DNA of 64,000 nt from Brassica napus (taxonomy: Eukaryota > Streptophyta > Magnoliopsida > Brassicales > Brassicaceae), in contig NC_063444.1 of NCBI RefSeq assembly GCF_020379485.1, forward strand, positions 7,264,652-7,328,651, in the 5' to 3' direction. Each line of letters starts with the position of its first letter. The first letter of the stretch is position 1. Shown here piece after piece: positions 1 to 64,000 of this stretch. Below the pieces are notes generated by a model. That model searched no databases. It was not told the DNA's origin and saw nothing but the letters and a program-made list of their open reading frames with translations. Made by a program: the position numbers and the translations under genes.

Positions 1-3000
1 GAAGCTGTTATCTCAAAAACGGACAGAATCCGAAGGAAGATAATCGAATGGACGAGGGAGAAAAATGAAAAGAGCAGTGAAGTTATTAGAGAAGCTCAGC
101 TTACCCTTGAAGAAGCCCTGTCTGCGACCGTACCCGACCATAACCTCATCAACTCTGTCTCCCTCAAGCTTGGAAAAGCTTACCGTGAAGAAGAGGAATA
201 TTGGCGACAGAGAAGCCGCATACAGTGGCTCTAATGTGGAGACCGTAATTCTGGCTTCTTCCATGCTATTGCTCGCGGACGTCGCCAAATCAACAACTTC
301 TCCATTCTAGAAGATGAGGAGGGTAGGATCTATGATACTGAGGAGGGGATCGTTTCCACAATATCTCAGTATTTCCGGTCCATCTTCTCATCATCCAGCG
401 CAGACTGCTTAGAAACAGTAGAGGAGGTGCTAAACCCTTGCATCTCTGATGATGATAATGTCAAGCTTACCCTGATCCCAGACAAACAGGAAGTGAAAAG
501 AGTTGTCTTTGCTATTCACGCCGATAAAGCTCCGGGCCCGGATGGATTTTCCGCGGGTTTTTACCACTCTTATTGGAACATTGTGGGTGATGACGTTTAT
601 CAGGACATCCGCGAGTTCTTCGAAATTGGTCAACTTCACCCTCGGCAAAATGAAACGCATGTTCGGTTGATTGCAAAGATCTCCTCGCCAAGAAAGGTAG
701 CAGACTTCCAACCGATCGCACTCTGCACCACTCATTATAAAATTATAGCGAAGATCCTTACTATGCGTCTCCAGCCGCTGCTGCCGCACATCATCTCCCC
801 ACACCAGTCGGCTTTTGTTCCCAAAAGGGCTATTGGGGACAACGTCCTCATTACTCATGAGATCCTTCACTACTTACGCACCTCAAAAGCCAAAGTCCGG
901 TGCTCCATGGCCGTTAAGACGGATATGAGTAAGGCTTATGACAGGATAGAGTGGACTTTCCTCGAGGCAGTGCTGCGGAAACTTGGCTTTCATGAGTGTT
1001 GGATCTCTTGGATTATGGTGTGTGTGTCTTCCGTCTCGTACTTGTTTCTTGTCAACGGCTCACCGCAAGGCAAGGTTAACCCGTCTCGAGGACTCCGGCA
1101 GGGTGACCCCTTATCTCCTTATCTCTTTATCTTGTGCACGGAGGTTCTCTCTGGTCTCTGTTGTAAGGCGCAAGAGTCGGGACTCTTACCAGGGATTAAG
1201 GTCGCTCGCAACTGCCCCCCGATCAACCACCTGTTATTTGCGGATGATACGATGTTCTTCACTCGGTCGAACCGGTCTAGTTGCATCAATCTGCTCACGC
1301 TTCTTAAGAGATACGAAAGAGCCTCGGGTCAATGTATTAGCCCCACTAAATCGGCCTTTACTTTCTTGTCCAAGACCCCTCTAGCGGCCAAAGATTGGGT
1401 CAAGCGGACTATGTCTATTGAGAAAGAAGGAGGCATTGGGAAGTACCTTGGGTTACCCGAACACTTTGGACGAAGAAAGCGTGACATCTTCAATAGCATT
1501 ATCGACAGAATCCGACAAAAGGTCTTGAGCTGGTTAACTCGCTTCCTTTCCGGTGCTGGGAAAGAGGTCCTACTAAAATCCATCCTTACGGCCATTCCGG
1601 TTTATGCCATAACCTGCTTCCGTCTACCGGCCTCCCTCTGCAAGCAAATACAATCGATTCTTACAAGATTTTGGTGGGATTCAAAACCGGACATTAGAAA
1701 AATCTGTTGGGTTGCTTGGTCTAGACTCACCCTCCCAAAGACTATGGGCGGCTTAGGCTTTCGCGACATTGAATGTTACAACCAAGCACTCCTAGCGAAG
1801 ATTGCTTGGCGTCTTATTCGAGATCCACAGTCTCTTTTGGCACAGACTCTATTCGGAAAATACTGTTTCGATTCGTCCTTCTGCGATAGTTCCTGCCCTG
1901 CTTCCGCATTTCATGGCTGGCGCGGGATTCTTTGGGGACGTGATTTACTCCAGCTAGGCCTTGGATGGACTGTGGGGAATGGTGAATCAATCAAAGTCTG
2001 GTCTGATCTCTGGCTGTCCACATCCTCTCCGATAACTCCAATGGGGCCAGCTCCTTCATGAGAAAGTCAAGATATGCTCGTCTCGAACTTGCTTCTTCCT
2101 GAGACAAAGGAGTGGAATGTTCATCTTGTCAGACATCACCTGCCTCTTTATGAGGACCGTATCCTTCAAATTGTACCAAGCTCTTTTGACAAACATGACG
2201 AGCTGGTTTGGCTTCCGAATGCATCTGGAGACTATACATCAAAGTCTGACTATGCCCTGGCTAGACTATCAACGCAGAGCCATATAACTGATCAGTTCCC
2301 GTGGCGCAAAAGTGTTTGGAACCTAAACACCCCTCCTAAGGTGCAAACCTTCCTATGGCGATCAATGAACGGAGCCCTTCCCGTGGGTTCTGTCCTACTC
2401 ACGCGAGGTCTCCATGCGGAGGCTAAGTGTAAAAGGTGTGGAGAGCTTGAAACCCCACTGCACCTCTTCCTTACTTCTCTTTTTGCTGCCCGTATCTGGG
2501 ACCGTATCCCGGCTCTCTTCAAGCCTGATGCTAGCACTATAACTTCGGTGAGTAACCTCCTCATCAGTAACATGAGAATGATCAACCTTCCACCTACCGG
2601 CCTGGGAACCTCCCCAATATACCTGTGGTTGTACTGGCACATTTGGAAGGCTAGAAATATTCTAATCTTTGAAGATAGATCCTGGACAGAAGCTGAATTG
2701 GTTTTAAAAATTATTAAGGATGCGCGCTGCTGGGAAGAGGCTTCCCAAGGCAAAAGACACGCCCAAACCAACAAATCAAATCCGATACCCGCCCCTCCAC
2801 CATCTCTGCAATACATTAACTGCTTCACTGATGGAGCCTGGGATCCTAATTCTGGCAACAGTGGCCAAGGCTGGCATTTCACTACCTCCTCTAGTGTGGA
2901 GTTAAAGCACCAATCTTCTAACCGCCGACATGTAGCTGCACCCATAGTGGCAGAGGCTCTCGCGGTAAAGGCTGCCCTTATTGATGCAGTCACTAATGAC

Positions 3001-3225
3001 TTCTCTCAGCTGAATGTCTTCTCTGACTCGAAGTCTCTCATCAACCTCCTCAATTCCTCTGTTTCAACAGTGCTCCTTCAGAGTGTTATGTTTGATATTA
3101 GAGCCTTGTGTTGTGGGTTTGAATCTATCTCGTTCTTTTTTGTTCCCCGTTTGGGTAATGTCGTTGCGGATACTCTCACAAAGTCTGCGTTAAGACTCCT
3201 TGTAACCTCTCCGGATGGAGAGTAA
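1..3225 (+). pseudogene. LINE ORF2 relic: reverse transcriptase, zf-RVT and RNase H
   Basis: One frame stays open from base 1 to the stop at 3223-3225, apart from TAA at 232-234 and TGA at 2059-2061. Both breaks look like single-base changes, because recognisable LINE sequence continues on each side. The reverse transcriptase carries the catalytic FADD box at 1237-1248, preceded by a GLRQGDPLSPYLF segment. The part after 2074 holds a zf-RVT-like segment with a CxxC...H pattern near 2430-2470. It is followed by an RNase H domain with acidic residues in FTDGAWD, an AEALA helix and the FSDS strand. In an active element this protein would nick target DNA and prime reverse transcription there. The endonuclease domain is outside the window. 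Confidence 0.9.
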
Positions 3226-3269
3226 ACTGTTTCCCCCTTTATGAATCAAAGTAGTTAGTTCAAAAAAAA
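1..3269 (+). mobile_element. LINE-1 type non-LTR retrotransposon, 5'-truncated by the window edge
   Basis: The segment encodes the reverse transcriptase and C-terminal part of a plant L1-type LINE and ends with a run of eight A (3262-3269), as expected for a LINE 3' tail. The endonuclease part would lie left of the window. Because the 5' end is missing, the target-site duplication cannot be tested. The reading frame is broken by two stops, so this copy is dead. Confidence 0.9.
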
Positions 3270-6200
3270 TAATTATCATATGTAATAAAATTAGAGATTA
3301 TACCATATAATTGTTACCAATGTTAAAAAATGGCTTAATTAATTGGTTCATGATTTGCAAATACATCCCCATAACTTCTCTTTACCACTTTGGAATTCAA
3401 TTGGGTGACTTGTTTTGGGTCCCCATTGGTCCTCGATATCCATAATTTGTATGCAGTCTATTTCAAGTACAAATTCTTAATTATTACCAGCAAAGTTATA
3501 TTCTTAATCATGATTCTGCATGTAGAAGATCAAATCCACTGCATGATCAAGAATGTTATTGATTGATATACATCTTCTTGTCTTAAGCATTCTATATTGA
3601 TAGCTATTTAATTAATTTGTAGGTTTCTAAAACACGTAGTATATTAATCGGAGGTTCAAATTTTGTTTAACGTCTAAAATATTTAAGCACCAGTTGATTT
3701 TAACATTCTTATATATTTTGTAATGATTGTTTAGATGTCCATTGAACTAATTTTCTTATTTTTATATAGCTGAAAACCGATAATAAACCACAAAATCCAT
3801 TAGAAAATTGTTTTACCATTTAAAATGTTTATAAATGACCAAATGATAAGATGTAAATGTATGTTTCTGTTAAGCAATTATTTTGTTTGTCAAAATTTAG
3901 ACGTTTATGCTTTTAATGACCAAACTGTAGAACATTAGCTTTTTTTCTTCCTAAAGGACTAAATTAACATATTTACTAAAAAGAACTACAATTCTACTAC
4001 TCCAGTGGATAATCAAGTCTCACAAAATTGTTCTAATGGTTATTATATGTTGTATCCAAAAATGTAATGTTTTTTCTTTTGGCTCAACTTCAACTTTCGT
4101 TCGCCCATTTGTGGTAACGAGATTATAACCTTACAAGATTTTCACTCCACGTACAGTATCGGGATCTAGTATCTCCCCAGAAACACTTAAAAGGATCCTA
4201 CGCTACCCGAATCAATCCGATATTGCATTTTTCACCATTACGAGAACAAGATCATCTCACTACTTGGAATGAACTGTCTTAAACCTTAAATTAGACCACA
4301 CGATGAGAAAACAGTGTCAAACAAATGAAACTTAAACTGACTTATAATATAGAGAATAAGCAATTGATCTTCCAATACTACGAATTCAGTTCGATATCAA
4401 TCGCCTCAACACCTAACAACCAATGTAATGTTTAGTGCTCTGCTCATACAGTGGTAGTAGGGCCGAAGAGTTCTGCAAAATCATTATGGAATTTTTTGGC
4501 TAATATTAAGGATATTTATGATAGTGAAAGAATAATCGATTCTCAGTGCTCTTTGATTTTGGTCTTCCATTTGGCAAATGGCAGATTTGACCGTATCAAA
4601 AACCTCCACTTCTTAGTTCTTACATCTCACGTATGAGTCACATGAAACTCGGGGGAAACTAAAGCCCATCATCATGAGAAAATGAAACAAGAACAACATA
4701 AAGCTGAAGAGAAAAATAATAAAGCATTCATTGGTCTAGAGCTTGTTAATAAGTGGTAGCGACTAAAGTCAGTGAATAAGTGAATGATTTGGAACTTGCG
4801 AGGAGGAAATACATACTATTATTTATCTTTTAGATTTTGTATCAGTATTTGATATACATAAGATTTTAAACAAATGTAAAATTTTTAATTGATATAATAT
4901 ACCAAATTTAAGAAAGTTGAGACAATAGATATGAATATAACAAAACTTACCAACCCCCATGTCCAAATCCCAAGAGGTTAGATTATGTACAAATTCCAAT
5001 ATCATTTAAATCATCAATTTTCAAATTTGGTTTAAATAAATCACCTATTTTTTCCGTTAACCAAAAATACACTTAATTTTGGTTGACAAGTCATTTTAGT
5101 CATATCGTTAGTCAACAATTATAATTAACTTATAGTAGGCCTAAAATGACTTTTAAAGTTAATGATTGTTTTGGCAAAAAATATAAATCAACATTTTTCT
5201 GAAAAAATAGATGTTAACTTATAGAATAAATAATTTAGTAAATTTTTTTTTATAAATATGAATATTGAATAAATAAAAATATAAATTTCATTATTTTCTT
5301 CAAAATAAAATTTATATAATTTTCATTTATATTCTTAGTTAATATATCATTAGGTAAATTAAATTTTATAACTAAATAGTTTAGAAGATAAATTAAATTT
5401 ATAGAAATTTTACTTTGAGAAAATGAAAAATTTCTTTTTTAGTTTGAATTATTTCTTATTTATAATTTAAAATATTAATTTTATATTTAAAAAAATATTT
5501 TAAAATATTTAAAATCAAATATTTTAAGTGTTGTTTGTGCCAAAAAAATCATCAACTTTAAAAGCTTGTGATTAAAATGGCTCGTCAACAAAAGTTGAGT
5601 GTTTTTGTGGTTTACGAAAAAAATTGGTATTTTATTTCATCCAAATTTGAAAGTTAATGATTTAAATGACATTTTTTCCAATGTATTTTACTACTTTCTC
5701 TTTTATATAAAGGAACTCTATAACATAATGAAATTTGATCTAATATGTTTCTTTAAAATAGCAATCTCCAAATATAAAGTGAATATTAAAAAATGTTATT
5801 TATTCCTCCATAAATAGATAAAATAATAATTTCTATTTTAGAAAAAATAGAAATGAATTGGAATAAATTTGTTTCTAAATAATATTTTAGAAGCAAAAAA
5901 AAGAGATGAGTTGAACATACTCTTACATCATACATTTGAAAATTACTAAAGTTAGGCAACAAGACTAAATAGTCAAACAGATGTTTAGTACTGGTTTGCA
6001 TTTCAATAGTTTGCATCAGTATTGTTGGTTAGTTGCCACGTATATCAATAGCTAGATCAGTATGTATAAGCACTTTGACAAACAAAAATACCTCCCTGAT
6101 CAAAGGAGTATATATCAAAAGGGTGTATATATATAAAAGAAAGCATAGACGTATTTAACAGTTAAAAATTTGTTGATAAAGTCTTAAATCTTTAATCATG

Positions 6201-7648
6201 CATGAATACGACATTATTCGTTTACACGACCAACATGTGTTTTGAATATAAACAATCTCAGTGGATTCTGATCATGTACGAGTTAGTACAATTATTTGAA
6301 AATTCAAATAAAAAAAGACGCAGTGAAATTAATATTTCAAATTATTCATATAAGTTTCCGGAAGATTTGCTATTTCTAGCTTTACGGGTTGCTTGAATAT
6401 CAATATTGGAATATTTAACCAAAAAATATTAATAAATAGAGAATCTAAATTTACCTTTTGAGAAAAAAGAAAAGAGAAATTATGATGTCCAATGCATTAC
6501 AAAATTGTAGTATTTTATATGATACATATACTATACACACTTTTTAATGATAACCACTTATGGAAATGGCATTTTTAAGATCTTCCGCAACTATGGCGTA
6601 AAGAATTTTGATGATAAGGAGAAAGAAACCATACATTTATCATTACAAAAACATGTTATATCTTATAATATTCGAGCTAATCAATTTACCATGTCAAGTC
6701 AGTTTTCGTTGAATTCAAAAAGTCAAATCTCTTTTATCTAACAAACACTAGAATCAACTTTGATCTCTTCGCTTTCTAATACCCTTTTCATCGACCATTT
6801 TCTTTTCCTTTTCTATTTATATTATATTCTTTAGAAATATATATAGAGATAAAATCATCCGAGTAATATTTCAAAATAAAAACCAGGATTACATAATGTG
6901 TATTTTCATTCCATAAACTTTCACATGGAATGAAAATTTATGGAATGAAAATAAATTTCTCCTATAATCATTAAAATATACAACATTTTCATTCCATAAA
7001 TTTTCTGACCTAAGATGAACATTAAAAATTTACAGAACTTAAAAATCAATCTTCATACACGCAGTTCATCACTAGTTTTGTTCCGTTCAATATAAAAGTA
7101 CTGCATTGATCTTGAGAATACAATTTATTATTCCTCATTATTTTATATTCAAAACTAAATAGATATTGGTGTAGCAAATGTTGTTTTCGAATTTTCTATC
7201 TCAAGATAGGCATTCACTTTCTAGCAGCCTTTTTTGGTGGATCGGTTTCGTTCTCATTTCTAAAATGTTTTTGAAGTATTTTTCTATAATGTCGTGTGAT
7301 AAAATCGTTTACTCTTTGACTAACAAGAAAGAAATTCAAATACTCTGAAGCTACACCAAAATAAGCAATCTAGCTGTCAAGCATTCTTTTTATGATCAAA
7401 ACAATTTTTCTTCTTTTTTGACAAAGAAAGCTCGGATGAACAACACAAATGGTTCCATTAAAATTACTAGAGAACTCGTGAACCCATTTCCTTTTCTCGG
7501 TTCCAACCTTCCAATGTACTTTTTCTTTTAAATTTTGATAACCGGAATCCAGGATTATCTCTGAGTACGTAATATATATTAATCATCCATAAAACTCTAA
7601 ACCATAAATATCTTGTGTTCTAGATTATCTTCGGTGGTAAATGTGACT
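3270..7648. other. AT-rich intergenic DNA, no gene recognised
   Basis: I see no coding region with family similarity here. The small open frames have the composition of random AT-rich sequence. The only local structure noted is a short sequence TTTTCATTCCATAAA present at 6903-6917, as an inverted copy near 6938-6952, and again in direct orientation near 6985-7000. This is probably a fragment of a small repeat. Confidence 0.6.
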
Positions 7649-8396
7649 AACCTCTAAAGTGGCAATGACTTCCACTTTAAACTTTCAAGGTCTATACTTC
7701 CATAATAAACCTTTCAAATTATTAACATTCTTAACAAAAAAATTATGAAAGTGGCTCCTGTGTTTTTTTATTGGTTTGGTGAACAAAATTGGAAGCGCGG
7801 TTGACGTGATGATAACTCGTTTGTTTTACTTAAGCATATACTTTATTAAATTTTTCCTTTTATCAGTATAAACCATTCATAAAAATAATATATCAACCCA
7901 GAGTCATCTTACCCTTACAAATCAAACTAATTTAAAACCGGTATCCTTAGAAACCTCAGAAAATAACGAAATACCACACATGAAAACTCGTAAACATAGA
8001 TTAAGAAGATTATAATATTAACGCTATCATTACTTCATGTCGTCTTACACAGATTTTTTCCTCACTGTGGTTTTCTCTTTTGAGTTTTTGTTTCGTTCAC
8101 GGATTTTTACACGGCTTTACCCTACAAAGCCGATTAGGGATCTTAAATTACTTTGTCTATGAATAAAATTAAAATATAGTTTGTTAAAAATATTAATTTT
8201 ATAAAAATATATGTTTAATAAAATAAACGGAGTTAATCATCATGTAACGGTGTTCATAATTCTATCCACTATAATAATAAAAAAACACGTGAACTACTTT
8301 CACAATTTTTGTCTGGAGTGTTATTAGTTTGAAGGTTTATTATAGAAATATAAAGTTTGAAGGTTTAAAGTAGAAGTAATGGCCACTTTGGAGGTT
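7649..8396. mobile_element. Non-autonomous DNA transposon with about 120 bp terminal inverted repeats
   Basis: The left arm (7649-7772) and the reverse complement of the right arm (8276-8396) align along almost their whole length. They share blocks such as CCTCTAAAGTGG / CCTCCAAAGTGG and GAAAGTGG / GAAAGTAG followed by GTGTTTTTTTATT. The roughly 500 bp between the arms has no coding potential I can recognise. Long arms and small size fit a Mutator-type MITE or a foldback element. I did not find a convincing target-site duplication, so the exact ends and superfamily are open. Confidence 0.7.
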
Positions 8397-9159
8397 TTAA
8401 ATAGAATTTTCCCTTATATTTAAATACTACTAAAATCAATATGGAGACTATTTTAAACTACAATCCCTATAAAATAAATATCGAAGTTGTTTCAAACAAC
8501 AATTCTCTTGTTCTAACTTTCTCTATTACAGTTCTCTTTTAATTATGTTTAAAATGAACATGAAGCCTAATCAGATGTTAAAAAAACAAGCCTTTTCTAA
8601 ACACATTTTAATATTACAGTATTATCGTTTTAGATTCAGAAACATGTCAACACTATTAACAGTAAAAGTCAGTAAGTAGCTCAGCTTGGAGAACAGTTGG
8701 AGGTAGACGAAGAATCAGGTGTAGATCAACGACATCAGGTTTCAATGAAAGTAAGCATGGGACACCGATACACCTGTCAAGTCAATGGATCTTGGTCAGA
8801 GAAGGACGAGTGGATGGGAATGGGCTTCATCCTACTAGAAGCAGATGAGGTGCTCCTACAGGGACAAAAGTGTACTAAACGTTCACCAACACCAATCCAT
8901 CAGAAGCAGAGGGACTCCTATGGGCGATGAAGAAGTGAGGGATCGTGATTTTGACGGCGTCCTCTTAAGCTACAAGAAAAATGGGTTTTGATAGCAGCAG
9001 AGAATAGCGTTTTTTGTATTTCTGTTATGATTGACATATCTGTTAGTTTTAGATAGCGTTTGTATATTTGGAAACGGTATGATAGAATAGTATAATTGGA
9101 AACGTTATGATAACTTATATATGTTTAATAGCAAAATAATTAAAACGCTATGTTTGGTT

Positions 9160-9700
9160 TTTTAAATCTCTTAACCCTAAACAAGTTTTTAAACCCTAAA
9201 CTCTAACTATAAACCTTAAAACTCTTATATTCTCATACTATAACTTCAACTTTTGAATTTGAACTCAAACTTATTTTTTTTAATTTTAATATATAACTTC
9301 CAAACACACAAACCTTAATTCTTCAATCAAACTCTATACCCTAAATCCTAACATCAAACATATATAAACATAGCTCTTAAATTGAATCATAAACATATAA
9401 ACTCTAAAGCACAAAACATATAATTTGTATAATAATTTCAAAATCATAACACACAGCTCTTAATTTTGTGTTAAAAATACTTAATATAACTCTAATTATT
9501 CAAACCCTATTATGAAAATTTTGAAAATCATAAATCTACAAAATCCAAATCAAATTTATATTTCAAATGTTAAATTATAATATCTAATCTTTAAATTTAG
9601 GAAAATTCTAAAATAATTAAAAATAAATTTAAATACATTAAACTTTAATTTAAACTCTAAATCATAAATCAAACTCCAACTTTTTAATATACACGAACCT
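9160..9700. repeat. Degenerate AACCCTAAA-like tract inside the CACTA element
   Basis: The strand is strongly A and C rich, with repeated imperfect copies of AAACCCTAAA, AACTCTAA and AAACCTTAAA, clearest at 9170-9230. Near the other side of the element (10477-10525) the reverse orientation GTTTAGGTTTAG appears. These resemble teloboxes or eroded telomere-like repeats. No exact tandem array remains. Confidence 0.45.
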
Positions 9701-9875
9701 TAAACAGAAAAACAATAATGTGTACTGAAGAAAAACAAAAAGTTGTCGAAGAAAAGGTAAAAAATAAAAAAAACTTTTCTATGGGCCAATACATGATTCA
9801 TGTGGATTGCAATACAAACCCTTAGATTAGTTTAATCTAACGACCACAATTCATTTGTGCTTCTCTTCTTCTTTG

Positions 9876-9881
<6 letters not shown>

Positions 9882-9910
<29 letters not shown>
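9882..9910 (+). repeat. (CT)n microsatellite
   Basis: About 14 CT dinucleotides in a row, followed by a pyrimidine-rich stretch to about 9970. This looks like a plant 5' leader and lies inside the CACTA element. Confidence 0.9.
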
Positions 9911-9914
<4 letters not shown>

Positions 9915-9979
9915 TACCTCTTCCCCTTCCCCTTCGAGTCTTCTGTGTTTAATCTTCTCTTCTTCTCAACTATTTTTTC

Positions 9980-10556
9980 TTGAAGTTTGGATATTAAGTT
10001 TGATTTAGCAATCCGCCTTCGACTCGGCCTCTGGTGCCTTCAACTCCGCCTCTGGTGCCTTCAACACTGCCTCTGGCGCCTTCAATTCCAAACTCTGCTG
10101 CTGCGTTTGTCATTCAAGATACATCTCTTTTACTCTTTATCAAAATTTAATCTCAAACCTCTCTCTCGTCTCTTGTGTTTCCCTTTTTTCCAATTATCCA
10201 GATTAAACAAAGTAACGAGACTGTTGGGACAGGTGGGGAATGATGAAGCCCAGAGACGAGCCGTTTTTGATTGGGCCGAGATGAAGCTCTCTGAATCCGC
10301 CGGTCAAGACTCTAACTCCACCGCGTCTCTGAAGAAGAGGAGAGAGGATGAAATAGAAGAGGAGAGAAGATGAGGAAGACCAACACCGGATCTGACGAAG
10401 CTTTGGTGTGGAGATGGCAGAGGAAGCTAGTGGTGGTGGTTGAGGTGGAGCCGAGCAAGAAGAAGAAAAGGAATAGAGGTTTAGGTTTAGTAGGTTTAGG
10501 TTTAGTTGTTTGGTTTAGTTTGGTTAACTTTGATGTACCGGTTTTAGATTTATAAC
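9980..10556 (+). other. Possible captured host sequence in the CACTA element
   Basis: This part is richer in G and C than the rest of the element. It holds three tandem copies of a 21 bp unit (about 10027-10090, each containing CTCTGGTGCCTTCAA). A run of purine-rich sequence follows that could encode a Lys/Glu-rich peptide (10250-10470). Two overlapping open frames cross it, neither with a family I recognise. It may be a gene fragment picked up by the transposon, but the sequence alone does not prove coding. Confidence 0.35.
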
Positions 10557-11145
10557 AATTTTGATATATATATATATTTTTTAATTTTTAATAAGGTAAA
10601 TAATAACACAAAAACAACGCTATTAAAAAGTATTTAGTTGCATATACAAAACCGCTATAGTATATCGTAATATGATAGCAGTGCAAAAAAACGATATCAA
10701 ATGTGTCTGGTCTACTATGACGGGCGATGATACAGCGCTTTATAAACCGCTATAGTATCGTTAGATAGCGTTTTTCGTCCGCTAATAAAAGCTTTTTTTC
10801 TTGTAGTGTTAGCATCCGATTACCAACATCTTATTAATGTCATCCTGAAAGAAACAGAGTGGCCTGCCTTAGCCCCGGAGTTGGACGACATTAACCTTCT
10901 TGCTGCAAGATTGCAAAATGCTGTGTTTCTCATATTTCTCGATCTGTTAATCTCCGTGCGGACTCCTTAGCAAAAGGAGGACGATCACGAGCTCAAACCT
11001 TCTCAGATGTAAACGTTATGGTTCTCCGTAGGCCGGCTCTAGTAGCTAGCTTGATCGAACCAGAGTGATTTCTTATAAAAGTTTGATTGATGACAAGAAA
11101 AAACAGTAAATGTCAGTTTATTTTACAGATAACACCTGGAAAAAT

Positions 11146-12082
11146 TGATAAACTAAAATTGGATTTTAATCTACTGTCAAGTTAACAGTGTAGTTGTAAC
11201 AAGTCTAAACTCGGATCACTCAAGTTAAATCAACCCACTTTCCTGGTGTTGATTCCTTTGCAAATCGGTCTTGTGGCCTAAACTCTCGTTTGGATCAAGA
11301 CGCGCCAGCAAGCTTTAGAGATCAAGTCCGATATGTTCACAATACACCCTAATATCTACTCTCGCTGACTAGGGATGCAAAGCTCATTCAAATCATATCA
11401 GGTTATCAATCAATGGTTAGCTAAATCGATTAACCCTAATTCATGCACTAAGTGATCGGTTCAATGCAAGCAATAAGAACAGATATGAATGTAGACAATC
11501 TTACGATGACTTATCTATGCTCAGTTTACGAATCCAACACCCTAGAACCCTAAACTAACTCGGTGACTACTCAGACATAACACAAGAACAGAGAAGCATG
11601 ATTTCTGAATAATACTGCATATAATAAATAATAGGAATCAGAGGGTTCAGCATAATCTTCTATAGGAGATATATTGAGCCGTCTCCCTTACAAGTAGCAA
11701 ATCGCAAATCGCAAGCTCTCTCCAGTCTTTCTTGCGTAAAACTAAGGTTTTGTTTAAAATAATAAATAGGAAACTATATATATAGGAGCCACAGGCGGCT
11801 AGAGGAAGGAAATAGGAAATCTAGGGCAAATCCCGAAATATTTGGAAACTTCTTTTTTTTTTTCTCTGTCGCTGGAACAGACACTCAGGCTGCTCCGGTT
11901 GGCTGTTATGCGCGAAAGACTCCAAATCATACTTTTCTCTCTTCTTTTCCTCTAGCTGGTCCATTTCCCATCCAATACAACTCTAGACTTGTTATGACTC
12001 AAAAGGGACTAAAAAGACTTGATAAAACTTTGAAAACTATTAGTAAGACATACGTATAATGTGCCAAAAATACAATATATCA
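11146..12082 (-). repeat. Athila 3' LTR (937 bp)
   Basis: It starts TGATAAACTAAA and ends TATATCA on the plus strand. It matches 21778-22929 but lacks a 216 bp block that the other LTR carries at 21832-22047. The gap point lies at a shared TAA, as expected for a small deletion between microhomologies. Confidence 0.93.
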
Positions 12083-12097
12083 ACTCTCCCAGACTTA
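12083..12097 (-). promoter_or_regulatory. Polypurine tract of the Athila element
   Basis: On the minus strand the bases just upstream of the 3' LTR read AAGTCTGGGAGAGT, a purine-rich primer for plus-strand DNA. A near copy, AAGTCTGGGAGAGG, lies further inside at about 13401-13416. Confidence 0.65.
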
Positions 12098-13641
12098 GAT
12101 CCTTGTTTGTCCTCAAACAAAATCAAGTACCAAGAACCGAGAGAAAGGTTTGAAAGTGTGGGAACTCGCTTATTCTCAGCAACCATACAATAACCACGAG
12201 TCTCTAAACAATATAAGCAGTTTAGCTAAAACGACACATCCTTACCAAGAACTCCACTGACTGCTGTTCAGAACGGCTCCATACTCTGTATCTCATACCT
12301 GCCAAAGTTAAAACCTTCCAGACAAAACTCCTTATATTCAATTAAGAGTAGTGTGAGCTTCTCATCATAGACATTAGATAGAGTAACGGTCTAGGTATGA
12401 AACATGCCTTTTTGTGTTTAAGTGGAGATAATCAGTGTTTAGGGGTTACGAAATTACGTAGAGGATGCAGGATATCGCGCAAAATTGCAAGAGATGATAG
12501 ATCCATTGATGTCCACAGACTCTACTCGTTTTTGCATGTTCTTCTGATCTGCATGGTTCTCATCTCTTTTCTTTACACTCCTTCTAATTTACCAGTGGCG
12601 TATGTCTTTTCTTTTAGAATCTTCTCCTTCTTCATCACCTTATTCTGAAGTACATAAAGCTAAAATAAATATTTTTTTTCTTCTTTTTTTTTGAATAATA
12701 CATAGGTGATGGTGACGAAGCAGGAGGTAACAATTGTGATAGCGACATGCCACTGGAGTTCTTGACCTCCCATTCATTCTTGTCTCTCTTCTTTTCTTAG
12801 TTAGATCATCGGCGGCGGAGCGGCTGCTCCGTGTGCTTCCGCCTATTCTTCAGCAGAAAGTTATGTTGCATCAACGAGTAAGAGACTGTGTTGATCATTT
12901 CCTCTCCGACCATTTTGTACATATCTGCACATAAGATACTGAATAACAAATGCATTAGGGCGGAACAAAGGCTGTAGGGTTTTAAGGTGGGTACTAGCTA
13001 AAGATGAGCTAGTCACTCAGGATCAGCAAGATGGATAAAAAGAATAAGAAGTCCTGAGAGTTGATCACATTAAACCCTATTCTAACGCCCATAACAAGAA
13101 GAATGGCAGTCAAGATTAAGTTCAAGTTAGATGGAGTTAAGTCTTTCCAGAGTAACCTCGACAAGCTGAAAGCTTTTGGAGAACAAGATGATGTAATGTC
13201 AGGGTGTTCTGGATCCACATGTGCGTCTGTTGCTTCTGCTAAGTCACTGAATAAGATGAATTAGAGCACGAGGGTGGTTAATACACATCATAGAAAAAGG
13301 TCCTGATTCCCACAAAGTTTGGACTGACTCGATAAAAACATCAAAGCGGACTGACTCTAAACATAAAAACCAAAGGTAAACGATTAGTAGCAGATAATCG
13401 CCTCTCCCAGACTTACTTCTCACCATCCCTGGTGAGAAAATAATTCGAGGAAAGGCTAAAATAATAAACACAGGAAACAAAAACAGAAATAGAAATAGTT
13501 CAAACGGATATAACAATGGAGATAGAACTAGGAGACTGCCTAGTCAGTATCATCACTGCCGGACTGGCCCACGGAACGCATGTTCCTTTTGTGTGGAGTA
13601 GCCCATGGAGTCTCTTTGTCACCCCTTTCAGTTCCTGCCGG
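12098..13641 (-). other. Athila 3' non-coding region
   Basis: This lies between the third ORF and the 3' LTR. There is no coding frame I can support. It contains the phrase GCGGAGCGGCTGCTCCG near 12815, which recurs near 15763 inside the same element. Long 3' non-coding regions are usual for Athila. Confidence 0.6.
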
Positions 13642-15003
13642 CTATTTCCCTGGACGATGACTGCATGGTATAGTCTGGTCTTGACGAGGTTCAGCTGTGC
13701 TTGGAGCTCCCATGCATCCTCCAGTGATCGCCTTTAGTATCCTCTTCATGAGGCTGTTGTTCTTGCGCTGAGAATCTACCATCCAGCGTCGGTAGGTGGC
13801 GTCATCTACGTTGTCATCAAGGGGACCCAGGTCATATGCATTGTCGCCTCCATCTGTGCGGACAAACTCAACATCGTCCATAGTATCGTCACGGTAAGAT
13901 GACTTTGGCTCGGCACAGAGATACTGAGCATCAGGGACGAAACAGATGTTGGTCACATCACTTAGCGAGTTGATGTTCGGTTGAGGCAGCTTGCAGTAGA
14001 GGTTTCTCCCGTCCTGACTGAGGAAGTTATAGGTGTTCTCGTCGCGGAGAATCTGGCAGTTGATCAGGTAAGGGATATCAATGAACGCCGCTGTCTTGTT
14101 ACACTGATAGACGTTGTGATCAAGCTCTAAGTGGCGGAAGAGAGGAGTAAGCAAACTCCCAGAGCGGTCTTTCTTCAAAGAACCCTTGACCACTCTGGCT
14201 TTCTTATCCACAAACATCTGAGCAAGCACACAACCAAGACTAGTTGTCATCGGCTCGGTCGGAATCCCAATGTCGGAGGATTTGAGCTCGTCCTCAACAC
14301 CGGCACATAGCATCTGCACCTCTCCACGTGTCACCTTTGACGTCTGGTCCTTTGTGAAGAGCAGATTTCTCAGGACCTTAGCAGCAATGCACATAACAGG
14401 GTTACGGATGTGAGACTGACTGGCTAATCGGGATTTGAAATCCCCTGAAGCGATGAATTTCCAGAATGCTTGCTCTGGAACAAACTTCCTTGGAAAGGAC
14501 ATTTGAGTGTATTCCTCGGACATCTCGTAGACCTCAGTCAGCGCTTCCAAGGTGATGGAGTGCTTAACACCGCTCGCAAAGAAAGTGAAGTAGGCTTCCT
14601 CAAAGATCGGGAAACCGGGCCTTTTGAAAGTTAACTCCGTGGTGGCTAGGACTTGCCTCACCAGATCAGGGTACAGCGGGTGAGTTCTGTGATAGAGATC
14701 AGCTATTTCCAGCACATGGAGGACCGCATGTAAATCCTCATGGAGGCCTAGGTCGCTCAAAGCCCCGGCGTCGACGAAACGGGTGGGGAGGATGTTGGTG
14801 TTGAGCAGAGTGTTGTAGCGGCGTGAGGCTTCCTTATACCATCTTGTCTCCGAGCACTTTGGGATGTTCGGGTCTGTGATGGAGATCTCGGTTCCCTCTT
14901 CTTGTGGCCATGGGTAGGTTGGGGGAACAGTGTAATCCTCTGGTTCACCCCGAGCGTATGGTGGCTTGATCCTGGATGCTGCCTTGGTTCGCTTGGGAGC
15001 CAT
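13642..15003 (-). CDS. Athila third ORF (Arabidopsis retrotransposon ORF-1 type protein)
   Basis: An uninterrupted 453-residue frame begins at ATG 15003-15001 and starts MAPKRTKAASR. It resembles the 'Arabidopsis retrotransposon ORF-1' proteins common in Brassicaceae genomes, and it lies between integrase and the 3' LTR, where Athila elements carry their env-like ORF. The function of this protein family is unknown. I see no obvious signal peptide. The ATG directly follows TTTTGCAG, a good 3' splice acceptor, so expression from a spliced subgenomic RNA is possible. It is the only long open frame left in an otherwise broken element. Confidence 0.75.
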   Translation of the reverse strand: MAPKRTKAASRIKPPYARGEPEDYTVPPTYPWPQEEGTEISITDPNIPKCSETRWYKEASRRYNTLLNTNILPTRFVDAGALSDLGLHEDLHAVLHVLEIADLYHRTHPLYPDLVRQVLATTELTFKRPGFPIFEEAYFTFFASGVKHSITLEALTEVYEMSEEYTQMSFPRKFVPEQAFWKFIASGDFKSRLASQSHIRNPVMCIAAKVLRNLLFTKDQTSKVTRGEVQMLCAGVEDELKSSDIGIPTEPMTTSLGCVLAQMFVDKKARVVKGSLKKDRSGSLLTPLFRHLELDHNVYQCNKTAAFIDIPYLINCQILRDENTYNFLSQDGRNLYCKLPQPNINSLSDVTNICFVPDAQYLCAEPKSSYRDDTMDDVEFVRTDGGDNAYDLGPLDDNVDDATYRRWMVDSQRKNNSLMKRILKAITGGCMGAPSTAEPRQDQTIPCSHRPGK

Positions 15004-15868
15004 CTGCAAAACAAAACCAAAGGAGAAGTTCTTTGTACCGTTCGATTGGGTTTGAATGGAAAAAGTTGGAAGCTTTTACGATTTTAGTCGCTCTTTCCAA
15101 ACTATTCCATAACCCAATGTAGAGATAACAAGCGATTGACAATGGCAAACCAGGGACAATCACTTTAGAAGATTAGATACTATTATTCAACTCGCCAATC
15201 AAATATCGATTCAATAGATCCCAAAATCGTATCTATAAATCGATGCATGTGTAATTTAAGAACATTGGCCCAAAGGTGCTGACTTTCTATCTAACCTAAT
15301 TGATTTAACCATTCTCTTCTCATATTTTATTAACCATCCTAGCAGCAAAAGGAGAGGTCGATTATGATTGTGATAAACCCTAGAATCGATCTATTCAAAC
15401 GCAAAGAAGAGAAGAGAAAGAGATTTTTAGGCCGAAAATCACAGTGTGATTTCGCCTCTTACCGTTCGATTGGTGATGGTAGAGTCCTGCAAATTAGCCA
15501 AATAGTTCGAAATCCAAGCAAATAGAAACCAAAAAACTCAAGATAAGTTGAAGAAGTTGAAAGAGTTTAAGGTTTTTAAAGGAGAGGGGTGGTGGGGGAT
15601 GGAGGAGGCGAGTTTGTGGAAGTGGGAAAAAGATGGGGAAAGTTTCATTTTTATAGGCCCACTTCGTGCCCCACTTCCTATTTCTTAAGGTTCCCCTCTA
15701 ATTTACAAAATTAATTCAAATCTAATTAAAACTCTTTTTTTTTGGTCCCGAGAAACTTACCTTCGCGGAGCGGCTGCTCCGAAAAATCGGAGACTGTTCC
15801 GGTTTTTAGTAACTCGGGGTTTTTTATTTTTATCCTGCAAAAAGTAAAAAGAAACACAAAAATGAAAT
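15004..15868 (-). other. Athila spacer between integrase end and third ORF
   Basis: No coding sequence recognised. It contains pyrimidine-rich stretches on the minus strand upstream of the third ORF and the GCGGAGCGGCTGCTCCG phrase near 15763. Confidence 0.5.
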
Positions 15869-18800
15869 CTAAAAGATATATTTACACTCACCAGTGGGTT
15901 GTCTCCCACCAAGCGATTGGTTTAAGTCACTACCTTGACTTGGTTGGCCTATTAGGCTAAGGGAGGATCGCTTAGGGGAATTTTTTTGACCCTCTTCGAT
16001 TGTTGTCTCGCTAAGGTATGGTTTTATGCGTTGGCCATTGACAACAAATTCTTCCCCTTTCGTGTTCAGCAACACAACAGCTCCGTGGGGGCGGACCTCT
16101 TTAATGGTGAATGTCCGGACCACCTAGATCGCATCTTTCCAGGGAACAATCGTAGCCTTGAGTTGAACAGGAGCACCTGATCCTTAGGTTGGAAGTTACA
16201 GTTGATGATCCTCTTGTCGTGGTAAGCCTTCGTTCTCTCCTTGTAGATCTTAGAGCTTTCATAGGCGAGATGCCTAATTTCCTCCAGTTCGTGAATCTGC
16301 ATGGATCGTCTCTCTGCTGCTGGTTTTATGTCGAAGTTGAGTAGTTTCACAGTCCAAGCTGCCTTATACTCCAACTCAACCGACAGGTGACAAGATTTAC
16401 CGTACACCAGATTGTAAGGAGCGGTCCCGATTGGTGTTTTGTAAGCTGTTCTGTAAGCCCAGAGAGCGTTGTCTAGCTTGAGCGACCAATCCTTTCGACT
16501 TGTGTTAACTGTTTTCTGCAGGATGCTCTTGATCTCTCTGTTTGAAACTTCCACTTGGCCACTAGTTTGAGGGTGATATGGCGTGGCTACCTTGTGTTTC
16601 ACGCCGTTCTTCTTCAATAGACCTGCAAAGATCTTGTTGATGAAGTGACTACCCTCATCACTGATAACTACGTGTGGTACCCCAAATCTTGGAAAGATTA
16701 TGGTCTTGAACATCTTAGTTACCACCCTTGCGTCGTTTATGGGACTGGCAATCGCCTCCACCCACTTAGAAACGTAGTCAACTGCTACCAAGATGTACTC
16801 GTTCTTGAAGGATGGTGGGAATGGTCCCATGAAGTCGATTCTCCAACAATTGAATACTTCAACCTCCAAGATGAAGTTCTGAGGCATCTCATTCCGTTTA
16901 CTGATATTCCCTTGTCGGTGGCATGAATCGCATCTAGAGATGTAGGAATGGGCATCTTAGAACATTGTTGGCCACCAAAAACAGGCTTGAAGGATCTTAG
17001 ACACGGTTTTAAAGGTCGCAAAGTGCCCTGCATAAGAGGAACCATGACTGGTAGAGGATTCCTGGAATCTCAGATTCAACTACACAGCGTCGGAATATTC
17101 CGTCCTTACAGCTACGGTACATATAGGGTTCATCCCAATAGTAATGTCTTGCTCCTCTCAGAAATTTCTGTTTATCATTGCCAGTGAATTTGACAGGTTC
17201 TTTCTCAGCAGCCAGATAGTTGGCGGTCTCAGCAAACCATGGAAGATTGGGATGTTGCTTTTTGATTGCACAGACAAGGTATTCCAAAATGCTGGAGCAA
17301 ACTGGACGGAGTGGTTGTTCTGTGACGCTTCCCAGGCTGATCGAGTAGACATGCTCGACTGGAAGGTTGTCATCAAGTGCTGTATTTTCATATATTTTCA
17401 TTCTGGACAGGTGGTCTGCACCGCCATTCTCAATGCCCTTTATGTCTTTGATTTCCAGGTCAAATTTCTGAAGCAAGAAGATCCATCGGAGTAGCCTTGG
17501 TTTCGAATCCTTCTTCGTCAGCAAGTACCTCAATGCTGCATGATCTATGTACACTATCACCTTAGATCCCACTAAGTAGGATCTGAACTTTTCAAAGGCG
17601 TAGACAATTGCTAGAAGTTCCTTTTCTGTAGTTGCATAGCGACACTGAGCTTTATCTAATGTCCTTCTCGCATAATAGATTACGTGAATCTTCTTGTCTT
17701 TTCGTTGTCCTAGCACAGCTCCAACTGCAAAATCGCTTGCGTCTGTCATGATCTCGAATGGGAGCTCCCAGTCTGGTGGTTGCACGATGGGTGAACTGAC
17801 TAGAGCTCCTTTGATCGTGTGGAAAGCTGACAAACAATCGCTATCAAACTCAAATCTCGTCTCCTTGCAGAGCAGGCGAGTGAGTGGTCTTGCGATTTTG
17901 GAGAAGTCCTTGATGAATCTTCTGTAAAAGTCAGCATGTCTGAGGAAACTCCTGATTCCTTTGACAGAGTTTGGAGGTTGTAAGCTCATCATCACTTCTA
18001 TCTTTGCTTTGTCCACTTCGATCCCCTTTTCTTAGATTTTGTGACCGAGAACAATCCCATCTCGCACAATGAAGTGACACTTCTCCCAATTCAAAACGAG
18101 ATGCTTTTCCTCGCAGCGCTGAAGGACCCTGCACAAGTTTGACAAACATATAGAAAAGGAGTTCCCATAGACGCTAAAATCATCCATGAAGACTTCCATT
18201 ATATCCTCAATTAGGTCAGTGAAAATAGACATCATGTAATGCAGGAGCGTTGCACAAACCAAACGGCATTCTCCTGTAGACAAAGGTGTCATAAGGACAA
18301 GTGAAGGTCGTCTTCTCCTGATCGTCTGGGTGAATGGGAATATGAAAGAAACCTGAATAACCATCTAAGAAGCAGTAATATGGGTGGTTAGCCAATCTCT
18401 CAAGCATTTGATCAACAAATGGGAGCGGGAAGTGATTCTTTCGTGTAGCCGTATTTAATTTTCGAAAATCAATACACATACGGTGACCGGTTACTGTCCT
18501 AGTGGGTATCAATTCATTCTTTTCATTAGCAACCACAGTGATCCCCCCTTTCTTAGGAACTACATGAATAGGACTAACCCACTTACTATCAGAAATAGCA
18601 TAAATTACACCAGCTTATAGAAGTTTCATTATCTCTTTCTTAAAAACATCTTTTAGATTTGGGTTTAACAGCCTCTGATGTTCTACAAAAGTCATCGATT
18701 CATCTTCTAGGTGTATTCTATGCATGCATAAATCAGGTGAAATACCGGGAATATCAGCTAACGAATATCCTATTGCCTTGCAGTATTTTCTCAATTCACA

Positions 18801-19832
18801 CAATAGTTTTACAGTTTCCACATTATTAAGCTCAGAGTTCACGATAACAGGGTATGTTGAATTAGGTCCAAGAAACGCATACCTGAGTCCCGCTGGAAGG
18901 GACTTTAATTCGATCTTTGGATCCTTGAGTTCGCTCCACGAATCATCAAGCTGGCTGGTTGGTTTGGTCGACTTTTTAGGAGCATCTGCTCCTTTTGGTG
19001 AAATCTGATTGCTCGTTTCCCCCTGACTTAGAAAAGCGACCGGCTTCTCGATGATTTCACACGAGTCTAGCATCTTTTCGTATCTGTCGGCATCCACGTT
19101 GCACGTTTTCTGCTCAGACTATACTCGTATCAGAGCTACTTCTAAAGGATCATCTGCGAAGATTTCTTCGATCATCCCTTGTTGAGGGGTCAAGGCGGAA
19201 TTCATGTCGCTAATCGTGAAGTTCTGACCATCTAGCATAGGTCGTTTGAGAAGCTCATCCATCTCGAACTTCATCACAATATCTCCCAGTTGGAGATCGA
19301 TCGTCCCGTTGCGGACGTCAATGATTGCACCAGCTGTGCACAGTAAAGGATGGCCCAGAATGAGAAGGTCTTTTGGTTCATCTTCGAGCTCTAGAACCAC
19401 GAAGTCTGCAGGAACAGTGGTGTCACCAATTTGAACTTGCAGATCTTCAAGAACACCTACTGGCAACTTGACTGATCTGTCTGCGAACACCAAAGAAATC
19501 TTGGTTGGCTTAAAGTTGGTTAGTCCCATGCGTTTTGCAACTGAGTAGGGCATGAGATTCACACTGGAACCCAAATCGCACAGAGAACAAGCGAAGACTA
19601 TTTTTCCAATCTGAACAGATAGGACAACTTTTCGAGGATCTTCCAATTTCCTGACTGTTCTGTTTTGAAGGACTGCGCTGCATTCTTTCGAGACCATCAT
19701 GATGTCGCTGTCTGCAGAAGTCTTCCCGGAGATCAGCCCTTTCACAAGACTGCGCATTGAAGGAATCATCTGAATAGCATCCATGAGAGAGAACTTAACG
19801 TTCAACTCTTCAAGCATCTTTTTGCACTTCAT
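15869..19832 (-). pseudogene. Athila pol relic: protease, RT, RNase H, integrase
   Basis: Read on the minus strand. The protease part (19119-19832) has DLGSSVNLMP, with the DxG active site followed by a typical AthiIa-style fold sequence. RT (about 18032-18600) has CIDFRKLN and the catalytic box FMDD near 18180. RNase H (17009-18016) has [15 protein letters not shown] and HLSRM. Integrase (16066-16887) has [18 protein letters not shown] and a [10 protein letters not shown] segment. A C-terminal piece (15869-16123) with [11 protein letters not shown] follows. These pieces lie in different frames or are split by stops near 19098-19118, 18614, 18017-18031, 17009-17045 and 16066-16123. No polyprotein can be made. 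Confidence 0.9.
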
Positions 19833-20024
19833 CTCTTCGCAATCCTTGTGTGATTTCTTAGCAGGGACTGGATAGGGAACCTTTGGAATGTAGATGCGAG
19901 TTGGAACATGTTGATCTTGCGTCGTGGGGGCTACTGGTTCTGCAGTTGTTGGCTGTTCCGGTTCATGATCGTCATCGTGGACATCCTCAAGCGAAGGTGG
20001 TTCTCCCTCTTTCTGTTTTCCCTT

Positions 20025-21661
20025 CTATTGAGCAGTGAGCTTCTTGGGGACAGGATCTGATAGATGTCTTCCACTTCTCAGCTCGACTGTGTTACCGCCC
20101 TTGGGATTCTTGTATGTTTTCCCTGGGAGTGTTCCTTGTTGCCTTTTTATTGTTTCAGCAGTTTGAGCAATCTGAACGCCCATCTGCCTTATGTGGCTTG
20201 CTACAGCATCGTATTTGGAATTACATTCCGTGAACATGTTGTCCATCCGAGTGTTTATCTCGGTTGTAACCTGGTTCAGTGCTTTTCCTTGAATCTGTTG
20301 ACCTTGTAGAAGTTGTTGCATCATTCCCTTCAGCTCATCTGGCGGACCGCTCGCGGTTCCAGGAGCAGCCTGTGGATTATTCTGCCGTTTCTGAAATTGA
20401 TTCTGAGCATGGCTGAGGATGAACATCTTCCCATTCTGATTCTGATTCTGATTCTGAAAGTATGGCTTCTGATATCCAGTGTTTTGGAACTGATTTCCCT
20501 GAGATCTGTCATTGAGGTTATCTGGATTGGTCTTGTACGAGAAAAGATGCGGGTTGTTCCTCACATTAGGGTTTGGATGGTAATTTTTGAACTGCCAACC
20601 CTGCCCATTAACGTAACTGACCTCTTACTGATCTTTTTCTGATGTCTCGGTTTCTGCTGCAGCATCTGTAGTACCTGGTTCCAGATTAGTTTCTTCCATG
20701 ACATAGATCTGATTCTGATTGTTCTTGAGCAGCAAATCGACCTTAGCGGCGAGGTCATCAATCTTCCTAGTGTCCATGCTGTTCACCTTTTTGGAACAGT
20801 CAATTTCCTCGTTTTTGTTGGACGAACTAGCTGCCATGTTCTCTATTAGCGCGTGAGCTCCTTCTGTGGTTTGAGTCATGAAATCTCCATTGCTCGCTGC
20901 GTTCAGAGCATTGCGGAACTCCCATTCCACTCCATCGTAGAAGATTCCTAGAACATGGTCATCATCGAACCCATGATGAGGACACTCTCTGAGGGTATCA
21001 TTGAACCGTCCCAAGCTTCGTTGAAAGGTTCACTAGGGAGTTGCTTGAAGGAGGAAATCTTGTTCCGTAGGGCAGCTGTTTTGGCTTTCGTATAGAAGTG
21101 TCCCAAGAAAGCCGCTCTAACCTGTTCCCAAGAAGTTAGGGAACCTGTAGGTAATGACTTAAGCCATCGTGAAGCCTTGTCTGCTAGAGAGAATGGGAAC
21201 AACATGCATTTGATGTAGTCGGGTGGAACGCCGTTTGCACGAGTAAAACTGCATATCTCTTCAAAAGCTTCAATGTGTTCCATCGGTATTTCAGTTGACA
21301 GTCCATGGAACATTTTTCTCTGGACAAGATTGATCACGCCGGGTTTTATCTCGAAATCTGCCCTTTGACATGGTGGTGGAGCGATAGAAGATCGCGTAGC
21401 AGAGATGTTACGCGGTAGGTTTCTCTCACCAATTGGGACAGGTGGTTCCCGTTGTGCAGCCAGTTGCTGCGCTGTGAGTGTTTGCTGTAACTCTTGCATC
21501 TGTTGCATAGACGCGGCCATTTGTTCTGGAGTAACAAAGTCGGCCATTGTTGTAGTGATTGATTTTTGTTGACGGTTGGTTCTTTCTAAGCTTGCGAGCT
21601 CTTGGTTTGTAAGCGAAATTAAATCCCCTTGTGTATTGCTCCGAGTATGTCTACTGGTCAT
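20025..21661 (-). pseudogene. Athila gag relic
   Basis: The minus-strand frame from 21661 begins MTSRHTRSNTQ and contains the conserved capsid-like part with KASRWLKSLP and the LTSWEQVRAAFLGHF segment of plant gypsy Gag proteins. The frame shifts near 20950-21014 and continues to a stop at 20625. A further Gln/Asn-rich part (20025-20564) leads towards the protease. In a live element Gag would form the particle that packages the RNA. Confidence 0.85.
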
Positions 21662-21754
21662 GCACCTGGGTCTTTAACTGCAAAAAAAAAAGATTTAAAC
21701 AAGTTAGAAGTTTTAGACTAAATAAATAACCGAAAAATAAAGGTAAAAAGCTGG

Positions 21755-21772
21755 TCCCCGGCAACGGCGCCA
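21755..21772 (-). other. Primer binding site (tRNA-Asp type)
   Basis: On the minus strand it reads TGGCGCCGTTGCCGGGGA, complementary to the 3' end of plant tRNA-Asp, the primer used by Athila and related elements. It lies five bases from the 5' LTR edge. Confidence 0.9.
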
Positions 21773-21777
21773 AAACT

Positions 21778-22929
21778 TGATACACTAAAATTTGATCTTA
21801 ATCTACTGCCAAGTTAACAGTGTAGTTGTAATATGTTTAGATTCAATTTCAGAGGACCAGTTCACACTTTATCTTTATGGGATCAGAATTAAGCTAAAAT
21901 GAAGTAGGGGTTTTAAGAAGATGTAAATAACGTAAGGAACAAGTAACAAGATTAGGTTGTTTTCGAATTGATTAAGGGCGCTAGTCTAGGGTTTTTTTTC
22001 AAGCAAGGAGTTCGCGAACCAAGCAATTATTCAAGTTCAGTTTATAACAAGTCTAAACTCGGATTACTCAAGTGAAATCAACCCACTCCCGTGGTGTTGA
22101 TTCCTTTGCAAATCGGTCTTGATGCCTAAACTCTCGTTTGGATTAAGACGCGCCAGCAAGCTTTAGAGATCAAGTCCGATATGTTCACAATACACCCTAA
22201 TATCTACTCTCGTTGACTAGGGATGCAAAGCTCATTCAAATCATATCAGGTTGTCAATCAACGGTTAGCTAAATTGATTAACCCTAATTCATGCACTAAG
22301 TGATCGGTTCAATGCAAGCAATAAGAACATATATGAATGTAGACAATCTTACGACGACCTATCTATGCTCATTTTACGAATCCAACAGCCTAGAACCATA
22401 AACTAACTCGGTGACTACTCAGACATAACACAAGAACAGAGAAGCATGATTTCTGAATAATACTACATATAATAAATAATAGGAATTAGAGGGTTCAGGA
22501 TAATCTTCTCTAGGAGATAGATGGAGTCGTCTCCCTTACAAGTAGCAAATCGCAAATTGGAAGCTCTCTCCGGTCTTTCTTGCGTAAAACTAAGGTTTTG
22601 TTTAAAATAATAAATAGGAAACTATATATATAGGAGCCACATGTGACTAGAGGAAGGAAATAGGAAATCTAGGGCAAATCCTTAAATATTTGGAAACTTT
22701 CTTTTTTTATCTCTGTCGCTGGAACAGGCACTCAGGCTGCTCCGGTTGGCTGTTATGCGCGAAAGACTCCAAATCATATTTTTCTCTTTTGTTTTCCTCT
22801 AGCTGGTCCATTTCCCATCCAATATAACTCTAGACATGTTATGACTCAAAAGAGACTAAAAAAACTCGATAAAACCTTGAAAACTATTAGTAAGACATAC
22901 GTATAATGTGCTAAAAACACAATATATCC
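21778..22929 (-). repeat. Athila 5' LTR (1152 bp)
   Basis: It pairs with 11146-12082 and carries the extra 216 bp block at 21832-22047. Its outer end reads TATATCC instead of the TATATCA of the other LTR, a single change at the terminus. The AAAAT duplication follows directly. Confidence 0.92.
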
Positions 22930-22934
22930 AAAAT

Positions 22935-25032
22935 ATGCCCATTTCATAACTTATTAAGTAAATGTTCTCAACATATTAATTGTCAAGGCCTATCATCTAG
23001 TACTCTAGTTCATAAAAATTAAAATGTTAAAGCTGTTTTCAGTTTATGAATTTTTAAAAACAGGCAAAGTTTTGTTAGATACTCATGCATGAACTTGGCT
23101 ATACGAACATATAAGAAACCAATCGGACCACGTGAATATGAAGGCCTAACATAGAAGCTGCTTTGAAGGCAGTGAGGACACCCTTCATCATTGTCCCCAA
23201 GGACCACTTTACCACTTGGCTTTATCTTCTAAGATCCACCCCAAGATTCTCTCTTTGCCTATCTATGATTTTCTTTTCATTTAAATGGTTTCTTATTCTT
23301 TTTCTTTTTTTGGGGGGGGGGGGGTAAAATGTTAAGAATGGTTTCTTATTCTTAGTTAATGAGATATACTCATACACCCAAAACGAATTAGAAAATTTAT
23401 ATGTTGTTAAACTGTATTATGGATTTATGGTTTGTTTTTACGACTTCAAGAATACAACTCTATAGTTAAAAAAAACATTATTAATTTATTACTACAGTTA
23501 GTAAATTGCTTACCTTTTTTTCTTAGTTCAAAAAAAAAATTATTTCCTTTTTTTTCTTTTTGTGGCTAGTGTTTTAAAAGGTTGAAATCTAAAACAAGTC
23601 ATAACAAAACTTTCACGTTGTAGGATAGTTATCACTTATCAAGAGAAATATTCACTATGGTTTTGACACTACACAGTCTCTAACTACATAATACTATTCT
23701 ACAATTTTTGAGAATCTATTGTATAGGCAAATCCAGGAAAATGTCAAGTACAAATAATGAATTAGATTCTGAATCCAGCCCAAAAAATATCGGTTAATTA
23801 TGACTATGATGAGTATTATAAGATTAGTACCTGGTTAGCCAAGTCTTTTAAGTAAATCTAAAAAATGTTAGTTCTACAATAAACTAAAAATTGTGGAATT
23901 TAATAAAACCCCAACACTCAAAATGCAAAGAATTCATATGGACAATGAGGTGCGTGAAGATTTACATAGTATTTACAATAGATTGTTCTGAATTGGTGAA
24001 TATAGTGTCTATGCCAACAGAGTGGTAGAATTTCTCTAGACTTGTAGAAAAATTCTAAAGATAAAAAGGATTTCTACATCATTTCACTTTCCAGCATATT
24101 CCACGATGAACACTCAGACAGACAAATTAGCCTACAATGTGCGAAATTTTCATTTGGCAAAGATACATGCTGAGTTTGTACCTCCGGTTTAAATCTCTGA
24201 ACTGTTTTAGTTTCATATATAATAGATGTTTGTAGGCAAAAAAAAAGTTCTGATTCATATACATGGATTTTACTTCCCCTTTTAAGCACCTATAAGGATA
24301 GATGGATCCTAGAAGCATTTGTACAACTCAATTTCCATGCATGCAATAAAAGGTTCTGCAATATCAACTGATTCCACATAATTACATGTTCGAACAAAAA
24401 AAACATGTAGTTGAAGTTAATATATGACATTAGTTGAGGGGCATTTTTTTCTACATTAGGATAATCAAATATCCATATGATAAATACATCTCATCCACAT
24501 GGTTTTTACTTCTTTTTTCTGTATTATGGAGAAGTTCTGAGGCTTCTGTCTGTTATCTGTTGGAATTGTACTAACCATTGCAGATTAAGTTAGTACCTCT
24601 TCAAAACTTAGGGTGATATAAAAAATTACAATTTAATTTGGTCCAAAAGATTATATAAAGGTCAAAAGATGATTGCAAACAATGTTTTAATAAAACCTTT
24701 CTTATAGATGAACATTTTTAAGAAGAAAAATAAAGGAATAAATACAGAAAATGTGGAACAAGAGAGAGAAAGCAATACGTTAAGCCTAGCTTATAAAACA
24801 CACGTGACAAAAATCGCAAAATTCAGACAGACCATGCATGAAACCGGACAGTTTATGTTCGACCCGCTTCTAAAGCTGTCATTTGGATCGTAGCTAGCCC
24901 TATACTTGACTACAATTTTTCTTTTCTTTTTTATACGTGTGTTAACCAGAGTCAATTTCATAATCACATGGGCTGAATCACGATAAGAGAATAATCTCGG
25001 TATATTCCATCGATAAACCTGTATATTGATGC
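22935..25032. other. AT-rich intergenic DNA, no gene recognised
   Basis: No family-level coding similarity is seen on either strand. A run of about 14 G lies near 23312-23325. The rest is AT-rich sequence with short random open frames. Confidence 0.6.
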
Positions 25033-25190
25033 TACAGGAATAGGAAAGTATATACACATTCATAACAATATATTTTCAATGTCAATCACATTAATCTCTA
25101 TATATTTGTATGCCTTAATGTGCTCCTCTGTACCCGTATATTAGAGAGCCTCTCTCTGTCAATAACATTATTGAATTCCATAACTCAATA
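25033..25190 (+). repeat. Copia 5' LTR (158 bp)
   Basis: It begins TACAGGAATAGG and ends AACTCAATA immediately before the primer site. It matches 47291-47441 with several substitutions and small length differences. Confidence 0.85.
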
Positions 25191-25202
25191 TGGTATCAGA
25201 GC
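25191..25202 (+). other. Primer binding site (tRNA-iMet)
   Basis: TGGTATCAGAGC, complementary to the 3' end of plant initiator methionine tRNA, directly abuts the LTR. Confidence 0.92.
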
Positions 25203-25318
25203 AGTGAAGATCTTTCTCCTGCGTTCTTTTCTTCTCTTCTCTCTTATTTTTATTCTGTTTCTCTAGAATCCCTTCTCTCTTATTTTTTTTTCCCCTTCAA
25301 TCTCCCTTCTAAATTGAT

Positions 25319-26700
25319 ATGGCTAATGATTCATCCTCTGCTGAGACAACCACCGTCTTCAACGCCCAAAATCTGGCGAACACGCTCCTCACAGTCAATA
25401 TGTCGAACATCACCAAACTCACAAATACCAATTATCTGATGTGGAGCAAGCAGATCTGTGCTTTCCTTGAGGGTCTCGAACTTCATGGATTCCTAAATGG
25501 AGCCTCCGCTGTCTCTCCGTTCATAACCACCGCTGAAGGTCAATCTGACCCAAATCCGGCCTACGCACCTTGGAGACGCCAAGATCGACTTCTCTTCAGC
25601 GCCATGATTGGAGCTATCACCATACCGGTCCAATCTGTTGTTTCTAGCGCCACCACCACGGCTGAGATTTGGGATCTCTTAGCACAGACTTTTGGGAACC
25701 CTACTCGTGGTCATGTCCGTCAACTCAAGCTTCAAGTTCAAGCTTGTACGAAAGGAACTAAAACCATCTCTGATTATCTCCGGCTCATCAAAACTAAGAC
25801 AGATGAGATTGCACAACTAGGGAAACCTATGGACCCTGAAGACATCACTGAGCACGTTTTGTCTGGTCTTCCAGAGGACTATAAACCAGAGATTGATGCA
25901 ATCAATGGAAGAGATACCACCATCTCTTTTCCGGAGCTTCATGAACGCCTTCTCAACAGAGAGGCGATGATTCTCAGCAAAACTCCTGCTCCTACTTCTG
26001 ACCTACCTGTCACAGCGAATGCCACTGATACACGAACCAGGAACAATCATAACCAACAACAACATTGGAGGCCTAACAACCGCAACATGAACAACCGACA
26101 GTACACAAACCAGAACAACTACAATCGCTCTTCACGTCCATACCTGGGTCGGTGTCAAGCTTGTGGTATACAAGGTCATAGCGCCAAGAACTGTCCTAAG
26201 TTTTGCATTGTGCGTGGTGCTGCAGCAACTCCACAATGGCAGCAACAAGGACCGATGCAGAACTGGCAGCAACAATCACAGATGCAGAACTGGAATCCAA
26301 GAGCGAATGTTGGTATGATGCAAGGTGACGCTTCTACATGGTTGCTCGACTCTGGTGCATCCCACCACATGACTTCTGATATTGCTAACCTGTCGCTTCA
26401 TACCCCTTACAATGGTGGCGATAATGTGATACTTGGTGATGGATCCGGTCTCAGCATCTCCCATACTGGTTCTTTGTCTCTTCCCTCTCTTAAACATCCT
26501 TTCTTTATCAACAATGTTTTTTATGTTCCTGCACTAGATAAAAATTTGATATCTGTTTTTCAATTATGTTCAACTAATGGTGTGGCTGTTACCTTTACAC
26601 CTACTTACTTTCAGGTCCGAGATCTGAATACGGGAGCTCTTCGTCTGGAAAGCAAACCTAAAAAATGGGACGTATGTCTGGCCAAAAAATCCAGCATCTA
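25319..26700 (+). pseudogene. Copia gag-protease part, interrupted at 26700
   Basis: The frame starts MANDSSSAETTT and reads a copia Gag with LTNTNYLMWSKQ, a zinc knuckle CQACGIQGHSAKNC (CX2CX4HX4C) near 26155, and the protease active site LLDSGASHHM near 26342. It remains open up to the insertion point. The open frame seen beyond 26700 comes from the inserted LTR and is not part of this gene. The rest of the polyprotein is at 44465-47283. Confidence 0.9.
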
Positions 26701-28057
26701 TGTTGGGGTCAAAATTGGTCACGACGGAATCGATGTCCAAAATTCCTCAGAAAAACCGAATCTCGGTCAAAACTTCAAAAGCCGAGAAAACGAACAGCCG
26801 AAACGGATCGCCCGGCGAGCTCGGCTGCAACACGGGCTAGCTCACCCGGCGAGCACGGCCACGACACGAGCCAGCTCGCCCAGCGAGCACGGCCGTGTTG
26901 CCGGTCGAGTCGCCCGCGAGCTCGGCCGTGACACGGGCCAGCTCGCCCGGCGAGCACGGCCGTGACACAAGCCAACTCGCCCGGCGAGCACGGCCGTGTT
27001 GCCGGTCGAGTCACCGATGATCTCGGCTGTGACACGGGCCAGCTCGCCCGGCGAGCACGGCCGTGTTGCCGGTCGAGTCGCCGGCGAGCTAGGCCGTGAC
27101 ACGGGCCAGCTCGCCCGGCGAGCACGACAGTGTTGCCGGTCGGCTCGCCGGCGAGCTCGATCGTGCCGCGGATCAGTTCGCCCGGCAAGCACGGCCAATT
27201 CTCCATGGACCATACCGAACCCGGTCCCATCCCATAACCATGGATACGACACCAATGTTCCGTCTAAAAAACATCGTCGAAAGTATTCGGGAAGTTGGGA
27301 AGGTTATGTCTCTCGAACAGTTTCCTATTCTTCGTAGTAGAGCAGGTTACGGTTAACTTAACACCAACTGCCTCGGTTATGCGAAGAAGCAGGGTTCCGT
27401 TGGAAGAACCATGCCTATACCAACGGCTACTTCGCGAATAAAATCGTAAAAACGCTTAAGTCTCGATACAGCCCAAAGAGGATCCGAATTGCGGACAACG
27501 GCCCACCTTTGGTCCCAAAATAATTGAATCCAAAAACTGGTACGATGGTTTATCGCATCCGCGGGAAGAGATAAATGTCAAATTTCCGAAGATAATCACA
27601 AAGAAGAAGGAAATATGGAAAAGCCCGCTTCGCGAAAAATCCGGCCCGAGAAGAGGTAAACCGACCTAAGGAGGACTATATAAGGAGAACCTAGGATGAA
27701 GAGAAAAGAAATGAGCATTCTAAGAGCAAACTTAATACTTAGAGCAATTTAGGCTTTTTTCCATTTTTACTACCGAGCTGCGAGTCGACTAGGTTAGAAC
27801 TTAGGTGGCTAGACTAGCGAACATTCCGACAGCTCTCGTGGCCTAGGATCTTACCTGTTGTTCACGCTCAAACGCAAAATCGGAAATAAGACCTCTTTGT
27901 TCCCTTTTTGCTCTTTTACGATTTATTACTTTCGAATATTTCATATTGATTGCGTTGTGTGTGGCCCAGCAGATAACCGGGACCTTCAGGGAAGGCTAGG
28001 TTAACTTGACTTTCCTCCGATTAACAAAACTCGACGGTGTAAATTTCTGTTCCCACA
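26701..28057 (+). repeat. Tat-like 5' LTR
   Basis: It begins TGTTGGGGTC and ends TCCCACA. It contains a GC-rich minisatellite (about 26805-27190). It matches 32376-32870 plus 43456-44459. In the first 150 bp about nine differences are visible, mostly C/T or G/A, as expected from decay of methylated sites. Confidence 0.9.
26805..27190. repeat. GC-rich minisatellite in the 5' LTR (33/34 bp half units, 67 bp unit)
   Basis: Units alternate between one containing CGTGTTGCCGGTCGAGTCG (33 bp) and one containing CGTGACACGGGCCAGCTCG (34 bp), forming a 67 bp repeat. The joins CTCGCCCGGCGAG are near-palindromic. At least four 67 bp units plus extra 34 bp units are seen. The same array occurs in the 3' LTR (32487-32870 and 43456-43555) with a different arrangement. 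Confidence 0.88.
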
Positions 28058-28117
28058 GTTTGGCCCTAGAAGGAGGAGGGTACGGATCTATCTCTCTCGC
28101 AACCACACACGCTCAGT

Positions 28118-30652
28118 ATGACGACCAACGCTGACAAAGACCCGCAAACGCACGACGGGACTCCCGTCGATGCCAACGCTGATAAAACTCCAGCTAGAAA
28201 TGTATCAACGGTCACTGCCGACGCCGCGATACTAGACCAGATGAAGGAAATGTTCGCCCCCGCTCAGAAAAAGACGGACGAACAAAGAAAACTCGTGGCC
28301 TCTCTCGCAAAACAGGTGGAAACCTTAACGGGGAAGGCCGGGAGCAAATCCCCGCGTGGGACCACAAGAGCCCGCAGCGGTAGAAGACTTGATTTCAAAA
28401 CTCCGGGCAATCGAGCTGCATACGCAGACAAGGCTTCCTCAGGCCAAAACCCTGATGAAACGCTCCAGCCAGGTGCACAGCCAACTACGAAGAACCTTCC
28501 ACCTCCTACCGGGAGCAACGAAGGAGAAGAAATCGAGCGCATCGACCTGGATATAAGCGACCAGTCTGAGCACTCGGACGACGGTGCTGACATCCACCCA
28601 AGAAGAACGCGAAGCCAGTCCGCTCGGCAGGACGCATCCTTTGAAAAACCCATGACCGAGGAAGAAGAAAACCTCTATTGGGTAGAACAGGAGGAGCTGG
28701 CCGAGAAGCAGGCCAGGATCCACCGCGGCCAACACAGACAAGCTCGCAAGGCTGCCAGAAATCCTGATGAGATCCACGATCTCCGCGAGTACATCGCGAA
28801 AACCGCAGCGGAGGTGAAAGCGGTGAAATCACAAATCCACCACGTGACAAGCGCTGCGCCCAAGATCGACAGACTTCTCGAGGAAGCACGCAAAACCCCG
28901 TTCACTGCCCGGATTACTGAGACCAACGTCTCAGACCCGGGGAAGATCAAAATTCCCATCTACGATGGCACCACCGACCCGAAAGCGCACCTGCAGTCTT
29001 TCCAGATTGCGATGGGGAGGTGCAAACTCAAGGAACGCGAACGAGACGCTGGCTACTGTCTCCTCTTCGTCGAAAACCTCAAAGGAGCCGCACTCGAATG
29101 GTTTTCTTGCCTAAAACGAAATTCCATCGGAAGTTTCCGCCAACTTGCTTCAGAGTTTCTCAAGTAGTATTCCATGTTCATGGGCAGAGAAACCTCGGAC
29201 GTCGATCTCTGGAGCCTATCTCAAAGAGAAGACGAGCCACTTCGCGAGTTCATGAACAGATTCAAGCTAGTAATTGCAAGAGTCACCGGGATCAGCGACA
29301 AAGTGGCGATCGATGCTCTGAAGAAAACACTTTGGTACCGGTCGAAATTCCGGCAATGGGTATCCCTCGAAAAACCAAGAACGATTCAGGATGCTCTTCA
29401 TAAGGCAACGGACTTCATCGTAATGGAAGAGGAGATGAAAATCCTCTCCCAGAAGTACAACCCGTAGAAGACGCCCACGCAAAAGAAAAGCTCTCGAAAC
29501 GACAAGTATGTCCACCATGAGGGAGAAGACATCCAGGGCGAGCACAACTACACTATCAATTCCGAACAAGGGAAGACTTTCGGAAACACCTGGTCCAGGA
29601 ACAAGTATAAGGATAACTCCTACTGCGAGTTCCACCAGACCAAAGGTCATTCCACTACGAACTGCAAAGTTTTCGGCGCAAGGCTAGCCGCAAAACTCCT
29701 CGCTGGTGACCTTTCGAAGGTCACTAGCATAAAGGACCTCATCCTGGATTCCGACCGCCCTCCCAGGACTGATAAAGAGTCTCCCGAGAGGGACGCACGT
29801 GCAAATCAGTCTAGCAAAAAACGCGGGAGAAGGCAGGATGACCTTGGAGACAATAGTACCCGCCGGAGGATAAACATGATCATTGGAGAATCGTAATTCT
29901 ACCGCGACTCTGTTTCGTCCATCAAGACCTACGGAAGAAAGGCGGAAACAAGTTCTAACTGGACGACTCGGTCCCTGACCGACATCGCTCCAAACGATAC
30001 GATTGTTTTCGAGGAAGAGGAAACCGTCGGACTCGATAACTCTCACTGCGACCCGCTAGTCATCGACTTGGTGATTCGAGACCTCGAAGTGGGAAGACTC
30101 CTCATCGACACAGGCAGCACGGTCAACGTCATTTTCCGCGACACTCTCAGGAGAATGAACATTGAACTCGGGGAAATCATCCCGAAACCAAAACCGCTGA
30201 CCAGTTTTTCGGGCACAACATCAATGACCCTCGGATCGATCAAACTTCCGGTCATGGCAAAGGAAGTCACGAAAATTGTTGACTTCGCCGTAGTCGATAA
30301 CCCGGCCATCTATAATGTTATCATGGGAACCCCATGGATCAACGCAATGAAGGCGGTACCATCGGCGTACCACCTTAGCATCAAGTTCCCAACACCAAAC
30401 GGAACAACAGTAATCTGGGGATGCCAGAAAAAATCTAGGCTCTGCTTTTTGGCCGAGCATAAGCAACGACAAACTTGGAACACCCATGCGGTTAGCTCGA
30501 AGCGAGTCAAGAAAACTCAGAGTACTCCCGAAGGTTCCACAAAGAGCGATTCGGAATCACTCGCCCATGCAACGGCTCCTGACAGTGACGCAATCCCGGA
30601 GTCCATCGCCCTACCAGCGGAAACCCGACTCACGAAATCGCCACTGATTTAA
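28118..30652 (+). pseudogene. Tat-like gag-protease relic
   Basis: One frame runs from ATG 28118 to the stop at 30650-30652, broken by TAG at 29165, TAG at 29465 and TAA at 29894. Both TAG codons could come from CAG by C to T change. The Gag part is Lys/Arg and Glu rich at first, then has the conserved [15 protein letters not shown] and [10 protein letters not shown] segments. [15 protein letters not shown] motif, the short zinc-binding pattern of Tat Gag proteins, lies near 29630. The protease active site [12 protein letters not shown] lies near 30102. No RT follows, so the coding capacity ends with protease. Confidence 0.85.
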
Positions 30653-32360
30653 CTCCCGATTCACTTGCAATAAGCCACAACAATTGGAGATTAACCTGAG
30701 AAACACCCAAGACAAGGGTCTCCAAACACGCATACCTTTCAAGCAGTCCTTGGATGGGAACTAACTTAAACAACAATCACTGCGCATCAATGGTCAAGCA
30801 AGACCAAATACATCTTCTCTAAAAACAAAGATCGTAACTTTCTCACTACAAAGGATATACCTTTCGGAAAAAGCGAGACGTCGTAAATATTTTCGAGAGA
30901 TATTATCCAAACACACGGTCCGTCCGCGACTCTAAAAATTGTCCGCCGATTGGCCCCGATGGACAAACCCAAAACATTCTAAAAAAAGAACTTGTAGTCT
31001 AACCTTTCGTAAAAGTAAAGGTCCTCTTACATCCGACAAGGATACCATAGCGCGCTATACAAGAAATCCAAAATTTTGGTCAGCACTCCAGACGGTCTCT
31101 GGAGAGTGCTTGGTTCGTTCCATACAAGTCATATAAGCCGGCGCCAAGTCGCGGACTTTAAATCGGAAAGAACCAGGTAGAAATCGCCCACAGGCAAAAC
31201 GAGAGCCGATCAGTCATCGCACAGCCTTAGAGCCGAAAGTAAACCTAGGTCTTGCCCTAAACCCAGTCCTACTGGTCCACTAACATCTCAAGACATGACA
31301 CGAGATCTTAAAAACATGTCCCATCGTCTATATCTAATACGCTCACGAAACTTCGCAAAACTCCTAAACGTTTCCGAACGCCCTCGTTCAGTAAGAGCAA
31401 ACGAACAAGACGATAAACTAAGAGTTAAAATACAAAGTGACTACTCGCATCTTTCCTTCACACTTGGCAGAAGTATAAGCTAAAACGCACAGAATGTCGA
31501 TCATTCATCATATATAAGCCGTAAAAAACGGCTAGGACCCAAAGCCACCAAACGGCCGGTCTCAAACACATAGTTCACATAGCCTCGCAAGGCCATAACA
31601 CACATAAATAAAATACGGCCACACTCGGCCTAGATACATCAAACCTCGAAATAAAACTAAGGGAAATAATCCCAACAATCCGGACATGGAAACCCCGAAC
31701 GAGCTCGCAGGCTGGTCCACCTCTCCGTCTGCGACTCCGGCACCTTCATCACCGACACCGGTTCCCGCTTCCGCCGTATCCTCCGAGACCTCGATTGAAT
31801 CCTAAAGCTGTCGGACCCTTCCTTCGATCGGAGGAACCAAAGATTCGGCATGGGCACACCCGTTCATAAGACCCGACATCTCGGCGACCTCGGCAGGAAA
31901 AGAGAAATCCTCGTTCTGCGACTTGTAGAGGGTAGCAACCGGCCACGGCACTCGCGAAAATCGCCCACGAATTCTTGAGCATCCATAAAGCTCTCGAATT
32001 CGGTGGCAAACAAAGCAGCCCTCCGCTTCATTTCGGCGACAATCACTTTCTTTCCTCTCCTTTCCGCACGGACAAGGGCCCGAGAATGGAGCTCAGCCTG
32101 TCTCCGGTTCTGTTCTCCGACCTCCTTCTGAAACATTTTCTTTGTGCAAAGAGAGATCTTGGAGAAAAAATTTCTATCTTGAAGGAATCTTTTCTTAAGG
32201 GAAGAAGTGAGTAAAGAATTTGAAAAACTTACTTCCCTTACTTATACAATTTTTTTTTTTTCTATTCACCTTCAATCTTTCGACAAACGGTTATAATTCC
32301 ACCTAGAACAGACCATACCGCAAGCTAGGACCTAGCACCCAGGTCCACGGATCCTAGCTA
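30653..32360 (+). other. Tat-like 3' non-coding region
   Basis: There is no sense-strand gene. The stretch separates protease from the 3' LTR and holds the antisense relic described at 31802-32136. Elsewhere the sequence looks like decayed non-coding DNA. Confidence 0.6.
31802..32136 (-). pseudogene. Antisense ORF relic of the Tat type
   Basis: On the minus strand a coiled-coil-like part (32136 downwards) reads RRQAELHSRALVRAERRGKK and then GDFRECRG. After a one-base frameshift near 31936 it continues LYKSQNEDFSFPAEVAEM and ends PPIEGRVRQL before TAG at 31804-31802. Antisense ORFs between pol and the 3' LTR are known from Tat-lineage elements such as Grande and Retand. Their function is unknown. 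The upstream end may lie further right than 32136. Confidence 0.65.
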
Positions 32361-32375
32361 GCAGGGGGGGCTAAC
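32361..32375 (+). promoter_or_regulatory. Tat-like polypurine tract
   Basis: GCAGGGGGGGCTAAC precedes the 3' LTR start TGTTGGGG directly. Confidence 0.75.
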
Positions 32376-32870
32376 TGTTGGGGTCAAAATCGGTCACGAC
32401 GGAATCGATGTCCGAAAGTCCTCAGAAAAACCGAATCTTGGTTAAAACTTCAAAAGCCGAGAAAACAAACAGCCGAAACGGATCGCCCGGCGAGCTCGGC
32501 CGCAACACGGACCAGCTCACCCGGCGAGCACGGCCGCGACACGAGCCAGGTAGCCCTGCGAGCACGGCCGTGTTGCCGGTCGAGTCGCCGGCGAGCTCGG
32601 CCGTGACACGGGCCAGCTCGCCCGGCGAGCACGGCCGCGACCCGAGCCAACTCGCCCGGCAAGCACGGCCGTGTTGCCGGTCGAGTCGCCGACGAGCTCG
32701 GCCGTGTTGCCGGTCGAGTCGCCGACGAGCTCGGCCGTGACACGGGCCAGCTCACCCGGCGGGCATGGCCGCGACATGAGCCAGCTCGCCCGGCGAGCAC
32801 GGCCGTGTTGCCGGTCGAGTCGCCGGCGAGCTCAGCCGTGACACGGGCCAGCTCGCCCGGCGAGCACGAC
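32376..32870 (+). repeat. Tat-like 3' LTR, left part
   Basis: It begins TGTTGGGGTC and runs into the minisatellite. It is cut after ACGAC (32866-32870), where the chromovirus inserted. Confidence 0.9.
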
Positions 32871-34599
32871 TGTAACGCCCCCGAACCGTTCTAGGCATAG
32901 GTCAAACCACCGGCCAACAATCAAACAAGAACATGACCGACGGCCGACCGTCTACCAAGGATCGGGAGTGCTACATGACGGGTTAACGGCCGATCTGGCC
33001 AAGGTCACGAAAAGTGCAATTCGTAACTAGGCCAGGCCGCCCACTAACACGTCCCGTCAGACCAAAGCCTAAGGCTTCTCAACCCGTACTCCAATCTGAC
33101 GTTGTGTTAGCTCGGACAAGCTAATATCAGAACAACAAGGCAGTTTCACAAAACATTCCCTTTATTTATCTTATATAATATCTGGTTTATAATACACAAA
33201 ATATTATACAAGTGGTGGCATGCCAAGAAAGCGAAAGTACATACTTATAGTCTGAAAGCGTCTTAAGCAAAAAGATGCAAATCTACACCAGCCAGCCTAG
33301 CCTCCCGCGCTTTCTACAAGCTCACTACTGGTCACCTGAAAACAACAACGAGTGAGGAGTGAGTAATCTAGCATTACTCAGCGAGTTACAATCCCCCACT
33401 AACAAATACAACCCCTCGCTATCCCACCCCAAACAATCTAAAGCGAGAGGTTCACCTAACAACACAATTTAATAACAATAAGCAATATCAGAAATACGCA
33501 GCGGTAAAAGATAGCAAGATAACTAGCATTATGCTAATTACTAGCTCATCACCAAACTCAAACTCGATTTAAACCAGGGTTTAACAACCCAAAACACGAT
33601 ATATATATATATATATCAAACTCGGGCCCTGGTGACGTTATGTTCCTCCTTCACTATCGGCAATATCCTATCTTCCTACCACGAAGGCCAAAAGAAGGAA
33701 CTTTCAACCGACCGCGGCCCACAGTCCTTCGGGTCACCGCGCGACAGCCCACAGTCCTTCGGGTCACTGCCACATTACACCGTCGTGTAATCACTCAGCC
33801 ATAGGCCATGACCCCGTCTATCTGAGTCTTCCCGATCCAGCGAATAAGGGGTTTCCTTGAACCCGCCGGGTACGAGGTCTGAAGGAACACTAACTCACCC
33901 CAATATGCCTAGCATTGTGGGTTACACAAATGCTGTCGGCCAATATACGATTAATACTAAACCCGGTAAAAATAACACAAGGTTTCAAGTAATAATCACA
34001 ACACAATCAACCACATTCCAGAATCTAGCATAAAGACTAATTCCAGAATACCTAACTATCCACAACTTAGCGATATCATCTAAGCATTCTGCATTCGCTA
34101 ACTAACCAATCAACCTAACCATTAGCATGCTCCTACGGTTCTCAAACAATAACAAGCATGCCATCAACTCAATCAACATAACCTCAATTATTCAAACCGT
34201 TACTCAGTTAGACCCGGCCTCCTGCCATGATCCAACTTCCAAGTAACGGGATCCTGCATGAAAACAACTCAGCAATCAATCGATTATAACTCACAGTTTT
34301 TGGTTGACCGTGGCCTTGACCCCAAACCCGACTTCTGCGATCCGAACCCTTTCCCGACCTTCACAAGTAGACCCTCTTCTTGACTGAACTCCACTTGAAC
34401 TGGTCTCCACTAGAACTGATCTCTCTTCACTTGAAAAGAGCCTTCTCCAAGTGCTGACTCAAAATCGGCAGAGTAACTGTTCTCGAAAACTGCCTAAATC
34501 ACTCGAAAACTATCGAAACTCGATCTTTCTTTGCTTTCTCTTTATGTTTTGAAGTAGGTTTGATGTGTTCTGGATGGTTTGAAATGAGAGGGGGTCGTG

Positions 34600-34612
34600 G
34601 CCTATTTATAGG
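34600..34612 (-). promoter_or_regulatory. TATA box in the Tekay 3' LTR
   Basis: On the minus strand it reads CCTATAAATAGG, with ATTGG (an inverted CCAAT) about 20 bases upstream. It is the natural candidate for the LTR promoter. This copy would drive read-out into sequence to the left. Confidence 0.65.
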
Positions 34613-34679
34613 AATCAGCAACCAATCAGGAACAAGCCGTGTGGCAGCCCGTGTGTCGCTTCGCATGGCTCCGGACGCA

Positions 34680-35100
34680 TGCGCGGCGGCACCTCGTGCT
34701 CCACATGTCCTTCAGCATGGCCTGCTCACATGCAAGCTGACACCACGCCCTCTACCTGTCTGAATGCATGGCCTGCTCCCATGCAAGCTGACACCACGTC
34801 CTCCACATGTCTGGCCGCATGGCCCGGTCGCATGCATCGCGACACCTCGTGCTTGGCCGTTCCACCTCGTGCTCCACATGGCTGGCTGCATGCCTCAGTC
34901 TCATGCAGGATGACACACCCCACGTCCAGATGGCCTGCTGCATGACTGAAGTGCATGCAGGTCGACACCCCATCTCACACATGGCTGGCCGCATGCTTCG
35001 GTCGCATGCATCGCAACACCTCGTGCTTGGCCGTTCCACCTCGTGCTCCACATGGCTACTTGCATGTACAGGTTGCATGTACTGCTACACCTCCTGCTTC
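34680..35100. repeat. About 51 bp degenerate tandem repeat in the Tekay 3' LTR
   Basis: About seven units carry recurring words GCATGC, CTCCACATG and GACACCACG at spacings near 51 bp, two of them extended by GCTTGGCCGTTCCACCTCGT. The array lies just upstream of the TATA box in the transcription direction, so it belongs to the U3 region. The open frames across it on both strands are by-products of the repeat. Confidence 0.75.
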
Positions 35101-35572
35101 CCTTGACACACACACTGACAGGAGCTTGCCACCACGTCCTGAACACACACACATATAGCCACCTCGATCTTCTCGGTCAATTGTCCGATATCGGCCTTCT
35201 AGTGAATTTTTTTTGTCCCGCGATCACTCCCAATATTTTTCGACGCCCGTTCTGATGATCTGATTATTTTTAATAAGCTCCAAATGAATCCTGACTTGAT
35301 GGAAAATATTTCCCGAGTTTCCGGCTTCTTCGAAAAATTCCATAATACCGAAATTAGGGTTTTTCGCCCAATTTCCGGTCTTCCTGTTGTGCTTCCAAAA
35401 GTGTCATGCTTCAAACGTCCTTTGAGTAAATATACCACATTGTCTAACCATTGTCTAGTGGGATACTTGACTCATGGTTCAGACAAAAACAATCTGATCG
35501 TCCACGACTCGATCACCCAAAGGTTACTCGACCATTTTTTTTTTTTTTTTTTTTTTTTAATGGGTTTCTACA

Positions 35573-35594
35573 TTCTCCCCCCCTTAACAGAATT
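35573..35594 (-). promoter_or_regulatory. Tekay polypurine tract
   Basis: On the minus strand it reads GTTAAGGGGGGGGAGAA directly before the 3' LTR start TGTAGAAACCC. It primes plus-strand synthesis. Confidence 0.88.
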
Positions 35595-35606
35595 CGTCCT
35601 CGAATT

Positions 35607-38600
35607 CTAAGGTTCTGAGGGGCCTCCTTCTTCCATCACAGCATCCTCTCGGAAGAACTCAGGGTGATCGGTTTTAAATCGCTCTTCATCTTCCCAAGTA
35701 ACATGAATCCTGTTTTGTCTTCCCCAGAAAACTTGTACTTGAGCAATCTCACGATTCTTCAGCTTCCGAATACGCCGTTCTCCTAATCTGATTGGTCCTT
35801 CCGGATACGTAAGGTTTGTCCTCAACTCCTCTAGTCTCTCGGGTTCAACAGTACTTGGATCCCGTATATGTTTCCGAAGCATGGAAACATGAAATACAGG
35901 ATGTAGACGCATATCCTCTGGCAGATCCAAACGGTAAGCTACCTCACCAACTTTCTCGATGATCTTGTACGGACCAATGAACCTGACCGCAAGTTTCCCG
36001 ACCTTGCCAAATCTGTCCTTCCCTTTCTGTGCAGTAACTTTCAAATAGACCCAATCTCCTATCTCAAAAGTTACCTCTCTTCTTGACTGGTCTGCGTACT
36101 TCTTCTGACGGTCCTGAGCCTTCTTCATGTTGGCCTGAATCGTCTCTAGTTTAATCATGGTCTCCTGAACGATAGGTGACCCAAACATTCTTCTTTCGCC
36201 CACTTCCGTCCAGCACATAGGCGTTTTGCATGGCCTTCCGTATAACGCTTCATAAGGTGACATCCCTATGCTCGAATGATGACTGTTGTTATATGAGAAC
36301 TCGACCAACGGTAAATGCTTCTCCCAAGTTCCTGCCCAATCGAGAATACACATCCGAAGCATGTCCTCGATGGTCCGAATGGTTCTCTCCGTTTGGCCAT
36401 CTGTTTCTGGATGGAACGCCGTACTTCTGAATAGTTTAGTTCCCAAGGCTTCTTGCAGTGCTTCCCAAAATGATGCCGTGAACCTTGGATCGCGATCTGA
36501 GACGATGTCTGAGGGTACTCCATGTAACTTCACGATTTGGTCGATGTACAGCTCGGCCAATACTTCAACTTTATCAGTGTCCCGCATAGGCAACAAGTGT
36601 GTAACCTTGGTTAACCTATCCACAATCACCCATATCGAGTTGTTCGATCTACCTGGAGCAGTGGGTAATCCGGTAATGAAATCCATGGAAATCGAGTCCC
36701 ATTTCCATTGAGGTATCGGAAGACTTTGTAACAATCCTCCTGGTACTTGATGCTCGACCTTGACTTGTTGACAAGTTGCACACTGAGCAACCCATTGCGC
36801 TACTGACCTCTTCATGCCCGGCCAATGATAGTATCTTCTTATGTCTCGGTACATCTTTGAACTTCCAGGATGGATACTAAGTAAAGAATGGTGTGCAATC
36901 CTTAGTATCTCATCTCTCAGCCCTTGTCCTTTAGGAACCGTGATCCTCCCATTAATTAGCAAGGTTCCATCCTCCGCCAAGTAGTATCCAGCATTATTTG
37001 GCCCGGCTTGTCCTTTGAGTTCTTCAGCAATCTTCAGTAGCTTCTCATCCTTAATTTGTTCTTCTCGAATTCTCTGAATCAAGCTGGCCTGATTCACCGC
37101 TTGAAGTCCCAATGGCTCGCTCGCTTGCCCTTCCAAAACGACCAACTTCACTTGTTTCAACTCTTGGTTCAATAGCTCCACTTCTTTCTCCAAATCTGCG
37201 TCCAACTTTCTTCGACTTAAGGCGTCCGCAACAACATTCGCTTTACCAGGATGGTAGCGAATCCTTATATCGTAGTCTGCCACAAACTCCATCCACCTAC
37301 GCTGGCGCAGGTTGAGATCTGGCTGAGTGAAGAGGTATTTAAGACTTTGATGGTCCGTGTATACCTCTACTTCTTCTCCATACAAGTAAGATCTCCAAAT
37401 TCGCAAAGCGAACACTACAGCCGCTAACTCCAAGTCATGTGTACTGTAGTTATCCTCATGCTTCCGTAGTTGTCGTGAGGCATACGCGATGACTCGCCCA
37501 TCTTGCATAAGAACACAACCTAACCCAACTCGTGAAGCATCCGTGTAAACCGTGTAAGGTTTACCTTGCTCGGGCAAAGCTAACACAGGTGCGGTCGTGA
37601 GAGCTTCCTTCAACTTCTTGAAAGCCTTCTCGGTTTCTTCCACCCATAAGAAAGGAACTCCTTTACCGGTAAGTTTAGTTAAAGGCTTTGCAATGGAGGA
37701 AAAGTCCTTAACAAACTTCCGATAATAGCCCGCAAGTCCGAGAAAACTCCTTACTTCCGTCACAGTGGTAGGTCGAGGCCATTCCCGTATGGCTTGGACC
37801 TTTTCTGGATCAGCAGCAACGCCCTCTCCTGATACTATGTGACCCAGAAATCCTATCTCTCTCTTCCAAAACGAGCACTTGCTGAACTTGGCAAATAGCT
37901 TCTGATTCCGTAACCTTTCCATAACCAGTCTCAGATGCTCTTTGTGCTCCTCCTTACTTCTCGAGTACACCAGGATGTCATCAATGAAAATGATCACGAA
38001 CTTGTCGAGATAGTCGTGAAACACTTCATTCATCAAACGCATGAAAGCCGCAGGTGCGTTCGTGAGACCAAAGGGCATAACTACAAACTCGTACTGCCCA
38101 TACCTCGTCCGAAACGCCGTCTTCATAATGTCTGACTTGGCAATAGGAATTTGGTGATACCCTGATGCCAAATCAATCTTCGAAAACCAACTAGCTCCCT
38201 TTAGTTGGTCTAACAACTCGTCTATCCTCGGAAGAGGATACTTATCTTTTATCGTGATGTTGTTGATACCACGATAATCGATACACAACCTCATGCTTCC
38301 GTCCTTTTTCTTCACAAATAGCACAGGAGCTCCCCAAGGTGAAGAGCTCGACCGAATGAATCCCTTTTCCAATAGATCTTCCAATTGCTTCTTTAGTTCA
38401 GCCAACTCCGCAGGTGCCATCCGATATGGTGCCTTAGCTATAGGTTTTGCTTCAGGCTCCAAATTGATCGTAAAGGGATTACTCCGAGGTGGAGGTAATT
38501 CCTTTAGTGGTGCAAAGATATCCTCGAACTCTTGGACCACTTCTATGTCTTCGACCTTAACTTCATCATTAGTGGCTCCTCCACTAACCGATAAGGTCAC

Positions 38601-39034
38601 CAAATATACTTCCCCATCTTGAAACAAATCTTGTACTCTCATTGCTGCTACCAAAGACACGGTCATACTAGGACTGATTCCATAGTACACCATCTCTGGT
38701 CGTTTGCCTCTGCCAAACAACAACCTTCCCTTTCCACAGTCGATCTGAACTCTGTAGCCCGATAACCAATCCATTCCAAGGATTACTTCGTACCCTTTCA
38801 AAGGCACGACTAACAAATCTGCCACAAACTCTTTGCCTTGAATGACCAATGGAACATTCTTGATACACTGATCTGCTTGAAGGGTTCGGTCTGCGGGGGT
38901 CAAGACGGCCACGTTTATCCTGTCAACCACAAAACAATCCCAAAACCGGGCAGCTACTTCAGGGGTCACAAAACTATGTGTTGCCCCCGAGTCGAACAAT
39001 ACATGTGTGGGTTTACCAGCAACATGTATGGTTC
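35607..39034 (-). CDS. Tekay pol: protease, RT, RNase H, integrase, chromodomain
   Basis: The frame is uninterrupted. Protease has [10 protein letters not shown] near its start. RT has [11 protein letters not shown] and the catalytic FIDD near 37970. RNase H has [11 protein letters not shown] and DALSRR. Integrase has an HHCC zinc-binding region ([16 protein letters not shown]) and the DDE residues in [16 protein letters not shown] and [11 protein letters not shown]. The end carries a chromodomain-like segment ([15 protein letters not shown] to TDHPEFF), which in chromoviruses directs integration to heterochromatin. An ATG exists at 39041, but the natural N-terminus is probably reached by splicing from gag, which is why I start the call at 39034. 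All domains look intact, so the enzyme is likely functional. Confidence 0.92.
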
Positions 39035-39226
39035 CTGCCACAGTAACCCAATCAACAATATCTCAATCACAAAAACTAATCAAAATTCGCACAACCATCA
39101 ATCATCAATCCAAAATTTCTAAACGCGCAACCTAGCGATCAAGCAATCTATACTTAACCAGCATACTAACTAGGTTTCAACAACTAAATTCCATTCAATA
39201 AACAGAGGAGGTTAAGCACCCAATAC
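39035..39226 (-). other. Intron-like segment between gag and protease (192 bp)
   Basis: On the minus strand the segment begins GTATTGGG after ACAG and ends TGTGGCAG before GAACC. It is T-rich and contains stops in the gag frame, the first at 39197-39195. Removing it joins PITG of Gag to TIHV of protease without a frame change and recreates the usual residues before the protease active site. The length is a multiple of three, so the flanking frames agree even unspliced. Splicing is inferred, not shown. Confidence 0.65.
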
Positions 39227-40610
39227 CTGTGATGGGACCGCTTGACGGTCCTGCATTGTCTGGGTTTTCTACCCCTAAGGCATAAACTCTACCTCCTAGG
39301 TTTTGTTTCTTTGGTGCTGGCTCAATAGCTGGACGGCTAGGAGGAGCTCGGATCGCGAGAGGGGTCGCAGGGATTGGCTTGTTTGGACATGACGATGCAT
39401 AATGGCCCTTCCTTCCACAGAAGAAACAAGTAACATCTTCCATCCTCAGCGATGAATAACCCTGCTGGTTACTCCATGGGTTATTCCGCTGATTTTTGGG
39501 ACAAAACCTCGAAATATGTCCCGGCTGATCACATGTGTAACATACCCCAGTGTTACCACGATTGTTGGCTTGGCCTCCAAGTCCTCGCCCTTTTCCTTTG
39601 TAAGATCTTGGACCCTTGTTGAAATTTGGCCTTTCTCCTTGGCTAAACTTGGTGTGTCCACCAGAATGTGGTAAGGTCTTCCTTTCAGCCTCCAATACAG
39701 TCTCAACATTAACAGCCTTTTCTACCAGATCCGATAAGCTGCTAAAGTTGCTTCCAGCTAAACGACTTCCAAGCTCCGGCTTCAATCCGTACATAAAGTT
39801 ACGGATCATAGTTGCTTCATCTTCACGCCCATCAAAAACATGTCGCCTCAACCTTGTGAACTCAGATTCGTAACTCCTCACTGGCCTATCTCCTTGAACA
39901 AGGTTCATGAATTGGCGCTCCAACCGATGCTTTGCTTCTGGAGGAAAATATTTCCTCTCAAACTCTCCCTTGAACGATTCCCATGATGTGATGGTGTGTC
40001 CACGCTGCCTGTCTATACTGTCCCACCATCCTGTTGCGTCGCCTTCCAAATAGTACACCGCGATCTTCTTCTGATACTCCTCCGGACACTCCATAGCCTC
40101 AAAGTTCTTCTCCATCATAGTAATCCACTTGCCGGCTTCAATAGGATCGGATCCTCCTTTGAACTTGTAGGATCCAATGTTCTTCATGGTAGATAATAGC
40201 TTGGAAACTTCAGGGGGTTGAGTACGCCTGCCTTGGTTACCAAGTGCCTCGGTCATCACGTCATGTAAAAGCTTCAAGGTGTTTTCCGCTCCTTGATCTT
40301 GTGGTCCTTCAGTGGCACGGTTCTGATCTGGCCTTGGGTGTGATTGAACGGATTGATCATGTTGATGTCTCCGGTCCCAATTACGACTTGGGCCAATACT
40401 CGCCAAACTGTCTTCCCTCACTCTAGTCCTGTTACCGTACACAGGAAAAGATCTTGTTCTCTGCAGAGGGGTCCTATCGTGTCCAAACATCTCACTGATG
40501 CCATTTCCATCCTCCTGATCTGATCTGTAACCCAATCCTCCGCCTGTCCAATCCATACCCTCTCCCCATATCCGACCTCGTCCATCATCACCTGTCCCGC
40601 GATTAGCCAT
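39195..40610 (-). CDS. Tekay gag
   Basis: The frame from ATG 40610 to TGA 39197-39195 encodes about 471 residues. A Retrotrans_gag segment (GWWDSIDRQRGHT, FERKYFPPEAKH, VRSYESEFTRLRRHV) is followed by two CCHC knuckles, CYTCDQPGHISRFC and CFFCGRKGHYASSC. Gag packages RNA and forms the particle. The frame is also open upstream to 40784, with other possible ATGs. I chose 40610 because it begins MANRGTGDDG after a gap from the primer site. It directly follows GTGTGCAG, which is acceptor-like. The last ten residues are encoded by the intron-like segment. Confidence 0.85.
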   Translation of the reverse strand: MANRGTGDDGRGRIWGEGMDWTGGGLGYRSDQEDGNGISEMFGHDRTPLQRTRSFPVYGNRTRVREDSLASIGPSRNWDRRHQHDQSVQSHPRPDQNRATEGPQDQGAENTLKLLHDVMTEALGNQGRRTQPPEVSKLLSTMKNIGSYKFKGGSDPIEAGKWITMMEKNFEAMECPEEYQKKIAVYYLEGDATGWWDSIDRQRGHTITSWESFKGEFERKYFPPEAKHRLERQFMNLVQGDRPVRSYESEFTRLRRHVFDGREDEATMIRNFMYGLKPELGSRLAGSNFSSLSDLVEKAVNVETVLEAERKTLPHSGGHTKFSQGERPNFNKGPRSYKGKGRGLGGQANNRGNTGVCYTCDQPGHISRFCPKNQRNNPWSNQQGYSSLRMEDVTCFFCGRKGHYASSCPNKPIPATPLAIRAPPSRPAIEPAPKKQNLGGRVYALGVENPDNAGPSSGPITGIGCLTSSVY

Positions 40611-40731
40611 CTGCACACAGTCAAAAGGGTAAGTCATATTCCTACTACGGGAAGCGGCTGGTTTCCTAATCATCTTTTTGCGACTCATTTGACTCGATAA
40701 AATCATTAAAAGCACTTGTGTCACGCATGGA

Positions 40732-40752
40732 CGAAACCATGCTCTGATACCA
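40732..40752 (-). other. Primer binding site (tRNA-iMet)
   Basis: On the minus strand TGGTATCAGAGCATGGTTTC lies four bases inside the 5' LTR edge, matching initiator methionine tRNA over an unusually long stretch. Confidence 0.95.
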
Positions 40753-42485
40753 CCTCTGTAACGCCCCCGAACCGTTCTAGGCATAGGTCAAACCACCGGC
40801 CAACAATCAAACAAGAACATGACCGACGGCCGACCGTCTACCAAGGATCGGGAGTGCTACATGACGGGTTAACGGCCGATCCGGCCAAGGTCACGAAAAG
40901 TGCAATTCGTAACTAGGCCAGGCCGCCCACTAACACGTCCCGTCAGACCAAAGCCTAAGGCTTCTCAACCCGTACTCCAATCTGACGTTGTGTTAGCTCG
41001 GACAAGCTAATATCAGAACAACAAGGCAGTTTCACAAAACATTCGCTTTATTTATCTTATATAATATCTGGTTTATAATACACAAAATATTATACAAGTG
41101 GTGGCATGCCAAGAAAGCGAAAGTACATACTTATAGTCTGAAAGCGTCTTAAGCAAAAAGATGCAAATCTACACCAGCCAGCCTAGCCTCCCGCGCTTTC
41201 TACAAGCTCACTACTGGTCACCTGAAAACAACAACGAGTGAGGAGTGAGTAATCTAGCATTACTCAGCGAGTTACAATCCCCCACTAACAAATACAACCC
41301 CTCGCTATCCCACCCCAAACAATCTAAAGCGAGAGGTTCACCTAACAACACAATTTAATAACAATAAGCAATATCAGAAATACGCAGCGGTAAAAGATAG
41401 CAAGATAACTAGCATTATGCTAATTACTAGCTCATCACCAAACTCAAACTCGATTTAAACCAGGGTTTAACAACCCAAAACACGATATATATATATATAT
41501 ATCAAACTCGGGCCCTGGTGACGTTATGTTCCTCCTTCACTATCGGCAATATCCTATCTTCCTACCACGAAGGCCAAAAGAAGGAACTTTCAACCGACCG
41601 CGGCCCACAGTCCTTCGGGTCACCGCGCGACAGCCCACAGTCCTTCGGGTCACTGCCACATTACACCGTCGTGTAATCACTCAGCCATAGGCCATGACCC
41701 CGTCTATCTGAGTCTTCCCGATCCAGCGAATAAGGGGTTTCCTTGAACCCGCCGGGTACGAGGTCTGAAGGAACACTAACTCACCCCAATATGCCTAGCA
41801 TTGTGGGTTACACAAATGCTGTCGGCCAATATACGATTAATACTAAACCCGGTAAAAATAACACAAGGTTTCAAGTAATAATCACAACACAATCAACCAC
41901 ATTCCAGAATCTAGCATAAAGACTAATTCCAGAATACCTAACTATCCACAACTTAGCGATATCATCTAAGCATTCTGCATTCGCTAACTAACCAATCAAC
42001 CTAACCATTAGCATGCTACTACGGTTCTCAAACAATAACAAGCATGCCATCAACTCAATCAACATAACCTCAATTATTCAAACCGTTACTCAGTTAGACC
42101 CGGCCTCCTGCCATGATCCAACTTCCAAGTAACGGGATCCTGCATGAAAACAACTCAGCAATCAATCGATTATAACTCACAGTTTTTGGTTGACCGTGGC
42201 CTTGACCCCAAACCCGACTTCTGCGATCCGAACCCTTTCCCGACCTTCACAAGTAGACCCTCTTCTTGACTGAACTCCACTTGAACTGGTCTCCACTAGA
42301 ACTGATCTCTCTTCACTTGAAAAGAGCCTTCTCCAAGTGCTGACTCAAAATCGGCAGAGTAACTGTTCTCGAAAACTGCCTAAATCACTCGAAAACTATC
42401 GAAACTCGATCTTTCTTTGCTTTCTCTTTATGTTTTGAAGTAGGTTTGATGTGTTCTGGATGGTTTGAAATGAGAGGGGGTCGTG

Positions 42486-42498
42486 GCCTATTTATAGG
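42486..42498 (-). promoter_or_regulatory. TATA box of the Tekay 5' LTR
   Basis: CCTATAAATAGG on the minus strand, with ATTGG upstream and the 51 bp repeat array (about 42566-42986) further upstream. It would start the full-length RNA roughly 30 bases to the left. Confidence 0.7.
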
Positions 42499-42565
42499 AA
42501 TCAGCAACCAATCAGGAACAAGCCGTGTGGCAGCCCGTGTGTCGCTTCGCATGGCTCCGGACGCA

Positions 42566-42986
42566 TGCGCGGCGGCACCTCGTGCTCCACATGTCCTTCA
42601 GCATGGCCTGCTCACATGCAAGCTGACACCACGCCCTCTACCTGTCTGAATGCATGGCCTGCTCCCATGCAAGCTGACACCACGTCCTCCACATGTCTGG
42701 CCGCATGGCCCGGTCGCATGCATCGCGACACCTCGTGCTTGGCCGTTCCACCTCGTGCTCCACATGGCTGGCTGCATGCCTCAGTCTCATGCAGGATGAC
42801 ACACCCCACGTCCAGATGGCCTGCTGCATGACTGAAGTGCATGCAGGTCGACACCCCATCTCACACATGGCTGGCCGCATGCTTCGGTCGCATGCATCGC
42901 AACACCTCGTGCTTGGCCGTTCCACCTCGTGCTCCACATGGCTACTTGCATGTACAGGTTGCATGTACTGCTACACCTCCTGCTTC
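42566..42986. repeat. About 51 bp degenerate tandem repeat in the Tekay 5' LTR
   Basis: This is the same array as at 34680-35100, practically unchanged. It lies in U3 upstream of the TATA box. Confidence 0.75.
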
Positions 42987-43455
42987 CCTTGACACACACA
43001 CTGACAGGAGCTTGCCACCACGTCCTGAACACACACATCTCTAGCCACCTCGAGCTTCTCGGTCAATTGTCCGATATCGGCCTTCTAGTGAATTTTTTTT
43101 TGTCCCGCGATCACTCCCAATATTTTTCGACGCCCGTTCTGATGATCTGATTATTTTTAATAAGCTCCAAATGAATCCTGACTTGATGGAAAATATTTCC
43201 CGAGTTTCCGGCTTTTTCGAAAAATTCCATAATACCGAAATTAGGGTTTTTCGCCCAATTTCCGGTCTTCCTGTTGTGCTTCCAAAAGTGTCATGCTTCA
43301 AACGTCCTTTGAGTAAATATACCACATTGTCTAACCATTGTCTAGTGGGATACTTGACTCATGGTTCAGACAAAAACAATCTGATCGTCCACGACTCGAT
43401 CACCCAAAGGTTACTCGACCATTTTTTTTTTTTTTTAACGGGTTTCTACAACGAC

Positions 43456-44459
43456 TGTGTTGCCGGTCGGTCCACCGGCGAGGTCGATCGTGCCGCGGAT
43501 TGGCTCGCCGGCGAGCTCGATCGTGCCGCGGATCGGCTCACCCGGCAAGCGCGGCCAATTCTCCATGGACCATTCCGAACCCGGTCCCATCCCATAACCA
43601 TGCATCTTTGTCCTAGGTTTCCGTAACTCAGTCCTCGGGTCCGTGGATACGACACCAATGTTCCGTCTAAAAAACATCGTAGAAAGTATTCGGAAAGTTG
43701 GGAAGGTTATGTCTCTCGAACAGTTTCCTATTATTCGTAGTAGAGCAGGTTACGGTTAACTTAACACCAACAGCCTCGGCTATGCGAAGAAACAAGGATC
43801 CGTTGGAAGAACCATGCCTATACCAACGGCTACTTCGCGAGTAAAATCGTAAAAACGCTTAAGTCTCGATACGGCCGAAAGAGGGTCCGAATTGCGGACA
43901 ACGGCCCATCTTTGGTCCCAAAAGACTTGAACCCAAAAACTGGTACGACGGTTTATCGCATCCGCGGGAAGAGATAAATGTCAAATTTCCGAAGATAATC
44001 ACAAAAAGAAGGAAATATGGAAAAGCCCGCTTCGCGACAAATCCGGCCCGAGAAGAGGTAAACCGACCTAAGGAGGAGTATATAAGGAGGACCTAGGACG
44101 AAGAGAAAAGAAAAGAGCATTCTGCGAGCAAACTTAATACTTAGAGCAATTTAGGTTTTTTTCCGTTTTTACTACCGAGCTGCGACTCGACTAGGTTAGA
44201 ACTTAGGTGGCTAGACTAGCGAACATACCGATAGCTCTTGTGGCCTAGGATCTTACCTGTTGTTCACGCTCAAACACAAATTTGGAAATAAGACCTCTTT
44301 GTTCCCTTTTTGCTCTTTTACGATTTATTACTTTCGAATATTTCATATTGATTGTGTTTTGTGTGGCCCAGCAGATAATCGGGACCTTCAGGGAAGGCTA
44401 GGTTAACTTGGCTTTCCTCCGATTAACAAAACTTGACGGTGTGAATTTCGGTTCCCACA
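43456..44459 (+). repeat. Tat-like 3' LTR, right part
   Basis: It resumes after the second ACGAC copy (43451-43455) and ends CCCACA. It contains a block at about 43602-43644 that the 5' LTR lacks. The copia sequence follows after the ATCTA duplication. Confidence 0.9.
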
Positions 44460-44464
44460 ATCTA

Positions 44465-47283
44465 CGCCTCCTTCTCTATCTTTTTCTTCGTCTACTAGTA
44501 CTTCTATGACGGATTGGCATTCACGCTTAGGTCATCCGGCTGATTTTAAAAACTATGCTTTCAAAGTTTTCTTTACCTTTATCTTCAAACGTTTTGCTAT
44601 TCAAGCCATGTAATGCTTGTTCAATTAATAAAATGCACAAGATGCCCTTTTCTACTTCAACGCTTAAGTCATCTTTTCCTCTTGATATAGTATTTTCTGA
44701 TGTATGGACTTCACCACTTGTGCCAATAGATGACTTCAAGTATTATGTGATTTTCGTGGATCATTATACACGGTATACGTGGCGATATCCTTTGAAAAAG
44801 AAATCACAAGTTCATGATGTTTTTCAACGATTTAAAGCACTTGTAGAAAATCGTTTTCAAACAAAGATTAGGACTTTATATACGGATAATGGAGGTGAGT
44901 ATATTGCTCTTACTGCTTTTCTTGCAAGTAATGGCATCTCTCATTATACTACACCTCCACACACGCCTGAACATAATGGTATAACGGAAAGAAAGCATCG
45001 ACATATTGTCGAAACTGGTCTTGCTCTCTTGTCTCAGTCTTCAATGCCACGAGCCTATTGGACTTATGCTCTAGCTACGGCTGTGTATCTTATTAACCGT
45101 ATGCCTACTTCGGTCTTATCTAATAAATCTCTTTTTAAATGTCTTTTTATGCAAACTCCTAATTACTCCAAACTGAGAATTTTTGGTTGTTTGTGCTTTC
45201 CATGGTTAAAACCTTATACTTCACATAAGTTAGATTCTCGATCTGCTCCATGCACCTTTTTGGGTTACTCTACAACACAAAGTGCATATTACTGTCTAGA
45301 TAGAGCTACATCTAGGATTTACACTTCAAGACATGTTGTGTTCCATGAATATGTTTATCCTTTTGCTCTACCTAACCCACTAACGTCTGATTCTATGCAA
45401 GAGAACTGTGATGCAGAAACAATGCAGGTACAATCACCATCAGTTCTGATCATTCCTCAACAGTCCTCGACACCATCTGTTCCAACGCCATCACCACCGT
45501 CCTCGACACCACCTCCAACTCAGCCTATCCCTCACTCAACACCTTCGATAGCAACAACACCAGCTCAGCCTAACACGTCTCCATCTGCAACAGCGCCATC
45601 AGCTCCCCCACCTATAACCCATCAACCTCAACAACCGCCAACAGTACAACCTACAGCGCCTACTACCGCAACAACCACATCATCTCCATCACAAGAAGCT
45701 AGACCTCAGCAACAGCCAACAAGAACCTCTCAGCACCAACGCAAACCAGTCACGAAGCTCAATCTCAGTGCGGTATCTGTTCCCATGTCAGAGAAGATAC
45801 CCACAAGCGTTGCTGAAGCACTTAAAGATCCTCGCTGGCGTCAAGCGATGATAGATGAGATCAACGCTCAACTACGGAACAATACTCTGGATTTGGAGTC
45901 TCCCACACTAGCTGCTAATGTTGTTGGTTGCCGATGGGTCTTTACAATCAAGCGTAAGGCTGATGGTTCGGTTGATCGGCTCAAAGTGCGTCTTGTTGCG
46001 AAAGGATTCAATCAGAAAGCTGGTATTGACTATCAAGATACCTTCAGTCCAGTGGTTAAGCCAGCCACCATTCGTCTTGTCCTCAGTGTTGCAACCTCTT
46101 CACAATGGCCAATACGTCAATTTGATGTCAATCATGCCTTCTTACAAGGCAAACTTGATGACAAGGTCTTCATGATGCAACCACCGGGCTTCGTTGATAA
46201 AGACAATCCTCTCGCAGTGTGCAGATTAAATAAAGCTATCTATGGTCTCAAACAAGCTCCCCGGGCTTGGTATAATGAGCTCAAGAGTTTCCTGCTTCAA
46301 TCTGGCTTCAAGAATTCTTTGGCTGATGCGAGCCTTTTCATCTTCAACAACAAGGGAGTCCATCTCTATATGCTCGTCTACGTCGACGACATTATCCTTA
46401 CTGGAAACAGTCAATCCCATCTCGATCACTTTATCACTGCCTTATCAACTCGTTTTTCTCTAAAAGACTTAGGCCGTCTTTCATTTTTCCTTGGTATTGA
46501 AGCTCATTATTCTGCTCAAGGTCTATTACTAACACAACATCGTTACATTGCAGATCTTTTACACCGCACAAAGATGATGGATTGCAATCCTGTGCCGACT
46601 CCCATGTGCACAAACAAACCTCTTACGCTTACCTCTGGTGTTCCATTGCAAGATCCGACGCAATACAGGGCCACGGTAGGCAGCCTGCAATACCTTTCAC
46701 TTACTCGTCTGGACATTCCTTCGCAGTCAACAAGATGTCTCAATTTATGCATTGCCTTACTGATGAACATTGGAACGGTGTGAAACGCATCCTGAGATAT
46801 CTTTCTGGCAGCAAGACTACAGGGATCTTTCTCTCCAGTCGCAACACACCTTCTTTACATGCCTATACAGATGCAGATTGAGCTGGGAATCGTGATGATT
46901 ACACATCTACTGGCGCATACATAGTCTACTATGGGAAGCATCCCATCGCATGGTCATCTAAGAAACAAGCCACAGTTGCCCGTTCTTCGACTGAAGCTGA
47001 GTACCGGCCTATTGCCTCTACAGCTGCTGAGGTTTGTTGGCTGATGTCCTTGATCGATGAAATGCAGATTCCGACAGCAAACACACCTACAGTCTACTGT
47101 GATAACATAGGAGCAACCTATCTCGCGGCAAATAAACAGAACCAAGTACAAGCCAGCAAAATAAGAGTCTCACATGTAACCTCTGCTGATCAACCGGCAG
47201 ATGCTCTCACCAAGCCTCTCACACAGTCCAAACATGACAATCTCTGCAGCAAGATCGGCCTCGCCAAAGGCGGTCCATCTTGA
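44465..47283 (+). pseudogene. Copia integrase-RT-RNase H part
   Basis: It continues the copia gene after the nested insertion. The GAG-pre-integrase box DWHSRLGHP lies near 44514. Integrase residues are visible in FSDVWTSP, LYTDNGGEY and HTPEHNGITERK. A Pro/Ser/Thr/Gln-rich linker follows. RT shows GCRWVFTIKRK and the catalytic YVDD near 46380. RNase H shows SSTEAEYR near 46990. Frame changes occur between 44465 and 44555 and near 46715, and TGA replaces the usual Trp codon at 46879-46881, so the protein is not made intact. Confidence 0.9.
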
Positions 47284-47290
47284 GGAGGCA
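47279..47290 (+). promoter_or_regulatory. Copia polypurine tract
   Basis: CTTGAGGAGGCA lies immediately before the 3' LTR and matches the usual copia pattern of a G/A-rich primer next to the LTR start. Confidence 0.7.
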
Positions 47291-47441
47291 TATAGGAATA
47301 GAAAAGTATATACACATTCATAACAATATGTTCTCAATGTCAATCACATTAATCACAAATATACCTTAATGTGCTCCTCTTTACCCGTATATTAGAGAGC
47401 CTCTCCCTGTCAATAACATTATTGAATTCCATAACTCAATA
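47291..47441 (+). repeat. Copia 3' LTR (151 bp)
   Basis: It begins TATAGGAATAGA and ends AACTCAATA, paired with the LTR at 25033. The five bases outside (CATTA) do not match those left of the 5' LTR (GATGC). Confidence 0.85.
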
Positions 47442-49610
47442 CATTACTCTAATTAGATAACAATGATTTATCATAATAAGCCAGTAAAACTACGAGGCCA
47501 AAACGGAAACGTAAAGGGATTTGAATCAGACATCCTAGTTGTTCAAAAACAAAAAAAAAAAGAATCAGACATCCTTTTAGATAATATGAAACAAACTGAA
47601 ATTATATTTTGATAACATCCGGATCAGTTGTCTAGCAACGAAAAAATTGTGTTTTATTTCATATCACAAAGCTAAAACTAATAATTTGGGGGGGATTAAA
47701 CCAAGAAACCGCCGTGCCGTCTGTAGAAAATATCGTTTAGATTTAAGGATTTCTCACTCAAATGCTATGTCACCTAATCTGGGTTCTGACTTCAAGACTG
47801 TGTTTCCCATTTGAAAAGTAACGACAAAAATTATTGAAGAACTTGGACCCAATGCCACTTTTTGTATGTGCAAGATTTAACAGGGTCTTAGACAGAGTGG
47901 GTAGTGAGTGGATTTATATCCCTTTAACGATAATTAATTAGCTAGTTGAACAGCAGAAAAGGCTTAGCTAGTGAAGAACTAAGTCATTTGAACCATGAAG
48001 GTTTTGTTAAGTCGTATCAAACATTCGAAACCAAGTTTGGGTAACAACCCATCAAAAATATTTTAATCGCACAGCCAACTAGCCAGATACAAAATAGTTT
48101 ATTTTGTTGTAAGATTTTTAGAATTGAAACGAAGAAAAATCACAAAAACAACACGAACACGAATATATCCGGAAACAAAATTGTCTATATTGATTATTAA
48201 TAAAGACAAAACAGCAAATAGTTTTTCAGAGAATGCAATCAGTATCATGTGAAACATATCTGAATTCTTTTTGTATTTTATTGAAGTATGTATTTGTATC
48301 ACAAAATTTAACTATATAAACTAACACTATAATAGAACTGGATGAAACTCGAAAGCAATTTGCAAGAAAATAATACATAACTTTTAAAAAATAAACGATT
48401 ATTATAAATATTATTTTAGAAAATTTCCTTAACTGAGAAAACATTATCACTGAACTACATGATTTGATTGTTGCTGCTTCATTCTGTTTCCACCATATAA
48501 TCTCTAATGTGAAACAGAGTTCATAGCCTGCTTTTAATATCTAAATTAGCGTCTTTGTTCTTTACATGTCGTGTCAGATTCTCTGATTAGATGTTTTTTG
48601 TGTGTGTCAATTGCATGATTAGATGTTTACGCGTAATTAGGGACTATTTTCTAATCAAAAATAAAATTCTATATCAAAGCATAAATCTAGAAGTAAAAAG
48701 TTTAATCGATGCTTATGACTAACCTGAGTCAAAAGCAAGAATTCACTGATGTGGAAACCTGTCATTGGTCCACTTGTCATCATTACACATGAGCTGCCCA
48801 TGTAAGATAATCTTTAGAACTTGTCTTCTTCTGTGGTTAGTCCCTCACCCTGTAAACCGTTCAACATGTTACCAAGAGTAATCAACTACAAGAAGTGTTT
48901 GAAAATGCACAAAGTATTTTATTAGATACTTAACGAATACTACTAGCATTTGTATTTTTATCTTTTTCGGCCATAAAAATTCTATTCTGACCATCTTTTT
49001 TCCCTTGCCTGGTCCATTTCTTGATTCCTATATGTATGTATATATATTGGCCTCCAAATGCTAAGTAAATGGATATTCCACCATAGTCACAATCTCATCA
49101 AGTAGAAACTCCATTAACAAGATTGCGTCCTCTTTCTCCTTCTCCTTCTTCTCTCAAATTTTCAAATCTGTACTTCCTGTCAAAAGAAGAAACTCCAAAG
49201 CATTTTTGCTGTAAAATCTCAATGTCTGCCACTTAAATATATAGTACTTGTTAACTTTTATTCCTCCAAACGTACCAACACTACTCTGTTCTTATAATTT
49301 CACATTTCTAATCATTTCTTGTGTAAGCCTTCTTGTGGGTTTTTGCAGCAATAATGGTGCACTGAGTCTGTGTAAAGTAGTTAAACCACCTTTCCCTAGA
49401 AAATAAAAATTCGTTTTTCTAATCTCTTTTTCAGAAAACGTTAAAGACATGGGTCAGGTCAAGTTGATGTAGTAAAGGTCAGAACCAACGTGAGAGAGAG
49501 AGAGAGAAAAAAAAAAGTTCGTTAGCTTGTGATACTTGTCACAAGTTTCCTCACTATATTTATAACTACCTTGCTGAAGAGAAAACCCTCAAAACTTCAA
49601 AACAAAGAAT
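47442..49610. other. Intergenic region and KAT2 upstream sequence
   Basis: No gene is recognised. A GA-rich run lies at 49492-49508. A TATA-like CTATATTTATAAC (about 49553-49566) lies roughly 45-55 bases before the KAT2 ATG, which is close, so the main start site may be elsewhere. The copia 3' LTR ends about 2.2 kb upstream of the gene. Confidence 0.5.
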
Positions 49611-52600
49611 ATGTCAATCTCTTGCACTAGAAACTTCTTTGAAAGATTCTGCGTCGAAGGATACAATATGGACGCAAGAAAACACAGCAGTTTCCTCTCT
49701 GCTGATCTCTTGCCATCTCTTGGAGCAAGAATTAACCAATCAACCAAGCTTCGCAAACACATAATCTCTCCTTTTGATCCACGTTTCAGGTGTTTTATCA
49801 TCTTTAGACACACTTCTTATGTGTATATATATCTTTGTTTTCTTGTCTTCTAGAACTATAGCTTAACGTTTGATTCAGGGCATGGGAGATGTGGCTGGTC
49901 ATCCTTGTCATTTACTCGGCTTGGATTTGTCCTTTTGAGTTTGCATTCATCACCTACAAGAAAGACGCACTATTCATAGTAGACAACATTGTCAATGGCT
50001 TCTTTGCTATTGATATTGTTCTCACCTTCTTCGTTGCGTATCTAGACAGCCACTCTTATCTTCTAGTCGACAATCCTAAGAAAATAGCTATAAGGTGAGA
50101 AAATCTACACAAGACTAGTAAGGTTTTGTGTGTTTAAAAGTAAGCAGACGTTTCATTTATTTGTTAACTAAACTAATTGCCTATAAATGGATAAAAACCT
50201 CTATATATATGTGAAAGCTTATATTCTCATATATTTTTCAGGTACCTTTCTACTTGGTTTGCCTTTGATGTCTGCTCCACAGCTCCGTTCCAGTCACTGA
50301 GTCTCCTATTCAACTACAATGGAAGTGAAATAGGATTCAGAGTTCTTAGCATGCTCAGGCTCTGGCGTCTAAGACGAGTTAGCTCCCTCTTTGCAAGGTT
50401 CATTTTCAATACTAAAACATAAGCAAACCATTTGTAATTTCATGTTCTTATTCTCTCTCTCTCTCTCCCTCATTGTTCCTTTGCTTCAGGCTTGAGAAAG
50501 ACATCCGCTTCAACTACTTCTGGACGCGTTGCACAAAGCTCATCTCGGTAAGTCTCAAAAAACAGAGGAAAGCTCTGTTCATTTCTTCTGTAACAAGAAA
50601 CTAATAACGTATACTTGTCTATATTAGGTCACACTTTTCGCAGTACATTGTGCTGGATGCTTCAACTACCTCATTGCAGAACAATATCCTGATCCAAGAA
50701 AAACATGGATAGGAGCTGTGTACCCAAATTTCAAGGAGGCAAGCCTTTGGAGCAGATATGTGACCGCTCTCTACTGGTCAATTACAACTTTAACAACAAC
50801 AGGATATGGAGACTTACATGCTGAGAATCCAAGAGAAATGTTGTTTGATGTCTTTTACATGCTCTTCAACTTGGGATTCACATCTTACCTGATTGGTAAC
50901 ATGACCAACCTAGTTGTTCACTGGACTAGCCGCACCAGAACCTTTGTAAGTTTCACTCACTTTCTTTCGAATTTGCGTCATCTGTTCAGTTAAAACTAAT
51001 AAGAAAAGATGATTCAACAGAGAGATACTGTTAGAGCTGCTTCGGAGTTTGCATCAAGAAACCAACTCCCACCAAACATACAAGACCAGATGTTATCACA
51101 CATTTGCTTGAAGTTCAAGACAGAGGGTCTTAAACAGCAGGAGACTTTGAATGGTCTGCCTAAAGCGATTCGGTCAAGCATTGCAAACTATCTATTCATC
51201 CATATCCTTCAGAAAGTGTACCTCTTTGAAGGAGTTTCTCGCAACTTCCTCTTTCAGTTGGTAAAACACTCATCTGAAAACTCTTTTCTTGTCCATTTTC
51301 TTGCAAGAATCTTTTGTCCCATAAAGTTACCAACTCTGTTTACCTTTTCCGACCAAGGTTTCAGATATTGATGCTGAGTACTTCCCACCCAGAGAAGATG
51401 TGATTCTACAGAACGAAGCTCCTACTGAGCTTTACATTCTAGTCTCAGGAGCCGTGGTGAGTAACTTTAGTTTGAAACATAAAGAAAAGTTTAAGTTACC
51501 TTCTAACATCTTTTACTCTCTCTCTCTCTGGTGGTTATTATGCAGGATTTTACTGCTTACATTGACGGTGAAAATCAGGTACGTGGACAAAATATTTAAC
51601 CACAAAGAATCTTTTTATGATCAAATAAGTAAGACTAACCAGAATCGTTACATTCATGTAGGTACAAGACAAAGCAGTAGTTGGAGATGCATTTGGAGAG
51701 ATTGGTGTTTTATGCTCTACACCACAGCCTTTCACCGTTAGGACAACAGAACTATCTCAAATACTACGGATAAGCAAAAAATCTCTCATGAGTGCTATGA
51801 GAGCTCATATTGAAGATGGACGCATCATAATGAACAACCTTTTCATGGTAAGTAACCAAAGATGAAACTAATAGAAGCTGAGTTTATGTTAGGTGTTTTC
51901 ACACAATATTGAACTCATTTTATCATGATGAAATTTTCAGAAACTTAGAGGGCAACAGTCAATAGCAATTGATGATGCAAACAACCAACCAGACTTCCTC
52001 CTCCAGGAGTGGCTTGGTGGTGGTCCAAAGAGAGGAGAAGGAAACGCCAGTGGTCAAGGAAAGGGGCACAAATACTTACAAATAAATGATTCAGAGAGTA
52101 TTGATTTGGAGTCAACCAGAAGAACTCAAGAACATAGGATTGAGATAGAAGAAGGGGAAAAAGCAAACAAAGATGTTAATGGGAAGAGTTGCTCTCATGC
52201 AGATCTCACTTCATTTAAGTTTCCTTCACCGGAAACATATCCATATTGCAAATTCAGTAAACAAGAAGCTGCTAAGCCGGAAGATAGGAGAGTTACCATC
52301 CACTTGAAGTCACAGGGGAAAGATTTGTCGAAGCTCATAATCTTACCTGCTTTCATGGAAGAGCTTATGAGACTTGCAGGTATGCAATTCAACTGTTAAT
52401 GTTCTAATAAACAAGTGAATGTGAGAAGAACACAAAGACCTCTCCATAAACGAGTTCCTAATATTAACTAAATAAAGCTGCTAAATTATGTAGGTGAAAA
52501 ATTTGGAGAGAGAAGCTTTACAATGGTCACCAGTGCGGAAAACGCTGAGATTGATGATGTAAATGTCATTAGAGATGGTGATCATTTGTATTTTTACAAC

Positions 52601-52627
52601 AATGAGCTTGAAAGCATAAACTTGTGA
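49611..52627 (+). CDS. KAT2: Inward-rectifying Shaker-type K+ channel, KAT2 orthologue (11 exons)
   Basis: Exons: 49611-49789, 49879-50094, 50242-50397, 50490-50547, 50628-50945, 51021-51260, 51358-51456, 51546-51578, 51662-51847, 51941-52379, 52494-52627. All introns have GT-AG ends, and the joined frame is open for 685 residues. The start [14 protein letters not shown] matches the family. Six membrane segments precede the cyclic-nucleotide-binding domain (about 380-500) and a C-terminal KHA region. The voltage sensor S4 ([13 protein letters not shown]) begins near residue 165. The K+ filter GYGD is at about 262-265. KAT2 carries K+ into guard cells during stomatal opening and also acts in phloem parenchyma. 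It assembles as tetramers, also with KAT1, in the plasma membrane. Compared with Arabidopsis KAT2 the sequence is slightly shorter, mainly in the linker after the nucleotide-binding domain. No defect is visible. Confidence 0.95.
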
Positions 52628-53067
52628 CGTGACTTCTTGTGTTATCAATGTTAGCCTTTCCGTAAAGATGGAGAGAGTATATGTATATCACTGATGTAAT
52701 TTTGTAATCCAATTTTATATAAAAATTAGATCATCGAAGAATAATCTAGAGAACAAAAGAATTGGCATCTTAATCCATCAGAGACTTGATAAACAAGACT
52801 CTAGATTCTCTCAAATCAAAAACTATTTGAAAAATTTGTATACACTACATCAAATCAAATGAAAAAGCCACAAAGTTTCGATGGCCGAACCTAGAGATTA
52901 ATGGGCCTGATCACAACTATAGGCCCAAGTAATTTTCAAAATTATCAAAATTATATAGTTTATATCAAGATCTATTATAAATTGATAATTGCCTCGCTCA
53001 CATCCTTTTGTTTCATCTTTACTCTCTCTATCAAACCAAAAGCCCTACTCTCTCCCCCTCAGTCGCA
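52628..53067 (+). other. KAT2 3' region and intergenic spacer
   Basis: A 3' UTR probably extends to about 52730, since TTTTGTAATCC and TATATAAAAATT-like polyadenylation signals occur there. The rest is AT-rich spacer leading to a CT-rich leader of the next gene. No further gene is seen. Confidence 0.5.
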
Positions 53068-53547
53068 ATGGATGTTTTGATGAAACACAACCTCCTCAAA
53101 AGCTTCATCTTCTCTCTCATTCTCACTCTCATCTTCCTTATCGCTCCATCAGCATCATCATCGAATCAACAAACAAGAGTATCTACACAAAAGACAGAAC
53201 CCTATCTCGACGGCGACGAATCACCGCACCAACTCGTCTACATCAAGAAAATGACGCCGTTTATCTTGAACCCGCGGCAACGTGATAAGCACCGTCGTCT
53301 TCGTTACAACCACCACTACTACTACTACCGCCATAGTATTCGTCGCCGTGGTCTTCGTCACCGTGCCAACTACTTCAAGATGATGACCAAGAAAAACAGT
53401 AACGGTTTTAACCGTCCGGTCCGACCGGATACTTTCTCTGCTATGCTTCCCAAAGGATTCGTACCTCCTTCCGGTTCATCTCCTTGCCATAACCAGAACC
53501 CTAATTCCGCTACCACTCTCTTCTGCGATCTTTCTACACAACCTTAG
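53068..53547 (+). CDS. Small secreted peptide precursor with IDA-like C-terminal motif
   Basis: A single-exon frame of 159 residues begins MDVLMKHNLLKS. A hydrophobic stretch at about residues 11-31 (SFIFSLILTLIFLIAPSAS) looks like a signal peptide. The middle is basic and His/Tyr rich (residues about 72-105). Near the C-terminus LPKGFVPPSGSSPCHN resembles the bioactive core of IDA and IDA-like peptides, LPKG...PPSxPSxxHN. Differences are a Ser for the usual Pro, and Pro-Cys where IDA has basic residues. IDA peptides signal through HAE/HSL receptor kinases in organ shedding and stress. That role here is inference. The ATG was chosen as the first one that gives a signal peptide. An overlapping frame from 52989 has no such features. 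Confidence 0.7.
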   Translation: MDVLMKHNLLKSFIFSLILTLIFLIAPSASSSNQQTRVSTQKTEPYLDGDESPHQLVYIKKMTPFILNPRQRDKHRRLRYNHHYYYYRHSIRRRGLRHRANYFKMMTKKNSNGFNRPVRPDTFSAMLPKGFVPPSGSSPCHNQNPNSATTLFCDLSTQP

Positions 53548-54060
53548 AGTTCTCCACAAATCGGACTTCAAGATTCTTTAATCACCGTACGAGATACGAT
53601 TTTGTTCTTCCACTTTTGTAATTTTTACCTTTGAATGAGAGATATTCGTAATGATCGATGCATTGTTTTCACTGTCCAATGTATAAAAGTAATTCGTATA
53701 TATATTTTCTTTTTGTCATTGCATTTATGTTAATCTAGTTTTGCTTAATTAGAAAATATAGTACGTAGCATAGAATAGAGCTTTAACCAGCTGTAAATAG
53801 TTTATTTAAACAACATTTATTTTATCGTACGTGCGGCTAAGCAATTTTATTCTGAGAATTAAATTTAGGAAAGTTTACTCAAATATACAATATTTTATGA
53901 CAATTGACTAGAACCATACATATCTTTTTTTTATTACTGACATTTTTTAAATACCAAGTGCCTTTTTTTACGTTATCAGAAAAAACGTATTTACAAGAAT
54001 GCCATTATTTTTCGCTGCCATGTAAGCAAAAACACGGCGCCACGTAGGAATTTGGTTCCG
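53548..54060. other. Spacer between the peptide gene and the MULE region
   Basis: AT-rich, no gene recognised. The repeated GGCTGA motif of the following region is not yet present before about 54075, which gives an approximate left boundary for the MULE. Confidence 0.5.
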
Positions 54061-54069
54061 TGTTTTCAT

Positions 54070-54700
54070 TAAGTCAGCCGTAAATCACTTCATACGTCGT
54101 TACGGCTGATTTATTGCTACGTGTCGGCTGAATTAATAAACACGGCCGACTTAAGATGAAAAAGCTGATTTAAGAACATAAGTCAGCCGCCCGGTACGCC
54201 TGATTCACAGAAATGTGGTTGATTTATGGGATAACGGCTGACTTACATACACAAGTTACGGCTAACTTATACATCGGCAGTTTGATTGCTGGAATATTCG
54301 GCTGAGTTGTAGTTAAGACACGGCTGAGTTATGTTTCCACGGATGAGTTAATGAATATCGACTGGCTGAGTTATTTAATTTACGGCTGACTAATTGGATG
54401 TTGTTACGGCTGAGTTTATATTTAATCAGCCGTAATAGGATGAATTAATATTAAACTCAGCTTGTTTACGGCTGACTTATTAGCGAAAGATTAATTACTA
54501 GAATAGCATTCGTTTGACGGCTGATTTATGTGACGATACAGCTGATTTATGGTTTTTCATCCTAATTACGGCAGATTTCGGATCAAAAGATTAATTACTG
54601 AAATAGTATCCACGGTTCGGCTGACTTACATTGTACACGAGGGCTGATTTACGTAGGCTGAGTTATATATTCGTTTGTCGGCTGATTAACTGATTTTCCA
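54070..54700. repeat. Dense cluster of GGCTGA(G/T/C)TTA motifs
   Basis: I count about 17 exact GGCTGA or TCAGCC hits and roughly nine one-base variants within 630 bases, many in the wider context ACGGCTGA(G/C/T)TTA. Most point in the plus direction and a few are inverted (for example near 54073, 54183 and 54426). Spacing is irregular, so this is not a tandem repeat. Confidence 0.85.
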
Positions 54701-54796
54701 TGTCATCTGCCATGTCATCAACTCGGATTTGCCATGTCACCGCTAACGAAATACTTTACAACTAGGTTTGTGTGTGTTCATCTCTTTCTTCATCTT

Positions 54797-54799
<3 letters not shown>

Positions 54800-54838
<39 letters not shown>
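54800..54838. repeat. (TA)n microsatellite
   Basis: About 19 uninterrupted TA units. Confidence 0.95.
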
Positions 54839-54840
<2 letters not shown>

Positions 54841-54875
54841 TCTTCATGTTATTCTTCATCTTTCTCAGAGATCTA

Positions 54876-55083
54876 ATGGATCCGGTAATTATTGTTTTCT
54901 GGTAACTGGATTAAGAAAAACAGATATGTATTCAACGCCGACAGTAGAGGGTGTAGAGTTCTTCATTTAGATGAGAAAACAAAACATGAAGAATTCGCAA
55001 AGTGTGTACTCGATGATTACAGATTGAATGAATTGAGGCATCAGAAAACAATTGCGCACGACGCTCCACCAGTTTACGGATAA
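54876..55083 (+). pseudogene. Truncated duplicate of the MULE transposase first exon
   Basis: The sequence matches 57674-57906 (WIKKN, YVFN, RGCR, HLDEK, DDYRLN) but has a frame change in the first 30 bases, an internal deletion of the stretch after LNELR, and a stop at 55081-55083. It shares upstream sequence (ACTCGGATTTGCCATGTCA) with the full gene, which shows that it arose by segment duplication. Confidence 0.8.
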
Positions 55084-55591
55084 CAAGGACCCAGAAATGA
55101 ATCGGAATGACAGAGCAAGAGAGAGACGAGTAAAACGGTTTTCAGTTTTAGCTCAGAAGCAGAAGTTTCAGTTTTAGCTCAGAAGCAGAAGTTTTTCGGC
55201 TGAATTATTATTTAATTATGTCTGAGTTATCGTGAATTTATATCTGCGGATGAGTTATCGTTTAATTAAGTCTGAGATATCTTTATGTCTGTTGATGTTT
55301 TCCCCCCTCCGTAACCTTTGTCGTCAACAGTTCACGTTTCTCCGTTAAAACAAAACGCTTCGTTTCATTTAAAGAGAAAACGTCGACATGTTAGCTTACA
55401 TAAGTTAAAATCGCGAGGCTCATTCCAAAAAACCCCCAAATTTGAAAATTAGGGCTCTTCAGAAGAGAGGATTAACTGTAAGTCTCTTTCGTCAAATCCG
55501 AGATCATATACTATTTTTTTTACTTGAACATTTTGTGTGTTTCGCCTTGGTATAGTTTCAATCATTTTTGTTTGTTGTGAAGTAGAATTCG

Positions 55592-55888
55592 ATGGATCTA
55601 GGGCGTGGAATCCCAAGGTGGTGCGACTGTGGAGCTGCTACTGTTGTGTTAAAGTAAAATACCGCAAGGAATCCGGGAAGAAGGTTTTATCGTTGTGGAG
55701 AAATTTCGGGTGAAAACCATGTTTTCAAATGGCTTGATGAAGCACATGATGAAGAGTTTGTAGTTGTGGCAAACAAACTGGCGACGATGGAGCAAGATTT
55801 GGCCGACATAAAAGCAGACTTAGCTGATATGAAGAACGACATAAGTGAGATCGTAGCACTTATCGAGTGTCTTAGGGTGAAGTGTTAG
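55592..55888 (+). pseudogene. GRF zinc-finger protein gene, broken by one stop
   Basis: The 99-codon frame begins MDLGRGIPRWCDCGAA and continues ARNPGRRFYRCG and FKWLDEA, the C-x-C ... C pattern of plant GRF zinc fingers. A coiled-coil-like tail of repeated LADIKADLADMKNDI follows. TAA at 55655-55657 interrupts the zinc finger. GRF fingers are small nucleic-acid-binding modules. A related gene with intact frame lies on the other strand at 62427-62919. Confidence 0.75.
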
Positions 55889-55929
55889 ATGTATTAGTTG
55901 TTGTTGGGATAAATAAAAATGTAGTATTT

Positions 55930-56110
55930 TAATTATCATTTAATTATGTTGGAGTTATCGTTTAATTTACGGCTGAGTTATCATTAATTTACGGCTGAGT
56001 TATCGTTAATTTACGGCTGAATTATCATTTAATTATGTTGGAGCTATCGTTTAATTTACGGCTGAGTTATCGTTAATTTATGTCTGAGTTATCGTTAATG
56101 CAAAGTCTTA
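55930..56110. repeat. Cluster of CGGCTGAGTTATCGTTAAT motifs
   Basis: Four exact and several near copies occur at spacings of about 20-23 bases, giving locally a short tandem arrangement. Confidence 0.8.
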
Positions 56111-56116
56111 TCAAAC

Positions 56117-56400
56117 TTTGAAAATAATAAAGTATTATCGTCTCAATGTTATAAAGGTCTCGATATTAGTTCTGAGCCGTATTTTCCACACTTCTGAAGT
56201 GCCATAATTAATTATCAACACGGTCAAATCAAGTAAGATGAAACGTCCCATTATTATAATGGACGTTTAATATTATAGAAAAGTATTACCGTGAATGTTA
56301 AATCAGTTTTTAAATACTAAAGTATTATAAAGGCCTCAATATTAGTTCTAATCCGTATTTTCCACACTTTTGCCGTATTTTCCACACTCAGCTGTCCCAT
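56117..56400 (+). repeat. Two copies of a CCGTATTTTCCACAC module upstream of an F-box-like gene
   Basis: The modules contain AAAGTATTA, TATAAAGG(T/C)CTC(A/G)ATATTAG and CCGTATTTTCCACAC in this order. Related copies are near 62160-62245 and 63105-63185. They occur next to gene starts of the MULE region, so they may be promoter parts. Confidence 0.65.
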
Positions 56401-56541
56401 TAATATTAACGGCTGAGTTATATTCTGAGTTAAATAATAAAGTATTACCGTCTCGATCTCTATGAAGGCCTCGATGTTATATTAACCAACATAGCTGAGT
56501 TATATCAACCATCATTGCTTAGTTATATTAACGTTACATTA

Positions 56542-57114
56542 ATGGATTATTTTCCGATTCTTGAATGGCCTGAAGAGATTCAGGCGTTAGTGGTTGAACG
56601 TGTGGCCGGTAACTCCTTCCAAGATCTCTATGGCCTCAGAGCATCGTGCAAGTTGATGAAGGCGTTAGCAGATCGGCGTAGTGTATGCCATTTTTACGAT
56701 GTATTATACGTTCCCTGTGGACTCAATATGCCTGATGAGTTGTTGAAAACTTGCTACGCGGAGAGAAATCCAAGCACACTTTATATGAAGGGTGTACAGT
56801 TTTTCTTCACATTTAACCTTCAGGAAGAAGGACTTTCTTTCATGAAGCTTGCAGTGGATGAAGGATATGAGCGTGCTATGTATATATACGCAATGACTAT
56901 AAAACATTTTTGGGGTGATGAGGAGTATTTTGCTCGTTTTACAAGGGAATCAGTTGACAGGATTGGGAAACTAGTTCGATCTCTAAAATGGGCATGGGGT
57001 TCTCTTCACGATGACGAGTTTCGGGCAAAGAGGGACGAGTTCATTTCAACCATTGTTCCTTCGTTCTATAGTTGCCAATGTCTTCCTGTTTTGGAGCGAG
57101 ATTGGGTCTTGTGA
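56542..57114 (+). CDS. F-box-like protein (At2g35280/At1g67623-like), copy 1
   Basis: A 190-residue frame begins MDYFPILEWPEEIQALVVER, which looks like a divergent F-box at residues 6-50, followed by SFQDLYGLRASCK. A later part (GLSFMKLAVDEGYERAMYIYAM) resembles the TPR/Sel1-like helices of the Arabidopsis At2g35280-type F-box proteins. Such proteins are normally substrate receptors of SCF ubiquitin ligases. The frame stops earlier than in the second copy's family-like tail: sequence after the stop (to about 57230) still resembles a C-terminal KEIG..L..FEP..(L/V)IRDTR segment, so this copy may be truncated. It lies between the two transposase copies and may be transposon cargo. Confidence 0.55.
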   Translation: MDYFPILEWPEEIQALVVERVAGNSFQDLYGLRASCKLMKALADRRSVCHFYDVLYVPCGLNMPDELLKTCYAERNPSTLYMKGVQFFFTFNLQEEGLSFMKLAVDEGYERAMYIYAMTIKHFWGDEEYFARFTRESVDRIGKLVRSLKWAWGSLHDDEFRAKRDEFISTIVPSFYSCQCLPVLERDWVL

Positions 57115-57279
57115 TTCATTGAAAACAGTAAGGGTGACAAAATGTGTACCGCTGTTTCTGGATCAAAGAGGTGGGGCTCTTCTTCCGTGAGTTTGAACCG
57201 ATGAGCGTGATTAGGACACAAGGGAGTGGTGAAGATGTATTGTATTGAATCTTATCTTTTTTTAATGTCCTTTGCTATG

Positions 57280-57510
57280 ACATTATTATGGCTGGGTTAT
57301 GTTTTATATTATGGCTGGGTTGTCTTTTAATTACGGCTGATTTTTGTTTATGGTTGGGTTCTCTACAATTACGGCTGAGTTTTAATTTCATAATGACTGA
57401 GTTATCGATAATTGGCAGTGTTATTTAAATACGAGACGACTGAGTTATTTAAATGCGAGACGGCTGAGTAATTGTTACTTAAGGCTGAGATAATGCTAAC
57501 TTCTTGGCTG
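57280..57510. repeat. Motif-rich spacer before the transposase gene
   Basis: Contains about five exact GGCTGA hits plus GGCTGGG and GACTGAG variants. No coding potential. Confidence 0.75.
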
Positions 57511-58774
57511 AGTTTTGTAAAAAAATCCAAGATACAAGCAAGGAATCCGCCATGTCATCAACTCGGATTTGCCATGTCATCACTAACTAACGAAATTTAC
57601 AACTTGGTTTATGAGACTGTTCATGTTCTTCTGCATGTTATTTATCTATCGTTTTCATCTTTCTCAGTTGGTTATGGATCAGATAGTTATTGTTTCCAGT
57701 AACTGGATTAAGAAAAACATATATGTATTCAACGTCGACAGAAGAGGGTGTAGAGTTCCTCATTTAGATGAGAAAAAAACACATGAAGATTTTGCAAAGT
57801 CTATTCTCGATGATTACGGATTGAATGATTTGAGGGATCATATTCAGCTTAGCTACATGTTCTCGAATAAAGCATTGAAAACAATGTCGCACGACACTCC
57901 ACCAGTTTACGTGTCCAATACTCGACAATTGCAAGGTTTTCTAAGCCTAAAGAAAATCGAACAACTACGTCTGTGTGTGGAGATTACGGAGAACAAGGAT
58001 GACAGAGCAAGAGAAAAGAGTAACGAGAATGACAGCTCAGAAGTAGAAGCTTCAGAAGTTCAGTCCAGAGACAAAAACTACAATAGGAGTTGCGATGGTT
58101 GCAGTTTTGAGAAGGAACAAGAGGACAATGTAAATGACTGCTCTAGTAATTTGGAAGGAGAAATACACGACGTAGTCAGAGAAGATGAAATAGGCAAAGA
58201 AAACGAAGAAGATGATGAATTTGAAAGCCGATTTGATATGTTCGACGACTCGGACGGTGCGTCATCTGAAGATGATAACTTCAGCTCATACGGTGAGTCT
58301 CTTACAGAAGACGAAGATTCACCAACGCTACCTGCCAAGAAGAGATATCAGAACTTCTCGATGAGCGGACCTAAAGGGAATCTGGAGGTTCTACAGTTGG
58401 AGATGTCGTCGATAGACCTTGCGGTAGGGCAACGATACGAGAGTAAAGACGATTTGGAGAGACGACTGAAACTTCTTACAGTGAGGTATCGATTTGATTT
58501 TGATGTAGAAACATCAACCCCGACATCATATGTTGTTAAGTGTTGGGTTGATGGATGTCTTTGGAGAGTTTGTGCTTCTACCCAAGGGGAATCCCCGGCG
58601 TTTTATGTTCATATTTAAGATTCGAATCATACGTGTTCTTGCACTGAGCGTTCTAATCGATCTCGACAAGCAATACCGGATATTTTGGGAGAGTTGTACA
58701 AGAACTTTCTCGGTGACGTTGGTCCGGCCGTTCGCCATACGTGTGTCGGAATAGATATCACTGAGTAGTTTGGT

Positions 58775-58965
58775 GTAAAGTTAATTACTTTGATGCGGCT
58801 GAGTTATGTTAATGATATTGCTGAGTAATATGAAACGTAGCGGCTGGCATATTAATACAATGCGGCTGGGTTATAATAAAGCTAGGGTTGAGTTATTTTT
58901 ACGTTGTGGCTGTCTTAATTTTATGATGTGGCCGAGTTATGTGTATCGTTATTTCATGTGAACAG
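58775..58965 (+). other. Transposase intron 1, motif-rich
   Basis: One exact GGCTGAGTTA and five variants (GGCTGGG, GGTTGAG, GGCTGTC, GGCCGAG, GGCTGGC) lie inside 190 bases. The acceptor GAACAG precedes ATGGATTATTGG. Confidence 0.65.
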
Positions 58966-59838
58966 ATGGATTATTGGAAATCACACCGGACGCTGAAATT
59001 TGCAAGGGAAATCGATGAGGGAACACCTGAGTGTGGGTTTGAAAGCTTGCCTTCTTACTTATACATGATAAGAAGGGAAAATCCGAGTACAGTTACGCGT
59101 CTTCAAATCGATGAGCTTGGAAGATTCATGTATGTGTTTCTTGCATTTGGTGCGAGCGTAAATGGGTTTCCTTTCATGCACAAAGTTGTTGTTGTCAACG
59201 GTACGTTTCTTAATGGTAAATACAAAGGGACGCTACTTACAGCACTAGCTCAGGATGGTAACTTTCAGATTTTTTCAATAGCCTTCGCAGTGGTTGATAC
59301 TGAAAATAATGATTCGTTGCATTGGTTTTTAATGCAATTAAAACTTTTGATTCCTGACGACGAGGGTCTTGCGATAATCTCGGATAGGCATAACTCGATA
59401 GGGAAAGCAATTAGAAATGTGTATCCATTAGCTGCTCGGGGAATATGCACCTACCATTTATATAAGAACATATTGGGACGGTACAAAGGAAAAGATGTAT
59501 TTCATCTGGTGAAGAAAGCGGCGAGATGTTTTAGGATGTCTGACTTTAATGTAATTTTCGAGGAGATTGAAGCGGTTAATCCTGCACTCCACGGCTACCT
59601 CCAAAGAGCTAATGTTCGACTGTGGACGCGTGTTCATTTCCCGGGCGAGAGGTATAATTTGATAACTACGAACATAGCGGAATCAATGAACAGAGCATTG
59701 TCTAATGCTAGAGGTCTTAACATTGTTCGAATATTAGAATCGATATGGGTTATGATGACCAGATGGTTTGCTGAACGGAGAGAGGATGCCAGATCGCAGC
59801 CAACCAGGCTTACGCGTGGTGTGGAAAAACTACTACAT

Positions 59839-59944
59839 GTAAGTCAGTCGTAACAGTAAACATAAGTCAGCCATTATAGTTCCTAAGTCATCCTTTATAT
59901 GTAATAAGTCAGTTGTTTCACATTTATTCTATTTTTCTTCATAG
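59839..59944 (+). other. Transposase intron 2 with inverted motifs
   Basis: GTAAGTCAGTCG starts the intron and CTTCATAG ends it. It contains AAGTCAGTCG, AAGTCAGCC, AAGTCATCC and AAGTCAGTTG, the same motif in reverse orientation. The first one overlaps the splice donor. Confidence 0.8.
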
Positions 59945-60429
59945 GGTCGTGTAACTGCCGCCAGATATTTGACGGTACAAAGGATCGATGATCATCACAC
60001 TGAAGTTAAATATGGATCTTCTGGCGAGTATTTGAATATTGTTAATTTGGTAGAGCGAAAGTGCACATGTCGGCGTTTCGAACGCGAGAAATTACCATGT
60101 GTACACGCAATCGCAGCTGCGAAGTACAACAATGTTTGTCGTATATCCCCGTGCAGTCCTTACTATAACAGCGCATATTTGGTGAGTGCATACGCTGAAT
60201 CGGTCATGCCGGCTGACTCAGCGCAACCTGTTCCAGAAATCGTGGCTAACTAATCGTGCTTGCCCCGTATATTCGTCAACAACCAGGAAGACCTAAGAAA
60301 AATAGGATGAAATCTGCTTTAGAAGTTGCATTTCAAAACAAACGTCCTAGGAAAGAACACACATGTTTTCGATGTAGACAGAGTAGACATAATGCGAAAA
60401 CTTGTCCGATGTAAGCAAATGTTGTAGAG

Positions 60430-60800
60430 ATTTTCATGTTTTTGTATTACGACTGGGTTTTTGGTATTACGGCTGGATTATGGATTTTCATGTTTTTGTA
60501 TAACGGCTGGATTTTTGTTGAAAGTTTATGTATTACGGCTGGATTAGGGATTTGAATGAATTTGTATTACGGCTGGGTTTTTGTTTTCAAACGCAATTGT
60601 TATAATTTCCGCCCAAAATAAGAAATGTCGCGATGTCAATAACAGCTGATTTATTGAATGAATTTGTATTACAGCTGAGTTTTTGTTTTCAAACGCAATT
60701 GTTATAATTCCCGCCTAAAATAAGAAACGTCGCGAAGTCAATAAACGGTTGATTTATTGAATAAATTTGTATTACGTCTGGATTATGGAATAACTTTCCG
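60430..60800. repeat. Motif-rich spacer after the transposase gene
   Basis: Variants TTACGGCTGGATTA and TTACGGCTGGGTTTTTG recur. A 40-50 base phrase with CAAACGCAATTGTTATAAT occurs twice (about 60586 and 60690), and CGCCxAAAATAAGAAA three times. Confidence 0.75.
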
Positions 60801-60932
60801 CCAAAAATAAGAAACGTCGCGATATGAAAACCGTTTTACTGTCAATAAATAAGGCAATTCTCAAACAATTATATGTTTAACTCTCTATTTTTTACACAAT
60901 TTCTCTCTCTCTCTAAATCAATTTCACAGTAA

Positions 60933-61631
60933 ATGGAATATTTTCCTCTTCTTGAATTGTCTGAAGAAACAGGCGTTGGTGGTTGAACGTGTGGCCCGTA
61001 ACTCCTTCCAAGATCTCTATGGCCTCAAAGCATCGTCCAAGTCGATGAAGGCGTTAGCAGAGCGGCGTGGTGTATACCATTTTTACGATGTGTTATATGT
61101 TCCCTGGGAACTCAATATGCCTTCTTCGTTGTTGAAATCTTGCTACACTGAGGGAAATCCAAGCACACTTTATATAAAGGGTGTACAGTTGTTCTTCTCA
61201 TTCGGCCTTAAAGAAGAAGGGATTTCTCTCATGAAGCGTGCAGCAGATGCAGGATATGAGGATGTTGTGTATACACACGCAATGACTCGAGCAATCTTTT
61301 GGTGTGATGGGCAGTATTTTGCTGGTATTCCAAGAGAATCAGTTCAGAGGATAGGGAAACTAGTGCGATCTGTGAAGTGGGGATGGGGTGTGTGGCATTC
61401 TGACGAGTTCCGCCAACATAGGGTCATTTTCATTTCAGCTTATCTTCCGTCATTCTACAGTTGCCAATGTGCAACACATGTGGAGCGATAATGTCTCTGC
61501 TTGTGGCACATTGATGTGACTAAGGATGACAACATGTGTGAGCGCTGTTTATGGACCAAAGAGATTGGCATGTTCTTACATAATTTTGAACCGATAAGCC
61601 TTATTAGAGACACAAGGAAGTGGTGAAGATG
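60933..61631 (+). pseudogene. F-box-like gene, copy 2, frameshifted near its start
   Basis: The start ATGGAATATTTTCC matches copy 1, but a two-base deletion near 60967 shifts the frame and leads to a stop near 60984. The rest (60952-61491) is open and about as long as copy 1, with SFQDLYGLKASSKS and GISLMKRAADAGYED. After the stop at 61489 further family-like sequence continues (CLWTKEIGMFLHNFEPISLI, ending near 61625). The full-length ancestor was therefore longer than either copy's present open frame. Confidence 0.6.
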
Positions 61632-61699
61632 TAAAATCTATCGGAATTTTATCTATTTTATGTTCTTTGCTATGCCATTATGTATGTCTGACAACAAAT

Positions 61700-62410
61700 T
61701 AATATAACGAAGGCTTAGTTATTGTTTTTAAACTGAGTTATAGTTTAATTACGGCTGCATTACTGTTTTATGACGGCTGAGTTATTGTTTTCAAGCACAC
61801 ACATCATGCAAACATCAACAAACATCATGCAGAGTTATTAACAGCGTTATTAATTATGGCTGAGTTATTGTTTTATGACGGGTTATTTATAGTTTCTTTT
61901 GGCTGATTTAGAGTTGAATTATGACTCGGTTTATGTTTAATTACGGCTGAATTATCATTAGTTTAATTAGGCTGAGTTTTGGTCACATAATATGAAGTCA
62001 TATTAGCATTAAACACTAATGAAAATAGGTTAAAATCGGTATTGCATCAGATTTCTTAATTTACGGGCAGACATGTAAAACGTCAATTAAAAACGAATGG
62101 AAGGAGTAATAATTAGCCTCGATATTCTCATATCGTTGGCGGAGTTAAAGTATAAATCGTCTTGATATTATAAAGACCTCGATATTTTCCACACATGCCA
62201 CCATTAATCGACAACTCAGTCCAATCAAGCAAGTGGAAACGTCCCATTAATAATGATAGTGGGTAAGTGATAATCTAAGTTGAGACTGAGTTATATTAAC
62301 ATTCACAGCTGGGTTTATGTTTAATTGATGGGGAGTTATCATTAGTTTACTTCACGGCTGAGTTACTTTAATACGTTAAGTCTGAGTTACATAAAACATA
62401 GGTTGACTTA
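61700..62410. repeat. Motif-rich spacer
   Basis: Contains at least six exact GGCTGA copies and several variants. A module with GATATTTTCCACAC and CAACTCAGTCCAATCAAG lies at about 62160-62245. No gene is seen. Confidence 0.7.
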
Positions 62411-62426
62411 TATGTACAAAACATTA

Positions 62427-62919
62427 CTAAACAAAGAAGTAGTAGTAGCAAAGTAACAACATTCCAACCCCACAAACAGCCACATTCCTCAAACACCGAC
62501 CCTGACTCATACATTCTTCTCCTTTTCCCTCAGACTTCGTCTTCATTACTTCAATCTCTTTCTCCAATCGAGCAACGTTAAGTCTGAATTCCGAGATGTC
62601 TTTGTTCATGCCACTTATCAGTGACTTAATATCCTCAACCTCTTCCACCAAACACTCATCCGCCCATTTGAATAAATGTCTCTGTTTTCACCAATATAAC
62701 TAGATCTAAGTATTACGTTACAGAACATGCGAAATAACAACCAAAACGAACCTTATTATATTCTTTTCCGCAGCAATAGTACAATCTTCGTGGATTTGTA
62801 GCGGTTCCAGATGTAGAAATGTAACAGGGTTCACCACACCAACATTGTTTCGACGTTCCTCTTTCCGCATTCAAACGTCGCCTGTAAGAATTTCTTGAAA
62901 CGCAGGATGAACAAGACAT
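62427..62919 (-). CDS. GRF zinc-finger protein with coiled coil and C-terminal hydrophobic segment (2 exons)
   Basis: Minus-strand exons 62752-62919 and 62427-62681 are joined across a GT-AG intron (62682-62751) in frame, giving 140 residues. The start is MSCSSCVSRNSYRRR. The GRF finger reads CWCGEPC, TNPRRLYYCCG and, after the intron, HLFKWADE. A coiled-coil-like stretch (VEDIKSLISGMNKDI to KEIEVMKTK) follows, and the protein ends in a hydrophobic segment VCGVGMLLLCYYYFFV that could anchor it in a membrane. The family is plant-specific and often found near transposons. Its role is unknown. Unlike the copy at 55592 this one has no stop. Confidence 0.75.
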
Positions 62920-63179
62920 TTTGATTCTCAAAACAATTTCAGAAACAAAATAGAATTAAATAGAATTAAGGTAAGTAAGAAGACGACATGATGAAACGGC
63001 GACGTTTACTTTTTTCCTTTTTAAGTATTAAGTATATAATATTTAAATATCTCTTGATATTGTAAATCCCTCGACACATGTGTGGCAGCCGTGCATTTCA
63101 AACTCTTAATAATTAGCCTCTATATTAGGTTTGAGCCGTATTTTCCACACGCGCCATAATTAATCGACAACTCAGTCCA

Positions 63180-63430
63180 ATCATTATGTTTAATTACGGC
63201 GGAGTTATTGTTACTTTAATGTTGGGTTTATGTTTAATATGGCTGAATTATTTTGTTTAATTAACATTCAAAAATGAGTTACCTTATCCGTTTTGGCTGA
63301 GTTAACTTAAAGTTGTCTCTGAGTTAATATTCACAGCTTAGTTATCTTATAAGTTATGGCTGAGTTATTCTAACAGATACGACTGAATTATATTTACATT
63401 ATGACTGAGTTATAATACTTAATATAAAAG
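63180..63430. repeat. Motif-rich spacer
   Basis: Three exact GGCTGA(A/G)TTA copies plus variants GGCGGAG, GTTGGG, TCTGAG and GACTGA lie within 250 bases. A CCGTATTTTCCACAC module sits just left at 63139-63155. Confidence 0.7.
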
Positions 63431-63550
63431 AAATATGAATCGACATGTTTACATTCAGGAACCAAAATTACCAGGTTCAAAATACAGACAAGGCATCACT
63501 TTCAGAAACCAAAATTGTCAGGATCAAACTCTTCAAACATGTGGACGAGA

Positions 63551-64000
63551 TCACGCAAAACTCTTGTTAACATCCACGGAGGATTGACGCCTCAGTTTGC
63601 CCAAGTTCTCTTCAAATGGCGCATCTGGCAACGAAATAAGTGTTCTGGCCACAAGATCAAAATGTATCCAAACTGTCGAATTATGCCTTCGATCCCACGT
63701 GTTTTTGCGCTACAACAAAAAAGATTACAAAACTGTTGAGAACCCAAAATAAAAATAGCTCAGCAACGTTATGATGTCATTTTAAATGGACAAACTGTTC
63801 TTACAGCGAGTTGAAGAAACCAGCGTTCCTTAAAATGATCGGGAATGGCTCGGTATGTCGGCCAATCATGAACCCATCCTTCTGTAAGAATCGACGGGAT
63901 GACGAGGGTGAGATCACTTAAAAATTTGAACCAGATAGTACTGGTTGTGTCAAGCAATTCACCCGGACCAGGGTATAGAAGAGTGAGGTTTTCACGATTT
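63551..64000 (-). CDS. Plant transposase-like protein (Ptta/En/Spm type), partial
   Basis: Minus-strand exon 1 enters from the right edge and ends at 63805. Intron 63710-63804 has GTAAGA...TTGTAG ends. Exon 2 is 63551-63709 and ends in TGA. The joined frame reads GPGELLDTTST, WPTYRAIPDHFKERWFLQLA and then RKNTWDRRHNSTVW, the layout of the IPDxxKxRWF...W region of plant Ptta/En/Spm family proteins. The family's biochemical role is not established. The stop may be premature, since family members normally continue. Which reading frame the far right bases use is not certain. Confidence 0.55.

Follow-up and report, generated by a model that had tools for sequence, protein, structure and literature searches.

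The window, a 64,000-nucleotide stretch of Brassica napus DNA, ends inside a MULE of 15.1 kb that continues beyond its right edge. The element and its genes are given below, with the window numbering continued past 64,000.

53868..64000, + strand: in-window part of the MULE, which extends from 53,868 to about 68,972 (L002:5624)
53859..53867, no strand: 9-bp target-site duplication TTAAATTTA, second copy at 68,973-68,981, beyond the window
55594..55887, + strand: degenerate GRF-zinc-finger-like ORF with one in-frame stop
56542..57114, + strand: TPR_27 gene (At2g35280-like, F-box-type by source names), open (Pfam PF23310, 3.6e-9)
57674..60414, + strand: MULE transposase, exons about 57,674-58,752, 58,966-59,838 and 59,945-60,414 (limits read from the sequence)
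60933..61491, + strand: second TPR_27 gene, body open (Pfam 8.6e-10 for the ORF 60,853-61,491)
62427..62919, − strand: GRF-zinc-finger-like protein, 140 aa, two exons
63580..64000, − strand: short gene without known domain (0 Pfam families), continuing to about 64,070 past the window (approximate limits)
64,838-68,185, − strand: VANC-like gene beyond the window (L002:1490-4837), intact, 1012 aa, three exons (68,185-67,355, 67,223-65,691 and 65,512-64,838)

The element termini are GGAAAGTTTAC and GAGAAAATTAT; they match at 15 of 25 terminal bases, and for this match TTAAATTTA was picked among seven exact 9- or 10-mer matches in AT-rich DNA. At the left end, homology to a sibling copy (C422) begins at most one base from 53,868, and the flanks of the two differ. 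The right end is based on the target-site duplication and on a second sibling, C1, which is bordered on both sides by TAAATATAA. The search for a clean, long terminal inverted repeat gave none, the local alignment of left and right ends (score 23) being no better than shuffles (mean 17.5, maximum 32).

The transposase matches the Pfam families MULE (5.2e-19), DBD_Tnp_Mut (2.5e-9) and SWIM (1.6e-9). Exon 1 has a single in-frame stop, and in exon 3 the frame apparently changes ahead of the zinc knuckle. Sixteen rows among the matches listed in the transposase search have one same score and an exon 2 without stop, which suggests recent spread. The first TPR_27 gene has 203 homologues, and the named ones among the matches listed (120 of 203) are from Brassicaceae; in the second, the apparent ATG (60,933) is in a different frame from the body. 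The GRF-like protein matches Zn_ribbon_GRF with an E-value of 0.0012, below Pfam's cut-off, and shares 31% identity (tblastn) with the degenerate ORF at 55594..55887. Across five element copies TPR_27 is present in all, and the GRF-like gene and the first exon of the short gene are each present in four.

The predicted gene just past the window encodes a DUF1985 domain (PF09331, 1.7e-16), a middle charged region and a C48/Ulp1 protease domain (PF02902, 1.2e-36), in that order. His, Asp and Cys stretches begin at residues 877, 894 and 957 and are presumably the C48 catalytic triad. A profile of the protein's homologues matches the solved VANC21 structure (9lnj) with an E-value of 1e-6; the match is by profile only, VANC21 not being found with the first 337 residues alone. 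The predicted structure is poor (mean pLDDT 49.9), and a fold search places SENP/Ulp1-type folds on top at E 0.014, with none at E ≤ 0.001. The gene supports the suggestion of the first-pass annotation, made without sight of it, that a short motif repeated in the element may be the target of a DNA-binding protein encoded by the element.

The non-coding DNA of the element is filled with a short motif, in the window most clearly at four places.

54070..54700, + strand: left subterminal array, the densest, 17 exact GGCTGA (14 +, 3 −) in 631 bp
55931..56099, + strand: tandem array with the motif, periods of 22, 45 and 89 bp (Tandem Repeats Finder)
58753..58965, + strand: transposase intron 1, six motif sites (≤2 mismatches), all +
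59839..59944, − strand: transposase intron 2, three motif sites (≤2 mismatches), inverted

The first-pass annotation had counted about 39 exact non-coding copies of GGCTGA/TCAGCC, mostly in one direction, between 54,070 and 63,430. We find 40 there (36 on the + strand, 4 on the − strand), of which the copy at 60,211 is coding by our exon limits, so that 39 are indeed non-coding. The similar number of one-base variants it described corresponds to 33 one-mismatch cores followed by NTTA, and its placing of the motif in both transposase introns, inverted in the second, is borne out. The array does not end at 63.43 kb, as had been proposed, and runs on past the window to about 68.44 kb; the introns and 5′ flank of the VANC-like gene hold six, three and five exact GGCTGA, all in the sense direction of the gene. 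Motif sites are lacking from the outermost 200 bp on the left and the outermost ~530 bp on the right. The exons had been described as nearly free of the motif, which holds for the bulk of the copies: 55 of the 61 exact GGCTGA of the element lie in 6,697 bp of non-coding DNA (shuffle mean 1.07, maximum 4 in 200 shuffles). The remaining six are in 7,594 bp of coding DNA, one in the last transposase exon and five in the second exon of the VANC-like gene. As to its form, first written GGCTGA(G/T/C)TTA, the TTA is conserved and any base can stand at position seven (G 28, C 11, T 10 and A 6 over 55 sites), and the motif is thus (TTAC)GGCTGANTTA(T).

There are 43 copies of GGCTGANTTA in the 15.1-kb element and none in the surrounding 58 kb; the window has 28 against 0.49 expected, a number reached in none of 100 shuffles. 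The motif is not equally common in unrelated DNA, as a 200-kb sample of the contig contains 57 GGCTGA and three GGCTGANTTA. Genome-wide, 1358 motif pairs are found against none for the reversed control pattern. Among the matches listed on contig C1 and part of C38, the pairs mark 9/9 of this transposase family (A) and 0/4 of a sister family (B), in line with the expectation that motif-rich loci belong to one MULE family. The motif is also, as first stated, unlike that of VANDAL21: YAGTATTAY (VANC21) is absent from the element and AGTTGTMC (VANC6) occurs once, and these counts reject both as the source of the array.

Over 99 sites the core identity is 0.816 and the spacer identity 0.348 (0.322 expected), a gap inflated by the selection of sites by their core. 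Neighbouring sites are spaced by 21-24 bp in 40 of 81 cases, against a random mean of 6.0 and a maximum of 14 over 2000 random runs; despite this strong spacing, the helical period has a broad maximum without a sharp 10.5-bp peak. Neighbouring spacers are partly similar (0.45 against 0.348 overall), so tandem duplication accounts for part of the regularity. In three close siblings the core change is 0.086 and that of the spacers 0.093 (0.077 and 0.090, p 0.06, with CpG-linked positions excluded). With the core changing almost as much as the spacers, the sibling copies decay without clear constraint; conservation between siblings, tested as a sign of selection, is weak. The TTA positions are the least changed between siblings (0.034-0.042) and the two Gs the most (0.16), possibly by CpG or methylation decay. 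Sibling C1 keeps the motif with a VANC-like protein that is 31-61% identical, and its C48 part was looked for and not found; motif and protein are therefore not changing in step there. Two remote DUF1985 loci have no copies of the motif, nor did they show a clear one of their own; GTACATGT, considered as a second motif at one of them (L033), is too sparse.

Maize MuDR shares the MULE transposase with the Brassica element; it has long TIRs and, to our knowledge, no VANC. A close likeness is that to VANDAL21/Hiun and VANC21 of Arabidopsis, a MULE with degenerate terminal repeats, a DUF1985 protein and a short non-coding motif in many copies of the same orientation, partly tandem (accessible parts of PMC5735166 and PMC10398659). 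VANC21 binds YAGTATTAY and VANC6 targets AGTTGTMC, and both sets of targets are dense, in one orientation, non-coding and often in tandem DNA, according to the accessible text of PMC5735166. The Brassica element differs from VANDAL21 in its motif, in the Ulp1 domain of its protein and in its extra TPR_27 and GRF-like genes, and DUF287 was absent at E ≤ 1 from the three exon pieces of the VANC-like protein scanned. VANDAL6/8 with VANC6 likewise combine a family-specific motif with a VANC protein, although of another motif. Kaonashi/KIU elements, which are Ulp1-bearing non-TIR MULEs, have a VANC-type gene with a C48/Ulp1 domain and also recognise motifs of their own (review PMC13317346, as far as its accessible part goes); the Brassica family differs in GGCTGANTTA and in the TPR_27/GRF-like genes. 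With degenerate or absent terminal inverted repeats, a 9-bp target duplication, a Mutator-like transposase, a DUF1985 VANC-type protein, the Ulp1/C48 domain of the KIU branch and a dense non-coding motif that is family-specific on contig C1 and part of C38, the element is best read as a VANDAL/KIU-type MULE of Brassica equipped with a predicted VANC-like anti-silencing protein and a target word of its own.

The array is thus predicted, with good probability, to provide scattered target sites for the VANC-like protein that the element itself encodes. The DUF1985 region would bind GGCTGANTTA, and the many near-helically phased sites would load the protein on family members only; the genome at large would be spared because it has no dense arrays. 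Once bound, the protein would strip the element of DNA methylation and other silent marks, and with silencing lifted the transposase and partner genes would be expressed and the family would spread. From the sequence data we infer binding, demethylation and co-evolution of protein and motif. The Ulp1 domain may have a local role, the removal of SUMO from silencing factors. A bolder and rather doubtful proposal is a DNA-targeted deSUMOylase, in which DUF1985 would park a SENP-like protease at ~100 sites, many 21-24 bp apart, and anti-silencing would proceed by local stripping of SUMO from silencing proteins, with the TPR_27/F-box-like and GRF-like genes in the same module.

The motif could instead be an element-wide site for the transposase, or a TnpA-like function, in synapsis and excision. 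The densest array near the left end, the DBD_Tnp_Mut domain and the company of motif and transposase family (9/9 among the matches listed) fit this; transposases usually bind close to element ends, whereas here the ends are free of sites and these spread across 14 kb of introns and spacers, including the introns of the VANC-like gene, and we consider the explanation improbable. The same low probability is given to a dispersed enhancer bound either by a host factor or by another element protein (GRF-like, TPR_27 or the product of the short gene): these genes are kept in all or most copies and a host factor could equally favour dense, phased sites, but Pfam gives the proteins no recognised sequence-reading domain (judged by domain names) and the published motif reader in such elements is DUF1985/VANC. 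Least probable is neutral decay of a satellite-like unit multiplied by slippage, with its commonest word remaining, since local tandem arrays such as that at 55,931-56,099, the partial likeness of neighbouring spacers and the weak core conservation among close siblings stand against spacers that are near random and overall unlike those of one satellite (core-based site choice inflating their gap to the cores), a motif on both strands in many separate introns and spacers, and its scarcity in coding DNA.

Among the matches listed for VANC/VANDAL in Brassica and for TPR_27/GRF genes in transposons, which cover few subscription papers, titles and the starts of abstracts do not describe this family. 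Read as targets of a VANC-like protein, the element and its word are probably a new instance of a known anti-silencing strategy. The role of the Ulp1 domain, called unknown in the accessible part of a 2026 review (PMC13317346), becomes testable with the Brassica element, and GGCTGANTTA pairs may allow copies of this MULE family to be spotted quickly. The case would extend VANC-type anti-silencing to a crop genus. Because its target word is defined, its candidate protein is intact and the sister family, where checked, lacks the word, binding and methylation assays can test specificity and co-evolution.

The motif array lies within a VANDAL/KIU-type MULE of 15.1 kb, the right part of which continues beyond the window into the next 10 kb (L002, numbering continued). 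The ends were set at 53,868 and about 68,972 by means of MULE-like termini and a direct repeat of 9 bp; seven exact 9- or 10-mer matches turned up within the compared stretches, and this one was the best. In the sibling copy on contig C422, similarity begins at most one base from 53,868 and the flanking DNA differs; the sibling on C1 is flanked at the matching ends by a 9-bp repeat of its own, and the right end of the window's element is based on its 9-bp repeat and this sibling. The terminal repeats are degenerate, and local alignment of the two ends scores 23, no better than shuffled DNA (mean 17.5, maximum 32). The window and the repeats located outside the element are as follows.

7,264,652–7,328,651 of contig C243: the window, in a genome of 997 Mb
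26,808–27,196 and 32,483–32,868: GC-rich tandem arrays, periods 34/67/101 bp
34,383–34,836 and 42,269–42,722: two pairs of tandem-repeat tracts that share consensus units, 7,886 bp from each other

The best-named homologues of the window's proteins come from Brassica, which makes a Brassica the most likely host. From left to right, the rightward set consists of a degenerate GRF-like ORF, a TPR_27 gene, the transposase and a second TPR_27 gene; the rightmost genes, all on the minus strand, are GRF-like, a small gene without a known domain and the VANC-like gene. In this copy the transposase contains an in-frame stop and, as read from the sequence, seems to change frame close to its end, and the body of the second TPR_27 gene is out of frame with the apparent ATG. 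Ahead of the real set, a stretch at 54,880–57,114 with a degenerate transposase 5′ end and GRF-like and TPR_27 genes looks like an internal duplication; related matches were found in the sibling comparison. The VANC-like gene is intact (1012 amino acids, three exons joined in frame) and encodes DUF1985 (1.7e-16) and C48/Ulp1 (1.2e-36) domains. A profile built from 40 of 59 homologues matches VANC21 (PDB 9lnj/9lnk) at E 1e-6 over positions 79–300, and its C-terminal part matches SENP1; residues 1–337 searched alone gave no match at E ≤ 1.

Across the element's 55 exact non-coding sites, the motif reads (TTAC)GGCTGANTTA(T), and any base may stand at the seventh position. GGCTGANTTA, a GGCTGA core followed, after the free seventh base, by TTA, occurs 43 times in the element and is absent from the other 58 kb of the window and its extension; 20 stretches totalling 200 kb, one every 2.5 Mb along the same contig, hold three. 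The first-pass annotation had estimated about 39 non-coding copies of the core between 54,070 and 63,430, where we count 40 GGCTGA/TCAGCC, 39 of them non-coding by our exon limits. The array is present there as described, but does not end at 63.43 kb and extends to about 68.44 kb in L002. Its single main direction, inverted in intron 2, was likewise recovered: copies are on the plus strand over 54.1–64.25 kb, except for a few at the left end and those in transposase intron 2. In the introns and 5′ flank of the VANC-like gene, the motif is on the minus strand, the sense direction of that gene. Exon 2 of this gene (66,178–66,508, continued numbering) has five exact GGCTGA within coding sequence, sense-oriented, partly 24 bp apart and several inside an EAELKKK-type repeat; these may be a codon coincidence.

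A spacing of 21–24 bp is found in 40 of 81 adjacent same-strand site pairs, against a mean of 6.0 and a maximum of 14 in 2000 runs of random placement. Motif density and helical periodicity are reportedly emphasised by Sasaki et al. 2022. Over 99 motif sites, core identity averages 0.816, and the 12 bases 3′ of the cores show 0.348 versus 0.322 expected from composition, a contrast inflated by the sites having been picked by core. Spacers of neighbouring sites are more alike (identity 0.45). Because the contrast partly reflects site choice, we weighted a neutral origin of the array slightly up and its role as a protein target slightly down; a neutral origin is nonetheless highly improbable.

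Of 382 candidates in the genome search with the transposase region, 40 were scored, which yielded 45 matches; four siblings among them were taken for comparison. GGCTGANTTA occurs 43 times in C422, 42 in C348, 42 in C485 and 18 in C1, the stretches for the first three not spanning both element ends. The strand layout is much alike across the five copies, C1 being more distant. Transposase, TPR_27 and VANC-like sequences are present in all five, and the GRF-like and small genes in four. Stop-free VANC-like matches occur only in the window's copy; in the others, stops occur within the matched regions, and some of these regions may reach into introns. Between the window's copy and the three close siblings, the core has changed by 0.086 and the spacers by 0.093 (0.077 versus 0.090 without CpG-linked positions, p 0.06); the core is scarcely less changed, so no clear constraint shows in the decay of recent copies. 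In C1, the motif is unchanged though the VANC-like protein is much altered. Both observations count against the motif being the target of that protein.

Genome-wide, a pattern of GGCTGANTTA pairs gave 668 + 690 matches and its reversed control 0 + 0. Positions are known for the first 100 listed, which cover C1 and the first 19.5 Mb of C38. In these parts, a listed pair is no farther than 5 kb from each of the nine transposase matches with 81% identity or more, but from none of the four sister-family transposases (66–67% identity; 61–69% over the whole list), the nearest being 79 kb away; one more family match on C38, past the listed part, was excluded. About 0.9% of C1 is within 5 kb of a pair. 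The listed pairs form 27 clusters, of which 9 contain a listed transposase match; the remaining 18 could represent deleted copies, unscored matches (134 of 3168 candidates in the protein search were scored) or something else. In that search, an identical score (586.3) recurs in 16 transposase rows, none with a stop in exon 2, which suggests a putative subfamily that spread recently.

All seven scored DUF1985 matches on these parts are more than 40 kb from a listed pair (two further on C38, beyond the listed part, were excluded), and the sequences of two remote DUF1985 loci have no copy of the motif. The 150 DUF1985 matches scored reach at least 125 bits each, versus 61 for the element's own. 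All 150 pass the Pfam cut-off, out of 2775 first-look candidates, and this genome seems very rich in DUF1985 genes. Six motif copies, 14–35 bp apart, occur at L003:4058–4191 (about 6,614,057–6,614,190 of C243), adjoining a Copia-like RNase H fragment (read by eye); DNA similarity to the MULE was not found at this cluster. It could be an unrelated element with the same target word, or chance, since the locus came from a genome search for the word.

Arabidopsis VANC21 is described as occupying the non-coding parts of VANDAL21 via YAGTATTAY and stripping methylation over the entire element, VANC6 acting on different elements with different motifs (PMC5735166, PMC10398659). The Brassica element shares the anatomy of an element-borne DUF1985 gene and a private motif, and the layout is as in VANDAL21: dense, non-coding, regularly spaced and in one main orientation. 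From this equal anatomy, we infer that the VANC-like protein would bind GGCTGANTTA and, once bound, relieve silencing of its own family; the array is thus probably the target of the element's own anti-silencing protein, with binding and demethylation argued by analogy. According to a 2026 review (PMC13317346), which cites Sasaki et al. 2022, KIU elements carry Ulp1-bearing VANC genes that likewise act on their own motifs, and the role of Ulp1 in them is given as unknown. The motif finding is real, its first interpretation as a possible target of an element-encoded anti-silencing protein is a good one, and the system falls within a known kind.
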